From: Marinomonas communis
Lineage (GTDB): Bacteria > Pseudomonadota > Gammaproteobacteria > Pseudomonadales > Marinomonadaceae
Direction of reading: 5' to 3'
Length of the DNA: 64,000 nucleotides
Assembly (NCBI RefSeq): GCF_004363305.1
Contig: NZ_SNZA01000002.1
Location: 496,001 to 560,000 of the forward strand
Part shown: piece after piece, positions 1 to 64,000 of the stretch
How the letters are laid out: the number at the start of each line of letters is the position of its first letter
Numbering within the stretch: position 1 is the first letter of the stretch
Made by a program: the position numbers and the translations under genes
The notes under the pieces: model-generated
Database searches by the model: none
Told to the model about the DNA's origin: nothing
The model's input: only the letters and a program-made list of their open reading frames with translations

Positions 1-5
1 TAGAC

Positions 6-1778
6 ATGAAGTTGGTGTCGTTACGAGGGTTAATTGTCATTCCATTTGTGTTGCTCGCAGCGTTGGCGGGCACCACCATTTATTTGTTTTCCAACGTCAC
101 ATTGTCGAATGTTTCGGATAATGTCGGTCTGCATTACATTCGAGAAGTTGAAAACCGAGTAAACGATCGTGTGACCGCCTTTATGGCGCCTTTGAGCATC
201 CTTGCAGAGCTAAATCGAGATGCCATCACCCATCACCCTGAATGGTTAGATAACTTAGATCTTTTGGCGGGGCGTTTTTACGAGCAAGCTATTCCATACC
301 CCTATGTGACGTTTATCTCGTTGGCCACTGCTGCAGATGGTCGTTACGTCAATTCCACTCGAGCCCCGTTTGGTACTACCAGCCACCACGTTGCAACCAA
401 CTACACCTCTAGGCCCGGACAGCTTGAAGCGTTTGAGTATGACCCTATCCACTATGTTGGTCGACGTATTGAAAGCGAACCAGTGTATGAAAACTATGAT
501 CCCAGAACACGACCTTTTTACCTAGATGCTGTTCGAAAAGGGGATACCGCTTGGAGTCGTATCACACCTTATTATGGATATCAGTCGCTTGGTGTAGGGC
601 TATCTGTTCCTATATACGATACCGATCGCCAGTTACTGGCTGTGATGGCGACCAGTGTTGCGCTGGTGGCATTAGATAGTTATTTGCAAAGCATAGAGTT
701 GGTCGATGGTGCTTTTGTCTTTTTAGCCGAGCCAAACGGAGATTTGATTGCTGCATCAAGCAATGACCCCTTATATACCAACGTTGATGGTGTCGTTCAG
801 CGTGTGTCACTTGTTTCTCATCAAAACCCGATACTTAGAGAAGCTGCTCAGCAATTAGAGCCAGGCATTCACCGTATTGAGGTGGCTGGAGAGCGTTATT
901 TATACAACATTCGGCCGATTGAATTGCCCTATGGTCAGACCTGGTTAATCGGTGTCATGATTCCAGATGCGTATTATCAAAACATGCTGTCTGATTTTTC
1001 AGAGGGTTTACTGGTAATGGTCGCGATGATTTTTATCAGTATTGCCTTAGTTGGGTCGCTGATTGCACGGTTTATTGGTGTGCCGATTATGCGGTTGAAT
1101 AACGCCGTTAATGCGGATTCGTTACGCCAAATAGGTGCTTTGCCGAACTCTCTTAGTCACGTGCGAGAGATCCACTCACTCGGGCAGGGGTTGAAGGGGA
1201 TGGCCAGCGAGTTGTCGGATATTTTGCAAAACCTTGAGCAGAAAGTCGCACAACGCACTTCCCAGTTGAAAGACGAAAATGAAGTGCTTTTAGAGCAAAG
1301 TACGACGGACGAATTAACCGGGCTTTATAATCGTCGTGGCTTTAATGTGTTGTCAGAACAAGCACTGCAACGAGCGGAGCACGATCATGAGTCCTTCGCT
1401 CTAGTACTCTGCGATATCGACCACTTTAAGCATGTTAATGACTCTTTAGGACACAGTGTGGGTGATAAAGCCCTGCATGCGGTGGCTAAAGTATTAAAGG
1501 GCCATTTCCGTTCTCAAGATATGATCGCCAGATATGGTGGCGAAGAGTTTATGCTGGTGTTAGTGGGGATTTCTCAGCAAGAATTGATGGAACGTCTACA
1601 AAATGTCCGTCAAACCCTATCAAATAAGCCGATATTACAAGAAATGCCCATCACACTGAGTTTTGGTATGACCTACCTTGCAAGCATCCAAGATATGAGT
1701 CTGGCTGATCTGATCCATGATGTAGATTCCAAACTCTACCAAGCCAAAAATACGGGACGCGATAAAATCATTTTCTAA
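6..1778 (+). CDS. Membrane diguanylate cyclase, dCache-HAMP-GGDEF
   Basis: Makes cyclic di-GMP from two GTP in response to a periplasmic signal. A first membrane segment at about residues 8-28 is followed by a roughly 300-residue extracytoplasmic region of the double-Cache type, a second segment at about 335-357, a HAMP-like linker, a short coiled coil and a C-terminal GGDEF domain. The active-site motif is GGEEF at 511-515, and the inhibitory I-site RSQD lies at 502-505, so an active, product-inhibited cyclase is expected. Only five bases precede the ATG and no ribosome-binding site can be judged; the frame is open to the window edge, so the true start could lie upstream. The ligand is unknown. 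Confidence 0.9.
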   Translation: MKLVSLRGLIVIPFVLLAALAGTTIYLFSNVTLSNVSDNVGLHYIREVENRVNDRVTAFMAPLSILAELNRDAITHHPEWLDNLDLLAGRFYEQAIPYPYVTFISLATAADGRYVNSTRAPFGTTSHHVATNYTSRPGQLEAFEYDPIHYVGRRIESEPVYENYDPRTRPFYLDAVRKGDTAWSRITPYYGYQSLGVGLSVPIYDTDRQLLAVMATSVALVALDSYLQSIELVDGAFVFLAEPNGDLIAASSNDPLYTNVDGVVQRVSLVSHQNPILREAAQQLEPGIHRIEVAGERYLYNIRPIELPYGQTWLIGVMIPDAYYQNMLSDFSEGLLVMVAMIFISIALVGSLIARFIGVPIMRLNNAVNADSLRQIGALPNSLSHVREIHSLGQGLKGMASELSDILQNLEQKVAQRTSQLKDENEVLLEQSTTDELTGLYNRRGFNVLSEQALQRAEHDHESFALVLCDIDHFKHVNDSLGHSVGDKALHAVAKVLKGHFRSQDMIARYGGEEFMLVLVGISQQELMERLQNVRQTLSNKPILQEMPITLSFGMTYLASIQDMSLADLIHDVDSKLYQAKNTGRDKIIF

Positions 1779-1875
1779 GCAACTGCTTGCTCCTCTTGTT
1801 ATAACTTAAGGGAATATCAGTCTGATCTCTTATTGATAAAATGACAAAATAATAGAATCTAGTGTCAGTTTTGAG

Positions 1876-1906
1876 TATAGTAATGATAGGCATTATCATT
1901 ACTATA
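1876..1906 (+). promoter_or_regulatory. Fur box upstream of the TonB-dependent receptor
   Basis: A perfect inverted repeat with 13-bp arms, TATAGTAATGATA and TATCATTACTATA, separated by GGCAT. It carries the AATGAT...ATCATT core of ferric uptake regulator sites and ends 17 bp before the start codon of the downstream receptor. This predicts iron-repressed expression. Confidence 0.85.
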
Positions 1907-1923
1907 ATATTTTAGGATCTATT

Positions 1924-3804
1924 GTGGATAAAACCATTTCCTTCACGCGAACCCCTTTGGCTATTCTTGTTGCTTCGACACTAGGCGGCATCTCTCTACA
2001 TGCTACGGCAGAGGAGCTAGATACCCTTCAAGTTTGGGGTACTCAGGTAACCTCTGATAACTCTCTTTTGACCGACGATATTGAAACTAAGCAAGCGACC
2101 CATCTAAGTGGCCTTTTGCGTGATCAAGCAGGTGTGGATGTAGGTGGGACTCACACAACTCACCAAGTGCTAAATATCCGAGGATTGGACGACTCAGATT
2201 TAGACATCACGACAGATGGTGTGACGCAAAGTAACAATATTTTCCACCATGTGGGTAACCTGCTAATTGCTCCTGATATCCTTAAAAGTGTTGATATCCA
2301 AGTGGGCACCAACTCGGTTTTGACAGGCGGTTTAGGAGGTGGAGCAGCATTTGAAACTAAAGATGCGCAGGAACTGCTAGCCCCAGGTCAAAAGGCAGGT
2401 GCGCGTCTTCATACTAGCTACAACAGCAATGATTCTGCTGGTGCCTCGGTTACAGCTTACTCTCAGCTAACAGAAGAAGTAGATGGTTTGATCTATCTAT
2501 CTCACACAGACAAGAATAACCCTGAAGATGGTAATGGCTTCGAATTAGATAATAATGCCGGTACGATCCAAAATGGCATGGTAAAAGTCGGTTGGGATGT
2601 CAATGAACGTCATCGTTTAGAAGCAAAGTACGACAGATATCAAGATGAAGGTTACTACTACCTTCGTACTAACTTTGGCTCAGCGTTCAACAGTAGCTTT
2701 ACTCGATCTGCACCAGACGATACGAAATATACTCGCGAGACAATGTTGGTTGCTCATGAATACGATGGCTTAGATACATTCGTTAAGACAACTGTTTATA
2801 ACACTCAGCTTTCTCATGAGCGAGGAAATGACGGTAACCCTGCTATTTCCGAGCACAATGGTATCAAGTCACTTGCTGAAACGACTCTAAATAATCATGA
2901 AGTACGTTACGGTTTTGAGTTCGATGCACTAGAAGCTGGCCGCGAAGACGCAGGTAAAGATGAAGTCACTAAGTTTGCGATCTATGCTGAAGACGAAATT
3001 GCATTAAGCTCAAAGCTGTTTGTAACGCCTGGGGTTCGTTTTAACTCTCATGAAATTGATTACACTGGGCAATTCAGTAAGAAATTCACCGAAGTTACTT
3101 ACGGATTAGCTGGTAAGTATTTGGTGAACGATCAATGGACATTAAAAGCAAGTACTACCACTTTGTTTGAGGGACCTGCGGCACGTGAAGCATTCAATGC
3201 TGAAGCAGGTACTGTTTCGACTGATATTAAACCTGAAACAGGTGTAAACAGTGAAATTGGCTTTAGCTTCCAGCAAGCGGATTTTGCTGGTCTTGATGAT
3301 TTTGGTTTCTCTACTACAGTGTTCCGTACAGAGATTGACGACTACATCAATGACCGTGTGACTATGCGTGGTGTTAGCAACAATGGGACATTAACCATCG
3401 AAGGTTTTGAATCCAAGCTAACGGCTCGCCTTGGTAATACAAGCGCTCGTCTAACTTACGCACATTCAGATTCTACAGATGGCTCGAACATCGGTGGGAA
3501 GTACGTTGGTGACAGTATTGCGTTTGGAGTATCGACTGATGTGCCAACAGCTAATCTTAGCCTAAGCTGGACTTCCATGATTACTCTAGACTTCGATGAA
3601 GGTGATGAGCACAAAGAAGGTTATAATGTTCATAACATTGCTGCGACATGGAACCCAGAACAAGTCGCTGGCCTAACTGTAACAGCTGGTATTGATAACC
3701 TATTTGATAAAGCGTATGCCTCTCACTCAAGTGATGTAGCACGCGGTGAAGCAGACCTAGAGCCAGGTCGTAACATCAAAGTCTCTGCATCGTACACGTT
3801 CTAA
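1924..3804 (+). CDS. TonB-dependent outer-membrane receptor, iron or heme type
   Basis: Outer-membrane gated channel that imports an iron source using energy from TonB. A signal peptide spans about residues 1-29 and is followed by a TonB-box-like DTLQVWG (33-39). The plug domain follows, and then a beta-barrel ending in the aromatic SASYTF typical of outer-membrane proteins. The C-terminal motif NLFDKAYASH with a PGRN segment resembles the hemoglobin/heme receptor branch. The 626-residue length is slightly short but normal. The start codon is GTG with AGGAT upstream. A perfect Fur box immediately upstream supports an iron substrate. Heme versus siderophore cannot be settled from sequence. A Rho-independent terminator follows. 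Confidence 0.9.
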   Translation: MDKTISFTRTPLAILVASTLGGISLHATAEELDTLQVWGTQVTSDNSLLTDDIETKQATHLSGLLRDQAGVDVGGTHTTHQVLNIRGLDDSDLDITTDGVTQSNNIFHHVGNLLIAPDILKSVDIQVGTNSVLTGGLGGGAAFETKDAQELLAPGQKAGARLHTSYNSNDSAGASVTAYSQLTEEVDGLIYLSHTDKNNPEDGNGFELDNNAGTIQNGMVKVGWDVNERHRLEAKYDRYQDEGYYYLRTNFGSAFNSSFTRSAPDDTKYTRETMLVAHEYDGLDTFVKTTVYNTQLSHERGNDGNPAISEHNGIKSLAETTLNNHEVRYGFEFDALEAGREDAGKDEVTKFAIYAEDEIALSSKLFVTPGVRFNSHEIDYTGQFSKKFTEVTYGLAGKYLVNDQWTLKASTTTLFEGPAAREAFNAEAGTVSTDIKPETGVNSEIGFSFQQADFAGLDDFGFSTTVFRTEIDDYINDRVTMRGVSNNGTLTIEGFESKLTARLGNTSARLTYAHSDSTDGSNIGGKYVGDSIAFGVSTDVPTANLSLSWTSMITLDFDEGDEHKEGYNVHNIAATWNPEQVAGLTVTAGIDNLFDKAYASHSSDVARGEADLEPGRNIKVSASYTF

Positions 3805-3831
3805 GATCGTTTGACGTAGCGGTGATGTTCG

Positions 3832-3864
3832 AAAGCCTAGGAATATGACTTCCTAGGCTTTTTT
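3832..3864 (+). terminator. Rho-independent terminator after the receptor gene
   Basis: Arms AAGCCTAGGAA and TTCCTAGGCTT enclose a 6-nt loop and are followed by six T. It lies between the converging receptor and TetR genes. Confidence 0.9.
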
Positions 3865-3881
3865 ATTGTCTTCCCTGTGTG

Positions 3882-4460
3882 TTACGACTCGCCTTGCGGG
3901 AATTGAAACACATCATCAATCAAGCTTTCTAAGTGTTCTTTCGCATCGCCATTAGCGCGCACGTAAGCACGTAACCCCATTAACTGCATTTGCAAGTAGC
4001 GTGCTAGACGCGTGCTGTCTACGTCGCCTGAAAGTTGCTGCTGCGCTTGAGCTTGGGCGAGCACTTCTGCAAACGCCTGTTCCATACCATTTAACAATCG
4101 CTTGGCTTCTAGAAGCAGCTCGGCGTTGTCTTCGGTTAGCTCAGTAATGCTTTTGACTAACATGCACATGCTGCTTGGCGCTTGGTCACAGCCCATAACC
4201 ACTTCAGTGATAAAACGCTTTAGCCCTGCTAGTGGCGAGTCTGCCTGTTCGACGCAAGCGGCGAGCCGTGCCTGACTGTTGGCGGCGTAGTACTGCAGCG
4301 CCTGCTTAAAGAGTGCTTCTTTACTGCCAAAGCTGGCGTAAATGCTACCTGGGCGCATGTCCATGGCTTGCTGAATGGTACGCATAGACGTGGCATGGAA
4401 ACCCTTGGCCCAGAATAAGTCGGTGGCTTGATGTAATGCTTCTTGTCGATCGAATTTCAT
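3882..4460 (-). CDS. TetR/AcrR-family transcriptional repressor
   Basis: DNA-binding repressor of 192 residues. The N-terminal helix-turn-helix (about residues 5-50, with TSMRTIQQAMDMRPGSIYAS and FGSKEALF) is typical of the family, and the C-terminal half is the variable ligand-binding and dimerisation domain. It is divergent from an AhpD-like gene. The shared 120-bp spacer holds two palindromes with the same half-site TTGAAC, almost certainly its operators, which implies autorepression and control of the neighbour. The inducer is unknown; an electrophile or oxidant would fit the redox-type neighbour, but that is inference. Confidence 0.93.
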   Translation of the reverse strand: MKFDRQEALHQATDLFWAKGFHATSMRTIQQAMDMRPGSIYASFGSKEALFKQALQYYAANSQARLAACVEQADSPLAGLKRFITEVVMGCDQAPSSMCMLVKSITELTEDNAELLLEAKRLLNGMEQAFAEVLAQAQAQQQLSGDVDSTRLARYLQMQLMGLRAYVRANGDAKEHLESLIDDVFQFPQGES

Positions 4461-4478
4461 AGGGAGTCGAATAATTGC

Positions 4479-4494
4479 TTGAACATTTGTTCAA
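4479..4494. promoter_or_regulatory. TetR operator, proximal site
   Basis: TTGAACATTTGTTCAA: 7-bp perfect arms with a 2-bp centre, 18 bp upstream of the tetR start. It shares its TTGAAC half-site with the second palindrome, centred 23 bp away. Confidence 0.8.
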
Positions 4495-4501
4495 TTATGG
4501 C

Positions 4502-4517
4502 TTGAACGATCGTTCAA
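4502..4517. promoter_or_regulatory. TetR operator, distal site
   Basis: TTGAACGATCGTTCAA, a perfect 16-bp palindrome. With the site at 4479-4494 it forms a tandem operator in the divergent promoter region. The centre-to-centre spacing of 23 bp (about two helical turns) would place two dimers on nearly the same face of the DNA. Confidence 0.82.
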
Positions 4518-4584
4518 ATCCAGTTAATGTGCTTTGGTTCTATTCATTCAAAGAGCGCCTTTTGTCAAAGGTGAGGAGATTATG

Positions 4585-5136
4585 ATGAGTCATTTTACAT
4601 TTCATACTATTGAGACTGCGCCGCAAGAGAGTCAGCCGCTGATCGAAAATTCAGTGAAAGCATTCGGTCGTTTACCAGGGTTACATAAGGTGATGGCAGA
4701 ATCGCCACAGTTGTTAGAAGGCTATCAGGTGCTGCACAAGTTGTTTCAAGACACATCCTTTGATGCAGAAGAGCTCACCGTCGTCTGGCAAACCATTAAC
4801 GTTGAGCATGAATGCCATTACTGTGTGCCAGCCCATACAGGGATTGCCAATATGATGAAGGTGGATCCAGCACTAACGGAAGCCCTACGTAATGAAGCAC
4901 CGATGCCAACGGCTAAGTTGCAAGCTCTTCATGATACGACTCTGGCCATGGTACGAAGCCGCGGTAATTTATCAGAGCAAGAGGTCGAGACCTTCTTTGC
5001 GGCGGGCTATGGTCCGAAGCAGTTGCTGGAAATTATCTTGGGATTGTCGCAAAAAGTGATGAGCAACTACGTTAATCATTTAGCGCAAACACCAGTGGAC
5101 GATGTGTTCAAAGTGTATGCTTGGGAAAAGAAATAA
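4585..5136 (+). CDS. AhpD/carboxymuconolactone decarboxylase-like protein
   Basis: A helical protein of the AhpD-like fold, probably a thiol peroxidase or reductase-like enzyme. The key motif EHECHYCVPAHTG has the E-x3-C-x2-C-x3-H arrangement of AhpD, with both cysteines and the proton-relay histidine present. I place the start at 4585 (AGGAG at 4574-4578, spacing 6); the adjacent ATG at 4582 is possible, and an extension to 4534 would run through the ribosome-binding site. It is transcribed divergently from tetR across two operators, so it is the likely regulated target. The physiological substrate is unknown. Confidence 0.88.
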   Translation: MSHFTFHTIETAPQESQPLIENSVKAFGRLPGLHKVMAESPQLLEGYQVLHKLFQDTSFDAEELTVVWQTINVEHECHYCVPAHTGIANMMKVDPALTEALRNEAPMPTAKLQALHDTTLAMVRSRGNLSEQEVETFFAAGYGPKQLLEIILGLSQKVMSNYVNHLAQTPVDDVFKVYAWEKK

Positions 5137-5153
5137 TCGTCTAGATTATCGTG

Positions 5154-5181
5154 CAGATGCCAGCATGGACGCTGGCATCTG
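5154..5181. terminator. Perfect 11-bp hairpin between converging genes
   Basis: CAGATGCCAGC and GCTGGCATCTG enclose a 6-nt loop, in the gap between the AhpD-like gene and the VOC gene. There is no clear T-run on either side, so it may act as a weak bidirectional terminator or as a 3'-end stabiliser. Confidence 0.5.
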
Positions 5182-5196
5182 TGACGCGATAAAGCA

Positions 5197-5715
5197 TTAA
5201 CCTGTGTAGGCTCCGCTAGCGTAATGTAGCTCGTAGCTGTGGCTGTAGATTTCAAGAATGTTGCCAAATGGGTCTTCCATGTAGATCATTCGATATGGCT
5301 TTTCCCCAGGGTAGTAGTAACGCGGAGCCTTCATGCGTTTCTTGCCGCCTGCTGCGACGATGCGTTCAGCCAGCTCTTCGACATTTGGGTCTTGAACACA
5401 GAAGTGAAAAATACCCGTTTTCCAGTACTCAAAGTTGTCCTCTGGATTCTCTTGGTTTTTAAACTCAAAAAGCTCAACACCAATGCGGTCACCTGTTGAC
5501 AGGTGGGCAATGCGAAACTTGTCCCAGCCTGCGCCAAAGACATCGGTACACATCTCACCAATGGCAGAATCATCTTCGACGATTTCGGTCGGCTCCATGA
5601 TCAGATACCAGCCCAAAACTTCGGTATAAAACTTCACTGCTGCTTCTAGGTCCGGTACCGAGATACCAATGTGTGAGAATGTTCTTGGATAGGGCGTCGT
5701 TGCGTGAACAGACAT
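5197..5715 (-). CDS. VOC-superfamily (glyoxalase-like) metalloprotein
   Basis: A 172-residue vicinal-oxygen-chelate fold protein with two beta-alpha-beta-beta-beta modules. Candidate metal ligands are His15 in FSHIGIS, the Glu in VELFEF, the His in IFHFCV and the Glu in NILEIYSH, which is the usual one-ligand-per-repeat layout. This pattern fits lactoylglutathione lyase-related enzymes or extradiol dioxygenase relatives; the substrate cannot be read from sequence. It is divergent from a LysR regulator across a 117-bp AT-rich spacer, which makes it a plausible LysR target. Confidence 0.88.
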   Translation of the reverse strand: MSVHATTPYPRTFSHIGISVPDLEAAVKFYTEVLGWYLIMEPTEIVEDDSAIGEMCTDVFGAGWDKFRIAHLSTGDRIGVELFEFKNQENPEDNFEYWKTGIFHFCVQDPNVEELAERIVAAGGKKRMKAPRYYYPGEKPYRMIYMEDPFGNILEIYSHSYELHYASGAYTG

Positions 5716-5832
5716 ATTAACCTCGCTATAGATACTATGTGATTCGATGAGGTCACTATAAGATCGAGGCTGATAAATTAAAAATTATCATTTATTCTCA
5801 AAATAATAATTTATTGTTATCAAGGGGCGTCA

Positions 5833-6726
5833 ATGCTAAACCCTATTTGGCTGAATACGTTTAAAACTTTAGTGGAAGTGGGGCACTTTACTCAGACGGC
5901 TGATGCGCTGCACATGACTCAGCCTGGTGTGAGTCAACACATTCATAAATTGGAAAGCGCCTGCGGCCATCTTCTGATTAAGCGAGAAGGGAAGCGCTTT
6001 GAGCTGACCGAGCAGGGGCGTTTGATGTACGACTATGCGTTAAAGGTCACAAAGGACGAAGCCACTTTACTAGAACGCCTAAGCTTTGATGACCCCTTTT
6101 CCGGTGTCTGCAAATTGTCGTGCTCTGGCGCCCTAGCACTGCTGTTGTACACACCGTTGCTGGCGTTACAGAAACAGCATCCCAACTTAATCGTCCAACT
6201 AGAAGTCGCTCCCAATCATAAGACATTGCAGGATCTGCAAACAGGCGCGGTCGATTTGGGAATCGTGACCCATCAACCTAACGAGACCCAATATCAAAGT
6301 AGCGTCATCGGCAGTGAAACTTTATGCCTGGTGTTGCCTAGTGCCTATCAAGATGCGGTGATACAGCCAGAGTTATTGCATCAAGTAGGGCTGATTAATC
6401 ACCCAGATGCTAAGCATTACCTTCCCTTGTACTTAGAACGCTGTGGTGACCCAGCCTTAGCTGAGTTAGATACCGAACGCCTTGCTGTAACGGGTTATAT
6501 TAACCAGCTGAGTCAGATTCTCTTACCCGTTGCAAAAGGGCTAGGGTTTACTGTTTTACCAGAAGCGGCCGTGGCGAGCTTTGCGCATCAGGAGAGCTTG
6601 CATGTCGTGGTGCCGAAACAGCCAGTCGAAGAGACCTTATATTTGGTGCACAAGCGTTACCGAACCTTACCAAAACGCTACGACACTATTTTTAAAGCAT
6701 TGGCGGAGATCCTGTCGTCAGGATGA
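5833..6726 (+). CDS. LysR-family transcriptional regulator
   Basis: 297 residues with an N-terminal winged helix-turn-helix (residues 1-60; GHFTQTADALHMTQPGVSQH is the recognition region) and a periplasmic-binding-protein-like effector domain. The start ATG follows AAGGGG at good spacing. It is divergent from the VOC gene; the spacer contains an AAATTAT...ATAATTT dyad (about 5777-5807) that could be a LysR site. The effector is unknown. Confidence 0.93.
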   Translation: MLNPIWLNTFKTLVEVGHFTQTADALHMTQPGVSQHIHKLESACGHLLIKREGKRFELTEQGRLMYDYALKVTKDEATLLERLSFDDPFSGVCKLSCSGALALLLYTPLLALQKQHPNLIVQLEVAPNHKTLQDLQTGAVDLGIVTHQPNETQYQSSVIGSETLCLVLPSAYQDAVIQPELLHQVGLINHPDAKHYLPLYLERCGDPALAELDTERLAVTGYINQLSQILLPVAKGLGFTVLPEAAVASFAHQESLHVVVPKQPVEETLYLVHKRYRTLPKRYDTIFKALAEILSSG

Positions 6727-6816
6727 GTCTTTTGTCTTTCTGCCCCTCGAAATATGTTATTCTTATAACGTTTTAGCCTTTGTTATTCGTGTTTTTCTCG
6801 CAACCATTGGGGGTGT

Positions 6817-8475
6817 TTGTTGTTAGATTCTCAGCGTTTTGCTGCATTCGATTTTAAAGGGGATGTGTTTGGTGGTGTGACCACTGCAATCATCTCTCTC
6901 CCATTGGCATTGGCATTTGGTGTGGCATCCGGTGCTGGGGCAGAAGCAGGCCTTTGGGGCGCGATTATGGTCGGCTTTTTTGCAGCGTTATTTGGTGGTT
7001 CTACCACGCTGATTTCTGAACCGACTGGCCCAATGACCGTGATTATGACAGCGGTCTTGACCAGCATGATGGCTGAGTACCCAGAACACGGCATGGCGAT
7101 GGCTTTTACCGTGGTCATGATGGCGGGGGCCTTCCAGATGCTACTTGGCTGGCTCAAACTCGGTAAGTACGTCACCTTAATGCCCTACAGTGTTGTGTCG
7201 GGCTTTATGTCCGGTATCGGCGTTATTCTGATTATCTTGCAGTTATCCCCCTTGCTAGGGTCCCCAGCACCTCCAGGTGGCGTTGGCGGCACGTTGATGG
7301 CAATCCCTGAGACTCTAGCGAACTTGCAATGGCGCGAGCTGTTACTCGGTGTCTTGACGTTGGCAGTGTTATTTTTCTTTCCGAAGCAGTATCGAAAATA
7401 CGTTCCCGCTCAATTGGTGGCGCTGGTGGCGATCACTTTGATTTCGGTCATTCTATTTGATAGCGATAGCATCCGTCGTATCGGTGAAATCCCCTCTGGT
7501 TTGCCATCATTGGTGTTGCCGCATTTTAGCGCGGATATGTTCACCAAAATGGTCATTGATGCCTTAGTTCTAGGTACTCTGGGTTGTATTGATACCTTGC
7601 TAACTGCGGTGATTGGCGATTCTTTGACGCGTACCGAGCACGACTCTGATAAAGAGCTACGCGGCCAAGGTCTTGCGAACATGATTTCAGGCTTGTTCGG
7701 CGCGTTGCCAGGCGCAGGGGCAACTATGGGTACGGTAACCAATATCCAAGTGGGCGCGCGCTCTCCAATATCGGGTATTGTACGAGCATTGGTACTAGCA
7801 CTAGTGGTTCTGGTTGCGGGTGGACTCACCGAACCGATTCCAATGGCGGTCTTGGCGGGTATTGCGGTTTATGTAGGCTTTAATATTCTCGATTGGAGCT
7901 TTATTCAACGGGCTCATAAAGTCAGCTTGTCAGGCATGGCGATTATGTACGGTGTGATGCTACTGACGGTGTTTGTCGACTTAATTGCAGCGGTCGGCCT
8001 TGGTGTATTTATTTCTAACATCATCATTATCGAAAAACTGAGCCGCGAACAAACCCGTCATGTAAAAGCCATCAGTGACTCGGATAACAACAACGTTCCT
8101 CTAACCGATGAAGAACGCGCCATGCTGGATCAAGCTCAAGGCAAGGTGCTGTTCTTCTACTTATCAGGCCCAATGATCTTTAGTGTGTCCAAAGCTATCT
8201 CACGCCAACATGCCAGCATTGATGAATACGATGTCATGATTTTAGACTTGAGCGACGTGCCTATGATCGACGTCACCGTAGGTTTAGCACTTGAAAACGC
8301 CATCAAAGACGCCAACGACGTGAACTGCGAAGTTTTACTGTTGTGCCCGAATGAACGCACCCGTGAGCAGCTTGATAAATTCCACGTGATGAGCTTTATT
8401 CAAGAAGGCAACGACTGCGAAACCCGCGAACAAGCTTTGCAAAAAGCCTTGGTTTGTATTGAAGCGAAAGACTGA
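6817..8475 (+). CDS. SulP-family anion transporter with STAS domain
   Basis: Inner-membrane transporter of the SulP/SLC26 family (sulfate, bicarbonate or other anions). About 11-12 hydrophobic segments cover residues 15-405, including the family signature region SLPLALAFGVASG near the N-terminus. A C-terminal STAS domain follows (about 445-540; YDVMILDLSDVPMIDVT). The start appears to be TTG with a GGGGGTG ribosome-binding site just upstream; no ATG or GTG is available nearby in frame. It ends 10 bp before the converging AraC gene. The substrate is uncertain; bicarbonate (BicA-like) and sulfate are both possible. Confidence 0.92.
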   Translation: MLLDSQRFAAFDFKGDVFGGVTTAIISLPLALAFGVASGAGAEAGLWGAIMVGFFAALFGGSTTLISEPTGPMTVIMTAVLTSMMAEYPEHGMAMAFTVVMMAGAFQMLLGWLKLGKYVTLMPYSVVSGFMSGIGVILIILQLSPLLGSPAPPGGVGGTLMAIPETLANLQWRELLLGVLTLAVLFFFPKQYRKYVPAQLVALVAITLISVILFDSDSIRRIGEIPSGLPSLVLPHFSADMFTKMVIDALVLGTLGCIDTLLTAVIGDSLTRTEHDSDKELRGQGLANMISGLFGALPGAGATMGTVTNIQVGARSPISGIVRALVLALVVLVAGGLTEPIPMAVLAGIAVYVGFNILDWSFIQRAHKVSLSGMAIMYGVMLLTVFVDLIAAVGLGVFISNIIIIEKLSREQTRHVKAISDSDNNNVPLTDEERAMLDQAQGKVLFFYLSGPMIFSVSKAISRQHASIDEYDVMILDLSDVPMIDVTVGLALENAIKDANDVNCEVLLLCPNERTREQLDKFHVMSFIQEGNDCETREQALQKALVCIEAKD

Positions 8476-8485
8476 CTCTAATGAG

Positions 8486-9379
8486 TTAAAGCTCCAAATT
8501 ACGATCTGGTGTGTGATGCACCAAGTCCTTATGGTGTCTTCGGTATTGCGTTGGCGTTATGCCAACGGTTTTACTGAAGCTACGTGAGAAATGCGCGCTA
8601 TCGAAGAAGCCACTTTGTACGGCGATGTCTGCCATCGCCAAATCGGTCTCTGTCAGCAAACTACAGGCCTTTGCAATCCTTAAACGTGCCACGTAATGGC
8701 TGATGCTGACGCCGGTGCTGCGTTTAAAAATCCGCTGTAATTGACTCTCTGACAAGTGAATGTTCTGACATAGTGGGGCAAGTCGTATGGGGGCGGCATA
8801 GTGCTGATGTAACCAAGCCAAAACTCTCGTCATGCGGTGTTTATCATAGTAGGGTTCTGGCAAGCGTTCTGGGTTCAAGATACGGCTGCAAGTTGCTTTC
8901 TGTGTTGCTAAATTCAGCAGAATACTCTGTAAAGAGAGCGCTTTCTCCGCTTGTGAAATGTGGGGTAGGGTAAGAATGATGTCCCGAAGATCTTTGGAAA
9001 TGTCTTGATTAAAAGCTAGGCCACCGGATGCTTGAGAAAGCATGGAAGAGAGGCTGTTGTACTCGGGCATTAGCTTAATCAAACCCTCGATCCATGACAG
9101 AGTGAACCAGCAAACCACTGCCCGGTGGGTATTGCCTTGATTTGTCGTAGACTGTGATTGCCAAGCATGAGGTAAATTTGGCCCAACGAGCACCAAGTCC
9201 CCATCGGTGTATTGCTCAACAGATCCACCCACAAAACGTTTTCCTTCGCTATCTAACGTAAAGGTCAGTTCGTATTCTGGATGGAAATGCCAATTGAATC
9301 CAAACTCTGGCAGTTGCCGATCATAAATAAGACAGGACTGTGAAGTAGGGATGCTAACGGTTTCTAGCCATGGTTTCAT
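8486..9379 (-). CDS. AraC-family transcriptional regulator
   Basis: An N-terminal cupin-like ligand-binding domain (FNWHFHPEYELTFTLDSEG; metal- or sugar-type histidines) and a C-terminal double helix-turn-helix (RLRIAKACSLLTETDLAMAD then GFFDSAHFSRSFSKTVGITP). I choose the ATG at 9379, giving 297 residues; the frame continues to a TTG at 9433 but the added residues do not look like family sequence. It is divergent from the AroE-like gene, which suggests that it regulates that gene. Confidence 0.9.
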   Translation of the reverse strand: MKPWLETVSIPTSQSCLIYDRQLPEFGFNWHFHPEYELTFTLDSEGKRFVGGSVEQYTDGDLVLVGPNLPHAWQSQSTTNQGNTHRAVVCWFTLSWIEGLIKLMPEYNSLSSMLSQASGGLAFNQDISKDLRDIILTLPHISQAEKALSLQSILLNLATQKATCSRILNPERLPEPYYDKHRMTRVLAWLHQHYAAPIRLAPLCQNIHLSESQLQRIFKRSTGVSISHYVARLRIAKACSLLTETDLAMADIAVQSGFFDSAHFSRSFSKTVGITPTQYRRHHKDLVHHTPDRNLEL

Positions 9380-9518
9380 GAATCGTGACCGAGTTAAAAC
9401 TGAGAAGTTATTTTCTATGCGGTAATTGTACAAATCAATGCGTGTTTTATGAATGCACTGCTGTAGCCATCGGTCTACGCTTATCGGAACATTCGTTTTA
9501 AAAAGCTAATAGCATGAG

Positions 9519-10379
9519 ATGCACGTTATGACACATAACTTCTTACTTCCGCTGACCGGCTCCTTTGCACAACCTGCGGCGGAAAACCCTACCGTCGCCA
9601 TGATTGAAGCGGCGTTCGTTCATCATGGTTTAGATTGGCGTTATATCAATACCGAAGTGTCGCCAGACAATCTCGCTGCGGCGGTGGAGGGCGCACGTGC
9701 TATGGGATGGCGCGGTTTTAATTGCTCTATTCCGCATAAAGTCGCAGTGATTGAACATCTGGATGGGCTTGGAGAATCGGCGCAAATTATTGGTGCGGTG
9801 AACACCATCGTGCGTCAGGACGATGGCCGATTGATCGGAGAGAATACCGATGGTAAAGGCTTTGTTCAGGCGTTATCGAAAGTCGTCGACCCATCCAGCA
9901 AACGGGTTGTATTGTTCGGAGCTGGCGGTGCTGCCCGCGCTGTTGCGGTGGAAATGGCCCTTGCTGGTGCAACACACATTACGGTCGTGAATCGTAACCC
10001 TGATCGTGGCAATGGCCTCACGGCATTGCTTAATGGCAAAACCCCAACCCAGGCTGAATATCATGTCTGGGATACCACTTACCAAATTCCAGCGGATACC
10101 GACATCGTGATCCAAGCGACGTCTATCGGGCTGTTCCCCAACATCGATGACACGCCGGACATTGACCATCAATCACTACTGCCAAACATGGTCGTCGCCG
10201 ATGGTATCCATAACCCATCGCAAACCAAATTGCTACAAGCGGCGCAGGCTCAAGGCTGTCAAACCGTCGACGGACTACAAATGCTCGTGGGTCAAGGCGT
10301 GATCGGCCTCAAATATTGGACTGGCATCGACGCCGATCCTAAGGTAATGCGACAAGCACTGCTGGATTTGGGGTTATGA
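9519..10379 (+). CDS. AroE-family shikimate/quinate-type dehydrogenase, atypical
   Basis: NADP-dependent dehydrogenase with the AroE fold. The catalytic Lys74 (NCSIPHK) and Asp111 (ENTDGKG), Asn95 and the C-terminal GLQMLVGQG are all present. The nucleotide-binding loop VVLFGAGGAARA is followed by NRNPDR, the NADP-type motif. The usual substrate-binding HSxSP near the N-terminus is replaced by LTGSFAQPAAENP, so the substrate may not be shikimate. The start could instead be the ATG at 9528. The divergent AraC gene with a cupin sensor suggests an inducible catabolic role rather than the housekeeping aroE. Confidence 0.85.
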   Translation: MHVMTHNFLLPLTGSFAQPAAENPTVAMIEAAFVHHGLDWRYINTEVSPDNLAAAVEGARAMGWRGFNCSIPHKVAVIEHLDGLGESAQIIGAVNTIVRQDDGRLIGENTDGKGFVQALSKVVDPSSKRVVLFGAGGAARAVAVEMALAGATHITVVNRNPDRGNGLTALLNGKTPTQAEYHVWDTTYQIPADTDIVIQATSIGLFPNIDDTPDIDHQSLLPNMVVADGIHNPSQTKLLQAAQAQGCQTVDGLQMLVGQGVIGLKYWTGIDADPKVMRQALLDLGL

Positions 10380-10412
10380 AGATATTGAGGGACATAGAAA
10401 CTGAAATGATTA

Positions 10413-10437
10413 AAGTGGATAGCACAGCTATCCACTT
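10413..10437. terminator. 11-bp hairpin between the aroE-like gene and yicC
   Basis: AAGTGGATAGC and GCTATCCACTT with a 3-nt loop lie in the gap between two converging genes. The flanks are only weakly T-rich (TTAATCATTT on the yicC side). It is a probable bidirectional terminator. Confidence 0.6.
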
Positions 10438-10448
10438 ACCAATCGAAA

Positions 10449-11315
10449 TTACTCGATATTCTGAATCTGCTCTCGCATTTGCTCAATCAATACCTTCAGC
10501 TCAACAGCGCTGTTCGTTGTCTCAACCACAATAGACTTAGAAGAAAGCGTATTGGCTTCGCGGTTTAGCTCTTGCATGAGGAAGTCTAGGCGGCGGCCGA
10601 TTGGCCCTTTTTCTTTAAGCTGGCGGCGGACTTCTTTGGTGTGGGTCGCTAGGCGATCCACTTCTTCAGCCACGTCGGCTTTTTGCGCTAGCATGACGAT
10701 TTCTGCTTCAACGCGCATTGGGTCGAGTTCGACTTTAGCGGCTTCTAGCTTATCCAGTAGGTTTTGTTTTTGTGCGGCGATGATGGTCGGTAGTTTCTCT
10801 TTTACATCGGCAACGATGGCGTCGATGCTGTCTAGGCGCTCTTCGATGATGGCGTTGAGTTGCTCGCCTTCGCGCTGACGTACACTGATCATGTCGTCTA
10901 GGGCTTTGTTGAACAAAGCGATTACGGCCTTTTTCACTTCGTCGGCATCGGCGCTTTCATCGCTTAGAATGCCTGGCCATTGTAGGATTTGCAGTGGTGA
11001 TGGGGTTTTGATGCCATCAAACCAAGTACCCAGTTCTTTCACTGCGTTAGCCAGTGCTTGGGCATTTTCAGCATTGATGTTAAGACCTTTGGCAGCGGTG
11101 TCTTCAGCGTAGAAACGTAGCTGGCATTCCACTTTACCGCGGTTTAGCTTTTTACGTAGGCTGTCACGGAAGCCAAATTCCAATTCACGGAATTGTTCCG
11201 GTAGGCGGAAGTGTGGCTCAAGGTAACGTTGGTTTACTGAGCGGATTTCCCAGCTGATGGTGCCCCAGTCGTATACGGCTTCTTGGCGCGAGAACGCGGT
11301 CATGCTTGCAGTCAT
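10449..11315 (-). CDS. yicC: YicC-family endoribonuclease
   Basis: 288 residues with the conserved N-terminus MTASMTAFSRQEA, the SVNQRYLEPHFRLP motif and the C-terminal DUF1732 segment GRRLDFLMQELNREANTLSS. YicC proteins are Mn-dependent endoribonucleases implicated in sRNA (RyhB) turnover. It is divergent from rph, a widely conserved arrangement in gammaproteobacteria (yicC-rph-pyrE), although pyrE is absent here. It is a full-length, ordinary core gene. Confidence 0.95.
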   Translation of the reverse strand: MTASMTAFSRQEAVYDWGTISWEIRSVNQRYLEPHFRLPEQFRELEFGFRDSLRKKLNRGKVECQLRFYAEDTAAKGLNINAENAQALANAVKELGTWFDGIKTPSPLQILQWPGILSDESADADEVKKAVIALFNKALDDMISVRQREGEQLNAIIEERLDSIDAIVADVKEKLPTIIAAQKQNLLDKLEAAKVELDPMRVEAEIVMLAQKADVAEEVDRLATHTKEVRRQLKEKGPIGRRLDFLMQELNREANTLSSKSIVVETTNSAVELKVLIEQMREQIQNIE

Positions 11316-11448
11316 GTTGATTCCTAACAGCGAAATAAAAGATGCGGTTAGTGTAACCTAAGACTGACTTTCCCGTCAGGATGGGCAGTCATTTTTGCCA
11401 AGGTTCGTTATAATCCCCACTTTAGAAACGAATAACAGTGAGACTTTT

Positions 11449-12171
11449 ATGCGTCCAAGCGGTAGAGCAGCAGATCAATTACGTCCAATGAAGTTTACGC
11501 GTAACTTTACAAAGCACGCGGAAGGTTCCGTATTAGTGGAATGCGGTGATACCAAGGTCATTTGTACGGCAACGGTTGTGCAAGGCGTACCACGTTTCTT
11601 GAAAGGCAAAGGCCAAGGCTGGATCACAGCAGAATACGGCATGTTGCCACGCTCGACCCATAGCCGCATGGACCGTGAAGCGGCGCGCGGCAAACAAGGT
11701 GGCCGTACGGTTGAGATTCAACGTTTGATCGGTCGTTCTTTGCGTGCCGCTTTGGATCTGAAAAAGCTGGGCGAATACACCATCACGATTGACTGTGATG
11801 TGATTCAAGCCGACGGTGGTACCCGTACTGCATCGATCTCAGGCGGTTTCGTTGCTCTAGCGGATGCGGTGAAAACACTGGTAGAAAGCAAAAAGGTCAA
11901 AGAGAACCCAATTGTATCGCAGATCGCAGCGATCTCTGTGGGCGTTTACCAAGGTACGCCAGTATTGGATTTGGATTACCCAGAAGATTCTAGCGCGGAA
12001 ACGGATATGAACGTGATCATGAACGATAAAGGCGGCTTTATCGAGATCCAAGGCACAGCAGAAGGCGAAGCATTCAGCGATGAGCATATGATGGGGATGC
12101 TGTCTGTGGCGCGTAAAGGCATCAGCGAAATCATGGAAATGCAGCGTGAAGCCCTGTTCCAAGAAGCTTAA
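11449..12171 (+). CDS. rph: Ribonuclease PH
   Basis: Phosphorolytic 3'-5' exoribonuclease that trims tRNA 3' ends. The 240-residue product begins [13 protein letters not shown], the invariant start of the family, so the upstream in-frame extension to 11395 is rejected. Other motifs are [17 protein letters not shown] and [17 protein letters not shown] (the phosphate/metal site). A TATAAT-like element lies at 11409-11414 in the yicC-rph spacer. It is followed by a strong terminator. Confidence 0.97.
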
Positions 12172-12192
12172 TCTATCGCTAGATAGGTAATC

Positions 12193-12221
12193 AAAGGGAG
12201 TGATATTCGCTCCCTTTTTTT
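12193..12221 (+). terminator. Rho-independent terminator after rph
   Basis: AAAGGGAG and CTCCCTTT enclose a 9-nt loop and run directly into seven T. Confidence 0.92.
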
Positions 12222-12334
12222 GTGCCTGTGAAATGCGCTCATGAACCGAATTGTTATTTGAATTGCGTTAACTTGTACGTTTTTTGATCGCTTGATTATG
12301 CCATGCTTAATCCTTAAAAAAACGGAGGCACGCA

Positions 12335-12835
12335 ATGAACAATAAGAAAAAACTCGCGCTGATCGTTGGGCTGGGGTTCTCTCTGCCTGTGTTATCAGAC
12401 TCTGGTTTAACAGGAAACTGGCAAATCGCTAATATGGACCAAGCGTCCAAAGACACAGCGGTTGCTATTGAAGGTGTCGTGAAAGAGATGAACTTCTTTG
12501 TTCGCGGTATTGCTCGTTCTCGATTAGAAGAAGAGGCGCAAGTGTGTCCAGAATGGCGCATTAAACGTATCGAGCAGTCTTTCTCTTGGCAATGTGAAGA
12601 CGGGGCAATGTGGACAGTAAATACCCAAGGTGACACTGCGTTAAAAGGCGACGACGGAAGGGATATTCGGGCGACGTTCACCCAGCTAGGGGACAGCGTT
12701 TCAGTGACGTTACGCTCTGAACGAGGTGTACGTACTCACCAGTGGCAGCGACAAGCAGACGGGGTGATGTATCGCTCTATTTTAGAGTCTGAGAAGCTAC
12801 CTAAGCCCCTCGAATGGTCGCTTCAATATCGATAA
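12335..12835 (+). CDS. Small secreted protein of unknown function
   Basis: 166 residues with a short N-terminal signal peptide (MNNKKKLALIVGLGFSLPVLS) and a small mature domain that begins with the lipocalin-like phrase GLTGNW. Two cysteines (in QVCPEWR and WQCEDG) could form a disulfide in the periplasm. A strong ribosome-binding site, GGAGG at 12324-12328, supports the start. It is a single-gene unit flanked by terminators. I do not recognise a family; the lipocalin-like hint is weak. Confidence 0.8.
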   Translation: MNNKKKLALIVGLGFSLPVLSDSGLTGNWQIANMDQASKDTAVAIEGVVKEMNFFVRGIARSRLEEEAQVCPEWRIKRIEQSFSWQCEDGAMWTVNTQGDTALKGDDGRDIRATFTQLGDSVSVTLRSERGVRTHQWQRQADGVMYRSILESEKLPKPLEWSLQYR

Positions 12836-12855
12836 TTACTTCACCATCACACATT

Positions 12856-12883
12856 AAAAAAGCGAGCCTAAGCTCGCTTTTTT
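12856..12883. terminator. Bidirectional terminator
   Basis: A six-A run, the stem AGCGAGC / GCTCGCT with loop CTAA, and a six-T run. It serves both the secreted-protein gene and the converging 5'-nucleotidase gene. Confidence 0.93.
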
Positions 12884-12903
12884 GTGCCTAGAGCTTGGTG
12901 TGT

Positions 12904-14517
12904 TTAACGAATCACCGCACCCGTTGGTTTGTAGTTATTGATCATGATTGGCGAGTAATCTTTGATGTACTCAACCAATACGTCAGCATCTACGTAACCT
13001 GAGTTCACGTAGTTTTTGTGATCAGTGACTTTCGGGTAACCGTCGCCACCGGTTGCTGTAAAGCTGTTCATGGCAATACGGTATGTTTTGCCTGCTTCCA
13101 ATGCTTTACCACCGACTTTGATATTGGTCGCTTTACCGTCCATTAATACCAAAGACACGCCTTGGAATTGAGCAAAGGCACCAGAGCCCGCTTCTTTAGC
13201 GGCTGCCGCAGACAGGTAATCAGTCAGCTCGTCTGCCGTTAGATCAACGTAAGCTAGAGCGTTACCAAATGGTTGAACCTGTAATACAGATTTGTAAGTG
13301 ATGTCGCCTGCTGGAATATCGTCACGGATACCACCAGAGTTCATGACCGCGACGTCTGCGTTCACTTTCTTCATCATGGCCGCCGCGATAAGGTTACCAA
13401 GGTTGGTTTCTTGTGAACGGACAATGCCACGTTCGCCGACCAACTTACCGTCGGTGAAGCCAATTTTGACACCCAGTTTTTCTTGGCCGATGTCTTGGTA
13501 AGGCTGCAACATAGACAGCATGGTTGGGTCTTGGGCGATTTCTTTATCGATGAAAACACGCTCACTGGAGCCGTCGGCTTTTTTCACTTTTTTCTTCAGG
13601 TTGACTGGGATCAGTTCGTAGTCCGACGCGACGATCATGCCATCTTTAATGGTCATATCGAGGCGGCCTACGTATTTACCCCATTCGTGGGCTTGAAGAA
13701 TCAAAGTGCCGCTCTGTACGTCAGGCTCAAACAGCGGGTTTTGCGAGTGACCACCCACGATCACATCAATACCAGGAACGGTGCGTGCTAATGTCACATC
13801 ACCTGGGGCATTACCACCATGGTTGCCGTTATCGTAGTGGCCCATATGGGTGACCGCGACGATCAGGTCCGCTTTCTTTTCCAGTACTGGAATCAGGTCT
13901 TGCGCCACTTCGATCGGTGACTTTATGGTCAGGCCGTCTAGGTACTCAGGGTTACCGATCTTAGCCGTATCGTCGGTAGTGAAGCCGACAACGGCTACAC
14001 GTAGGTCATCAACAGTGAAGATCTTGTAAGCATCAAATAACGGCTTGCCCGTCTTATTGTCGATGATGTTAGCAGATAAGAATGGGAAGCCTGCCCATTC
14101 ACGCTGTTGCTTCAATACGGTCAGAGGGTTATCAAACTCATGGTTACCTAGAGCCATGGCATCGTACTGCAGCATGTTCATGCCTTTAAAATCTGGCTCG
14201 GCATCTTGTAAATCGGATTCAGGCACACCGGTGTTGATATCACCACCTGACAATAGCAGGGTATTGCCGTCTTCTAACATAACCTCTTCACGAATGTTGT
14301 CGATCAAGGTTTTACGAGCCGCCATACCGTACTCGCCATTACTGTTTTGCCAGAAACGACCGTGGTGGTCATTGGTGTGTAGGATGGTTAGGTGATATTC
14401 CTTGCCTTCTTGCCACATTGGGCTGGAAGTCATTTCGCTGTTCATGGTTGAACAGCCAGCCAAAGCGATCACAACACCTGATAAGGCGAGTGGCGCAATC
14501 AATCGATGTGCGTTCAT
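12904..14517 (-). CDS. 5'-nucleotidase/UshA-like lipoprotein
   Basis: Extracytoplasmic metallophosphatase that dephosphorylates nucleotides and related phosphoesters, allowing use of external nucleotides. A lipoprotein signal with lipobox LAGC ends near residue 22. The metallophosphatase domain carries HTNDHHGRF, GGDINTG, GNHEFD and GGHSQN. The C-terminal 5'-nucleotidase domain carries NSGGIRDDIP and TATGGDGYP. It is 537 residues and full length, resembling the Vibrio NutA / UshA group. It stands alone between terminators. Confidence 0.94.
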   Translation of the reverse strand: MNAHRLIAPLALSGVVIALAGCSTMNSEMTSSPMWQEGKEYHLTILHTNDHHGRFWQNSNGEYGMAARKTLIDNIREEVMLEDGNTLLLSGGDINTGVPESDLQDAEPDFKGMNMLQYDAMALGNHEFDNPLTVLKQQREWAGFPFLSANIIDNKTGKPLFDAYKIFTVDDLRVAVVGFTTDDTAKIGNPEYLDGLTIKSPIEVAQDLIPVLEKKADLIVAVTHMGHYDNGNHGGNAPGDVTLARTVPGIDVIVGGHSQNPLFEPDVQSGTLILQAHEWGKYVGRLDMTIKDGMIVASDYELIPVNLKKKVKKADGSSERVFIDKEIAQDPTMLSMLQPYQDIGQEKLGVKIGFTDGKLVGERGIVRSQETNLGNLIAAAMMKKVNADVAVMNSGGIRDDIPAGDITYKSVLQVQPFGNALAYVDLTADELTDYLSAAAAKEAGSGAFAQFQGVSLVLMDGKATNIKVGGKALEAGKTYRIAMNSFTATGGDGYPKVTDHKNYVNSGYVDADVLVEYIKDYSPIMINNYKPTGAVIR

Positions 14518-14656
14518 TCTTTTGTCCTTTGCGTGAGTTTGTATTATTCAAGATTCCAACATGAGACGGGCGCTCACTTGTAAAACAATGTAACCCAACA
14601 AGATGACAACTGCGAGACTAAACCTGACCTTATGTACAAAAATGTCTTAAGCAGGC

Positions 14657-14680
14657 AAAAAAAAGCCGGCTTGCGCCGGC
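14657..14680 (-). terminator. Terminator of the glucose ABC operon
   Basis: On the minus strand GCCGGC, loop GCAA, GCCGGC, then eight T. It lies 32 bp past the ATPase stop codon. Confidence 0.92.
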
Positions 14681-14711
14681 GAAAAGTTCTGTGAGTCTTA
14701 CCTACAAAACG

Positions 14712-15821
14712 TTAGTTATCAATACGTTGACCGTTGTCTTTGTCGAAGGCAACGGCTTTTGATGTATCAAACATCATAGCAATCGCTTCCCCTGCACGAG
14801 CTGGGTAAGCAGGGTTACAACGACAGTTCACTTCCGCGCTTTGAATGCGTGTCAGTACCATTGTGTCGGCACCCATTGGCTCTGTTACTTCCACATCAAT
14901 GTCTGCTGTGACGACGAACTCTTTGCCTTCTTTGTGTGGCTGTGGCTCGGTGATCATCTCTGGACGAAGGCCTAGTAGGATTTCTTTGCCAACGTGTGCT
15001 TTTAGGCTGTCTGGTTTCGGGAAAGGAACAACGGTTGGTGTTGCCGCTTGTAGCTCCAGTGCGTATGAACCGTTTTGCTCAACCACTTTTGCTGGGATGA
15101 AGTTCATCGCTGGTGAACCCATGAAACCTGCCACGAACAAGTTGGTTGGGTTGTCGTAGATTTCTTGTGGTGTACCCAGTTGCTGTACTTCGCCGTCTTT
15201 CATAACCGCGATGCGATCCGCAAGGGTCATCGCTTCGATCTGATCGTGGGTAACGTAGACGATCGTGGTACCAAGCTTCTGGTGTAGCTTCTTGATTTCA
15301 GTACGCATTTCCACACGAAGTTTCGCGTCTAGGTTCGATAGCGGTTCGTCGAATAGGTACATCTTAGGACGACGCGCTAGGGCACGGCCCATGGCCACAC
15401 GCTGACGCTGACCGCCTGATAGCTGCGCTGGTTTACGCTTCAACAGGTGGCCGATTTGTAGCATCTCTGCAACGCGTTCCACTTCCGCTTCACGCTCTTC
15501 TTTTGGCACTTTACGCATTTCCAAACCGAATGAGATGTTCTCAGCAACGGTCATGTTTGGGTATAGGGCGTAAGACTGGAACACCATCGCGATGTCACGG
15601 TCTTTTGGACTTGCGTAAGTAACGTCGTTATCACCGATTAGGATACGACCTTCAGATACGTCTTCTAGGCCGGCAATCGAGTTCATCAGAGTCGATTTAC
15701 CACAACCAGAAGGGCCGACCAAAATTAGGAATTCACCTGCTTCAATCGAGATGTTAATGCCTTTTAGGATTTCCGTTTGGCCGTAGCGTTTTTTTACATT
15801 ATCAATCGTTAAACTTGCCAT
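14712..15821 (-). CDS. Sugar ABC transporter ATPase (MalK/GtsD-like)
   Basis: The ATP-hydrolysing subunit of a CUT1-type sugar importer. It has Walker A GPSGCGKST, signature LSGGQRQRVAMGRAL, Walker B MYLFDEPLSNLD and the switch His in VTHDQIEAMTLADRIAVM; a C-terminal TOBE/OB region (about residues 240-369) is of the MalK kind. The start at 15821 has GGAGA upstream and matches family N-termini; an upstream extension to 15875 is rejected. It is the last gene of gtsABC-ATPase. It may also energise related permeases, but the alpha-glucoside operon has its own ATPase. Confidence 0.95.
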   Translation of the reverse strand: MASLTIDNVKKRYGQTEILKGINISIEAGEFLILVGPSGCGKSTLMNSIAGLEDVSEGRILIGDNDVTYASPKDRDIAMVFQSYALYPNMTVAENISFGLEMRKVPKEEREAEVERVAEMLQIGHLLKRKPAQLSGGQRQRVAMGRALARRPKMYLFDEPLSNLDAKLRVEMRTEIKKLHQKLGTTIVYVTHDQIEAMTLADRIAVMKDGEVQQLGTPQEIYDNPTNLFVAGFMGSPAMNFIPAKVVEQNGSYALELQAATPTVVPFPKPDSLKAHVGKEILLGLRPEMITEPQPHKEGKEFVVTADIDVEVTEPMGADTMVLTRIQSAEVNCRCNPAYPARAGEAIAMMFDTSKAVAFDKDNGQRIDN

Positions 15822-15897
15822 GATTTTTTCTCCAAATTCTTTCACTGGCCGGCGGATGTTGTCGCCGGCCGTCAACCTTTAAATTGAACCTTAAGAC

Positions 15898-16779
15898 TTA
15901 GCCTTTCACTGCGCCCGCTGTTAGACCGCGAACGAAGTATTTACCCGCTAAGATGTAAACCACCAATGTCGGTAGGGCGGCGATGATGGCAGCAGCCATG
16001 TCGACGTTGTATTCCTTACCGCCGAAGCTGGTGTTTACAAGGTTGTTAAGAGCTACCGTCACAGGTTGTGTGTCGAAGCCAGAGAACGCCACGCCAAATA
16101 GGAAGTCGTTCCAGATTTGCGTGAACTGCCAAATAACCGTTACGACGATGATTGGCGTCGATACCGGCAAGATAATACGGTAGAAGATAGTGAAGAAGCC
16201 GGCACCGTCTAGACGTGCTGCTTTCACAAGTTCTACTGGAATAGACTGGTAGAAGTTACGGAAGAACAATGTGGTAAATGCCACACCGTACACCACGTGT
16301 ACCATGACCAAGCCTGTTGTCGTGTTCGCAATGCCCAACCAACCCAGAGTACGCGCCATTGGTAATAGGATTACTTGGAATGGGATGAAACAGCCCACTA
16401 GCAATGCTGCGAAGAACACGTCGCTGCCTTTGAATTTCCAGTGTGAAATCACGTAGCCGTTTAAAGCACCCAGCAATGTAGAGATGGCAACGGCAGGGAT
16501 AACGATCTGGAACGAGTTAAAGAAGTACGGCGCCATACCTTCACACTGGCTACCAGTACACGCACCACTCCATGCCTTAGACCAAGCATCAAAGTTCAGC
16601 GAGCTTGGCAGCGACAGCAACGTGCCAGAGCGGATTTCTTCTACGTCTTTAAGAGACGTTAACAGCATGACTAAGAAAGGCGCTAGGTAAACAGCTGCCA
16701 TGCCAAAAAGGCAGACATATAGCGCGATACGAAGCACTTTATCTAACGTAGAGGTTTGGCGTTTTGCTACATTACTCAT
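15898..16779 (-). CDS. Sugar ABC transporter permease (GtsC/MalG-like)
   Basis: Inner-membrane permease with six predicted membrane segments. The cytoplasmic EAA-type loop LVKAARLDGAGFFTIFYRII docks the ATPase, and the C-terminus ends FVRGLTAGAVKG as in MalG/UgpE. I prefer the ATG at 16779, preceded by AGGTGAG, to the GTG at 16788; it overlaps the stop of the preceding permease by 8 nt, indicating translational coupling. Confidence 0.94.
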   Translation of the reverse strand: MSNVAKRQTSTLDKVLRIALYVCLFGMAAVYLAPFLVMLLTSLKDVEEIRSGTLLSLPSSLNFDAWSKAWSGACTGSQCEGMAPYFFNSFQIVIPAVAISTLLGALNGYVISHWKFKGSDVFFAALLVGCFIPFQVILLPMARTLGWLGIANTTTGLVMVHVVYGVAFTTLFFRNFYQSIPVELVKAARLDGAGFFTIFYRIILPVSTPIIVVTVIWQFTQIWNDFLFGVAFSGFDTQPVTVALNNLVNTSFGGKEYNVDMAAAIIAALPTLVVYILAGKYFVRGLTAGAVKG

Positions 16780-17701
16780 GGCGCTCACCTCGTAATTCTG
16801 AGTACAAGTAAGGAATTAGGATGGCCAATACACAGCCCAACATTACCATCGCAGACGCGGCACCTAAGCCGATTTGGCTACGTGTGAAGGCGTGTGCGTA
16901 CATGAAGTTTGCTGGTAGGTCTGATGAATAACCTGGACCACCATTGGTCAACGCGGCTACCAAGTCGAATGACTTGATCGCGATGTGCGACAGGATAACC
17001 AAGGCACTGAAGAATACCGGTTTTAGTGATGGCAAAATGATACGACGGTAGGTCGTAATGGTGCTTGCGCCATCTAGTTGTGCTGCTTTAATCATTTCAC
17101 TGTCGACGCCACGAAGGCCCGCTAGGAACAGAGCCATGACGAAGCCAGATGCTTGCCATACTGCTGCGATGACCAAACAGTACACCACCATGTCAGGGTC
17201 AGATAACCAATTGAAACGGAAATCTTCAAAGCCCAACTCGATCATCATTTTTTCGATACCGTTGGTTGGGTTTAATAGCCACTTCCAAGCGGTACCCGTT
17301 ACGATGAATGAGATCGCCATTGGGTAAAGGTAAATCGTACGGATCGCCCCTTCTGCGCGGATTTTCTGGTCCAAGAAAATGGCCAGCATGACACCAAGAA
17401 ATAGACAGATCAGAATGAATAGGCCGCCAAAGATACCCAGGTTTGATAGGGCTACCATCCAGCGATCATTCATGAACAAACGCTCGTATTGATCAAAGCC
17501 GACGAACTTATACGTTGGCAGCATACGAGAGTTGGTGAAAGAGAGTACGGCGGTCCATATCATGTAGCCGTAAATACACACGATGGCAGCAATAACCGTC
17601 GGTGCCATAACAATTTTGGGCATCCAATCAGCCAAACTTAGGCGTGCAGGACGACCAGCTGGAGTCGCTCCAGACCCAGCGTTGGCGGCATTTTTATTCA
17701 T
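16772..17701 (-). CDS. Sugar ABC transporter permease (GtsB/MalF-like)
   Basis: 309-residue permease with six membrane segments and the EAA loop MIKAAQLDGASTITTYRRII. It pairs with the MalG-like subunit immediately downstream. It is separated from the binding-protein gene by a 70-bp spacer that contains a hairpin, which probably lowers its expression relative to the binding protein. Confidence 0.94.
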   Translation of the reverse strand: MNKNAANAGSGATPAGRPARLSLADWMPKIVMAPTVIAAIVCIYGYMIWTAVLSFTNSRMLPTYKFVGFDQYERLFMNDRWMVALSNLGIFGGLFILICLFLGVMLAIFLDQKIRAEGAIRTIYLYPMAISFIVTGTAWKWLLNPTNGIEKMMIELGFEDFRFNWLSDPDMVVYCLVIAAVWQASGFVMALFLAGLRGVDSEMIKAAQLDGASTITTYRRIILPSLKPVFFSALVILSHIAIKSFDLVAALTNGGPGYSSDLPANFMYAHAFTRSQIGLGAASAMVMLGCVLAILIPYLYSELRGERHE

Positions 17702-17731
17702 AATGGGTGCTTCTACTTAAGGGAGAGAAGA

Positions 17732-17755
17732 GAGGCTAACCTATTGGCTAGCCTC
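17732..17755. other. Hairpin between binding-protein and permease genes
   Basis: Ten-pair stem (GAGGCTAACC / GGCTAGCCTC on the plus strand, one G-U pair in RNA) with loop TATT. On the operon's own strand no T-run follows. It probably stabilises the upstream mRNA or partly terminates, giving excess binding protein. Confidence 0.65.
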
Positions 17756-17771
17756 GTTTTTTTAACACAAA

Positions 17772-19019
17772 TTACATGCTTGCTTTAACAGCACGAGCTA
17801 GACGGTCAACGGCTTCTTCAGCAGTCATAGAGTCGCTGTTGTAGAAGTTAGTGACAACGTCATAAATCGCACCTTGTACCATTGAGCTTACGGCCATGCC
17901 GTGCGCCATACTTGGTACTAGGTCGCCTGTTGTTGAGCTTGCTAGGAAGGCATCCATAGAAGCGTGTGCACAAGTGTCGAACTTATCACGAGGCATGTTT
18001 AGACGAGCAGGAATCGAACCTTTGTTAAGGTTGAACGTTTCTTGGAAAGTTGGTTCAAGCATTAGCTTAGCAAGATCTTGCTGAGCACCTTGAGCGCTTT
18101 CGTCATCCACTTGGAACATTGCTAGAGAGTCGATGTTGAAAGTGAACTGGCCGCTTGTGCCAGGCGCTGCGTAACAAACGTAATCGATACCCGCTTTCTT
18201 GCCCGCTGCTGTGAATTCACCTTTCGCCCAGTCACCCATGATTTGCATTGCTGCATCACCATTGATCACCATAGACGTAGCGATGTTCCAGTCACGACCA
18301 GAGAAACCTGGGTCAACGTATTCGCGTGTTTTCTTGAACGTCTTGAATACATCGATCATGTCTGCGCCACGAAGTGTCGCATCATCAAGACCGACGAATG
18401 CTGCGCTGTAGAACTGAGAGCCTTTTGCCAAAGCGATGGCTTCGAACAAAGTAGCGTCTTGCCAAGCTTGACCACCGTGAGCAAGTGGCGTGAAGCCTGC
18501 TGCTTTGATTTTGTCTGCTGCTTCAAAGAATTGCTCCCAAGTGCTTGGGATTGAAGCGCCGGCTTTTTTGAAGATTTCAGGGTTCGCCCATAGCCAGTTT
18601 ACGCGGTGTACGTTAACTGGAGCCGCTACGTAGTGGCCATCATATTTCATGACATCACTAACAACCTGAGGAAGAACAACGTCCCACTGGCCTTTTTCAG
18701 CAACAGCATCAAGATTGGTTAGGAAGCCTAGGTCACCCCATTCTTGAATAGTAGGGCCTTTGATTTGGGCAGCCGCAGGTGGATTACCAGCGATTGCGCG
18801 AGATTTTAGAACGGTCATTGCAGATTCACCGCCGCCACCAGCAACAGCGAAGTCTTTCCAAGTGTGGCCTTGCTCTGTCATCAACTCTTTAAGAACGTTG
18901 ATAGACTTCGCTTCGCCACCGGATGTCCACCAGTGTAGAACTTCTACTTCACCTGCATGAGCTGTCGCCGCAGCAACAGAAATGGCAAGACTAGACAAAC
19001 CTAATGCAATTTTCTTCAT
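17772..19019 (-). CDS. gtsA: Glucose/mannose-type sugar-binding protein
   Basis: Periplasmic substrate-binding protein (family 1) of 415 residues with signal peptide MKKIALGLSSLAISVAAATA. The mature start EVEVLHWWTSGGEA, the segment ATLFEAIALAKGSQFY and the C-terminal MAHGMAV region match the GtsA/GltB glucose-binding group of Pseudomonas and relatives. First gene of the operon, followed by two permeases and an ATPase. A GltR/GtsS-like two-component system lies 4 kb away, consistent with glucose-responsive control. Confidence 0.9.
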   Translation of the reverse strand: MKKIALGLSSLAISVAAATAHAGEVEVLHWWTSGGEAKSINVLKELMTEQGHTWKDFAVAGGGGESAMTVLKSRAIAGNPPAAAQIKGPTIQEWGDLGFLTNLDAVAEKGQWDVVLPQVVSDVMKYDGHYVAAPVNVHRVNWLWANPEIFKKAGASIPSTWEQFFEAADKIKAAGFTPLAHGGQAWQDATLFEAIALAKGSQFYSAAFVGLDDATLRGADMIDVFKTFKKTREYVDPGFSGRDWNIATSMVINGDAAMQIMGDWAKGEFTAAGKKAGIDYVCYAAPGTSGQFTFNIDSLAMFQVDDESAQGAQQDLAKLMLEPTFQETFNLNKGSIPARLNMPRDKFDTCAHASMDAFLASSTTGDLVPSMAHGMAVSSMVQGAIYDVVTNFYNSDSMTAEEAVDRLARAVKASM

Positions 19020-19283
19020 GATTAGTAACCCTTGTTATTGTTATGGGACTTTCTGACTAACGTTTTATTTAATCTAGGTTATGTGCATAAAAAATGCTCA
19101 CCTTAGACGGAGTAAATGTAGCAAACCTTATGCACGCAGGTAGTAAAGTAGAGCAACCAATTGTATCAAAGTCTTGCAAAGGTAAGATTTGTAACACTTC
19201 TTTTGCTGCCCTAGTGACTCAAGAATCTTCATCTATACTCACATAAATGTGTCCGTCTAAAAAAATGATGCCAAGGGGGCGCC
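19020..19283. promoter_or_regulatory. Divergent promoter region, glucose ABC operon / signalling module
   Basis: 264 bp between the minus-strand binding-protein gene and the plus-strand kinase gene. It must hold both promoters. I see no strong palindrome and no confident -35/-10 pair. ATGTGCATAAAAAATGC and TTATGCACGC repeat the ATGTGCAT / TTATGCAC type sequence about 45 bp apart, which might be activator sites. Confidence 0.4.
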
Positions 19284-20861
19284 ATGAGCACGCCAATTCA
19301 GACAGGGGTCGATGTATTTTTCCTCATTTGCTACAGCGCATTGCTCTGGTGGCTTTGGCGTCTGAGCCGTGCTGAGTCGCGCCAATCCGATGTAACCTCT
19401 CTGCAAGGCATTTCGCTTACGTTAGTGATTTTATCTGTAAGCGATGTATTACTGGATACCACTCGCTACGGACAATTTGATTCGCTGTTAAACACCCTGA
19501 CTGCCGGTATGGGGATGGTCTACATTGTAGGCGCCTGTTTAGTTGCTTTATTTGTGTTGCTTAATAAGAGTGACCGACAGCGTTCCCAAGCACTGCAGGA
19601 CAACAACCTACTTTTGAAACAAGAAGTTGAAAGGCGTCAGGCGGTAGAGAAAAAGTTGCGCCAAGTGTCAGATTCCCTTGAGAACGAAGTCGCGCAACGT
19701 ACTCGCGAGTTAGAAGACATCAAAGACCGTCTAGAGCAAGAAGTGTTAGCGACGGAGCAGGCTAACAAACGCATGACCAGTATTTTTGATGCGGCACCCA
19801 ACGGCATGCTCGTCGTCAACAAAGAGGGCGTCATTACTCAGGCAAATTCTATGGTCGCGTCGATTTTCCGGTGTGCGGTAGACGATTTAATTGGTCAGTC
19901 GGTGGAGCGTTTGGTGCCAAATGAAATTCGCCACCAACATGTGACAGACCGACAAGAGTTTCAAGACAAACCGTCTAAACGCAAAATGGGGGCGCGCCGG
20001 GATCTTTTTGGCGCGCGGTTTGATGGCTCCTATGTGCCATTAGAGGTCGGATTACATCCCGTTGCACTGGACGGAGGGACTGAAATTGTGGCCGCAGTGG
20101 TTGATATCAGCGAACGAAAAGCCTACGAAAAGCGTATTCACGAGCGTAATGAAGCCCTCGAAACGTCCAACCGTGAGTTACAAGAGTTTGCGTTTATTGC
20201 TTCGCACGATTTACGGGAGCCGTTGCGTAAAATCATTTCCTTCTCGACCTTGTTACAAGAGGGTGAATACGGCGAGTTTAACGAAGAGGGGAAGGTGTTC
20301 TCGGGCTATATCGTTAATGCCGCTCAGCGCATGCGTGATTTGTTAACTGACTTATTGGCGTACAGTCGTGTGACCTCAAAGGCGAATCCATTTAAGAGGG
20401 TGCGGGTTAACCTTTTGATTGCTGAAGTATTGGATGATTTGCAGCTTGCTATCGATGAAGTTCATGCTCAGGTTGATGTTGCGGAGTTGCCTGATGCCAT
20501 AGCTGACCAAGTTCAAATGCGCCAGCTATTTCAGAACTTAATTGGCAACAGCCTAAAATATCATGATCCAGATAGACCTCCTCGTATTCGCATCGCAGGT
20601 AGTGAAGACGATTACTTCGTTCGTTATGAAGTATCAGACAATGGCATCGGTTTTAATCAACAGTACTCGGAACAAGTGTTTGAAATCTTCAAACGCTTAC
20701 ATGATAAACAGTCGTTCTCTGGCACCGGAATGGGGTTAGCAATTTGTCGAAAAATTGTGCAGCGCCATGGTGGCACGATTGTAGCGCGCTCAAAAGAAAA
20801 TGTTGGGACGACCATGTACATTGAGCTTTCAAAGCAGGTTGGGAGCCATGAAGAGTCATAA
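19284..20861 (+). CDS. Membrane PAS-domain sensor histidine kinase
   Basis: 525 residues. Three hydrophobic segments (about 10-26, 41-57 and 74-93) are followed by a coiled coil (95-165), a PAS domain (about 166-280), a HisKA domain with phospho-acceptor His308 in IASHDLREPLRK, and an ATPase domain with DNGIGF and GTGMGL. The ASHDLREPL form of the H-box is that of phytochrome-like (HWE-independent) kinases that use small Rcp-type receivers. Its stop overlaps the next gene, a small receiver, by 14 nt. The PAS ligand and the signal are unknown. Confidence 0.92.
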   Translation: MSTPIQTGVDVFFLICYSALLWWLWRLSRAESRQSDVTSLQGISLTLVILSVSDVLLDTTRYGQFDSLLNTLTAGMGMVYIVGACLVALFVLLNKSDRQRSQALQDNNLLLKQEVERRQAVEKKLRQVSDSLENEVAQRTRELEDIKDRLEQEVLATEQANKRMTSIFDAAPNGMLVVNKEGVITQANSMVASIFRCAVDDLIGQSVERLVPNEIRHQHVTDRQEFQDKPSKRKMGARRDLFGARFDGSYVPLEVGLHPVALDGGTEIVAAVVDISERKAYEKRIHERNEALETSNRELQEFAFIASHDLREPLRKIISFSTLLQEGEYGEFNEEGKVFSGYIVNAAQRMRDLLTDLLAYSRVTSKANPFKRVRVNLLIAEVLDDLQLAIDEVHAQVDVAELPDAIADQVQMRQLFQNLIGNSLKYHDPDRPPRIRIAGSEDDYFVRYEVSDNGIGFNQQYSEQVFEIFKRLHDKQSFSGTGMGLAICRKIVQRHGGTIVARSKENVGTTMYIELSKQVGSHEES

Positions 20862-21279
20862 TGAAACATTAATGAGAATATTGATGCTGGATGATGATCC
20901 AGAAGATGCATTTTTAGTGAGAACGGCTATAAAACGCTCGTGTTTACCGCTGTCTTTTATGTACTTTCAAACCAGTGAAGCGTTTTCCCAATATTTGCAT
21001 CGCACTTCATTAGTGAGTCATGAGAACGAGGTCGTAGTGCTTTTATTAGACTTAAACATGCCTTGTAAAGGGGGCTTGGAATGGCTTGAAGAACTACGCT
21101 CAGACAGTCGTTACGAAGGACTTATTATTGTAGTCTTTTCGACGTCGAATATGGCAGAAGAGAGAGCTCGAAGCTTATCCTTGGGAGCTAATGACCATTT
21201 GGGGAAACCTGATAGCGTTCGAGAGCTGGCTCATAGACTGACGGATTTATATCACCGCTGGATTGGACACCGTAGGTAG
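20848..21279 (+). CDS. Stand-alone Rcp1-type response-regulator receiver
   Basis: 143-residue single-domain receiver with acidic pocket LDDDPED, phospho-acceptor Asp68 in LLLDLNMPCKGG, Ser/Thr switch at 98-99 (FSTS) and Lys120 in LGKPD. There is no output domain. The start at 20848 overlaps the kinase stop and has GGGAG just upstream (tight spacing); ATG 20872 is an alternative. Rcp1-like receivers are the partners of phytochrome-type kinases. It probably shuttles phosphate or acts through protein interaction. Confidence 0.9.
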   Translation: MKSHNETLMRILMLDDDPEDAFLVRTAIKRSCLPLSFMYFQTSEAFSQYLHRTSLVSHENEVVVLLLDLNMPCKGGLEWLEELRSDSRYEGLIIVVFSTSNMAEERARSLSLGANDHLGKPDSVRELAHRLTDLYHRWIGHRR

Positions 21280-21287
21280 GGGTAAAG

Positions 21288-22985
21288 ATGGAGAAAGTGA
21301 GTTTATCAATTTTGGTCATTGAGGATGACTTGGAAGATTTCATTCTTTTGCGAACGTATTTGTCTCGAGCAACCCGTTCCCAGTTTGAGCTAAGTCATGC
21401 TCAGAGCTTCCAAGACGCCATGAAATACTTAGTCGAACAGTCGTTTGATATTATTTTGGCGGACTATTTTCTGGATGGTCATACAGCGACGGACTTATTC
21501 AAACATGTGAAGCTGATCGGCATAGACACCCCTATTGTCGTGCTAACCGGTATGGCTGCATCTGAACTAGATGATGTCTTAATGCAATTAGGTGCCTCGG
21601 ACTTTATCCCGAAGGAAGAGCTCACTACTGCATTGTTAGAACGCAGTATCCGACACGCAATAGAGCGCAAGCGCGCGGAACAACAAATTTCCCAACTAAT
21701 TAAGCGAGACCCTTTGACAGGACTTGGTAACCGCTTAATTTTCGAAGAGCATGCAGAGCTTGCCATTGCTCGTGCCAAGCGCAATAAATCCCGCTTAGCA
21801 GTAGCTTTCTTAGACTTGGATCGTTTTAAAAATGTAAATGATACCTTGGGTCATCACATGGGAGACTTATTGCTCACATTGGTTGGGAAACGTATACAAG
21901 ATGCGATCCGAGCCAGCGATTTTGTCGCGCGAATTGGCGGGGATGAATTCACATTGCTTCTGGACAATGTTCAGGATGTGGAGAGTTTGAGTGCTATTGC
22001 TAATAAAGTTCTAGCAGAAGTGACACGTCATGCGGTACTAGACTGCAAACATCTCGAAGTGTCGGCCAGCATGGGCATCGCTTTATACCCTGATCAAGGG
22101 AACAGTGTGTCTGAGCTAATGCGCAAGGCTGATATGGCCTTATACGAAAGTAAAAAGCAGGAAGGTAGCTGTCACCATATGGTGTTTAGTGACAGCTTAC
22201 AGGCGCGTTTGCAAAAGGAAACACGAGTTGAAAATGGTCTGCATCAAGCGTTGGCTAATAATGAATTTGAACTGCATTACCAACCGATTGTTGAGCTAGA
22301 TACACAACGAATCCAGGGAGTAGAAGCTCTGATTCGTTGGCGTCAAGCTGATGGCAAGCTATTACTACCGGGAGAGTTCATTGAAGAGGTCAATCGTGTT
22401 GGCCTGATAGGTGCTTTGGGGGAGTGGGTCCTGGAAGCCGCTTGCAAGCAGTTGCGAGTGTGGTTAGACAATGATGTTGATTTAAACATGTCGATCAATG
22501 TCTCCCCACGACATTTACGTCAAGCAGGTTTTGACGAACTAGTGATTGAAACGGTAAAGCGTTACCAGATTCCTGAAGGGCGATTGATGCTTGAACTGAC
22601 AGAGGAGGTGTTTGTCGATAGTGGTATTTCCAGCCTCTATGTACTCAATGAAATCCGTAAAGTTGGGGTGCGCATTGCGATTGATGACTTCGGTACGGGC
22701 TATTCATCTATGCGCTATCTAAAGAGTTTGCCAATTGATCGTATCAAGATCGATCGCTGTTTTATATCAGGCGGAGGTGGAGTTCATTTGTCTGACCCGA
22801 TGATTACTCAAGCAATCGGCTTCCTGGCGGAAGGTTTGGACTTAGACCTAGTTGCCGAGGGCATTGAAACACCTGAGCAAGTGGCAGCTTTAAAAGCGCA
22901 AGGTTGTCAAAAAGGGCAAGGTTTTTTATTTGCTAGACCTTTGCCAAACCACGTACTAATTAATTTATTAAGGGCGAATCATTGA
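21288..22985 (+). CDS. Response regulator with GGDEF and EAL domains
   Basis: 565 residues: receiver (1-125, phospho-acceptor Asp59), GGDEF (about 140-300) and EAL (about 315-560). The GGDEF site is canonical at 217-221 with an intact I-site RASD at 208-211. The EAL signature EALIRW (346-351), SINVSP, ELTEEVF, DDFGTGYSS and KIDRCF are all present, so both c-di-GMP synthesis and hydrolysis look possible. It starts 8 nt after the small receiver, in one operon with the kinase, so the module couples the PAS signal to c-di-GMP. Confidence 0.94.
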   Translation: MEKVSLSILVIEDDLEDFILLRTYLSRATRSQFELSHAQSFQDAMKYLVEQSFDIILADYFLDGHTATDLFKHVKLIGIDTPIVVLTGMAASELDDVLMQLGASDFIPKEELTTALLERSIRHAIERKRAEQQISQLIKRDPLTGLGNRLIFEEHAELAIARAKRNKSRLAVAFLDLDRFKNVNDTLGHHMGDLLLTLVGKRIQDAIRASDFVARIGGDEFTLLLDNVQDVESLSAIANKVLAEVTRHAVLDCKHLEVSASMGIALYPDQGNSVSELMRKADMALYESKKQEGSCHHMVFSDSLQARLQKETRVENGLHQALANNEFELHYQPIVELDTQRIQGVEALIRWRQADGKLLLPGEFIEEVNRVGLIGALGEWVLEAACKQLRVWLDNDVDLNMSINVSPRHLRQAGFDELVIETVKRYQIPEGRLMLELTEEVFVDSGISSLYVLNEIRKVGVRIAIDDFGTGYSSMRYLKSLPIDRIKIDRCFISGGGGVHLSDPMITQAIGFLAEGLDLDLVAEGIETPEQVAALKAQGCQKGQGFLFARPLPNHVLINLLRANH

Positions 22986-24452
22986 TCAATGACGAGGCAG
23001 GCGTAAGCGCACCTCTAGACCGCCTTGTTCACGGTTTCTCAGGGTGACTTCTCCACCATGGGCGCGAGCAATGTTTCGAGCAATGCTTAAGCCAAGTCCG
23101 ACACTACCGGGGCGACTGCCTCGAGCAGTTGCTAATTGCGTATAGGGCTCAAAAACACGATCGATTTTTGCATCCGGAATACCTGGGCCGTTGTCACAAA
23201 TGCGAATGCATAGTTCGCTGTCACTATCTTCCAAGATCACATCGGCTTTGTGGCCATAGTACAACGCATTATCGATGAGGTTGCCAAGGCAACGCCTAAT
23301 CGCCAGTGGCTTGCCTGTATAGGGGGCTTTTAATGTACCTTGGATCACCAGAGTTTGCGGCGTGTGCTGGGTACTTTTTTGAATGTCATGGAGAAAGCGC
23401 ATAATGTCGATTTCGACGCGATTTTCATGAATATCTGTCTCTTTAACACTCTGAATAGCGCCTTTTACTAGCATATCCAAATCTTCAAGATCACGAATCA
23501 TGGCTTCGCGAGAGTCGTCATCATCGAGCATCTCTGCTCGAAGTCTCAGCCGAGTAATAGGCGTTTTTAAATCATGGGAAATCGCAGCGAACAGTTTCTC
23601 GCGGTCGTTGAGATAGCGCTGAATGCGTGCCTGCATATCGTTAAAGGCGTGTGCTGTATGACGTACTTCTAAAGCCCCGACTTCTCGTAGTGGTTTAAAG
23701 TCACCCTGACCAAAGCGCTCTGCAGCGCGTGCCAGCACCGCTAAAGGTCGTGTCGTGCGGCGTAAAATCAAGAGCGTCAGTAGCAGTACCGTCGTGACTG
23801 AGACCACCAGAGAAAACACACGGTCCTGACTTAGAGGAGACGTTTCCTCTAAGAAGTATGGATCCGGCATCAAGCTGGCGAGGTATAGCCAATCAGAGTC
23901 ATTGATTGGTATCTGAATGACGATAATAGGCGGTGTGAGCGGTTTAACTAAAAGGCTGTGGTGCCCCCAGCGCTCCGGTAAGTCCACCAATCGAGTGTGA
24001 TTATTAATCACATGCAAATCGTCTGGGCTAGAAAACGCAATCTTGGCATTACTAATGCCCAACTGCTTAACCAAGGTGCTCTGCACCTCGTCTTTGACGA
24101 TGTCTTTAAGGGGGGAACTGGGAATCGGATTGATGAGGATTTCTTCGCGATTTAAGGTAACGAAGAAGCGCGTTCCTCCCATATCCTGCAATTGATCAAT
24201 GACAATATGGCGGTAATTCTGGGGCAGTGATGAAAAGTAGCTGACCGTTGCAGCGATGCGAAACGCCATATGTTTCGAGACTTCACGCACATTTTCACGG
24301 GTGTCAGCCTCGACTTGATGTAGCCAGATCGTGGAACCGATTAACTGCACAGCGGCCACACCAAAGGTCATGATGATGACGATTTGTCCTGTTAGGGATT
24401 GCAGCCACTGTTTAATCTTCAATAGTGTCGTCATGGTCGTTGGCGTCGACAT
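22986..24452 (-). CDS. Sensor histidine kinase, GtsS/GltS-like
   Basis: EnvZ-type kinase of 488 residues: membrane segment at about 22-44, periplasmic domain (45-210), second segment (212-230), HAMP (about 231-283), H-box AAISHDLKTPITRLRLR with His293 and an ATPase domain with DNGPGIPDAK and SVGLGLSIARNI. The start overlaps the response-regulator gene by about 41 nt (ATG 24434 is an alternative). With its partner it matches the layout of the Pseudomonas glucose-uptake two-component system. Its stop abuts the stop of the EAL gene. Confidence 0.9.
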   Translation of the reverse strand: MSTPTTMTTLLKIKQWLQSLTGQIVIIMTFGVAAVQLIGSTIWLHQVEADTRENVREVSKHMAFRIAATVSYFSSLPQNYRHIVIDQLQDMGGTRFFVTLNREEILINPIPSSPLKDIVKDEVQSTLVKQLGISNAKIAFSSPDDLHVINNHTRLVDLPERWGHHSLLVKPLTPPIIVIQIPINDSDWLYLASLMPDPYFLEETSPLSQDRVFSLVVSVTTVLLLTLLILRRTTRPLAVLARAAERFGQGDFKPLREVGALEVRHTAHAFNDMQARIQRYLNDREKLFAAISHDLKTPITRLRLRAEMLDDDDSREAMIRDLEDLDMLVKGAIQSVKETDIHENRVEIDIMRFLHDIQKSTQHTPQTLVIQGTLKAPYTGKPLAIRRCLGNLIDNALYYGHKADVILEDSDSELCIRICDNGPGIPDAKIDRVFEPYTQLATARGSRPGSVGLGLSIARNIARAHGGEVTLRNREQGGLEVRLRLPRH

Positions 24453-25173
24453 GTGCCGTCAAAATATAGCCCTGTCCACGCACAGTTTTAATCAGCTGAG
24501 GCTGACGTGCGTCTTCACGTAAACGCTGACGTAAGCGGCTGACATGAACGTCGATGAAGCGGTCCAGTGGTGTGGTATCACGACCTCGCGTGTTCTCGGC
24601 AATATAGTCCCGCGACAGAACCGTGCCAGGGTTGGTGACAAACAACATAAGCAAGTTGTAGTCCGCGCCACTTAACGGCTCTTTGACTCCTTCCACCCAT
24701 AATTCGCGTGTGAGTGTGTCTAAGACAAATTGCGCAAAACGATAAAAACGATAGGACTCAGGAATAGGCTCGACAACGGTTTCAGGCACTTCCGCAATAT
24801 GTTCCATTCGACGATGAATGGCTTTGATGCGTGCCAACAGTTCACGAGGATTAAAAGGCTTGGCCAGATAGTCATCGGCACCAATTTCTAGGCCTATGAT
24901 ACGGTCCATCTCATCTGAGTTAGCGGTTAGCATAATGACGGGAACGTTGGATTGCGTGCGTAGCGTGCGGCACACAGAGAAACCATCAGCGCCTGGCAGA
25001 CGCACGTCTAAAATCACTAAGTCGACCCCAAGATCGGGGTTAAATGCGGCTAAAAAGGATTCGCCAGAATCGGCAGTCAGTACCTGATACTGGTTTTTTT
25101 CTAAGTAGGATTTGAGGAGTGAGCGGATCTCATCATCGTCATCCACAACATAGACGCATTTCGTTTTTGTCAT
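24412..25173 (-). CDS. OmpR-family response regulator, GltR-like
   Basis: 253 residues: receiver with Asp56 (VILDVRLPGADG), Lys in LAKPFNPREL, and a winged-helix output domain with DVHVSRLRQRLREDARQPQL and VRGQGYIL. The output domain and linker resemble GltR, the regulator of glucose transport in Pseudomonas. The kinase gene overlaps its 3' end. Proximity to gtsABC on one side and fructokinase on the other supports a sugar-uptake role; the regulated promoters are inferred, not shown. Confidence 0.9.
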   Translation of the reverse strand: MTKTKCVYVVDDDDEIRSLLKSYLEKNQYQVLTADSGESFLAAFNPDLGVDLVILDVRLPGADGFSVCRTLRTQSNVPVIMLTANSDEMDRIIGLEIGADDYLAKPFNPRELLARIKAIHRRMEHIAEVPETVVEPIPESYRFYRFAQFVLDTLTRELWVEGVKEPLSGADYNLLMLFVTNPGTVLSRDYIAENTRGRDTTPLDRFIDVHVSRLRQRLREDARQPQLIKTVRGQGYILTAHVDANDHDDTIED

Positions 25174-25355
25174 AAAAACCTATTTTGAATAGTAAATAAG
25201 CAGATAAGGAAAAGAGTCTAGCAAGAAACCGTTTGTTAACCAACGGCCGAGATAATAGAGTCGGTAACCATCTGTGATCGCTATAATAGCATGTATCAGT
25301 AACATGTATTGCTTGAATAAGTGGCGCATCTTAACAATAAGAGAGAGATAGTACG

Positions 25356-26324
25356 ATGACTACAAAAGTAATGGCATTCGGGGAAGCCCTGATTGATTTC
25401 TTGTCGAATGGACAAACAGGCCTCGATGGATTGGAGTCGTTTGCGAAATACCCTGGCGGTGCACCAGCTAACGTTGCTGTGGCCGTTGCGCGATTGGGTG
25501 GCGATAGCCATTTTGCTGGCCAAGTTGGAGACGACTCGTTTGGCCACTTCCTGAAAGAGTCACTGGAACATTACGGTGTCAAAACAGACAGTATGCTGAT
25601 GACTAAGGAGGCGAAAACCGCTTTGGCATTTGTCAGCTTGGATGCAACGGGCGAGCGCAGTTTTGAGTTCTACCGCAATCCTTCTGCTGATATGTTGTTT
25701 CGTCGAGAAGATTTCAAAAGCGAATGGTTCTACGCACCTCGTGGCGTGTTCCACACCTGTTCGAACACACTGACAGACAGCGATATCAGCTCGGCAACCA
25801 TGGCTGGGATTGTGATGGCAAAAGCAGCTGGATGGATTGTCAGCATTGATGTCAACCTGCGTATTAACCTATGGCCTAATCATCAGGTCGATACGGATCG
25901 AGTGATTGCATGGATGCGTCAGGGTGATGTGATCAAAGCCAGCTTGGAAGAGCTTGAAGTGCTATCAAGCGAGCCCTTAGCGCTGATTCAAGAGCTATTA
26001 AAAGGTGGCGTGTCTTTGTTTGTTCTAACCGATGGCGCTCAGCCTGTGCGTTATTTCACGGCCTCAGGACAAGGTGAAATTGCGACACCTAAAGTGGATG
26101 TGAAAGATACCACGGCAGCCGGTGATGCCTTTGTCGGTGGCTTGCTGTATCAACTGGCTGAGCGTGGCGGTGATCGTGAGTCTCTGTCTCATTTTAGCCA
26201 AGATGAGCTAAAAGCGTGTATTCGCTTTGCAGTGGCCTGTGGCGCACAAGCCGTGACGAAGCCTGGCGCGTACCCATCATTACCAACGTTAGCAGAAGCG
26301 AATGCTCGTTTAGAGCTTTTCTGA
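25356..26324 (+). CDS. PfkB-family sugar kinase, probable fructokinase
   Basis: 322-residue ribokinase-fold kinase. The N-terminal FGEALIDFL and PGGAPANVAVAVARLGG are the fructokinase pattern, and the anion-hole/catalytic motif DTTAAGDAFVGGLL contains the base Asp. The likely reaction is ATP-dependent phosphorylation of fructose. It sits between the GltR-like system and the alpha-glucoside operon. Fructose released from sucrose-like substrates by the neighbouring alpha-glucosidase would be its natural substrate. 2-keto-3-deoxygluconate kinase is a less likely alternative. Confidence 0.9.
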   Translation: MTTKVMAFGEALIDFLSNGQTGLDGLESFAKYPGGAPANVAVAVARLGGDSHFAGQVGDDSFGHFLKESLEHYGVKTDSMLMTKEAKTALAFVSLDATGERSFEFYRNPSADMLFRREDFKSEWFYAPRGVFHTCSNTLTDSDISSATMAGIVMAKAAGWIVSIDVNLRINLWPNHQVDTDRVIAWMRQGDVIKASLEELEVLSSEPLALIQELLKGGVSLFVLTDGAQPVRYFTASGQGEIATPKVDVKDTTAAGDAFVGGLLYQLAERGGDRESLSHFSQDELKACIRFAVACGAQAVTKPGAYPSLPTLAEANARLELF

Positions 26325-26684
26325 TTTCACTTAAAGCATTAAGAAAAACTTAATTAGGAGAGGGGTTAGCCCGATAAGGTGCGACATTCCTCTCTTGTTC
26401 TACCGTTTCACACCCCCTTATTTAGTTGTCTGATTTTTATACTATCCCTTTAAAAACTCACATTAAAAGTAGTAAAACTATTACTTTTTCCTGCATATCT
26501 TCGTTAAAAGTCTATATTTAAGTTGTTTTTAAGATAGTTGTCGCCTTGAAGTTACAAGTCACTTTGACAATAATTTGCACATTCTTAATCCTTAAAGATG
26601 TTTTTTAAAATTAAGACGATTCAATCCTAACTGATAATAAAAACTATAGAGCACGCAACGTTTGGTGCCCTTAAAGGAGTGAAA
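26325..26684. promoter_or_regulatory. 360-bp control region before the alpha-glucoside operon
   Basis: No gene is seen. It holds a weak hairpin after fructokinase (GAGAGG 26358-26363 with CCTCTC 26389-26394), a dyad AAAAGTA (26465-26471) / TACTTTT (26482-26488), a consensus -35 TTGACA at 26564-26569 without a convincing -10, and a LacI-type operator at 26651-26668. The middle is strongly AT-rich. Confidence 0.6.
26651..26668. promoter_or_regulatory. Candidate LacI-family operator for the agl operon
   Basis: GCACGCAACGTTTGGTGC, symmetric at 14 of 18 positions around a central CG, with the AACGTT core usual for LacI/GalR-family operators. It ends 16 bp before the binding-protein start codon and upstream of its ribosome-binding site, so a bound repressor would block transcription. 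The LacI-type gene at the end of the operon is the likely ligand. Confidence 0.6.
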
Positions 26685-28046
26685 ATGAAGAAGTCCACCC
26701 TCTCTATGTTTATCGCTTTATCACTTGCTAGCACGACCAATACTTGGGCTAGTCAAGATGAGCTCATCTTTAAACCAGGTGCTGATACACGGTTCAATTG
26801 GGCGAGTTTTGAGCAACTGAAAGCAATTGATCTTTCAGGTCAAGAACTCACAGTATTTGGCCCATGGTTAGGCTCAGAGAAAGAGCGTTTCGATAACGTT
26901 ATTGCCTATTTTGCGAAGGCAACCGGTGCAAAAGTTAGTTACGCAGGTTCGGATTCCTTTGAACAGCAGATTGTTATTGATGCTCAAGCTGGTAGCGCAC
27001 CGAATATCTCGATCTTTCCACAGCCTGGCTTAGCGGCAGATTTAGCGGCCAAAGGTCTATTAACACCTCTTGATGCAGAAGACGAAGCGGCGGTTAAGAA
27101 AGACTACGCTGCAGGTCAGTCTTGGGTCGACCTTGCTACGTTTAAAGACCAAGACGGCAATAACGAGTTTTACGGTGTATTTTACCGTGCTGACTTAAAG
27201 TCCTTGGTTTGGTACTCACCCGATAATTTCTATGATGCAGGCTATGACGTGCCTGAAACCATGGAAGACTTGAAAGCCTTGACCGAGCAAATCGCTGCCG
27301 ATGGTGGCACGCCTTGGTGTATTGGTCTGGGTTCTGGTGCAGCAACTGGGTGGCCTGCGACCGATTGGGTGGAAGACCTTATGCTTCGTACACAGCCTGC
27401 CGATGTCTACGATCAGTGGGTGAAAAATGAGGTCAAATTTGATGACCCTCGTGTGGTGGGTGCAATCGAAGAGTTCGGCTGGTTTGCTCACAACGATGCA
27501 TTTGTAGACGGTGGTATTAAAGCGGTTGCGGCGACAGACTTCCGTGACAGCCCTAAAGGCTTATTCGCGTCTCCGCCAAAATGTTACATGCACCGTCAGG
27601 CGTCTTTCGTACCAGCGTTTTTCCCAGATGAAATTGAGCTGGGTATCGACGCAGATTTCTTCTACTTCCCGTCTTATGCTGATAAAGACTTGGGCAATCC
27701 AGTCCTTGGCGCAGGGACCTTGGTGAGTATCACTAATGACTCTGAAGCGGCTCGTGAGTTCATCGACTTCATGCGTTCTCCGATTGCTCACGAGCTTTGG
27801 ATGGCTCAAAAAGGCTTCCTAAGTGCGCACCTTGGAGCGAATCCAGAGCTTTACGCAACGGAAACGGCTAAGAAACAAGGTGAGATCCTGCGTTATGCAA
27901 CGACATTCCGTTTTGATGCCTCTGATCTGATGCCAGGCAAAATCGGTGCCGGTGCATTCTGGACCGGTATGGTCAATTACTCAAATGGTGACAGTGCCGA
28001 ATCGGTCGCACAAGAGATTCAGAAAACCTGGGATGCACTGAAGTAA
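26685..28046 (+). CDS. aglE: Alpha-glucoside-binding protein
   Basis: Periplasmic sugar-binding protein of 453 residues; signal peptide MKKSTLSMFIALSLASTTNTWA. The mature protein contains TVFGPWLGSEKERF, GTPWCIGLGSGAATGWPATDW and CYMHRQASFVP, characteristic of AglE-type proteins for sucrose, maltose and trehalose. The ATG at 26685 is preceded by AGGAG at spacing 5; the GTG at 26679 overlaps that site and is rejected. First gene of aglEFGK with an alpha-glucosidase. Confidence 0.92.
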   Translation: MKKSTLSMFIALSLASTTNTWASQDELIFKPGADTRFNWASFEQLKAIDLSGQELTVFGPWLGSEKERFDNVIAYFAKATGAKVSYAGSDSFEQQIVIDAQAGSAPNISIFPQPGLAADLAAKGLLTPLDAEDEAAVKKDYAAGQSWVDLATFKDQDGNNEFYGVFYRADLKSLVWYSPDNFYDAGYDVPETMEDLKALTEQIAADGGTPWCIGLGSGAATGWPATDWVEDLMLRTQPADVYDQWVKNEVKFDDPRVVGAIEEFGWFAHNDAFVDGGIKAVAATDFRDSPKGLFASPPKCYMHRQASFVPAFFPDEIELGIDADFFYFPSYADKDLGNPVLGAGTLVSITNDSEAAREFIDFMRSPIAHELWMAQKGFLSAHLGANPELYATETAKKQGEILRYATTFRFDASDLMPGKIGAGAFWTGMVNYSNGDSAESVAQEIQKTWDALK

Positions 28047-28061
28047 TTGAGTTAGGGCGTT

Positions 28062-28088
28062 TGCGTCAAATCCTCTTGATTTGACGCA
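28062..28088 (+). other. Perfect 11-bp intercistronic hairpin aglE/aglF
   Basis: TGCGTCAAATC and GATTTGACGCA with loop CTCTT, 15 nt after the aglE stop and followed by only two T. As in malE-malF, it probably protects or partly terminates the aglE message, so binding protein exceeds permease. Confidence 0.75.
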
Positions 28089-28174
28089 TTCCTCCCGCCT
28101 TTTCGAAGAAGTTAGTCACTTCTTACCCTGTTTTCACCCGATACCATCCATCAATATAGTAAAACGGAGTCTCT

Positions 28175-29185
28175 ATGGGACAGCTCGCTGTAGCGTTTGT
28201 GACCATGACCCTAGGGGTGCTGGCTTGTGCTGGCTACTTCTATGGCTCAAATGCACTCTTGGACGTTATCTTTCCCTCAAAAAATCGCCCACCTGAAGTG
28301 GTTGCGCGTAATCTGCGTATCGTCAATCAAGTGCGTCCGTGGTTGTTTTTAGGGCCAGCATTGTTGCTTTTGTTCTTTTACCTTTTCTACCCTGTCGTCC
28401 AGTCTGTGATCCTTTCTTTTTATGGCCGTACGGGTGAAGAGTTTGTTGGATTAGATAACTACCTATGGCTTTTTCAAAGCGGTGAATTTCTTGAGTCCTT
28501 TCGCAACAACATGTTGTGGTTGATCGTCGTTCCCACGTTGTCGACTTTTTTTGGTTTGATTATTGCGACGATGACTGACCGTATTTGGTGGGGCAACATC
28601 GCAAAAACGCTTATTTTTATGCCGATGGCGATTTCATTTATTGGTGCTTCCATTATTTGGAAGTTCATCTACGAATACCGTAGCGGTGGCGATGAGCAAA
28701 TTGGTTTGCTCAATGCGCTTGTCGTGTTCTTTGGTGGCGAGCCTCAGACTTGGATTCAAATCCCATTTTGGAACAACTTCTTCTTGATGGTTATTTTGGT
28801 TTGGATTCAAACCGGTTTCGCGATGGTGATTTTGTCTGCGGCGCTGCGAGGTATCCCTGATGAAACCATTGAAGCGGCGGTACTAGACGGTGCAAGCGGG
28901 TTACAGATTTTCTTCCGTATTATGGTGCCGCAAATTTGGGGCACGATCGCGGTAGTTTGGACAACTATTACCATTCTTGTGCTCAAAGTGTTCGATATTG
29001 TACTGGCCATGACTAATGGACAATGGGGTACGCAAGTCCTTGCGAATCAGATGTTTAGTTGGCTCTTCCAGGGGGGAGGAGATTACGGTCGAAGCGCGGT
29101 TATTGCGTTGGTCATTATGATCCTTGTTGTACCGATTATGGTTTGGAACATTAAGAATGCGAACGCTGAAATGGAGGGCCGATAA
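28175..29185 (+). CDS. aglF: Alpha-glucoside ABC permease AglF
   Basis: 336 residues. An extra N-terminal membrane segment (about 5-25) precedes the six-helix permease core, as in AglF proteins. The EAA loop is TIEAAVLDGASGLQIFFRIM. The start has ACGGAG at suitable spacing. It ends 2 nt before aglG. Confidence 0.93.
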   Translation: MGQLAVAFVTMTLGVLACAGYFYGSNALLDVIFPSKNRPPEVVARNLRIVNQVRPWLFLGPALLLLFFYLFYPVVQSVILSFYGRTGEEFVGLDNYLWLFQSGEFLESFRNNMLWLIVVPTLSTFFGLIIATMTDRIWWGNIAKTLIFMPMAISFIGASIIWKFIYEYRSGGDEQIGLLNALVVFFGGEPQTWIQIPFWNNFFLMVILVWIQTGFAMVILSAALRGIPDETIEAAVLDGASGLQIFFRIMVPQIWGTIAVVWTTITILVLKVFDIVLAMTNGQWGTQVLANQMFSWLFQGGGDYGRSAVIALVIMILVVPIMVWNIKNANAEMEGR

Positions 29186-29187
29186 TC

Positions 29188-30324
29188 ATGGTGACGTCAA
29201 AAAAAGGCTCTGCATTAACTATGGTGGTTCATGCGACGGTGCTTTTCCTCGTGATTATGTGGACGATTCCGACCGCTGGCTTGTTTATCTCTTCTATCCG
29301 AGATAAAGACCAGCTGTCAGTTTCTGGCTGGTGGACGGCTTTGTCTTCTTCTGAGCAGAAAATCGTGTACCGAACGCCCGATGCTGACTCAGAAATTCAA
29401 GAGAATGGTTTATACGTGCTACGCGGCAACCTGCTAGAAGGCGGAAGTGGCAAAGTTGTTAAGTTTGGTATTAGCTCGCTAAAACCTGAGGCATTTGAAC
29501 CAGGAACCGAAACCCAAGATCGTCGCGGCGTCACCTTCAAGATTATGGCGAATGGCGATTATGAAGTAACGTCAGATAAGTCATTCCGTCGCGGTGTACG
29601 TATCTTCTACACCGCCGAAGTACCACCACGTTTTACGCTTGATAACTATCGTACGGTACTAAGTTCTGAGGGATTAGGGCAATCCTTCATTAACTCGCTA
29701 ACGGTCACGATTCCGGCGACAGTGATTCCTATTTTGATTGCCGCATTTGCTGCCTATGCCTTGGCATGGATGAAATTTCCTGGACGAGCTTTGTTGATCG
29801 CAGGTGTGGTTGGCTTGCTGGTCGTGCCATTGCAAATGTCTTTGATTCCACTGTTAACGGCTTACAGTAAGATTGGCGCAATTTTCGGTATTGAGGCGAA
29901 AGGTTATGTGGGCATTTGGCTCGCCCATACCGGTTTTGGCTTGCCCCTCGCTATTTACCTTCTGCGTAATTATATCTCGGGCTTGCCGGGTGAAATCATC
30001 GAGTCGGCACGAGTGGATGGCGCGTCGGATTTTGTGATTTTCCGCAAGATTATTCTGCCTTTGTCGTTTCCTGCGCTGGCTTCGTTTGCGATCTTTCAGT
30101 TCCTTTGGGTCTGGAATGATCTGTTGATTGCAACGGTATTCTTGGGTAACACCGAAGAAAGCTTGGTTTTAACAGGGCGCTTGCGTGAACTTCTAGGGTC
30201 ACGGGGTGGCAACTGGGAAATCCTCACAGCATCGGCGTTTATCACGATTATTATCCCACTGCTGGTGTTCTTTGGTCTGCAACGTTACTTGGTTCGCGGC
30301 CTGCTAGCAGGTTCTGTTAAGTAG
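29188..30324 (+). CDS. aglG: Alpha-glucoside ABC permease AglG
   Basis: 378 residues. A first membrane segment is followed by a large periplasmic insertion of about 130 residues (roughly 35-170), characteristic of AglG, then the permease core with EAA loop IIESARVDGASDFVIFRKII and C-terminus LVRGLLAGSVK. It pairs with AglF. Confidence 0.93.
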   Translation: MVTSKKGSALTMVVHATVLFLVIMWTIPTAGLFISSIRDKDQLSVSGWWTALSSSEQKIVYRTPDADSEIQENGLYVLRGNLLEGGSGKVVKFGISSLKPEAFEPGTETQDRRGVTFKIMANGDYEVTSDKSFRRGVRIFYTAEVPPRFTLDNYRTVLSSEGLGQSFINSLTVTIPATVIPILIAAFAAYALAWMKFPGRALLIAGVVGLLVVPLQMSLIPLLTAYSKIGAIFGIEAKGYVGIWLAHTGFGLPLAIYLLRNYISGLPGEIIESARVDGASDFVIFRKIILPLSFPALASFAIFQFLWVWNDLLIATVFLGNTEESLVLTGRLRELLGSRGGNWEILTASAFITIIIPLLVFFGLQRYLVRGLLAGSVK

Positions 30325-30427
30325 AAAACAGCAAAAAATAACTTGTGTCTTCCTTCTATTGAATTTGATCAGTAACAAGAACGGAAGGCATGACGCCCAA
30401 GTAGGGCGACAACGGAGCAAGATTAAG

Positions 30428-31525
30428 ATGGCAAATGTAAAGCTAACCAATGTAAAAAAAGTCTACTCGAACAATGTCGAAGTCATGCGCGACATTAACC
30501 TCGATATTCAACAAGGTGAATTCATCGTATTCGTCGGCCCATCAGGTTGTGGTAAATCCACGCTACTACGAATGATTTCTGGTTTGGAAGAAATCTCTGA
30601 CGGTACGTTGGAAATCGATAACCAAGATGTGACGCATGTGCCTCCCTCTCTACGTGGTGTGGCGATGGTATTTCAAAGCTACGCGCTTTATCCACACATG
30701 ACGGTGTACGACAACATGGCATTCAGTCTTCAAATTGCGAAGATGGGTAAACAAGAAATCGATGCACAGGTGCGTCGTGCCGCTGAGATGCTTCAGTTAA
30801 CGCCTTATTTAGATCGTTTACCGAAAGCGCTATCGGGTGGTCAGCGTCAGCGTGTTGCAATTGGTCGCGCGATTGTGCGTCGTCCAAAAGTGTTCTTATT
30901 TGACGAACCGCTTTCTAACCTAGATGCGGCATTGCGTGTTGCAACGCGTATGGAAATTGCCAACCTGAAAGAAAGTATGCCCGATTCGACTATGATCTAT
31001 GTGACCCATGATCAGATTGAGGCGATGACCCTTGCCGATCGTATCGTTCTATTATCTGCGGGTAATATTGAGCAAGTCGGTTCGCCACTTGAGTTGTATT
31101 CGAACCCAGAAAACGTCTTTGTCGCGAAATTTATTGGCTCTCCTGCCATGAATGTTATGCCATGTGTGATCGCGTCCGCGGGTGAAAGCACAGCAGTGAG
31201 GGTCGCTGACAAATTCATGATACAAGCACCTATCGCTTCTCCTACCGAAGACAATGGCAAACCAGGTTTCTTAGGTGTTCGTCCTGAGGATCTTGTTATG
31301 GTGCAGGATGGGGACGCTGCGCTTCTAGAAGGTGACGTCTCATTTGTCGAATCATTGGGCGAAGCGACATTGCTTTATGTTCATGTTCCTGGTGTGAAAG
31401 ACGCTGTGATTTCTAAGCAACAAGGCACGGTTAATATCCATAAAGGCGACAAAGTACGCCTAACAGCATTACCTGAAAAACTACATCTTTTTAATCAAGA
31501 CCAGCAATCTTATCGCTGCTTGTAA
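30428..31525 (+). CDS. aglK: Alpha-glucoside ABC ATPase AglK
   Basis: 365-residue CUT1 ATPase with Walker A GPSGCGKST, signature LSGGQRQRVAIGRAI, VFLFDEPLSNLD and VTHDQIEAMTLADRIVLL, plus a TOBE domain containing GVRPEDL. I set the start at ATG 30428 (MANVKLTNVKKVY); the frame extends to a TTG at 30359 without family resemblance. Closely similar in role to the ATPase at 14712-15821 but clearly a separate gene in its own operon. Confidence 0.94.
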   Translation: MANVKLTNVKKVYSNNVEVMRDINLDIQQGEFIVFVGPSGCGKSTLLRMISGLEEISDGTLEIDNQDVTHVPPSLRGVAMVFQSYALYPHMTVYDNMAFSLQIAKMGKQEIDAQVRRAAEMLQLTPYLDRLPKALSGGQRQRVAIGRAIVRRPKVFLFDEPLSNLDAALRVATRMEIANLKESMPDSTMIYVTHDQIEAMTLADRIVLLSAGNIEQVGSPLELYSNPENVFVAKFIGSPAMNVMPCVIASAGESTAVRVADKFMIQAPIASPTEDNGKPGFLGVRPEDLVMVQDGDAALLEGDVSFVESLGEATLLYVHVPGVKDAVISKQQGTVNIHKGDKVRLTALPEKLHLFNQDQQSYRCL

Positions 31526-31556
31526 GCTTTTGATTAATCATTTAATGGAGACAGTT

Positions 31557-33176
31557 ATGACAAGCAATCTGAATTGGTGGAAAGGCGGAATCATTTACCA
31601 AATTTATCCCCGCAGCTATATGGATTCCAACGGCGATGGTGTGGGTGACTTAAAAGGGATCACAAGCAAGCTCGACTATGTTGCGTCGTTAGGTGTTGAT
31701 GCGATTTGGCTGTCACCAATCTTTACTTCTCCAATGAAAGATTTTGGTTACGATGTCTCAGATTACCGCGATATTGACCCTATGTTTGGCTCACTGAGCG
31801 ATTTCAAAAACATGGTTAATCGTGCTCACGAGCTAGGCTTGAAAGTCATGGTCGACCAAGTGATTAGTCACTCATCGGATCAACACCCATGGTTTGAAGA
31901 AAGTCGCCAAGATAAGACGAACCCTAAAGCGGATTGGTATGTTTGGGCGGATCCTAAGCCTGATGGTTCACCGCCAAATAATTGGTTATCTATCTTTGGT
32001 GGCAGTGCATGGAAGTGGGACAGCCGTCGTTTGCAGTATTACTTGCACAACTTCCTCGAATCGCAGCCTGATTTGAACTTCCATAACCCAGAAGTGCGTC
32101 AAGCAAGCTTAGATAATATGCGCTTTTGGCTAGATCTTGGTGTAGATGGTTTCCGACTTGATACCGTGAACTTTTACTTCCACAGTCAGGGCTTGGAGGA
32201 TAATCCGCCTGTGCCACCTGGTGAGCCTAAAACGATGGGAGCGCCTCATGACAACCCATACACTTACCAGCGTCACGTATACGATTTAAGTCGCCCTGAA
32301 AATTTAGACTTCCTAAAAGAAATGCGCCGCATGATGGATGAGTACCCTGGTACCACTACTGTGGGTGAAATTGGGGATGACTTCCCGTTAGAACGAATGG
32401 CGCAATATACTTCTGGCGGCGATAAGCTTCATATGGCTTATACGTTTGACCTGCTCAATAAGCCTCACTCACCGGAGTACATTCGCAATGTACTGAAAAA
32501 TATGAATGAGATAGTGGGCGATGGTTGGCCTTGTTGGGCGTTATCTAACCACGATGTGGTGCGTGTGAGTACTCGCTGGGGAGAAGGTCAAGATGCCCAA
32601 GCGTATCCTTTGATTGCCATGGCGCTGATTCTGTCCTTACGTGGTAGCGTGTGTTTGTATCAAGGTGAAGAATTAGGCTTGCCAGAGGCTGATGTGCCTT
32701 TTGAGCGCATTCAGGATCCATATGGCATTCCTCTATGGCCTGTTTTCAAAGGGCGCGATGGTTGTCGTACGCCAATGGTATGGGAAAACAGTGCTCAAGG
32801 CGGCTTCTCTTCTGTTGAGCCGTGGTTGCCAGTGGATGCGCGCCATCTGCCAATGAGTGTGGCCGAGCAGGAAGCCAATACAGACTCTTTATTACATAAA
32901 GTACGTAACCTGATTAAATGGCGTCAGCAACAACCTGAGTTGGTGAATGGTGATCTGCAGTTGTTAGATGTGAACAATGAGCAGTTGGTTGCGTTTGTGC
33001 GTAGCTATGAAGGCAGTAACGTAGCAGTCGTGCTCAATATGACGGGCGAGACTCAAGCGGCCCAACTGACAGTGCCATACGGCGAAGTATTGCAAGGCCA
33101 TGGTTTCTTATCGGCACTAAAAGCAGGAGAGCTGGAGCTACCACCTTATCAGGCGTGCTATGTTCGATTAGCTTAA
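31557..33176 (+). CDS. aglA: GH13 alpha-glucosidase
   Basis: Cytoplasmic glycoside hydrolase, 539 residues, no signal peptide. The (beta/alpha)8 signature residues are present: nucleophile Asp202 in DGFRLDTVNF, acid/base Glu271 in TVGEIGDDF and transition-state Asp333 in LSNHDVVR. The loop DSNGDGVGDLKG is typical of the oligo-1,6-glucosidase/alpha-glucosidase group. The ATG at 31557 has GGAG at spacing 6. It would hydrolyse sugars brought in by AglEFGK to glucose plus fructose or glucose. Confidence 0.94.
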   Translation: MTSNLNWWKGGIIYQIYPRSYMDSNGDGVGDLKGITSKLDYVASLGVDAIWLSPIFTSPMKDFGYDVSDYRDIDPMFGSLSDFKNMVNRAHELGLKVMVDQVISHSSDQHPWFEESRQDKTNPKADWYVWADPKPDGSPPNNWLSIFGGSAWKWDSRRLQYYLHNFLESQPDLNFHNPEVRQASLDNMRFWLDLGVDGFRLDTVNFYFHSQGLEDNPPVPPGEPKTMGAPHDNPYTYQRHVYDLSRPENLDFLKEMRRMMDEYPGTTTVGEIGDDFPLERMAQYTSGGDKLHMAYTFDLLNKPHSPEYIRNVLKNMNEIVGDGWPCWALSNHDVVRVSTRWGEGQDAQAYPLIAMALILSLRGSVCLYQGEELGLPEADVPFERIQDPYGIPLWPVFKGRDGCRTPMVWENSAQGGFSSVEPWLPVDARHLPMSVAEQEANTDSLLHKVRNLIKWRQQQPELVNGDLQLLDVNNEQLVAFVRSYEGSNVAVVLNMTGETQAAQLTVPYGEVLQGHGFLSALKAGELELPPYQACYVRLA

Positions 33177-33182
33177 AAATGG

Positions 33183-33209
33183 ATATCAGGCGCTTATGGC
33201 GCCTGATAT
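33183..33209 (+). other. 11-bp hairpin just before the LacI gene
   Basis: ATATCAGGCGC and GCGCCTGATAT with a 5-nt loop, ending 9 nt before the lacI ATG. There is no T-tract and no recognisable ribosome-binding site between it and the ATG, so it could both attenuate the operon and limit lacI translation. Confidence 0.65.
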
Positions 33210-33218
33210 TGTGCGTTT

Positions 33219-34289
33219 ATGAAAAATGAAAAGAAATTAACACTTAAAGATGTTGCGGAGCAATTGAACGTCTCGACAGCAACGATTTCCAATGCGTTTA
33301 ATCGCCCCGATCAGCTGTCTGCCAAGCTTAAGGAGAGTATTCTCTCTCGCTGTAAGGAGATGGGGTATTACGGCCCCAACGCCGCGGCACGCAGTTTGAG
33401 AACCGGGCGCACGGGCATTGTCGGCATTGTTTTGTCTGACGAGTTGAGCTATTCGCTTTCAGATCCTGTTGCCAACCAGTTTATTACGGGCATGGCAGAG
33501 GTATTAGAAAAGAACAATTACAATATGCTGCTGCTCTCTGCATCAGAGCTATCGTCCGACTCGCAAAGGCGTATGCAGTCTTCCATGGTCGATGGATTCA
33601 TCGTTTATGGTTATAAATCGCAACAATATCGTGATGCGCCTTGGCTAGATAAGAGCAAGAATGTGGTGGTAGTCGACAGTCATATTCCCGGTGCTTCATC
33701 CGTAAACGTGACGAATGAGCAGGGGGCTTTTGATATTGCGGTTCATGCATTACAGCATCGTCCCCAATCGGTAGCGATCATGGGACTTGAGCTATTAGAG
33801 ACCGATCGTGTTTGTCGTATTTTTGATGATGAATTATTGGACGCTGATACATCGATTTCGATCCAACGTTTGCATGGCTATCGCCGAGCTCTCGAACAGA
33901 ACGGCATGCAAATCTCCTCGGAACAGATTTGGAACATTCCACATAATACTCATAAGTTAGCTTATCAAGCGGCGCGCGAGGCCTTAATGATGGCTAATCG
34001 CCCCCAGCTGCTGCTTTGTATGAGTGACCGGATTGCTTTAGCTGCAGTACAAGCTGCATTACATATGGGGATGCGTGTACCAGAAGAGTTACATGTGGTC
34101 GGCTTCGACGGTATTCCAGAGAGTGATACCTTTCATCCTTCCATCACAACCGTGCATCAGCAAACGGTAGAGAAAGGGCGTATCGCAGCAGAAATGTTTT
34201 TGGGCTTGCGTCCTTCGTGTAATGTGGAACTACAAACTAAGTTAAAAGTAGGATTGAGCTGCCCTGCTGTTAATAGCAGTACAGCTTAG
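33219..34289 (+). CDS. LacI-family repressor of the alpha-glucoside operon
   Basis: 356 residues: helix-turn-helix at the N-terminus (LTLKDVAEQLNVSTATISNA) with a hinge (NAAARSLRTGRTG) and a periplasmic-binding-protein-like effector domain ending in VVGFDGIPES. It is the last gene of the agl cluster, so it is the natural candidate for the operator at 26651-26668. The end overlaps the converging exonuclease gene by 20 nt. No ribosome-binding site is evident. Confidence 0.92.
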   Translation: MKNEKKLTLKDVAEQLNVSTATISNAFNRPDQLSAKLKESILSRCKEMGYYGPNAAARSLRTGRTGIVGIVLSDELSYSLSDPVANQFITGMAEVLEKNNYNMLLLSASELSSDSQRRMQSSMVDGFIVYGYKSQQYRDAPWLDKSKNVVVVDSHIPGASSVNVTNEQGAFDIAVHALQHRPQSVAIMGLELLETDRVCRIFDDELLDADTSISIQRLHGYRRALEQNGMQISSEQIWNIPHNTHKLAYQAAREALMMANRPQLLLCMSDRIALAAVQAALHMGMRVPEELHVVGFDGIPESDTFHPSITTVHQQTVEKGRIAAEMFLGLRPSCNVELQTKLKVGLSCPAVNSSTA

Positions 34290-34968
34290 TCAAATCTTGT
34301 TTGTTTACATGTTGATGTGCCACTTGTGCTTGAAACAGCTCAGCACAGGATACCGCGTCCATCAATGCTTGATGGGCGCGATAGCGAGGTAAGTGATAGC
34401 GTTGGCGGCAGGCATCTAGGCGCAACGAAGGCTGTCGACCAAAGCGTTTCCACCAAGGTTTAAAGGTGATGTTCGCCTCCAGTGCCATGGTATCGATCAT
34501 CGGAAATAATAACGGCTCCCCATAGTGCTTCATGGCGGCACGATACAAAAATGGCCGCTCAATGGCGGCACAGTGCACCACCACGATTTTCCCTGCGATC
34601 GCATCCAATACTTCATCCAGAAAGCTCGACAAGCGTGGCGCATCTTGGATTTCAGAGTGGGTGATTTCATGAATAGTAACCGACTCAGCAGTCAACGCCG
34701 AATGCGGTTTGGCTAACCAATATTGGGCGCTGCGCAGCTTGATGGCTTGCAACGAGAAGGACACCAAGCCAATGCTGACAATTTCATTCTCATCCGAATC
34801 AAGCCCAGTGGTTTCAATGTCCAAGGCGACCAAAGGGGCTTCCTCTAAAGGACAATCAAGGCCCTTCACGCCGGCTTGATAAAACCGCTTTAAGGCGTCG
34901 GATTGGGTGCTGTTGGCCATCTCTTGGTAGGCTTGCTGCCAGTTTTCTGGAAGATTGTCGAGCGTCAT
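34270..34968 (-). CDS. DEDDh-type 3'-5' exonuclease (DnaQ-like)
   Basis: 232 residues with Exo I VALDIETTGLD, Exo II region HCAAIERPFL and Exo III HQALMDAVSCAELF, giving the catalytic Asp-Glu-Asp-Asp plus His. It resembles the epsilon-like exonucleases found beside cNMP/CBS/nucleotidyltransferase genes in Pseudomonas-type genomes; that gene is directly upstream with a 9-nt gap, so one operon. The substrate (DNA, RNA or nucleotide) is unresolved. Confidence 0.9.
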   Translation of the reverse strand: MTLDNLPENWQQAYQEMANSTQSDALKRFYQAGVKGLDCPLEEAPLVALDIETTGLDSDENEIVSIGLVSFSLQAIKLRSAQYWLAKPHSALTAESVTIHEITHSEIQDAPRLSSFLDEVLDAIAGKIVVVHCAAIERPFLYRAAMKHYGEPLLFPMIDTMALEANITFKPWWKRFGRQPSLRLDACRQRYHLPRYRAHQALMDAVSCAELFQAQVAHQHVNKQDLTKLYCY

Positions 34969-34977
34969 ACGCTGTGG

Positions 34978-36831
34978 TTAGCCTTTTCCTGGGTAACGGT
35001 ATTTTAAGAATTCTTGCTGTCGAGAGACAATGTTAAATGCGTCGCGTAAATGGCGCTTCTCAAATTCGGACAGGGTTTCTGGGTCCACTTTGTTATTTGG
35101 TTCCTCTCCTGCTTCGACCTGAGTTTTCTGGTTTTTAATGCGCACCATGCCGATCATTTCTAGGGCGAGGATGAGATCACGAGCGCGCCCATCTGGCATC
35201 ACGCCTGCCTCTTCGATGTCTTCTAATCGCTCAAACGTATTAAGCTTATTGGAGCCCAGTGCCAAAGCGTGCACGCGCACTAGGTCTGCAATAGGAGCGA
35301 TGCCGCGAGACTTCAAGTTGAATGTTCGAGATTGTTTGCCTTCACCGTCTAGTACAAACTGACGGAAAAAGCCCAGCGGTGGCGTACGTTGGTTCGCATT
35401 ACGTGCCAGAGCAGATAAGAAGCCCTTATTGGCTTTCGCCAGTTGACGAATATGGCTGTTTAACTGGCGGGCTAAGGTTTTATCGCCATAGATGCCGCGC
35501 AAATCGAAGAAAATAGACACGTGTAATAAAGCTTCGGCTTTAGGCTTTTCGATCCACTCGCCGAACGTGCGTTTCCAATCCGATAAAGATAAGCGCCATT
35601 TCGGGTTTTTCGCCATGATATCGCCGGTACACAAAGGGTAGCCACAGCGATCTAGGTTGTCACAGACAAAGTCGCTTAGCTCGCGAAAGTAATCCCCGTG
35701 AAGTGCTGGATCATAGCGGTCATGCAGAATCAGCGCATTGTCTTGGTCGGTGCTGATGATTTGTTCTTCACGAGCTTGCGAGCCTAACGCTAAGAAGCAA
35801 TAGGGAATCGGCGCAGGGCCCAGTTGTCGCTCCGCCAGTTGAATCAAACGCTTCACAAAGGCGACTCCGATATGGGACATGGCGTTGCCGATCATTTGTG
35901 TGTTGGCGTCCGCGTTAACGAGTTGCGTGAATATGTGCGACATTTTCTTACTGATCGCAACCAAACCTTCGACGTCTTCTTGTTTGTAGATATCGCTGAT
36001 CACATAGACTGAGCCATGGCTTTCACGCTGAACCAGATCGCCAGTACTGATCACTCCAACTGGTCGATCATTCTTGATGACAGGTAAGTGGTGAATGTTG
36101 GTGGCCATCATTTTCAACACGGCTTCCGCGGCAAAATCTCCTGCATCAATGGTGATGGGGTTTTGCGTCATAATCATATCGACACGAACATCGAGAGGCA
36201 GTCCTTGCGCAACCACTCGGTTTCGTAAATCTCGGTCGGTCAAAATGCCCACAAGCGCGTCATCTTCGGTGATTAACAAAGAAGAGACACGCTCGTTGGC
36301 CATAATATTGGCTGCGGTTTTAATATCCACCGTATGGCTGGCAGTAATAGGGGGACGACGCAGCAGAGAGTGCACCGGACACGTCATAAGAGACAAATCA
36401 GAAGACTGATTGTCCATGGCGGTTTTCAGGCGTACTTCGCGAGATAGCTCGAAAAAGTCAGAAAATGCGTCGAACTCACTGTAAAACTGAATAAACCATC
36501 GAGCGGGAATGCGATACAACAAAGAGTCTTCGAGTGCACGCATGGTTTGTGATGAGCGCCCGCCACGTAGCAAAGAAGAGGAGCCAAAGATGTCCCCTTC
36601 GTGCATACGACGCAGCAACTTACCACTTTTGCTTTTGTTCTCGATGGCGCCCGAGCGAATAAAAAACAGGGTGTCATTGCGTGCTTCGGGTGCAATCACC
36701 CACTCTCCTGCACGCACATATTGGATCTCAATATCTTTGACCATATCCTGCAAAATAGGCTCGTCCTTCAGGTCTGAGAAGGGCGCGTATTCGCATAAGG
36801 TATCCAGAATTTCTGAGAGTTCGACGTCCAT
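34978..36831 (-). CDS. cNMP-binding/CBS/DUF294 nucleotidyltransferase-like protein
   Basis: 617-residue soluble signalling-type protein. A cyclic-nucleotide-binding domain (about 10-130) is followed by two CBS repeats (about 170-295; GILTDRDLRNRV, GVISTGDLV) and the DUF294 nucleotidyltransferase core with GSQAREEQIISTDQDNALI, including the GS and DxD residues. A C-terminal DUF294_C helical region completes it. The role is unknown; homologues lie beside exonucleases or sodium:solute symporters. It shares an operon with the exonuclease. Confidence 0.92.
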   Translation of the reverse strand: MDVELSEILDTLCEYAPFSDLKDEPILQDMVKDIEIQYVRAGEWVIAPEARNDTLFFIRSGAIENKSKSGKLLRRMHEGDIFGSSSLLRGGRSSQTMRALEDSLLYRIPARWFIQFYSEFDAFSDFFELSREVRLKTAMDNQSSDLSLMTCPVHSLLRRPPITASHTVDIKTAANIMANERVSSLLITEDDALVGILTDRDLRNRVVAQGLPLDVRVDMIMTQNPITIDAGDFAAEAVLKMMATNIHHLPVIKNDRPVGVISTGDLVQRESHGSVYVISDIYKQEDVEGLVAISKKMSHIFTQLVNADANTQMIGNAMSHIGVAFVKRLIQLAERQLGPAPIPYCFLALGSQAREEQIISTDQDNALILHDRYDPALHGDYFRELSDFVCDNLDRCGYPLCTGDIMAKNPKWRLSLSDWKRTFGEWIEKPKAEALLHVSIFFDLRGIYGDKTLARQLNSHIRQLAKANKGFLSALARNANQRTPPLGFFRQFVLDGEGKQSRTFNLKSRGIAPIADLVRVHALALGSNKLNTFERLEDIEEAGVMPDGRARDLILALEMIGMVRIKNQKTQVEAGEEPNNKVDPETLSEFEKRHLRDAFNIVSRQQEFLKYRYPGKG

Positions 36832-36843
36832 TAAAATCCTCGT

Positions 36844-37407
36844 TTAGACGGCTGGGTAGAGAATGGCAGCTATGCCCATTAAGATAAACAATACACAGGC
36901 TGCGATACGGGTTTTCTTTGGATCAATACGTTTTAATAGCCATTGCCCAGCGTAAACGACAGGCACATTAGCTAATAACATACCGACAGTAGAGCCAATC
37001 GTTACCCACAATACTGAATGGTACTTAGCCCCTAATAATACGGTAGCGATCTGTGTTTTGTCGCCCACTTCTGCGATGAAGAACAGAACGAACGTAGCTA
37101 TCAAAGCTCCAGATTTTAAGACGTTGCTCTCTCCACTATCGTCTTTATCTGGGATTAAAATCCACAAACCTACGGCAATAAAGCTAGCACCAATGAGCCA
37201 GTTTAACCATGATCCCGGAATCCAATTGGTGATTTGTACCCCAAACCAAGCTGAGATCAGATGATTGATCACTGTCGCAGCAACGATGCCCAGTACAATT
37301 TGAAATTTAGAAGAAAAGCGTGCTGCCAAGAATAAAGCCAGTAACTGGGTTTTATCACCCATTTCGGCTAAAGCAACAGTGGAGATTGAAGTAAGGACGG
37401 CTTCCAT
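36844..37407 (-). CDS. GDT1/UPF0016-family manganese exporter
   Basis: 187 residues, six membrane segments, with the two duplicated family signatures EMGDKTQLLAL and EVGDKTQIATV. GDT1/TMEM165/MneA proteins move Mn2+ (and Ca2+) out of the cytoplasm. The yybP-ykoY manganese riboswitch in its leader makes Mn the probable substrate. The ATG at 37407 has AGGA 8 nt upstream. It lies 12 nt upstream of the DUF294 gene, so partial co-transcription is possible. Confidence 0.95.
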   Translation of the reverse strand: MEAVLTSISTVALAEMGDKTQLLALFLAARFSSKFQIVLGIVAATVINHLISAWFGVQITNWIPGSWLNWLIGASFIAVGLWILIPDKDDSGESNVLKSGALIATFVLFFIAEVGDKTQIATVLLGAKYHSVLWVTIGSTVGMLLANVPVVYAGQWLLKRIDPKKTRIAACVLFILMGIAAILYPAV

Positions 37408-37476
37408 TAGTCGTATCCTGCGGTGGGCGATTAAACATAAGACGAACCACTTGTGCCCACCTGAGCCAAGTACTCG

Positions 37477-37589
37477 TCTTAAGTCTCATCAATCCAAAGC
37501 TGGCAACTATGGACTTCTATGCCATGAGCTTGAGGCTCAATTATGTTGACATAGAATCTTCGTAAAAGAAGAAGATTACTCCCTTAAGA
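37477..37589 (-). promoter_or_regulatory. yybP-ykoY manganese riboswitch aptamer
   Basis: Read on the minus strand: P1 arms TCTTAAG and CTTAAGA at the ends, conserved loop GGGAGTA right after P1, P2 AATCTTC/GAAGATT, then P3 CTATG...CATAG whose internal loop TCAACAT faces TGG, capped by TGAGC/GCTCA. These two loop motifs are the diagnostic Mn-binding elements of the class. The downstream 70 nt form the expression platform: AAGACGA (overlapping the P1 3' arm) can pair TCGTCTT, while GGTGGGC can pair GCCCACC next to the ribosome-binding site. The two pairings exclude each other unless they form a pseudoknot. Confidence 0.92.
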
Positions 37590-37672
37590 GGCGGCCAGTA
37601 TAACCAAGCCGATGGCACAACTCAATCAAGTTGTGCCATCGCTGATGTTTTTAAGCCTTGTCCAACGAAATG

Positions 37673-39256
37673 TTATTTGACGAACTTAAGATCTGACTTA
37701 AGTCCTTTGAACAAGCTAACACACATCACTAACAATAGCAGAGTGAACGGTAGACCAATGGTGATCGCCGCGGCTTGAATGGCTGTCAGGGCTTCAGAAC
37801 CACCACCCACTAGCAGAGCTACGGCAATGATGCCTTCTAAAACGGCCCAGAAGATACGTTGCGACATTGGCGCATCGGTTTTACCACCTGCAGTAATACC
37901 ATCAATCACCAAAGAACCTGAGTCAGAAGATGTGACAAAGAACACCAATACCAGCACGATAGCGATGAAAGAAATCACAGACGTCAGTGGTAGGTGCTCA
38001 AACATTTGGAACATTGCGAGTGATACTTCACCGATACCATCTGCTAGTGCACCTGTGCCCTGTTGCACTTGCTCAATTGCAGAACCACCGAAGATGGCCA
38101 TCCAAACAACCGATACTAAGGTTGGTACAAGTAGTACAGCGATGATGAATTCACGAACGGTACGACCACGTGAAACACGTGCGATAAACATACCTACGAA
38201 TGGTGACCAACTAATCCACCATGCCCAGTAGAATACTGTCCAGCCGTGGTAGAAGGTTTCATCTTCACGGCCCACCATGTTACTTAGCGGTAGGATATTT
38301 TCGATATAACCCACTAACGTGGTGCCCATGGCACCAAAGATCGCACCGGTGTGGCCAACGATTAATACGAAAATAGCCAACAACGCTGCAATGATCATGT
38401 TGATATTAGATAGCAGTTTTACACCGCCATCTAGACCACGCGCTACAGAGATAATCGCAACACCTGTCACCACTGCGATCACAACGATTTGAGTGGTCAG
38501 CGTATTCGGAATATCAAATAGGAAATGCAGACCACTGGTGGCTTGTTGTGCACCAAAGCCTAGTGAAGTGGCCAAACCAAAAATCGTTGCAATCACTGCG
38601 AGGATATCGACAAAGTGACCAAGAACACCCCATACACGCTCACCAAAAAGAGGGTAAAAAGCAGAGCGGATCGTGAGCGGCAGACCCTTGTTGTAAGCGA
38701 AGAAAGCCAGAGCTAGGGCAACTACTGCATAGATTGCCCATGGGTGAAGCCCCCAGTGGAACATGGTCGCGCCCATGGCGAGAGACTCAGCTTCCGGTGA
38801 ACGGGCTTCAACATTAAGTGGCGTGCCATACCAGCCTGTGTAGTAAGCCACAGGCTCAGCAACACTCCAGAACATTAAGCCGATACCCATACCCGCTGCG
38901 AACAGCATACAGAACCAAGCAATGGTGGAGTGCTCGGCCTTGGCATCGGTGCCGCCAAGACGAATCTTACCCATCGGCAAGAAGATGAGCGCCAAACAGA
39001 AAAGCACGAAAATGTTGCCGGCAATCATGTAGAACCAATCAAAATTATTGATCGACCAACCACGCGCTGCCATGAGCACCTCTTTCGCACTGTCAGGAAA
39101 GGCAATAGAGCCAATGACAAATGCAAAAATGATGAAGGCTGAAATACCAAACACAGGGTTGTGCACATCTAAACCGAGGAACTGTACGTTATCCTGGCCG
39201 GCTTTATAGTCCGTATCGTACTCATCCCGACCGACTGCCGGTTTCTCTTTACTCAT
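37673..39256 (-). CDS. BCCT-family osmolyte transporter
   Basis: Betaine/choline/carnitine transporter of 527 residues with about 12 membrane segments. Hallmarks are GMGIGLMFWSVAEPV and YWAWWISWSPFVGMFIARVS with the conserved tryptophans. Start chosen at ATG 39256 (MSKEKPAVGRDEYD); the frame runs 27 codons further into a leader with a large inverted repeat and is rejected. Likely substrates are glycine betaine, choline or DMSP. Salt-responsive expression is plausible but unseen. The C-terminus is short, without the long osmosensory tail of BetP. Confidence 0.94.
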   Translation of the reverse strand: MSKEKPAVGRDEYDTDYKAGQDNVQFLGLDVHNPVFGISAFIIFAFVIGSIAFPDSAKEVLMAARGWSINNFDWFYMIAGNIFVLFCLALIFLPMGKIRLGGTDAKAEHSTIAWFCMLFAAGMGIGLMFWSVAEPVAYYTGWYGTPLNVEARSPEAESLAMGATMFHWGLHPWAIYAVVALALAFFAYNKGLPLTIRSAFYPLFGERVWGVLGHFVDILAVIATIFGLATSLGFGAQQATSGLHFLFDIPNTLTTQIVVIAVVTGVAIISVARGLDGGVKLLSNINMIIAALLAIFVLIVGHTGAIFGAMGTTLVGYIENILPLSNMVGREDETFYHGWTVFYWAWWISWSPFVGMFIARVSRGRTVREFIIAVLLVPTLVSVVWMAIFGGSAIEQVQQGTGALADGIGEVSLAMFQMFEHLPLTSVISFIAIVLVLVFFVTSSDSGSLVIDGITAGGKTDAPMSQRIFWAVLEGIIAVALLVGGGSEALTAIQAAAITIGLPFTLLLLVMCVSLFKGLKSDLKFVK

Positions 39257-39289
39257 AGTGTTACTTACTCCCAAACGGTTAAGGCAGTA

Positions 39290-39346
39290 ACAATTGGAAT
39301 GAAGGCCGAGTCTCTTGGACCGGATTTGCGTCTGCATTCCAATTGT
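39290..39346 (-). repeat. 12-bp inverted repeat in the BCCT leader
   Basis: ACAATTGGAATG at 39290-39301 and its exact complement CATTCCAATTGT at 39335-39346, 33 nt apart, 34 nt upstream of the start codon. As RNA it would form a long stem with a large loop. Confidence 0.7.
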
Positions 39347-39419
39347 CGCAGTGTCTATTCGTTAGAATGGACCCTTATTTGAATCTTATTTCTACTTAGA
39401 GGTAGAAGTACTTTACTAA

Positions 39420-39451
39420 CTGTAAATCGCCTCAATAAGAGGCAATTACAG
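39420..39451 (-). other. Hairpin between hemW and the BCCT gene
   Basis: On the minus strand CTGTAATTGCCTC pairs GAGGCGATTTACAG with one bulged T and one G-U pair, loop TTATT. A second small stem TTCTAC/GTAGAA follows at about 39389-39408. There is no T-run. It may end the hemW operon or belong to the BCCT leader. Confidence 0.55.
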
Positions 39452-39514
39452 CAATTCGTGGGGAGGATGGCAGTATATTAATTTGATGTCAAACAATCGT
39501 AAGGAGTGAGAATA

Positions 39515-40684
39515 TTAGCTCTCTAAGAATAATTCGAGCAATTCATTTAAGAACAATTTGCCCTTTTCACTGGTACGGATGATGCCTTGATGCCAAGCAT
39601 CCTGCTCTAATAATCCTAACTTGACCGCTTTCTGGCAAGATTCAAAAAGTTCTTTTGGAACAGTGTGATAGGCGTATTTCTCATAATCACTAAGTGGGAA
39701 TTCCTCAAACAAACGTAAGCGGTTCATCATGAATTCAAGAGGTAGCTCTTCAGGAGCGATCGCCTCCTTGATACAAAGGGCTTCTGGTAGATTATTTAGG
39801 TAATGATTGGGGTGTCGGGTCTTTCGGGTACGAAATATTTCCCCATTTGTTAGCGTAATTTTGCCATGTGCGCCCGCACCAATGCCGAGATAATCGCCAA
39901 AACGCCAGTAGTTCAAATTGTGTTGTGCTTGGCGTTCCGTTTTGGCATTAGCAGAAATTTCATACTGCGAATAACCGTTTTGCTCAAGCAAAGTGAGGCC
40001 TTCGTCTTGAATGTTCCAAAGGGTATTGTCTTCCGGAAGGGTTGGCGGACGACGGTAGAATTCGGTGTTTGGTTCGATGGTTAATTGATACCAAGACAAA
40101 TGCTCTGGGTTCAATTCAATGGCCAATTTTAGATCCTCAAGGGCCATTGCAACGCTTTGATCAGGCAGGCCATGCATCAAATCTAGATTGATATTATCAA
40201 ATCCTGCCTGACGAGACTTATCCACAGCGGCGATTGCTTCTTCGCGATTGTGGATTCTTCCTAGGGTTTTCAACAGGTTTGGCTGAAAACTTTGGATACC
40301 GATCGACAAACGATTGATGCCTGCTTTACGAAAATGGGCGAATTTCTCTTGCTCGAACGTACCAGGATTGGCTTCCATGGTAATTTCAGCATCTTCGACC
40401 CAGTTCAGTTTTTCACGTAGGCGATCGAACAACAGATAGTAGAAATCAGCACTCATCAAACTCGGTGTGCCACCACCAATAAACGCGGTCTGAATAGGGC
40501 GATCGGCCACATAGGGCAGATCCACCTCTAAATCGGCAATCAGCTGATCAAGGTAAGCTTGCTCTGGCAGCTTGCCTTGATCCTCAAAGCGGTCGGCTTG
40601 GTGTGAGTTGAAATCGCAGTAAGGGCATTTTCGTACACACCAAGGCACATGAATGTAAAGGCTTAAAGGTGGCAATTGGCTCAT
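39515..40684 (-). CDS. hemW: Radical SAM protein HemW (heme chaperone)
   Basis: 389 residues. The N-terminal [21 protein letters not shown] carries the CxxxCxxC 4Fe-4S motif of radical-SAM enzymes with the extra Cys typical of the HemN-like HemW family, followed by GGGTPSLM and SIGIQSF. HemW binds heme and delivers it to respiratory proteins; it is not the coproporphyrinogen oxidase itself. It overlaps rdgB by 4 nt at the end of the metX-metW operon. Confidence 0.96.
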
Positions 40685-41286
40685 AGCATTTGACGGGCTT
40701 TAAACGCCTCAACCAGTTCCGCTAACGCTTTAGCGCGGTGGCTAAGTTGGTTTTTCACTTCTTTTGGCAAACTCGCTGAGCTGCAGCCTTTTTCAGGGAC
40801 AAAGAAAATCGGGTCGTAGCCAAAGCCCTCGACGCCTTCAGCCGATTCCAGAATGCGACCTTCCCATGAGCCATGGGCAATGATCGGTGTTGGATCGTCT
40901 TTGTGACGCATAAACGCCAGCACGCAATGGAAGCGAGCCGTACGTTGCTCTTCAGGAACACCAGCAAGCTTTTCGAGTAGCAATGCATTGTTGGCTTCAT
41001 TGTTGCCATGTTCCCCAGCAAAGCGCGCTGAGTAAATGCCCGGTGCGCCGTTAAGAAAATCGACTTCAATACCGGAATCGTCAGCCAAAGCTGGTAGACC
41101 AGTTTCGGCACAGGCGTGGCGTGCTTTTAAGATCGCGTTTTCTACAAACGTTAAGCCTGTTTCCTCTGCATCCGCGACGTGAAAGTCACCTTGTGGTTTT
41201 ACTTCAAAGTTAAATTGGCTTAACAGTTCGTTAAATTCTTTGATTTTGCCGGCATTGTTGCTGGCAAGCACGATGGTTTGGCTCAT
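40681..41286 (-). CDS. rdgB: XTP/dITP diphosphatase (HAM1)
   Basis: House-cleaning NTPase of 201 residues that hydrolyses non-canonical purine triphosphates. Motifs: [12 protein letters not shown] near the start, [25 protein letters not shown], and the C-terminal [14 protein letters not shown] and SHRAKAL. In an operon with DUF4426 upstream and hemW downstream (4-nt overlap), the same order as in Pseudomonas. Confidence 0.97.
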
Positions 41287-41296
41287 AGGAATACCT

Positions 41297-41728
41297 TCAG
41301 TCCACGTAAAAGTGGCGTTGGAAATTCACTGTCATGGGGGCGCTGTCGGCGCTTAACTTTGCGTTAACAGTGAACTTTAAGATTTCGTCATCGGTCTTGG
41401 TAAACGGTGCTAAATAGTACACCGCATCGCCTTCTTCGATGGTTATAAAAGATAGTGAGACAATTTGTCCTAATAAGTTTTTTACATTTGCACTGACCAG
41501 TGCCCGTTGCGATAGTGGTAACTCGCCTTGGCTCTGGGTCGTTACGGCAACGTTTAAAAGCGCCTGACCCTTGGTGCGGGTCAGGCCATATTGATGGGCA
41601 ATCTCGGGCGTTAGGAAAGTGGACTCAAAGGTGTTGTAGTGCAGTTGGTAGTCACCAAACTGGGTCACTTGATCGGCTTGCACAGCGGACATCATCAAGG
41701 CGCTAACAACGCCTAATAACCATTTCAT
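41297..41728 (-). CDS. DUF4426 periplasmic protein
   Basis: 143 residues; signal peptide [18 protein letters not shown], then a small beta-rich domain with [16 protein letters not shown] and [20 protein letters not shown]. This uncharacterised family sits between metW and rdgB in many gammaproteobacteria. No catalytic motif is evident. Confidence 0.92.
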
Positions 41729-41743
41729 AACAGAGCTCCTAAT

Positions 41744-42334
41744 TTAGCGGCTAACTTTAAAGATAGCAGTCTCGCTAAATAAGTTGGGCATTAAGCGAGT
41801 CCACCAGTGATCGCGTAATTGTCCGTCAACGGCAGCCCAACGTTGTACTTTTAAGCCTTTTGACTGACATAAGTCGCGAAAATCTTTAAAAGTACAGAAG
41901 TGGATGTTTGGCGTGTCGTACCAGTTGTATGGCAAAAACTCAGACACCGGCATATGACCTTTGATACCTAGGTGTACACGGTTGCGCCAGTGACCAAAGT
42001 TCGGAAAGGTAATGATCGCTTCTTTACCAATACGTAGCATTTCGTCTAATAGTAGATCAGGACGACGGAATTGCTGTAGCGCGTGGGCCATAATCACCAC
42101 ATCGAAGCCTTGGTCATCAAAGTTCTTAAGACCTTCATCAATGTCTTGCTCAAGCACAGGAATGCCTTTTTCGATACAGATGTTGATATTCTCAGCATCG
42201 ATTTCAAGGCCATAACCGGTGACATTTTTATGCTCTGAAAGGTGGCTTAATAACGCACCGTTACCACAACCCAAGTCAAGCACACGAGTATTGGGAGCAA
42301 CCCAATCGCTGATTAATTCGAGATCCGCGCGCAT
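41744..42334 (-). CDS. metW: MetW, SAM-dependent methyltransferase-like partner of MetX
   Basis: 196 residues with the SAM-binding VLDLGCGNGALLSHL, MAHALQQFRRPDLLLDEM and GKEAIITFPNFGHWRNR. MetW is required with MetX in the homoserine acylation branch of methionine synthesis in many proteobacteria. Its ATG directly abuts the metX stop codon. Confidence 0.96.
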   Translation of the reverse strand: MRADLELISDWVAPNTRVLDLGCGNGALLSHLSEHKNVTGYGLEIDAENINICIEKGIPVLEQDIDEGLKNFDDQGFDVVIMAHALQQFRRPDLLLDEMLRIGKEAIITFPNFGHWRNRVHLGIKGHMPVSEFLPYNWYDTPNIHFCTFKDFRDLCQSKGLKVQRWAAVDGQLRDHWWTRLMPNLFSETAIFKVSR

Positions 42335-43492
42335 TTAGGCATTCTCCTTTGAAAGGTGTTTTGCTGCTCGACCCAAGAAGCCACGCAGGGCTGCCATGTA
42401 ACGAGGAATCGGAAATAGGAAGGCATCGTGGCCTTCAATCGCTTCGATTTTGGTGTAACTTACATGCTTTCCTGAACGGATTAAGGCATCGACAATTTCT
42501 TCGCTGCGTTCTGGCGAGAAACGCCAGTCCGTTGTGAACGATACCAATAAGAACTCACATTGTGCTTTGCTCAGCACCTTAGCTAAGTCACCGCCTTCAC
42601 GAGCAGCCGGGTCAAAGTAATCCAACGCTTTGGTCATCAACATATAGGTGTTGGCATCAAAGCGTTTGGTAAAGGCCTCGCCTTGGTAGCGCAGGTAGCT
42701 TTCTACTTCGAACTCGACTTCGTAGTTGTACTGGTAAGTATCGTGACGCATTTGTCGGCCAAACTTATTACCCATGGAGTCGTCTGACAAATAGGTGATG
42801 TGCCCTAACATGCGTGCTAAACCTAAACCGTTCGTTGGGATAGTGTCATGGCTTTGATAGTTCCCGTCATGGAACTCAGGATCACGGCGGATCGACTGAC
42901 GTGCCACTTCGTTAAAGGCGATATTCTGTGTTGAAAGCTTAGGTGCTGAGGCGATGATCGCTGCTCCACGTAAACGATCAGGGTAGCGAATGCTCCATTC
43001 AAGCACTTGCATACCCCCCAAACTGCCACCAACGATGGCAGCGAATTGCTGAATACCAAAACGATCGGCAAGGCGTGCTTGGGTTTCAACCCAGTCTTCC
43101 ACGGTCACCATTGGGAATTCTGCTCCCCAAACCTTTCCTGTTGCTGGGTTGACAGAGGTTGGCCCTGTACTGCCGCAGCAGCCGCCTAGGTTATTTAAGC
43201 TGATAACAAAAAAGGTATTGGTGTCAATTGGCTTACCTGGACCAATCGCTGTATCCCACCAACCTGGCTTTTTGTCGTCCATGCTGTGGTAGCCTGCCGC
43301 ATGATGGTCGCCGCTCAATGCATGGCAGATAAGCACTGCATTGCTAGCGTCAGCGTTCAGCTGGCCATACGTTTCGTAGATCAACTGATAATTTGGCAAG
43401 GTTTGTCCGCACGCAAGCACTAGAGGCTCATCAAAATGTGCCACCTGAGGCGTGACAAGCCCAACTGAATCGACAGGAATGGTATCCGGCAT
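42335..43492 (-). CDS. metX: Homoserine O-acyltransferase
   Basis: Alpha/beta-hydrolase-fold enzyme (385 residues) that acylates homoserine in methionine synthesis. Nucleophile elbow [13 protein letters not shown], acid and base near [16 protein letters not shown] and EGHDAFLF. Start ATG 43492 ([16 protein letters not shown]) matches family N-termini; a GTG at 43525 is possible. Several gammaproteobacterial MetX use succinyl-CoA rather than acetyl-CoA; which one applies cannot be decided by eye. First gene of the metX-metW-DUF4426-rdgB-hemW operon. Confidence 0.95.
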
Positions 43493-43608
43493 AGGTTTAG
43501 CGTTTCCCAATGAAAGTTTGAACACCGCAGAACCGCGGCCTAACGCATTTTACGTAAATGGAGGCACAGTCTAGCGTTTGCGCAAGAGGGCTTCAAGCGG
43601 ATGCAGGT

Positions 43609-43637
43609 AAAAGCCGCCCTGAGGCTACGGGGGCGGC
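43609..43637 (-). terminator. Terminator of the chemoreceptor gene
   Basis: On the minus strand GCCGCCC, an 11-nt loop, GGGCGGC, then four T. The stem is GC-rich with a short T-tract. Confidence 0.8.
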
Positions 43638-43644
43638 AGCATTG

Positions 43645-45537
43645 CTATGAATTTTTGAGGGTGAACACGCGTGTTTTGTCGGCCAGTGTGTTGGCTAAGC
43701 CATGAATCTGCTGTGCACTGTTAACGATGAGTTCAATTGAGTGGCTGTCCTCACCTAACTGATGAGCGATTTGCTCCATTTCTGAACTCATCTGTACCGC
43801 TGTACTGGCCACATCTTGAATGGCTGCGGCCATGTTGTCAGAAGCCTGCGAACTGGTTTGGGCATTATTCTCAATCACTCGAATCGCTTCTTCCGCTTCA
43901 CCACCATTTTGTTCAATAACACGCAGGCGTTCTTGACCTTGCTCCATGGTGCTAATGGCTGTTTGAGTTGAGCTTTGAATCGTGCCGACAATATCGGTGA
44001 TTTTCGAGGTGGCATCGACGGTTTTCTCCGCCAGTGAGCGCACTTCGTCTGCAACCACGGAGAAGCCTCGTCCAGCTTCTCCTGCGCGGGCAGCTTCGAT
44101 GGCAGCATTCAACGCTAGAAGGTTCGTTTGGTTGGCCAGATCATTGATCATGCCGATAACGTTATCAATGTCTGAGGATAGTCGTCCTAGCTCATCTAAT
44201 TGTTTGCCTGTTAGGTTAACTGCTTCCACGGTCCCATTGAGGTTGTCTAGCACCACGCGAATCGTTTTCGCGCCCGCTTTGGCTGACTCATATGTCTCGC
44301 TTGAGTGTTCACGTAATTCATCGGTAGTAGACGATAAGTGTGTGATCCGACTGGAAATATCGTCTGTGGCGACGGCCAGCGATTTTGTTCTATCTGTGAC
44401 GGAACGGTTGTTGTCCGCAATATTAGTAATGGCGCCATTGAGTTCATCGATCATGGTGCTAACGTTAGAAGTGGTATTGACCACCTCTGTTAATACGCCA
44501 CCTAAGCCTCCGGTCATTTCATTAAGCGATTGGCTTAAGGCATCAAACTCATCGTTGCGCTTATGATTAATCGATGCCTGTGCCGTCATATCACCTTCTT
44601 TTACCTTGGTTAAATCAGAGATGACTTTCATCAAGGTATTTCGTGCACTGCGGCCGATACTCAACATCAGCAAAATGGAAACGATTGAGACACCAATGCT
44701 TACGATTAGGAGAGTAATTAAGGACTGTTGGCTTTGTTGATCAGAGGCAACCTCAGCTTCTTTCACAAATTCAGCAATGAGTTCCGCCAACTGAAATTGT
44801 GCTTGTGCGAAAGATAGCTTGTTCTCATCGAATTGAGCTTCTGCTTGCTGAAGCGCGCTAAAAGCAGGCCCATACCCCATTAAGGCTTCGTAGTATTGTT
44901 TAGCGACGGGGCCTATCGAGTCGTTAAAACCAAAGTTATCTACTTTGGATTCAAAGCGGGCAAAACTTTTTTGAAAGTCTTGAAGAACCACTTCGGAAGG
45001 TTCGCTTAAATAAACGGCTTCAAACTTGCGTGCATTGATGAACTCTTTTTTAAGCAGGCTGAGGCGCTCGATACTGGTTGAAATCTCATCGCCTAAGCGG
45101 GTGATTTCTCCTTTTAATCCAGACTGGTTGTCAAAGCCTGTAATACTTAGGTTTTCAGCAATCATTAAGAGGGAATCAGCGTAGGCGCTGAGTTTGTCTT
45201 TCGAATCTTGTAGCGCCTGTTGAAGCTCGGGTTGGTTCACTAGATGGATGTCTTTTTCTAGAATCTCCAAATCTTCATTTTTACGGCCAGATAGCATCGC
45301 TTGATAATCTGCGAAGTTCTCTTCATTTAAACTTCGCAACTGGTCTGCGGCTTCTAATATCCCCAGACTGATTTTATCCACGCCTGAACCAATATCCCCG
45401 TAAAGACGGAGTTGCCGATTGGCTTCTTGCTGTGCATTCATACCCTGGATCGCTACCCAGGTCACAAGTGTAAAACCAACGATAGCACATGCCAGCAACA
45501 GCATAAGCTTGGCTCGAAAAGACAAGTTATTCAACAT
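43645..45537 (-). CDS. Methyl-accepting chemotaxis protein, HBM-type sensor
   Basis: 630 residues. A first membrane segment (about 10-31), an all-helical periplasmic region of about 250 residues and a second segment near 275-297 are followed by HAMP and a long signalling domain with the hairpin tip [19 protein letters not shown] and [16 protein letters not shown]. The size and GLKG-containing helices suggest a helical bimodular (HBM) ligand domain, as in receptors for organic acids. Start at ATG 45537 with GAGGG 8 nt upstream; the frame continues to 45555. Confidence 0.92.
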
Positions 45538-45631
45538 ACCGCATACCCTCATCATTTTTGTACTGCCTTGTTCAAAAGTAGAGCAGTTTGATTAGGGTAT
45601 GCAAGCTTCGTGCACAGTTTACGAAGTTAAA

Positions 45632-46231
45632 TTAAGTGGACACTTGATACAGTGCAAACGTCAATTGCCCAGCACGCTTTTCTTTTTTGAGTTGCCAATG
45701 ATCTGGGAGTTGACTCAACTGAGCTTCGCTTTCTCTCTCAATGTAGATGTAAGCATTGGCTGCTAACCACCGCTCATCAAGTTTTGGCAGTACTTGCTCT
45801 AGGAGCCCTTTTCGAAAAGGTGGGTCCAAGAAGATGACATCAAAGGGTGCTGGATTGGCTTGTAAGAAACTTAAAGCATCCGTGTTATATACGGTACCAT
45901 TGCTCGCCTGCAAGGTGCTTAGGTTGCGCTCGATTTGTTGTGCAACGGAGCGATTCAGTTCCACGAACGTGCATTCCTTCGCACCACGAGAGAGCGCTTC
46001 TAAACCCAGTGCACCAGAACCGCTGAATAAGTCTAAGCAGCGAGCGCCCGGAACCTCAAAGCTTAACCAGTTGAACACGGTTTCTCGAACGCGATCCGTG
46101 GTCGGGCGTAAGCCATCCAGCTCGATGATAGGCAACTGCCTAGAGCGCCACTCGCCACCAATAATACGAAGCTTGGAAGCGCCGCCTTTGCTGGCTGTTT
46201 TGGGGCGGGCACGAGAGGGAGATTTCTTCAT
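45632..46231 (-). CDS. rsmD: 16S rRNA (guanine966-N2)-methyltransferase
   Basis: 199 residues with KLRIIGGEWRSRQL, RPTTDRVRETVFNWL, the SAM-binding LDLFSGSGALGLEALSRGA and catalytic DVIFLDPPF. It overlaps the upstream M16-like gene by 4 nt (ATGA). It is a core gene in the conserved rsmD-M16-ftsYEX-rpoH neighbourhood. Confidence 0.97.
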   Translation of the reverse strand: MKKSPSRARPKTASKGGASKLRIIGGEWRSRQLPIIELDGLRPTTDRVRETVFNWLSFEVPGARCLDLFSGSGALGLEALSRGAKECTFVELNRSVAQQIERNLSTLQASNGTVYNTDALSFLQANPAPFDVIFLDPPFRKGLLEQVLPKLDERWLAANAYIYIERESEAQLSQLPDHWQLKKEKRAGQLTFALYQVST

Positions 46232-47514
46232 AATTTAACTAACACTTCTTGGCGAGATGAAATAACGAGCAATCGGTCAATTGCAGCTTGATATTGCGAC
46301 ATTGTAAAAGAGTTTGCCGCCTCACTGTAGTGCTCAGCGAAGGTAGCCAGATCCAATGGGGAGTTTGGGTAGGCGACACGGCTTCCGATTGCGCTCCACC
46401 ATGTGGGGTTTTGACTCAGATTGGCCAGTTGAGCCAACAGCTGAGCTTTTAGATCAGAGAAGGCTTTGCTGTCTTGATAACTGGGTAGGGTATTGGGGAG
46501 GATCCAGCTGGATTCAGGGGCTGGAGTGCTGGCATCAGCTGCCAAGACAGATTGGGCCGCTTGCAGTTGCCAAGTCACATAAGGTTGCCAAGGGGATAAA
46601 TGCAGCTGCCATTGGCCGATGTTGCTGTGCAGCTGTTGTTTTTGACGCTCCAGAGAGTCCTTGGCCCAGATTTGCAGTGCTAGCCAATCGGTAACCGATT
46701 GCAATGGAGTTAACGCAATCGCGCCATATAAGGCCTGTAGATCATGGTTACCAAGTACTTTAGTTTGAGGCTCTGAAGCATTGGCCAAAGAAGAATGTAT
46801 AGTCCTGTGCGCCATGGTTTGCGTCAGTTGATCAAGTGCCGTCTGCAACTGTGATTGCGCGGACTCGGTTAATGCGCCCGCGACGATAATATGTGAAACC
46901 GACTGTTTAATGTTGGCCAAATGTTGTTCCAACATAGCCGTTGTTAGGGGACTGTTGGCGGTATCGGAAATATCGTATTCAGGCCATAGCTGCATTAAAA
47001 GTTGTTGCGACACTGAGTCCGGTACATTGTTGCGGGCTCTATTTTGCAGTGCTGAATACTTGAATTGAGTTTGATTTAACCAAGTATCCAGTACCTTCAT
47101 GGTGGCACTGAGGTACTGTGGTTGGTTGCTAAAGGATATTTGCAGCGTCTGTTGCTGCGCTGTGAAGTGGCTCTCAGCCTTGGCGGCTAACGGCGTTAAG
47201 CGTTGATTAATTGTGGCGGTACTCAAAGGGAGAGTAGGGCCTGTTAACAATTCCCATGTTGCTTTCGTTAGCGCTGAATATTGAGACTCACCATGAAAGA
47301 CAATGGTCATTTCTACTTTGTCGCTACCAGACCAAGTGTCCTGTGCAACCCAATACACCGGAATATGACTGCTGGTTTGCCACGACCTAATGTTAGGCTG
47401 CTCTAACACGGTTTTGGGATCGGTTAGGTTGAGCAGCCAAACGGCCAATGTCGAGGCGACAATAATGACGGCCAGAACAGGACGGCTAAATAACGGTTTA
47501 TCGCGATGAAACAT
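46228..47514 (-). CDS. Membrane-anchored M16-like protein lacking zinc motif
   Basis: 428 residues with an N-terminal membrane anchor (about 12-30, PVLAVIIVASTLAVWLLNL). The position next to ftsY and the general fold pattern correspond to M16 peptidase-family subunits, but no HxxEH zinc site is found anywhere, so it is a non-catalytic subunit. In Pseudomonas two M16 genes, one zinc-containing, lie here; only one degenerate gene remains. It is divergent from ftsY. Confidence 0.7.
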   Translation of the reverse strand: MFHRDKPLFSRPVLAVIIVASTLAVWLLNLTDPKTVLEQPNIRSWQTSSHIPVYWVAQDTWSGSDKVEMTIVFHGESQYSALTKATWELLTGPTLPLSTATINQRLTPLAAKAESHFTAQQQTLQISFSNQPQYLSATMKVLDTWLNQTQFKYSALQNRARNNVPDSVSQQLLMQLWPEYDISDTANSPLTTAMLEQHLANIKQSVSHIIVAGALTESAQSQLQTALDQLTQTMAHRTIHSSLANASEPQTKVLGNHDLQALYGAIALTPLQSVTDWLALQIWAKDSLERQKQQLHSNIGQWQLHLSPWQPYVTWQLQAAQSVLAADASTPAPESSWILPNTLPSYQDSKAFSDLKAQLLAQLANLSQNPTWWSAIGSRVAYPNSPLDLATFAEHYSEAANSFTMSQYQAAIDRLLVISSRQEVLVKL

Positions 47515-47694
47515 GGTAAAAGTCGCTGAATGAGAAAGATTAGGTACATTTTTCCATGAAACTGGGGCTTTTTGCCATTAGGAATGATGCTAAAATCACC
47601 GCTTTTAACGCACCCATCGTCTAAAACGGCTAGACCTGCTTGAGACGTCGCGATTCAGTTACCCATCCATTGGGATCAATTTAGAGAGATGTGA

Positions 47695-49005
47695 ATGGAA
47701 CTTGTAGATCAGATTATCGCTTATTTAACCCCTTACTTTGGTGAATACGCTCGTTTTGCGCCGATTGGCTTGGGTGTTTTACTGGCTATCATTGCTTTTT
47801 ATATCAAGCGTTCAGTAATGAAAAGCATGGATGCCGATATCAAAGCAGCGAAACAAAAGCCTGCAGAGCCTGTTGCCGAAGCAAAGGAGTCTGCCGAGCC
47901 AGCGGATGAAGAAGCAGTAAGCCAGACCTCTGTGAAAGCTGAAGCGGATTCAACCGAACAGCCTATTGTGTCGACTGACGAAGCACAAACCACAGAAGTC
48001 TCTAAGCCGGGCGCAGCAGTTGAGCCATCAGCCCAACCTGAGCCAGTAGCAGAGGTTGAAGCGCCAAAAGCCGCGGAGTCCGTGCCAGCATTGTCTTGGT
48101 CTCAGCGTATTAAAGCTGGCCTTTCTCGTACCCGCGGTGGCTTTGGCTTGTCATCGCTATTGATGGGCGGCAAAAAGGTCGATGATGATCTTCTGGAAGA
48201 CCTCGAAACACAGCTATTAATGGCCGATGTGGGTGTAGAAGCAACGCAATCTTTGATTAATACACTGACAGAAAAACTGAACCGTAAAGAACTGAAAGAC
48301 ACCGATGCTTTGATGGCGACCCTAAAAGGAGAGTTAAAAGACATTCTAGTGAATTCTGAAGAGCCATTAGACCCTACTGCTAAGCCAGGCCCATTTGTCA
48401 TTTTAATGGTGGGTGTGAACGGTGTTGGTAAAACCACCACGATCGGTAAGTTAGCGAAGAAATACCAAGCGGAAGGTAAGAGCGTGATGCTGGCTGCGGG
48501 CGATACGTTCCGTGCGGCGGCGGTTGAACAGTTACAAGTCTGGGGTGAACGTAACAACGTACCTGTGGTTGCTCAGCATACCGGCGCGGACTCTGCTTCG
48601 GTGATTTATGACGCTATTGAGTCGGCTAAATCCAAAGGCGTGGATATTGTCATCGCAGATACGGCTGGACGTCTACAAAACAAAGCGAACTTGATGACTG
48701 AGCTGGAAAAAGTGGTTCGTGTTATGAAGAAGCTAGATGTTGAAGCACCACATGAAGTGATGTTGGTATTGGACGCGGCAACAGGTCAAAACGCGCTTAG
48801 CCAAGCGAAACTGTTTACCGAAGCGGTAGGTGTCTCGGGCATCACTTTGACGAAATTAGACGGTACGGCTAAAGGCGGTATTATTTTTGCCATTGCGAAG
48901 CAGTTTGGTTTACCGATTCGTTACATTGGAGTTGGTGAGCAGGCTGATGATTTACGTCCGTTTAAATCCCAAGAGTTTATCGACGCTTTATTTGATAGCG
49001 AGTAA
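47695..49005 (+). CDS. ftsY: Signal recognition particle receptor FtsY
   Basis: SRP GTPase that docks ribosome-nascent-chain complexes at the membrane. 436 residues: hydrophobic N-terminal segment (about 20-42), an acidic, Ala/Pro/Glu-rich linker (about 55-135), then the NG domain with GVNGVGKTTTIGKL (from 240), DTFRAAAVEQL, DTAGRLQNK and TKLDGTAKGG. Starts the ftsY-ftsE-ftsX cluster. Confidence 0.97.
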   Translation: MELVDQIIAYLTPYFGEYARFAPIGLGVLLAIIAFYIKRSVMKSMDADIKAAKQKPAEPVAEAKESAEPADEEAVSQTSVKAEADSTEQPIVSTDEAQTTEVSKPGAAVEPSAQPEPVAEVEAPKAAESVPALSWSQRIKAGLSRTRGGFGLSSLLMGGKKVDDDLLEDLETQLLMADVGVEATQSLINTLTEKLNRKELKDTDALMATLKGELKDILVNSEEPLDPTAKPGPFVILMVGVNGVGKTTTIGKLAKKYQAEGKSVMLAAGDTFRAAAVEQLQVWGERNNVPVVAQHTGADSASVIYDAIESAKSKGVDIVIADTAGRLQNKANLMTELEKVVRVMKKLDVEAPHEVMLVLDAATGQNALSQAKLFTEAVGVSGITLTKLDGTAKGGIIFAIAKQFGLPIRYIGVGEQADDLRPFKSQEFIDALFDSE

Positions 49006-49043
49006 CAGGTAGATTTAGTCGATCAACCACAGGGGATGTTGGC

Positions 49044-49715
49044 GTGGAAATTGAGTTTCAACGTGTAGGTAAGAAATACGAGAGCGGCCATGATGCCTTG
49101 TCGCAGGTGAGTTTCCACTTGCAGCAGGGTGAAATGGCATTTCTCACAGGTCACTCAGGGGCTGGTAAAAGTACCTTGATGAAACTCATTATGATGATTG
49201 AGCGCCAAACTACGGGCAAAATCTTGGTGGATGGCGTTGATCTACGTACGCTTGGCAAAAGCGCCATCCCATTTCACCGACGTCGCGTGGGGGTTGTTTT
49301 CCAAAACCACCAACTCTTATTTGATCGCAGTGTGTTTCACAATGTGGCGTTGCCGTTACAAGTCAGTGGCGCTGACGATGAGCAAACAGGCAAGCGTGTT
49401 CGTGCAGCGTTAGACAAAGTGGGTCTACTTGGCAAAGAAAAGCTCAACCCTATGGCGTTATCCGGTGGTGAGCAGCAGCGTATTGGTATTGCCCGGGCGG
49501 TTGTGAATAAACCGCAGTTGCTACTGGCCGATGAGCCGACAGGTAACTTAGACCCGCGACTCTCAGCAGAGATTATGAACTTGTTCCAAGAGTTTAATCG
49601 TGTGGGGGTGACAGTATTGGTTGCCAGTCACGATCTAGCCTTGGTTGCGAGAATGCGTCATCGTGTTTTAACCCTAAACCAAGGGCGTATGGTTAATGAT
49701 GGAGGGTTCGCTTAA
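49044..49715 (+). CDS. ftsE: Cell-division ATPase FtsE
   Basis: 223-residue ABC ATPase: Walker A GHSGAGKST, signature LSGGEQQRIGIARA, Walker B LLLADEPTGNLD. With FtsX it activates periplasmic cell-wall hydrolases at the septum. The start is GTG (49044). It ends immediately before the ftsX ATG. Confidence 0.96.
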   Translation: MEIEFQRVGKKYESGHDALSQVSFHLQQGEMAFLTGHSGAGKSTLMKLIMMIERQTTGKILVDGVDLRTLGKSAIPFHRRRVGVVFQNHQLLFDRSVFHNVALPLQVSGADDEQTGKRVRAALDKVGLLGKEKLNPMALSGGEQQRIGIARAVVNKPQLLLADEPTGNLDPRLSAEIMNLFQEFNRVGVTVLVASHDLALVARMRHRVLTLNQGRMVNDGGFA

Positions 49716-50735
49716 ATGGCCAAGCCTCCACAGCAGCGCCCAGCGCAAAGAGGGGCGACCCGCCAAAGCCTCAGCAATAATCGTCAATCGGCGTGGCGCG
49801 CACCAAGCTTTGATTTCAAGCTGTATTTACGCCAGCACCAAGCTTTCCTCATTGAAAGCTTTACGCGCCTAATCGCTCATCCCCTCGCGAGCCTTATGAC
49901 AGTAATGGTGTTGGCGATTTCCCTCTCATTACCTGGTGGCTTGTTTGTACTGTTAAAAAATGTGCAGTCAGTGACGGATCAGTGGGAGCAGCAATCGGTG
50001 ATCTCGCTGTATCTGTTTTCCAACTTGGAAGATACCGAAGCGTTGGCACTTTCCCACCAACTCTCGAGTCGTGCTGACGTTGAGTCGGTGGAGTACATTT
50101 CTAAAGAAGAGGGGTTGCGCTATTTTGAGCAGTCCAGTGGTTACGAGCAGATTATGTCAACACTGCCTGAAAACCCTCTGCCGATTGTGCTCAAAGTCAT
50201 TCCCAAAGCGATCGTAGACTTGAATACACTGCCTGAGCTACAGTCTTTGCGTGACCACCTACAAAGCTTGCCTCAGGTTGAATATGCGCAATTAGATGCC
50301 GAGTGGTTGCAGCGTTTGGCAACCATGATTAACTTTGGTCAACGCTTTGTATACGCCATCTCTGCATTGTTAGTCATTGCCGTACTTTTAATCGTCGGTA
50401 ACACCATACGCATGGCCGTGGAAAGTCGTCGCGATGAGGTGTTAGTGATGAAGCTGGTCGGCGCGACGAACAGCTATATCCGTCGTCCTTTCCTTTACAT
50501 GGGGTTTTGGTTCGGTGTCTTAGGGGGCGTGTTTGCATGCTTATGCATTATGATTTTAGCGTGGTGGGTGAGTGCTCCAGCAGAGCGTTTGATTGAGCTA
50601 TACCATGCAGGCTTTGAGTTGCAAAGTTTTAATGCAGTCGAAATTATAATGTGTTTAACTATTAGCGCGTTTATTGGCGTGATCGGATCTTGGATAGCGG
50701 TGAGTCGTCATATTCGCGATATTGAATTACAGTAA
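49716..50735 (+). CDS. ftsX: Cell-division membrane protein FtsX
   Basis: 339 residues. A basic cytoplasmic N-terminus, a first membrane segment (about 61-83), a periplasmic domain with VEYISKEEGLRYFEQ, and three further segments near the C-terminus give the four-helix FtsX topology. It abuts ftsE and precedes rpoH by 129 nt. Confidence 0.96.
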   Translation: MAKPPQQRPAQRGATRQSLSNNRQSAWRAPSFDFKLYLRQHQAFLIESFTRLIAHPLASLMTVMVLAISLSLPGGLFVLLKNVQSVTDQWEQQSVISLYLFSNLEDTEALALSHQLSSRADVESVEYISKEEGLRYFEQSSGYEQIMSTLPENPLPIVLKVIPKAIVDLNTLPELQSLRDHLQSLPQVEYAQLDAEWLQRLATMINFGQRFVYAISALLVIAVLLIVGNTIRMAVESRRDEVLVMKLVGATNSYIRRPFLYMGFWFGVLGGVFACLCIMILAWWVSAPAERLIELYHAGFELQSFNAVEIIMCLTISAFIGVIGSWIAVSRHIRDIELQ

Positions 50736-50806
50736 ATGAGGAAGAAAAAGCGCGTTTATATTGACGAATAACGCGAAAATCTCCACATTTACGGCACACA
50801 TAGTGT

Positions 50807-50833
50807 GAACTTTGTTGCTAGTATTTGCTCATA
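50807..50833 (+). promoter_or_regulatory. Candidate sigma-E promoter of rpoH
   Basis: GAACTT at 50807-50812, 16-nt spacer, TCATA at 50829-50833, 31 nt before the rpoH ATG. GAACTT with a TCtgA-like -10 is the extracytoplasmic sigma-E pattern, and rpoH has a sigma-E promoter in E. coli. The -10 is imperfect. A CATACT/AGTATG dyad overlaps the -10. Confidence 0.45.
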
Positions 50834-50864
50834 CTCAGTATGAACACGAAGAGGTGAAATAGAA

Positions 50865-51731
50865 ATGGGTAAAGCTCTCCAGCCAATCGACATGATGACT
50901 CCAGGACAGAATCTTGAGTCGTATGTTCAGGCCGTTAGTACCATTCCGATTTTGTCAGCGGAAGAGGAACATGAATTAGCCGAACGTCTTTATTACCAAG
51001 GCGATCTTGAAGCTGCGCGCTCACTGGTCATGTCTCACCTACGCTTTGTGGTACATATTGCGAAAAGTTACTCGGGCTATGGCCTTAATCAGGGCGACCT
51101 GATTCAAGAGGGTAACGTAGGTCTGATGAAGGCAGTTAAACGATTCAACCCTGAAGTTGGGGTACGTTTGGTGTCTTTTGCTGTGCATTGGATCAAAGCA
51201 GAAATTCACGAATTTATCTTGAAGAACTGGCGTATTGTGAAAGTGGCGACCACAAAAGCACAACGTAAAATGTTCTTTAACCTTCGTAGCGCTAAGAAAA
51301 GTCTGACTTGGTTGAGTAATTCCGAAGTTGAGTCAGTGGCCAGCGATTTAGGGGTAACGCCTGAAGTGGTACGTCAGATGGAAGGTCGTATGAGCTCCAC
51401 TGATATGGCATTTGACGCTGGCAGCGATGACGATGACGACAATGCTTTCCAAGCACCCGCTAACTTCTTAGAAGATTCCAGCTACGACCCTGCGATTGTG
51501 CTTGAGCACGGTAACTGGGAAGCAGATTCCAACCGTCGTCTTGAAAGCGCAATGCTTGAGCTAGACGATCGTAGCCGAGACATTCTGATCAAGCGTTGGT
51601 TGAACGAGAATAAAGCAACGTTGCATGATTTAGCGGATGAGTACGGTGTTTCTGCTGAGCGTATTCGACAGCTTGAGAAGAATGCTATGAAGAAAATCCG
51701 ACTGGCCATGGGCGAAGCGGAATTTCACTAA
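50865..51731 (+). CDS. rpoH: Heat-shock sigma factor RpoH
   Basis: Sigma-32, 288 residues: region 2 with [34 protein letters not shown] and the RpoH-box-like region [15 protein letters not shown]; region 4 near the C-terminus with [20 protein letters not shown]. It directs transcription of chaperone and protease genes. The ribosome-binding site is GAGGTG. A strong terminator follows. Confidence 0.97.
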
Positions 51732-51758
51732 CCGCTACCGCGTTTACAGATACCGAAG

Positions 51759-51784
51759 AAGCCCTCCATTGTGAGGGCTTTTTT
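51759..51784 (+). terminator. Terminator after rpoH
   Basis: AAGCCCTC / GAGGGCTT with a 6-nt loop and six T. Confidence 0.93.
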
Positions 51785-51890
51785 GTGCGTAAATGGCTTC
51801 AGAGTATCGACAAGTGTGGCCCTATCTAAAGTACTGAGAGCACCTTAGCCATAGAGAGTATATGCAGCGTTAAGCCTGTAAGTTTAACGC

Positions 51891-52754
51891 CTACTGGCTA
51901 CGTAAACGGTCCCCAGGCACAAATTGCCAAGTACGAATGATTTCTAATTGATCCACTTCTTTTTTCAGCTCAGTTGGGAAGGTGTCGAAGGGTTCAGCTA
52001 AACGGACAATACGCATCGCAGCGTCGTCGAGAATACGGATGCCGGATGAATGCAGAATCTCAATATCATCGACATAGCCATTCGGTAGGATCGATACCGC
52101 AAGCCTTAGTTGCCCATACAGATGCTTCTGTTTCGCTTCTGAAGGGTAGTGAATATTACCTATTCGCTCAATTCGTCGACGCCAATCATCTAGATATTTT
52201 GCGTCGATGGCTGACTTTGCTGAAACCGATGTCAGGCGACGAATACGAGGGCGTTTGGCGTACTCCTGGCGCTGTTGATCAAGCAGTGCTTCAAGTGTCG
52301 CAATATCACTTGATAGGCGGCTAGGGACCTGTGTTTTGCCTAAGAATTGTTCTTCAAGGGTTTTGTTTTGCTGCTCAGGTTCTTTGAGCACTTGGAAAAC
52401 ATCATTCTGATTTTGACTGGCAATCAAATCGGGGTCGTTGACGGGCTCTGCGGAGGCCAACTCAGGTTGAACTGGTGGGGTGATATCTTGAACGGTATCA
52501 GCGCGAAATTGAGCCGTCTCCGTTGTGGTTAGCTTTTGCTTGCGTAACTCTGTGCCGCTAGCCTGCTGGTTTGCTTGAGCAATAAAATCCGCCTCTTTCG
52601 GGGCGTCTGTTATATGCTGAACTAATGTGACTTCAAGCGTTTTACGAGCCGGCGGCTGACCCAGTGAAAAGTCAAAGTTGACCAATGTTATCGCCAACAG
52701 GTGCAAACTGATGGCGATAAACAAGGTGATGGAGAAACGATCGGCTGTACGCAT
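51891..52754 (-). CDS. TonB-family energy transducer (TonB3-like)
   Basis: 287 residues: cytoplasmic stub, membrane anchor (about 7-28, FSITLFIAISLHLLAITLVN), a charged/Gln-rich periplasmic linker, and a C-terminal TonB domain (about 190-285; YPSEAKQKHLYGQLRLAVSI and DDAAMRIVRLAEPF). No ExbB/ExbD genes are adjacent. It lies 7 nt downstream of gshB, the same arrangement as tonB3-gshB in Pseudomonas aeruginosa, where tonB3 affects twitching motility. It could serve the iron receptor at 1924-3804, but a dedicated TonB elsewhere is equally likely. Confidence 0.9.
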   Translation of the reverse strand: MRTADRFSITLFIAISLHLLAITLVNFDFSLGQPPARKTLEVTLVQHITDAPKEADFIAQANQQASGTELRKQKLTTTETAQFRADTVQDITPPVQPELASAEPVNDPDLIASQNQNDVFQVLKEPEQQNKTLEEQFLGKTQVPSRLSSDIATLEALLDQQRQEYAKRPRIRRLTSVSAKSAIDAKYLDDWRRRIERIGNIHYPSEAKQKHLYGQLRLAVSILPNGYVDDIEILHSSGIRILDDAAMRIVRLAEPFDTFPTELKKEVDQLEIIRTWQFVPGDRLRSQ

Positions 52755-52761
52755 AGAGGAG

Positions 52762-53715
52762 TTAGTGTGTCGCTAAACGAGCCTCAATGGCATCCAATAA
52801 TGTCATGCCAATGTTTAAGCCAAACTGTTCGTCTAATTGGCGTACACAGGTTGGACTGGTGACATTGATTTCAGTGAGGTAGTCACCGATAACATCCAAT
52901 CCGACAAACATTAAGTCTTTCTCTTTCAGAGTCGGGATGACTTGATCACAGATCCATAGCTCACGTTCTGTAAGAGGGCGACCTTCGCCTCTTCCGCCTG
53001 CCGCAAGATTACCGCGAGTTTCTCCAGAGGCTGGAATGCGTGAAAGCCCATAAGGAATGGGTTTGCCATCCACAATCAAAATTCGCTTATCGCCATCTTT
53101 GATCTCAGGAATGTATTTTTGCGCCATGATTTGCTCTGCGCCCATGTTCGTCAGTGTTTCGATGATAACACTGACGTTACTATCGTCTTCTTTAACGCGG
53201 AAAATAGAGCTACCACCCATTCCATCAAGCGGTTTGAAAATAACGTCTTTATGTTCTTTGTGGAATGCTTTTAGTAAGTCCGAGCGGCGTGTCACCAATA
53301 CTTCTGGGCAGCATTGTGGAAACTGGGTAGCGAATAACTTCTCATTACACTCAAGCAAAGCCTTAGGGTTATTCACGACTATCGCGCCATCACGCTGAGC
53401 TTGATCTAGGATCATGGTTGCGTGCATAAATGGGATATCAAAAGGTGGATCCTTGCGCATTAAAATGACATCAAGCTCGCCAAGCTCGATACTTTGTTCT
53501 TCACCAAGATCGTAGAAGTGATCAGGGTCTTTATAGACGTTTAACAGTTGAGTGAAAGCATGGGCTTTGCCATTTTGAAGATACAGGTCTTTGGCTTCCA
53601 TATAGTAGATAGACCAACCTTTGTCTGCGGCTGCCCAAAGCATGGCTAGTGAAGTGTCTTTTTTGTAGTTAATCGTATGGATCGGATCCATCACAATGCC
53701 GAGTTTTATGGTCAT
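52762..53715 (-). CDS. gshB: Glutathione synthetase
   Basis: ATP-grasp ligase of 317 residues joining gamma-glutamylcysteine and glycine. Motifs: MDPIHTINYKKDTSLAML at the N-terminus, FKPLDGMGGSSIFRV, GGRGEGRPLTERE and the C-terminal EINVTSPTC. Co-transcribed with the TonB-like gene. Confidence 0.97.
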   Translation of the reverse strand: MTIKLGIVMDPIHTINYKKDTSLAMLWAAADKGWSIYYMEAKDLYLQNGKAHAFTQLLNVYKDPDHFYDLGEEQSIELGELDVILMRKDPPFDIPFMHATMILDQAQRDGAIVVNNPKALLECNEKLFATQFPQCCPEVLVTRRSDLLKAFHKEHKDVIFKPLDGMGGSSIFRVKEDDSNVSVIIETLTNMGAEQIMAQKYIPEIKDGDKRILIVDGKPIPYGLSRIPASGETRGNLAAGGRGEGRPLTERELWICDQVIPTLKEKDLMFVGLDVIGDYLTEINVTSPTCVRQLDEQFGLNIGMTLLDAIEARLATH

Positions 53716-53838
53716 AAAATTCGTTTCCTGTTTCGGCTGCTAGGCATGAATTGCCTATATATCGGTGTATATAAGCATGAGTATAAGGACTCAGGACGGG
53801 AAAGATAAGTATCGAGTAAGAAAATATAAGACAAACAA

Positions 53839-53866
53839 AGCGGCGTGGCTATCTTGCCACGCCGCT
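53839..53866 (-). terminator. Terminator of the tolC-like gene
   Basis: Perfect 11-bp stem AGCGGCGTGGC / GCCACGCCGCT with a 6-nt loop; on the minus strand a T-rich tail TTTGTTTGTC follows. It starts 14 nt after the stop codon. Confidence 0.88.
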
Positions 53867-53879
53867 ACGAGTAGAGAGC

Positions 53880-55568
53880 TTACCAGCCGCCCATGCTTTC
53901 TGTTGCATCAATAAAGATAACACCGTCATCACTTAGGCTAGTGTTACTTTGAGGCTGACTGTTAGTAGGTGGAATGGTCGTAGCAGGCGATACGGCAGGC
54001 GCTTGGTTAACCGGTTGGGGTGCTGGAATTTGGTAACTTTGTACTGGAGCCGAAAGCTGTTGTTGCACAGGTATTTGATAGCTGCCTGTTACACCTGATC
54101 CTGCTTGAGGTTGAGTGGACTGGAAGCTTTGTGCAGGTGTATAAGGGGCGGTAGCGGGGGCTGTGACAGCAGCCTGTGTTGTATTGGTGCCTAATGCTTC
54201 CGCTGTTTTGGCTTGGGCTGTGCTGGCGGTACGCTCACGTGGCAAAAATTCTTGTTCGAAACCAAGCTCTTCTGGTTGGTAGATTCGCAAAGCACGCATC
54301 AAATCACCCTTGGTATTAAATAGGCGGAAAACGGCGTAAAGCTCATCGTAATCTGCATTAACGTAATCTTGGCGCGCTTCAAATAGCTCGTTTTCACTGT
54401 CTAATACGTCCAACAATGTTCGGCGACCTAAGTTAAACTGCTGGGCGTAGGATAACTGTGATTCTTTTGTTGCAGTGACATATTGTTGTAAATGGCTTTT
54501 GGAGCCCAAAGCTGCTTCATACGCAGCCCATGACAAACGCGCTGATAGTTCGGCTTCGCGTACTGCATTACGTTGAATCTCTGTGGCTTGAACATTCTGT
54601 TGGACTGCCACTTGCTTAGCTCTGCTGTCTGCACCACCGTTATATAGATTGTAGTTTAGGCGGAGCATTGCAGTGAGGTCTTCATTCGCACCTTCGCTAC
54701 CATCGATATTGTGGTCGAATGTACGCTCTACCACGAAATTTAGCTCTGGGTAGTAGTTGGATTTGGAGGCCTCAATGGATTGCTCTGTCGCTTCAACATC
54801 CCAGCGAGCGGAGTCAATGGCTGGGTTATGTTGAACAGCTTGGTCAACCGCTTCTCCCATACTTGTTGGCAGTAGTGAGCGATCTGGTTCGGGGTACACC
54901 AGTTCAGCGGGTGGCAATTCACCGACAACATTTTTGTAATTCGCCTCTGCACCTCGCAGATTATCTAATGCGGACAGGCGATTGGCTTCAGCTTTGGCAA
55001 GTCGCGCTGAGATTTGGCTGAAATCAGACTGGCGACCAACACCTGATTCTGTAGCAGTTCGGATTTGATCGTAAATTCGGTTGTGTGTCTCGAGATTAGA
55101 CTCTGCTAGTTCTACTAATTCACGATTTCGTAACACATTTGTATAAGCTTCAGAAACTTCTAAAGCTTTGTTTTCGATCTGTATTAGGGCATTCCAACGG
55201 TTGGCTTCGGCCTCAGCTTCTAGGCGCTTTACGTTGTACTTGGTATCAAACCCACTGAATAAGGGTTGTGTCAAAGTTAGGCCAAGCTCACGTCTTGTAA
55301 GTGAAACATCTTGATTGGAATTCTGATAATCGTAAGTGGTTTCATGACCTATGCCTGCGTTCAAATCGATGGAAGGGTAGTAACCACTGCGTCGAGTCAC
55401 TTCCGTGCTTTGAAGGCTTTCTTGATAAAGGGCAATGGCTTGTCGAACACGCGGGTTGTTTTCCACCGCCATATAGGTTGCTTCTTCAAGGGTGATGCCT
55501 AGTGCAGGAAGGGCACAAAGAGTTGTGGCCAAAGCAACACTGCTGGCAATTAGTTTTTGTCGAAACAT
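53880..55568 (-). CDS. TolC-family outer-membrane channel with Gln/Pro-rich tail
   Basis: Outer-membrane factor of a type I secretion or efflux system. Signal peptide at residues 1-24 (LIASSVALATTLCALPALG), then the two OEP repeats with ITLEEATYMAVENNPRVRQA, TLTQPLFSG and GRRTLLDVLDSENELFEARQ. The family core ends near residue 430; the remaining ~130 residues are low-complexity Gln/Pro/Thr/Ala, ending in DDGVIFIDATESMGGW. ATG 55568 has GGTGGAG upstream; a GTG at 55577 is possible. No partner transporter is adjacent. Confidence 0.92.
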   Translation of the reverse strand: MFRQKLIASSVALATTLCALPALGITLEEATYMAVENNPRVRQAIALYQESLQSTEVTRRSGYYPSIDLNAGIGHETTYDYQNSNQDVSLTRRELGLTLTQPLFSGFDTKYNVKRLEAEAEANRWNALIQIENKALEVSEAYTNVLRNRELVELAESNLETHNRIYDQIRTATESGVGRQSDFSQISARLAKAEANRLSALDNLRGAEANYKNVVGELPPAELVYPEPDRSLLPTSMGEAVDQAVQHNPAIDSARWDVEATEQSIEASKSNYYPELNFVVERTFDHNIDGSEGANEDLTAMLRLNYNLYNGGADSRAKQVAVQQNVQATEIQRNAVREAELSARLSWAAYEAALGSKSHLQQYVTATKESQLSYAQQFNLGRRTLLDVLDSENELFEARQDYVNADYDELYAVFRLFNTKGDLMRALRIYQPEELGFEQEFLPRERTASTAQAKTAEALGTNTTQAAVTAPATAPYTPAQSFQSTQPQAGSGVTGSYQIPVQQQLSAPVQSYQIPAPQPVNQAPAVSPATTIPPTNSQPQSNTSLSDDGVIFIDATESMGGW

Positions 55569-55700
55569 GGGCTCCACCTATCTGATAAACGCGTGATCGT
55601 TGTTTTAGTTCAATGCCAATTTTAAAGTTTAGAAAACAGATGTGTCTATTAACAACATCTTAGTGTTACATGTGCCTTATAAATGTAACGAAATGTAATT

Positions 55701-56432
55701 CTAAATATCTCCCCACCGCATATTAAGTGCTGTTAACGCCACAACGGGGGCTGTTTCTGTCCGTAATACACGAGGCCCTAGCGCGATAGCTGTAAATTCA
55801 TGCTGCTGTGCGAAACGAACCTCATCTTCAGATAAACCACCTTCTGGGCCAATGAGCAGGGCTATTTGTTGGTTTTTAGGCTCTGAAAAGTCTTGCAATG
55901 GTCTAGCGCTGTGGTGGTGAAGTGTTAGTTTTAACATATCGTTACAATTAACTACCCACTCTTCTAAAGGTATCGGAAAGCATACTTCCGGCACCACCCC
56001 ACGACCTGACTGTTCTGCTGCGCTGATGGCTACTTGTTGCCAATGCTGAACGCGCTTCTCTAAGCGGGCATCGTTCAAACGAACCTCACAACGTTCGCTA
56101 AACAAAGGCTGTATTCTATACACACCTGCTTCGACGGCTTTTTGTACAGCATAGTCCATGCGTTCGCCGCGAGAAATTGATTGCCCTATGGTTACCTTTA
56201 AGGGGGATTCATTATCCAGTGTGACAAAGTTTTCTACCGTAAGTTGTGCACTGCGCTTTTGAACATTAGCTAATTTTGCGTGGTACTGACCACCTAAACC
56301 ATTGAACACTATAATAGGGTGATCGTCCTTTAGACGTAAAACTTTACAACAATGTTGAAAAGCACCGTCGGGAAGGTCGAATGTGGAGTGTTCAGCAAGT
56401 GGTAGATCGACGTAGATACGTGGAATGCGCAT
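55701..56432 (-). CDS. rsmE: 16S rRNA (uracil1498-N3)-methyltransferase
   Basis: 243-residue SPOUT methyltransferase: MRIPRIYVDLPL start, RGERMDYAVQKAVEAGV, and the knot motif LLIGPEGGLSEDEV with LGPRVLRTETA. The start codon lies 4 nt beyond the T-tract of the metK terminator and has no ribosome-binding site, although the N-terminal sequence is clearly authentic. Confidence 0.96.
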   Translation of the reverse strand: MRIPRIYVDLPLAEHSTFDLPDGAFQHCCKVLRLKDDHPIIVFNGLGGQYHAKLANVQKRSAQLTVENFVTLDNESPLKVTIGQSISRGERMDYAVQKAVEAGVYRIQPLFSERCEVRLNDARLEKRVQHWQQVAISAAEQSGRGVVPEVCFPIPLEEWVVNCNDMLKLTLHHHSARPLQDFSEPKNQQIALLIGPEGGLSEDEVRFAQQHEFTAIALGPRVLRTETAPVVALTALNMRWGDI

Positions 56433-56436
56433 AAAT

Positions 56437-56462
56437 AAAAAAGCCCTCTGTTGAGAGGGCTT
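56437..56462 (-). terminator. Terminator of metK, abutting rsmE
   Basis: AAGCCCTC / GAGGGCTT on the minus strand with a 6-nt loop and six T ending at 56437. The same 8-bp stem is used after rpoH. Confidence 0.92.
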
Positions 56463-56483
56463 TTATAACGGAAATCCGAGAGA

Positions 56484-57647
56484 TTATAAACCGGCAGCTT
56501 TACGAAGTGCGTCGGCTTTATCTGTGCGTTCCCAAGTAAAGTTCTCACCTTCGCGACCGAAGTGGCCGTAAGCCGCTGTTGGCAGGTAGATCGGACGCTT
56601 AAGGTCAAGCATCTTGATTAGGCCTGCTGGGCGAAGTTCGAAGTGTTCGCGTACTAGTTGAGAAATTAGCTCGTCACTTACTTTACCAGTACCAAATGTG
56701 TTGATACTGATAGAGGTAGGTTCAGCGACACCGATAGCGTATGACACTTGGATCTCACACTTGTCAGCAAGGCCTGCAGCAACGATGTTTTTTGCTACGT
56801 AACGACCTGCATACGCTGCAGAGCGGTCAACTTTTGATGGATCTTTACCAGAGAATGCGCCACCACCGTGACGTGCCATACCACCGTAAGTATCTACGAT
56901 GATTTTACGGCCAGTCAGACCACAGTCACCTACTGGGCCACCAATGATGAATTGGCCAGTGGGATTGATGAAGTACTTAGTGTCTTTAGACAACCACTCT
57001 TCTGGCAGAACCGGCTTGATGATTTCTTCCATCACCGCTTCGCGAAGGTCTGCTTGCTTAATCGCAGCGCTGTGCTGAGTGGAAAGTACCACAGCATCGA
57101 TAGCGCATGGCTTACCGTTTTCGTCGTAGCGGAATGTCACCTGGCTTTTCGCATCTGGACGAAGGAAGTCTAGTGTACCGTTTTTACGAACTTCTGCTTG
57201 GCGCTGTACCAAACGGTGTGAGTAAGTGATCGGTGCAGGCATTAGAACATCGGTTTCGTTGGTAGCAAAACCAAACATTAGACCTTGGTCACCAGCGCCT
57301 TGCTCTTTTGCATCCGCTTCATCGACACCAACTGCGATATCCACAGATTGTTTACCGATGGCATTAAGTACGGCGCAGGATTCCCAGTCAAAGCCCATGT
57401 CTGAGCTGTTGTAGCCAATTTCACGAATCACGCCGCGAGCGATGTCTTCGATATCAACCCAAGCATTAGTACGGACTTCACCAGCGACCAACACCATGCC
57501 AGTTTTCACAAGTGTCTCACATGCAACACGTGCTTCTGAGTCTTCTTTTAAAATGGCATCAAGGATGGCATCAGATACTTGGTCTGCGATTTTATCTGGG
57601 TGGCCTTCAGAAACCGATTCTGAAGTAAATAAAGAATATTCTGACAT
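56484..57647 (-). CDS. metK: S-adenosylmethionine synthetase
   Basis: 387 residues: [46 protein letters not shown] and the loop [19 protein letters not shown]. Makes SAM from methionine and ATP. Start ATG 57647 with GAGG 8 nt upstream; a further in-frame extension to 57692 runs into the leader terminator and is rejected. Expression appears to be set by an attenuator in its leader (57693-57749). Confidence 0.97.
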
Positions 57648-57692
57648 GTTTGTGCCTCTATAAATGTAGATTCTAGAGCGCCAAACAGGCAT

Positions 57693-57749
57693 AAAAAAAC
57701 CCGCTTAGCTGAAGGATTTGCTAAACAGGCTGTCCTGCTTCTGTTTAGC
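57693..57749 (-). promoter_or_regulatory. Transcription attenuator in the metK leader
   Basis: On the minus strand GCTAAACAG (57741-57749) can pair CTGTTTAGC (57720-57728), 9 perfect pairs with a 12-nt loop. Alternatively CCTGTTTAGC (57720-57729) pairs GCTAAGCGGG (57700-57709), 10 pairs including two G-U, followed by seven T (57693-57699), a complete terminator. The two structures share one arm, so they are mutually exclusive. The first loop contains AGGA and the second TCCT, which could form a pseudoknot. No known SAM riboswitch is recognised. Confidence 0.75.
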
Positions 57750-57962
57750 TGATTTTATATAGCGTCCGCAAGCCGAAACAAATCGACGCTGTGGTACGGA
57801 TAATGGACTAACAACGACTAAAATTCAAGCAATTAAGCGTTTAAGGTAGAGTGTTAGTGCTGCTTTTTTGCTATGATCTTTGCCATCTTTGTGCAATTTC
57901 ATTCTCTTTGCTCATTTATTGGGCGTGCATTACCCGAGGCCGTTGCAAGAACTGGGGTTAGC

Positions 57963-58007
57963 ATGGAGAATGAAACGACATTTCGTATACAAACCAGGAG
58001 TGGATAA
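57963..58007 (+). CDS. Possible 14-codon leader peptide before tkt
   Basis: ATG at 57963 preceded by GGGG at spacing 6; the frame reads MENETTFRIQTRSG and stops at 58005-58007, 3 nt before the tkt ATG. The tkt ribosome-binding site (AGGAG) lies inside its last codons, so translation would interact with tkt initiation. It may be chance. Confidence 0.3.
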   Translation: MENETTFRIQTRSG

Positions 58008-58010
58008 TCA

Positions 58011-60011
58011 ATGCCGTCTCGTAAACAACTTGCTAATGCTATTCGCGTACTTAGTATGGACGCGGTTCAAAAAGCAAAATCTGGACACCCAGGCGCGCCT
58101 ATGGGCATGGCTGATATTGCAGAAGTGCTTTGGAATGACTTTCTAAAACACAACCCAACTGACGCTAAATGGGTCGACCGTGACCGTTTCGTATTGTCGA
58201 ACGGCCATGGCTCTATGTTGATTTACTCTTTGCTTCACCTTTCAGGCTACAACCTTTCTATTGAAGATCTGAAGCAATTCCGTCAACTGCACTCAAAAAC
58301 TCCTGGTCACCCTGAGTATGGTTATACGGAAGGTGTTGAAACAACGACTGGTCCTCTAGGTGCGGGTATCAGTAACGCTGTCGGTATGGCGATCGCTGAG
58401 AAAACCCTAGCAGCACAATTTAACCGTGAAGGCCACAACGTTGTTGATCACAACACATACTGCTTCCTAGGCGATGGCTGTATGATGGAAGGTATCTCAC
58501 ACGAGGCATGTTCACTAGCGGGTACGTTAGGTCTTGGTAAACTGATCGCATTCTGGGATGACAACGGCATCTCTATCGACGGTCATGTTGAAGGCTGGTT
58601 CACAGACGATACCCCAAAACGTTTTGAGTCTTACGGCTGGCACGTGATTGCTGATGTAGATGGTCACGATCCAGAAGCGATCAAAGCAGCCATCGAAGCA
58701 GCACAAGCTGAAACGTCTAAGCCAACGTTGATCTGTTGTAAAACAATCATCGGTTTTGGTTCACCAAACAAATCCGGTTCTCACGACTGTCACGGTGCGC
58801 CACTAGGTGATGAAGAAATCGCTGCAGCACGTGAATTCCTTGGTTGGAAAGAAGCACCATTTGAAATCCCTGCTGATGTTTACGAAGGTTGGGACGCGAA
58901 ATCAAAAGGTGCGTCAGCTCAAACAGAATGGGAAGCGAAATTCGAAGCTTACCAAGCGGCTTACCCAGAGCTTGCAGCAGAATTTGAACGTCGTGTAATC
59001 AAAGGCGAATTGCCAGCTGACTTCGCTGAAAAAGCGGCGGCTTACATCAAAGAGTGCCAAGAAAAAGGCGAAAACATTGCTAGCCGTAAAGCGTCTCAAA
59101 ACGCGATCGGTACGTTCGGTGCAATCTTACCTGAACTACTAGGTGGCTCAGCTGACCTTGCGGGTTCCAACCTAACTCTATGGTCTGGTTCAAAAGGCAT
59201 TCAAGAAGACCCAGCGGGCAACTACGTATTCTACGGTGTGCGTGAATTTGGTATGAGCGGCATCATGAATGGTGTGTCTCTACACGGTGGTTTCATCAAC
59301 TACGGCGCAACCTTCATGATGTTCATGGAATACGCTCGTAACGCAGTACGTATGTCGGCATTGATGGGTATTCAGAACATCTTCGTTTACACCCACGACT
59401 CTATCGGTCAAGGTGAAGACGGTCCTACTCACCAACCTGTTGAGCAACTTGCGAACCTTCGTATGACACCAAACATGTCAGTATGGCGTCCAGCAGATGC
59501 AACGGAAACAGCGGTTGCATGGGCTGCGGGTATTCAGCGTCGCTCTGGTCCAACGTCTTTGGTATTCAGCCGTCAAGGTTTGCCAGCACTTGCTCGCACT
59601 GATGCACAAGTAGCGGACATCGCCAAAGGTGGTTACGTATTGTCTGATTGTGAAGGCACTCCTGAGCTAATCCTAATTGCGACGGGCTCTGAAGTAGCGC
59701 TAGCGCTAGACTCTGCGCAAGCATTGTCAGAAAAAGGCACGAAAGTTCGTGTTGTGTCTATGCCATCTACGGATGCGTTTGATGCACAAGATGCAGCGTA
59801 CCAAGAGTCTGTACTGCCTAGCAGCGTGACGAAGCGTGTTGCGATTGAAGCGGCACACGTTGATTACTGGTACAAGTACGTTGGTTTTGGTGGTGCGATG
59901 GTGGGTATGCGCACTTTCGGTGAATCAGCACCGGGCGGCGATCTACTGAAACACTTCGGCTTCACCGTAGAGAACGTGGTAGCCACAGCAGAAAAACTGT
60001 TGAACGCCTAA
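58011..60011 (+). CDS. tkt: Transketolase
   Basis: 666 residues, thiamine-diphosphate enzyme of the pentose-phosphate pathway: [38 protein letters not shown], the ThDP motif [18 protein letters not shown] with WDDNGIS, and [20 protein letters not shown]. It starts the tkt-epd-pgk-fba cluster, but its own terminator separates it from epd. Confidence 0.98.
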
Positions 60012-60025
60012 CGGCTTCACAACGA

Positions 60026-60053
60026 AAGAGGAGCTTCTGGCTCCTCTTTTTTG
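60026..60053 (+). terminator. Terminator after tkt
   Basis: AAAGAGGAGC / GCTCCTCTTT with loop TTCTG, T-run of six. epd begins 27 nt later. Confidence 0.92.
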
Positions 60054-60079
60054 TTGCTTTGATTTGATTTAAGAGAACT

Positions 60080-61114
60080 ATGTTGCGAGTAGCGATTAAT
60101 GGCTATGGCCGCATTGGCCGATCAGTGCTTCGTGCAATCTACGAAAACGGTTATCAAGGCCGAATGCATGTGGTGGCGATCAATGAATTATCGGATATTG
60201 AAACGATCAGTTATTTGACGCGCTACGATACCACTCATGGCCGCTTTCCTAAGCCTGTATCGATTAAAGGCAGTAGCCTGATGATTGGTGAAGATGAAAT
60301 TCAATGCTTCAGTGCGCCGACGCCTGAAGAGTTAGATTGGTCATCTTTGAACGTTGATATGGTGCTTGAATGCTCGGGTGTCTTTGCAGAACGTGAGCAG
60401 ATTCAGCGTTTTATCGATGCAGGAGTGCCACGAGTGCTGTTGTCCCAGCCTGCCTCGGCAGATGTAGATGCGACGATTGTGTATGGTTTTAATCACGAAA
60501 GCGATGTCAGTGCGGAGCACTCGATTGTCTCTGCGGCTTCTTGTACCACAAACTGTGTAATTCCTGTATTAGATACGCTAGAAGCGTTAGCAGGTGTCGA
60601 GCACGGTGCAACGCAAACCATTCACTCTGCGATGAACGATCAGCCGATTATTGATGCGTATCACACCAAAGACTTGCGCTTAACCCGTTCGGCAATGAGT
60701 TCGATTATTCCTGTTAATACTGGTCTTGACCGTGGTATCGCACGTTTGATCCCGAGTCTAGCGGGTAAGATCAGCTCAAATGCCGTTCGTGTTCCCACCA
60801 TCAATGTCTCTTTGATCGATATGGTGGTGCGTACGAAGGAAGATGTGACCGCGGAGCAGGTGAATACTGCGTTGCAAGTGGCTGCTTCATCCAAGTACGC
60901 CAGCCTACTTGGTTACACTCAGGAAGCCCATGCTTCGGTGGACTTTAACCATGATCCACGCTCGGTGATCATTGATGGTACTCAGACACAAGTGGTCGAT
61001 GGCCGCTTAGTGAAACTGCTATGTTGGTTTGATAACGAATGGGGCTACGCGAATCGTATGTTAGATGTGGCATGCTATTGGCAACAGTTATTGGAAGATA
61101 GTGCTCAGCACTAA
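60080..61114 (+). CDS. epd: Erythrose-4-phosphate dehydrogenase (GapB-type)
   Basis: 344 residues, GAPDH fold: NAD-binding [14 protein letters not shown], catalytic Cys in [23 protein letters not shown]. The position between tkt and pgk and the Epd-like segment [12 protein letters not shown] indicate erythrose-4-phosphate dehydrogenase, feeding pyridoxal-phosphate synthesis, rather than the glycolytic GapA. GAPDH activity cannot be excluded. Confidence 0.92.
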
Positions 61115-61143
61115 TTGATTTTAAAAACGACGAGGAATCGTGC

Positions 61144-62307
61144 ATGACCGTAATTAAAATGACCGATTTGGATCTTGCGAACAAACGAGTGTTGATTCGT
61201 GAAGACCTTAACGTGCCAGTAAAGGATGGCAAAGTAACCAGCGATGCGCGCATTCGTGCGGCGCTGCCAACGCTTAAGCTTGCGCTAGAAGCGGGTGCCA
61301 AAGTGATCGTAATGTCTCACCTTGGTCGCCCAACTGAAGGTGAGTACGAAGAACAGTACTCAATGCAGCCAGTTGCCGATCATTTAGCAGGTCTTCTAGG
61401 TCAAGACGTTCCACTAGTGAAAGACTGGTTGGATGGCGTTGAAGTCGAAGCGGGTCAGCTTGTTCTAGTTGAGAACGTACGTTTCAACAAGGGCGAGAAG
61501 AAAGACGATGAAGCATTGTCTAAGCAAATGGCTGAGCTATGTGACATCTACGTGATGGATGCCTTTGGTACGGCGCACCGTGCTCAAGCATCAACGCACG
61601 GCGTGGGTAAGTTCGCTCCAGTCGCTTGTGCCGGCCCATTGTTAGCAGCAGAACTTGAAGCCCTTGAAAAAGCGTTAGCGAAACCAGCACGCCCAATGGC
61701 TGCGATTGTAGGTGGTTCAAAAGTATCCACTAAGCTAACGGTACTTGAGTCTCTATCTGACAAAGTAGACCAGCTTATTGTTGGTGGTGGTATCGCTAAC
61801 ACCTTCCTTGCGGCGGCAGGTTTCCCTGTGGGTAAATCTTTGTACGAAGAAGATTTGATTCCGCAAGCAAAAGCGCTGATGGAAAAAGTAAACATCCCAT
61901 TGCCTGAAGACGTGGTTGTCGCAACGGAGTTCTCTGCCGATGCTGAAGCGACGGTGAAAGACGCGAAAGATGTTGCTGCAGACGATATGATTCTGGATAT
62001 CGGTCCAAAAGCGGCGGCGAAACTTGCTGGTCTACTGGAAAGTGCTCAAACGATCATTTGGAACGGCCCAGTTGGCGTATTCGAGTTTGATCAGTTTGGT
62101 GAAGGTACCAAAGCGCTTTCTATGGCGATTGCGAATAGCGAAGGTTTTTCAATCGCTGGTGGTGGTGATACGCTAGCAGCAGTCGACAAATATGACATCG
62201 CTGAAAAAGTGTCTTACATTTCCACTGGTGGTGGTGCTTTCCTAGAATTTGTTGAAGGAAAAGTGCTTCCAGCTGTTGCTATGTTAGAGTCGCGCACGCA
62301 AAATTAG
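61144..62307 (+). CDS. pgk: Phosphoglycerate kinase
   Basis: 387 residues: [40 protein letters not shown], and C-terminal nucleotide loop [14 protein letters not shown] and [10 protein letters not shown]. Glycolysis/gluconeogenesis. 29 nt after epd. Confidence 0.98.
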
Positions 62308-62524
62308 TGTAAAGCTAAATGCTTACACTTGAATAAGACAGGGAAAACCCTGCACGATGAGATGCGTCATGATGACCATCTCATCACTATAATAACTAAC
62401 ACTTAGAGAGTGACCGGTCTGTCATTAGACAGAATGACAATATAGCGATAAGGCGTAAAGCCACATGTGACACACATGCGCATGGATAAACATTAATGGG
62501 TGCTTTGTTATTAGCAAAGACACC
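62306..62524 (+). other. Hairpin-rich pgk-fba spacer
   Basis: Six stems in 220 nt: AGTGTAA/TTACACT (62306-62329), CAGGG/CCCTG around 62340, GATGAGATG/CATCTCATC (62356-62385), TGTCATT/AATGACA (62420-62439), CATGTG/CACATG (62464-62478) and GGTGCTTTG/CAAAG-CACC (62499-62524). None has a T-run except weakly. No ORF. It may be a structured leader of fba. Confidence 0.6.
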
Positions 62525-62553
62525 AATCAACTTCATTGTCAGAGGAAACTTTT

Positions 62554-63621
62554 ATGCCTTTAATTAGTATGCGTCAATTGCTGGACCATGCAGCAGAGCA
62601 TGATTACGGCTTACCTGCGTTCAACGTGAACAACATGGAGCAGGTAAAAGCGATCATGGAAGCCGCAGACGAGGTAAACTCGCCTGTTATCATGCAAGCT
62701 TCTGCTGGCGCGCGTAAGTACGCAGGCTCTCACTTCCTTCGCCACTTAATCGCAGCGGCGATCGAAGATTACCCACACATCCCGGTAGTCATGCACCAGG
62801 ATCACGGTACGAGCCCAGCAATTTGTCAACGTTCAATCCAGCTTGGTTTTTCATCAGTGATGATGGACGGCTCTTTGATGGCTGACGGTAAAACGCCAGC
62901 AAGCTACGAATACAACGTTGATGTGACACGTCGTACAGTAGAGTTCGCTCACGCATGTGGCGTCTCTGTAGAAGGTGAATTGGGCTGTCTAGGTTCTCTA
63001 GAAACTGGCCAAGCAGGTGAAGAAGACGGAGTGGGTGCAGAAGGCATTCTAGATCACTCACAGATGTTGACTGATCCAGACGAAGCGTTTGATTTTGTTG
63101 AAGCAACAGGTATTGATGCCCTAGCGGTAGCGATCGGCACAAGTCATGGTGCGTACAAGTTCACCCGTCCACCAACCGGTGACATTCTAGACATCGAACG
63201 TATCAACCGCATCGCAGAACGATTGCCTAACACACACATCGTGTTGCACGGTTCTTCATCAGTGCCACAAGACTGGTTAGAAATCATCAACGAATTCGGT
63301 GGTGAGATTCCAGAAACTTACGGTGTGCCAGTAGAAGAGATCGTGAAAGCGATTCGTTACGGTGTTCGTAAAGTCAACATTGATACAGACCTGCGTCTAG
63401 CTGCAACCGGTGCGATCCGTCGTAGCCTAGCAGAGCACAAAGGTAACTTCGATCCACGTAAATACTTAACTGAAAGTATCAAAGCAATGAAAGCGGTATG
63501 TATCGACCGTTACGAAGCGTTTGGTTCAGCAGGTCAAGCATCACGTATTCATACGATCGATCTTGAAGAAATGGCGATCCGTTACGAGCATGGTGAGTAC
63601 TCAAACGGCCGTCGTTTTTAA
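62554..63621 (+). CDS. fba: Class II fructose-bisphosphate aldolase
   Basis: Zinc-dependent aldolase, 355 residues: [19 protein letters not shown], zinc ligands in HQDHG, the [20 protein letters not shown] loop and [10 protein letters not shown]. It is the CbbA-like class IIB type, with no plastid-type features. ATG 62554 with AGAGG upstream; the TTG at 62536 is rejected. Confidence 0.97.
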
Positions 63622-63668
63622 TTAAAAGAATGAGCGAGTGACTTTTAAAATTTATTTTAAAAAAAGTG

Positions 63669-63696
63669 TTGACCTGAAAAATGGTTCACCTATAAT
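63669..63696 (+). promoter_or_regulatory. Sigma-70 promoter of tRNA-Leu
   Basis: -35 TTGACC at 63669-63674, 16-nt spacer, consensus -10 TATAAT at 63691-63696, 14 nt before the tRNA 5' end. Confidence 0.88.
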
Positions 63697-63710
63697 GCTC
63701 GCCATTCCAA

Positions 63711-63795
63711 GCGGGAGTGGTGGAATTGGTAGACACGCTGGATTTAGGTTCCAGTGCTTCACGGCGTGAGAGTTCGAGTCTCTCCTTCCGCACCA
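63711..63795 (+). tRNA. tRNA-Leu (anticodon UAG)
   Basis: 85 nt with an encoded CCA. Acceptor GCGGGAG pairs CTTCCGC, the long variable arm of class II tRNAs is present, the anticodon loop reads ATTTAGGT giving UAG, and the T loop is TTCGAGT. It closely resembles E. coli tRNA-Leu(UAG). Confidence 0.97.
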
Positions 63796-63800
63796 AATTA

Positions 63801-63836
63801 AAAAAAGCCGAGTTACTTAGTGACTCGGCTTTTTTT
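63801..63836 (+). terminator. Terminator after tRNA-Leu
   Basis: Stem GCCGAGT / ACTCGGC with a 9-nt loop, six A before and seven T after. Confidence 0.93.
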
Positions 63837-63908
63837 ATGCCTTTTTATGCTTTCAATGTACCTTTGTTAAGCCTTATCGTTAGAATGTCTACTCTAGGAG
63901 TGGATTTG

Positions 63909-64000
63909 GTGAGGCGACAGCAGTTGTTCCGTATCTTTCTTTTCATATTGCCATTGGTGTTTACTGGCGCTGGCTGGACGTTTACGTTCAATCAGCCTGC
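63909..64000 (+). CDS. Start of a gene running off the window
   Basis: GTG at 63909 preceded by AGGAG (63896-63900, spacing 8). 30 codons are open to the window end, with a basic start followed by a hydrophobic stretch (RIFLFILPLVFTGAGWTFTF), consistent with a signal peptide or membrane anchor. The family cannot be told. Confidence 0.5.
   Translation, partial: MRRQQLFRIFLFILPLVFTGAGWTFTFNQP

Follow-up and report, generated by a model that had tools for sequence, protein, structure and literature searches.

The leader of metK in Marinomonas communis raises the question of what kind of regulator stands before the gene for S-adenosylmethionine (SAM) synthetase. An earlier note on this DNA, made from the letters alone, had described a terminator that shares an arm with an antiterminator, and had placed it in no known riboswitch class. 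We analyzed the window, that is, the whole 64-kb stretch of DNA, in which metK has a divergent upstream neighbor, as noted earlier (transketolase, starting at 58011 on the + strand). The gene and the signals surrounding its start are listed below.

56484..57647, (-) strand: metK, S-adenosylmethionine synthetase, 387 aa (Pfam PF00438, PF02772, and PF02773)
57647, (-) strand: metK start ATG, 45 nt 3' of the U tract
57655..57658, (-) strand: Shine-Dalgarno (SD) GAGG, 7 nt 5' of the metK ATG (coordinates, letter check)
57800..57805, (-) strand: -10-like CATTAT, ending 9 nt 5' of helix P1
57823..57828, (-) strand: -35-like TTGAAT, 17-nt spacer to CATTAT, 8/12 consensus matches for the pair

A box starting with TTGA (44 leaders) or TTGC (4 leaders), with a 17-nt spacer and 8-9/12 matches, was the best pair before P1 in all 48 genus leaders, this being the best-scoring pair picked per leader, with no shuffle control. 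An automatic promoter scan with a stricter limit of 9/12 matches found none here, where TTGAAT/CATTAT scores 8. From this arrangement, we infer that transcription starts just 5' of P1. If used as a start, an in-frame ATG at window position 57692 (-), directly 3' of the U tract, would add 15 aa to MetK; its frame is not conserved, because species differ in how far the true start lies from the T tract (48-54 nt). Elsewhere in the window, a manganese riboswitch (yybP-ykoY, RF00080) was matched at 37491-37588 (-) with 49 bits, the gathering score being 45.

The absence of a known class did not hold up against an Rfam search, the refutation test that the earlier note itself had named. The SAM_alpha family (SAM-II, RF00521) matched window positions 57799-57724 (-) with 38.2 bits, above the gathering score of 36 (E = 4.7e-5 in the scan of the 64-kb window). 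This was the single RF00521 match in the whole 3.85-Mb genome, and none of 14 control genomes showed one. The long-loop variant of SAM-II (RF01726) reached 14.9 bits, below its gathering score of 44, which leaves the leader outside that family. The parts of the aptamer are as follows.

57737..57790, (-) strand: SAM-II aptamer core, within the RF00521 match spanning 57724-57799
57785..57790, (-) strand: P1 5' strand AGCGUC, pairing with GACGCU at 57766-57761
57761..57766, (-) strand: P1 3' strand GACGCU, pairing with the P1 5' strand
57780..57782, (-) strand: L1 UUU, read as U10-U12 of the solved SAM-II structure 2QWY, invariant in 46/46 distinct genus leaders
57768..57771, (-) strand: P2b 5' strand UUGC, read as U20 U21 G22 C23, invariant in 46/46
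57741..57749, (-) strand: segment A, GCUAAACAG, P2 3' strand and antiterminator 5' arm, in 48/48 genus leaders

According to the relevant part of PMC3764141, 13 positions of the SAM-II pocket are completely conserved, namely U10-U12, U20 U21 G22 C23, and G42-A47 in 2QWY numbering. This numbering was transferred onto the Marinomonas leader by motif, whereby the GCUAAA of segment A was read as G42-A47, the 3' side of the SAM pocket. All 13 pocket nucleotides were invariant in the 46 distinct leaders obtained from 48 Marinomonas genomes. All six P1 pairs were standard in each of these leaders (100% of cells), and the pseudoknot P2 was paired in 94.6% of cells, with seven of its ten pairs holding in all 46. 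Outer P2 pairs were lost in 15, 9, and 1 of the 46 rows (columns 24/62, 23/63, and 21/64, respectively); the 15 rows lacking one outer pair are those carrying UCUC in the loop, namely clade II and L019. The outer pseudoknot letters here are GUUUC/GAAGC, as opposed to the GC-rich Rfam consensus, and we take them as marking a putative lineage-specific P2. Relative to the RF00521 consensus, the P1 loop is short by 3 nt, the score lies only 2 bits above the cut-off, and 26 of the 48 genus members fall below it, although all 48 match at E ≤ 0.001 (22/48 over the cut-off).

The terminator with its shared antiterminator arm was borne out by letter-by-letter coordinates and shuffle tests. The segments that take part in it lie between the aptamer and metK.

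57720..57729, (-) strand: segment B, CCUGUUUAGC, terminator 5' arm (CCTGTTTAGC) and also antiterminator 3' arm, by its pairing in genus leaders
57700..57709, (-) strand: segment A', GCUAAGCGGG, terminator 3' arm (GCTAAGCGGG), by its pairing with B
57693..57699, (-) strand: terminator U tract of seven U, a T tract in 48/48 genus leaders

The terminator helix B:A' comprises 10/10 pairs, two of them G-U, around a loop of 10, with a predicted hairpin energy of -12.8 kcal/mol; its U tract ends at 57693, which agrees with the distance of about 45 nt to metK given previously. The antiterminator joins GCTAAACAG at 57749-57741 with 57728-57720 in 9 bp with zero mismatches (predicted -9.8 kcal/mol), so that A:B and B:A' are mutually exclusive helices. 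Of the region delimited in the earlier note, the arm GCTAAACAG proved to be half of the SAM-II core, whereas the limit at 57749 did not stand, the aptamer extending to about 57790. Among 2000 dinucleotide shuffles, a 9-bp antiterminator helix never arose and a 10-bp terminator helix arose five times, and the leader fold had a z-score of -2.37, with 4/200 equally stable shuffles. An automatic terminator scan reported none at the metK leader, owing to its loop limit of 8 (the loop here is 10).

Across the 46 distinct genus leaders, A:B was paired in 100% of 414 cells (nine pairs each) and B:A' in 97.2% of 460 cells, with one terminator pair broken in 12/46 rows and another in 1/46. The T tract has a C interruption in one leader (L054) and C as its first letter in another (L057). 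The check for covariation in relatives suggested in the earlier note returned conservation instead: the pairings were retained across the 48 genus genomes, but hardly vary, and changes on both sides of a pair were absent within the genus from P1, P2, the antiterminator, and the terminator alike. Within-genus covariation was dropped as proof because of this low variation. The additional pseudoknot that had been envisaged between the loops AGGA and TCCT occurred in one of 48 genus leaders, that of this window, and any four-letter complement between the two loops in 9/48.

One terminator arm can instead pair with a strand of the aptamer, as expected for SAM-II with transcription attenuation. We regard it as highly probable, on these sequence features, that the metK leader is a SAM-II riboswitch combined with a transcription-attenuation platform that is SAM-OFF on metK; this lends support to the earlier suggestion that SAM feeds back on metK through an attenuator whose arm is shared. 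In the nascent leader, P1 would form first. When SAM is plentiful, it would bind the pocket made of the P1 loop (UUU and UUGC) and GCUAAA, and would lock segment A (GCUAAACAG) in the pseudoknot P2. With A held in P2, B (CCUGUUUAGC) would be free to form the 10-bp hairpin with A' (GCUAAGCGGG) just ahead of the U tract; RNA polymerase would then stop 45 nt before metK, leaving the gene off. When SAM is scarce, A would be free to form 9 bp with B, the terminator would be prevented, and metK would be transcribed. Segment A also serves as the 3' strand of P2, and SAM binding therefore has to compete with the A:B helix. Such competition between ligand binding and the antiterminator strand is the usual wiring of an OFF switch. 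That the leader binds SAM, that transcription terminates, and that control has this direction are predictions from the aptamer match, the conserved pocket, the two exclusive pairings and their conservation, and the compensation across families described below.

Alternative readings of the leader were compared with the same data. A SAM-II aptamer could act mainly on translation, with the terminator being minor or constitutive, as for Sinorhizobium meliloti metA, whose terminator is not predicted to be SAM-responsive in the section of PMC9373788 concerned; likewise, a passage of a 2024 review places SAM-II under direct occlusion of the ribosome-binding site (RBS) (PMC10907184). The small second stem over the metK RBS, noticed earlier and present in the predicted folds, would suit such control. 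The SD lies 82 nt past A, outside P2, and A pairs without mismatch with B, which is a terminator arm, so that the terminator is wired to the aptamer; we consider a mainly translational switch improbable. A new compact class responding to SAM or methionine was suggested by the strong conserved attenuator before metK, but with an RF00521 match over the cut-off and an invariant SAM-II pocket it has become very improbable, and a new SAM riboswitch class was rejected on that match.

Terminator and antiterminator by themselves fit any attenuator, including one mediated by a protein or by the ribosome through a leader peptide, a T-box, or MetJ. In the first 100 nt from 57799, however, ATG and GTG are both lacking and TTG occurs twice, so that a leader peptide was rejected, and the Rfam search of the window found no T-box. 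MetJ control was rejected as well, since MetJ had no match in this genome (the E. coli control matched). Attenuation of this kind is the least credible of the readings, and the SAM-II riboswitch with transcription attenuation is retained in what follows.

To place the leader among other SAM-II elements, we searched related genomes. The metK start lay downstream of the aptamer in 48/48 genus leaders, and MetK matched at 87/87 genus loci (loci that overlap in part). The family-level search returned the same 48 genomes as the genus search, and a DNA pattern derived from the aptamer matched 38 contigs, all from Marinomonas except one from Maribrevibacterium harenarium. At E ≤ 0.001, matches were found in 43/390 genomes of the order (18 of them of this genus; 16 over the cut-off), 118/369 of the class (31 over the cut-off), and 84/398 of the phylum (70 over the cut-off). 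The 69 class loci examined, which are part of about 133 places outside the own genome, stand before a Cys/Met PLP enzyme (metZ-like; 50), metK (6), metF (3), metN (1), or unclassified genes (9). These target groups were named by Pfam on one 70-aa fragment per group, and metN is our reading of the ABC ATPase target. Eight of the 31 order loci outside the genus were without the motif; the other 23 comprised 11 metN, 5 metA, 2 metZ-like, and 5 other targets, and none of the 31 stood before metK. The idea that metK is a target unique to Marinomonas was dropped in view of the six class cases, which belong to four gammaproteobacterial families (three cases in f222 and one each in f251, f176, and f201). 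Among SAM-II targets, metK is thus in the minority, and it also occurs outside Marinomonas.

Next, the A:B pairing was examined outside the genus. Of 82 outside loci given, 21 were dropped (no motif or T tract), and 40 class loci lay outside the sample. In 25 of the remaining 61 loci, the pairing of A with a segment 5' of the T tract exceeded that in shuffles (p < 0.05), which made 18/24 families positive when any locus at p < 0.05 was counted as sufficient; f87, f90, f222, f246, f37, and f175 had no such locus. In f87 and f90, which belong to this phylum but not to the class, a GGCCGG stretch located more to the 3' side seems by eye to be used likewise. Among 25 distinct outside cases, which were picked by a pairing score of at least 5.5 and are hence biased towards pairing, position 7 of A was G-C in 20, as opposed to C-G in 12/12 genus cases, and position 8 was C-G in 12, as opposed to A-U in 12/12 genus cases, and not a standard pair in 10. 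The predicted attenuator layout, with compensatory changes, is one that recurs in other gammaproteobacterial SAM-II leaders.

The outside metK leaders (f222, f251, f176, and f201) share with Marinomonas both the aptamer and the gene. By eye, the f251 leader (L233) reads as the same A-B-A' layout, whereas A:B pairing was not above chance in f222, and the f176 leader (L216) has no run of five T before metK. Other leaders showed features of their own. Six loci of family f8 in the order (L069, L070, L071, L073, L076, and L078) gave weak RF00521 matches of 27.7-31.4 bits directly 5' of related genes for proteins of 173-181 aa, for example MNKRISLTIDGQSVSG in L071, for which no Pfam match was found at E ≤ 0.01. 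In the f8 leaders, the likely SD and the P2 3' strand share nucleotides, an arrangement resembling that of a translational SAM-II- or SAM-V-like switch. In L042 and L169, a second SAM-II-like string (GCCGATTTAAGC..AACTTG..) 3' of the first suggests tandem aptamers.

One feature distinguishes the Marinomonas leader from all six outside metK leaders, in which it was absent by eye.

57680..57689, (-) strand: segment B', CCUGUUUGGC, second copy of B 3' of the U tract, in 48/48 genus leaders

In this leader, B' and A' can form a 10-bp helix, a length equaled in 9/2000 shuffles. Among 84 terminator-like hairpins in 464 kb of this genome, that of the metK leader was the sole one in which 6 nt or more of the 5' arm recur at that place; with swapped tails, at least one such repeat occurred in 548/1000 runs (6 nt) and 138/1000 runs (7 nt), so that a single 5'-arm repeat is not rare by itself. 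The string [AG]TGCC follows 6/84 of the hairpins. Two A':B' pairs changed on both sides in the genus, a result also reached by 93/500 shuffles. Only the conservation of B' speaks for a role.

Such a role might be a relay A-B-A'-B'-RBS that couples transcriptional and translational control in one leader, which we regard as rather unlikely. Without SAM, A:B would form, A' would be free for B', and the RBS would be released; with SAM, B:A' would stop transcription, and the free B' of read-through RNA would help to close the RBS. Pairing of B' with the SD region 3' of it exceeded that in shuffles (p < 0.05) in 12/14 distinct leaders of clade II and in only 2/32 of clade I, which holds the window. 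The mean cost of opening the RBS was 5.8 kcal/mol with A', 6.5 with shuffled A', and 9.4 without A' in clade I, and 5.6, 6.9, and 9.1 kcal/mol, respectively, in clade II; the cost with A' was thus only slightly lower than that with shuffled A', and this control took most of the effect. SD unpairedness barely changed (means 0.08 to 0.13 in clade I and 0.24 to 0.25 in clade II). Because of this small change and the shuffled-A' and swapped-tail controls, the relay to translation was not adopted as the main model. In most leaders of clade II (15/48 leaders, e.g., L063), the SD falls within CAGCTAAAGAGGA, which closely copies the SAM-II P2 3' strand; the UCUC of the P1 loop could pair with its GAGG, and a distant pseudoknot with the SD can be envisaged as an alternative.

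The switch class itself is already known; its target gene and host group here are little described. SAM-II has been described in alphaproteobacteria with few cases elsewhere, many with terminators (in the relevant part of PMC1273637), and passages of PMC2258182 and PMC2704228 state its presence in Gammaproteobacteria. As characterized in PMC2258182, it is the only aptamer that in alpha- and betaproteobacteria appears mostly together with terminators; descriptions of terminator-bearing SAM-II thus exist in passages of PMC1273637, PMC2258182, and PMC9373788. A close likeness is the S. meliloti metZ leader, predicted in PMC9373788 to end transcription and yielding the sRNA RZ: it has in common with the Marinomonas leader the aptamer family, P1 and pseudoknot P2, the conserved pocket, the downstream terminator, and the predicted OFF logic. 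The Marinomonas leader differs from S. meliloti SAM-II in its target, metK rather than metZ or metA, in its gammaproteobacterial host, in its P1 loop, shorter than that of the Rfam consensus, and in the second copy of the terminator 5' arm 3' of the U tract. In Rhodobacterales, a SAM-binding aptamer likewise precedes metK, namely the SAM/SAH riboswitch RF01727 (as reported in part of PMC2864571), which had no match in the Marinomonas leader at the gathering score or at E ≤ 5. Among open-licence full texts, no paper was found that describes a SAM-II element preceding metK in this genus.

A survey of about 200 proteobacterial genomes, as summarized in PMC4239095, whose main text does not contain the word Marinomonas, found SAM_alpha only in Rhizobiales and Rhodobacterales; by comparison with that statement, SAM-II is common in the Gammaproteobacteria sampled here. 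That the P2 3' strand recurrently doubles as an antiterminator arm provides a simple testable rule for terminator-bearing SAM-II switches, in contrast to the filing of SAM-II under RBS occlusion in the cited passage of the 2024 review (PMC10907184). For Marinomonas, the leader shows how a genus with no detectable MetJ (one member examined) could feed SAM back on metK.
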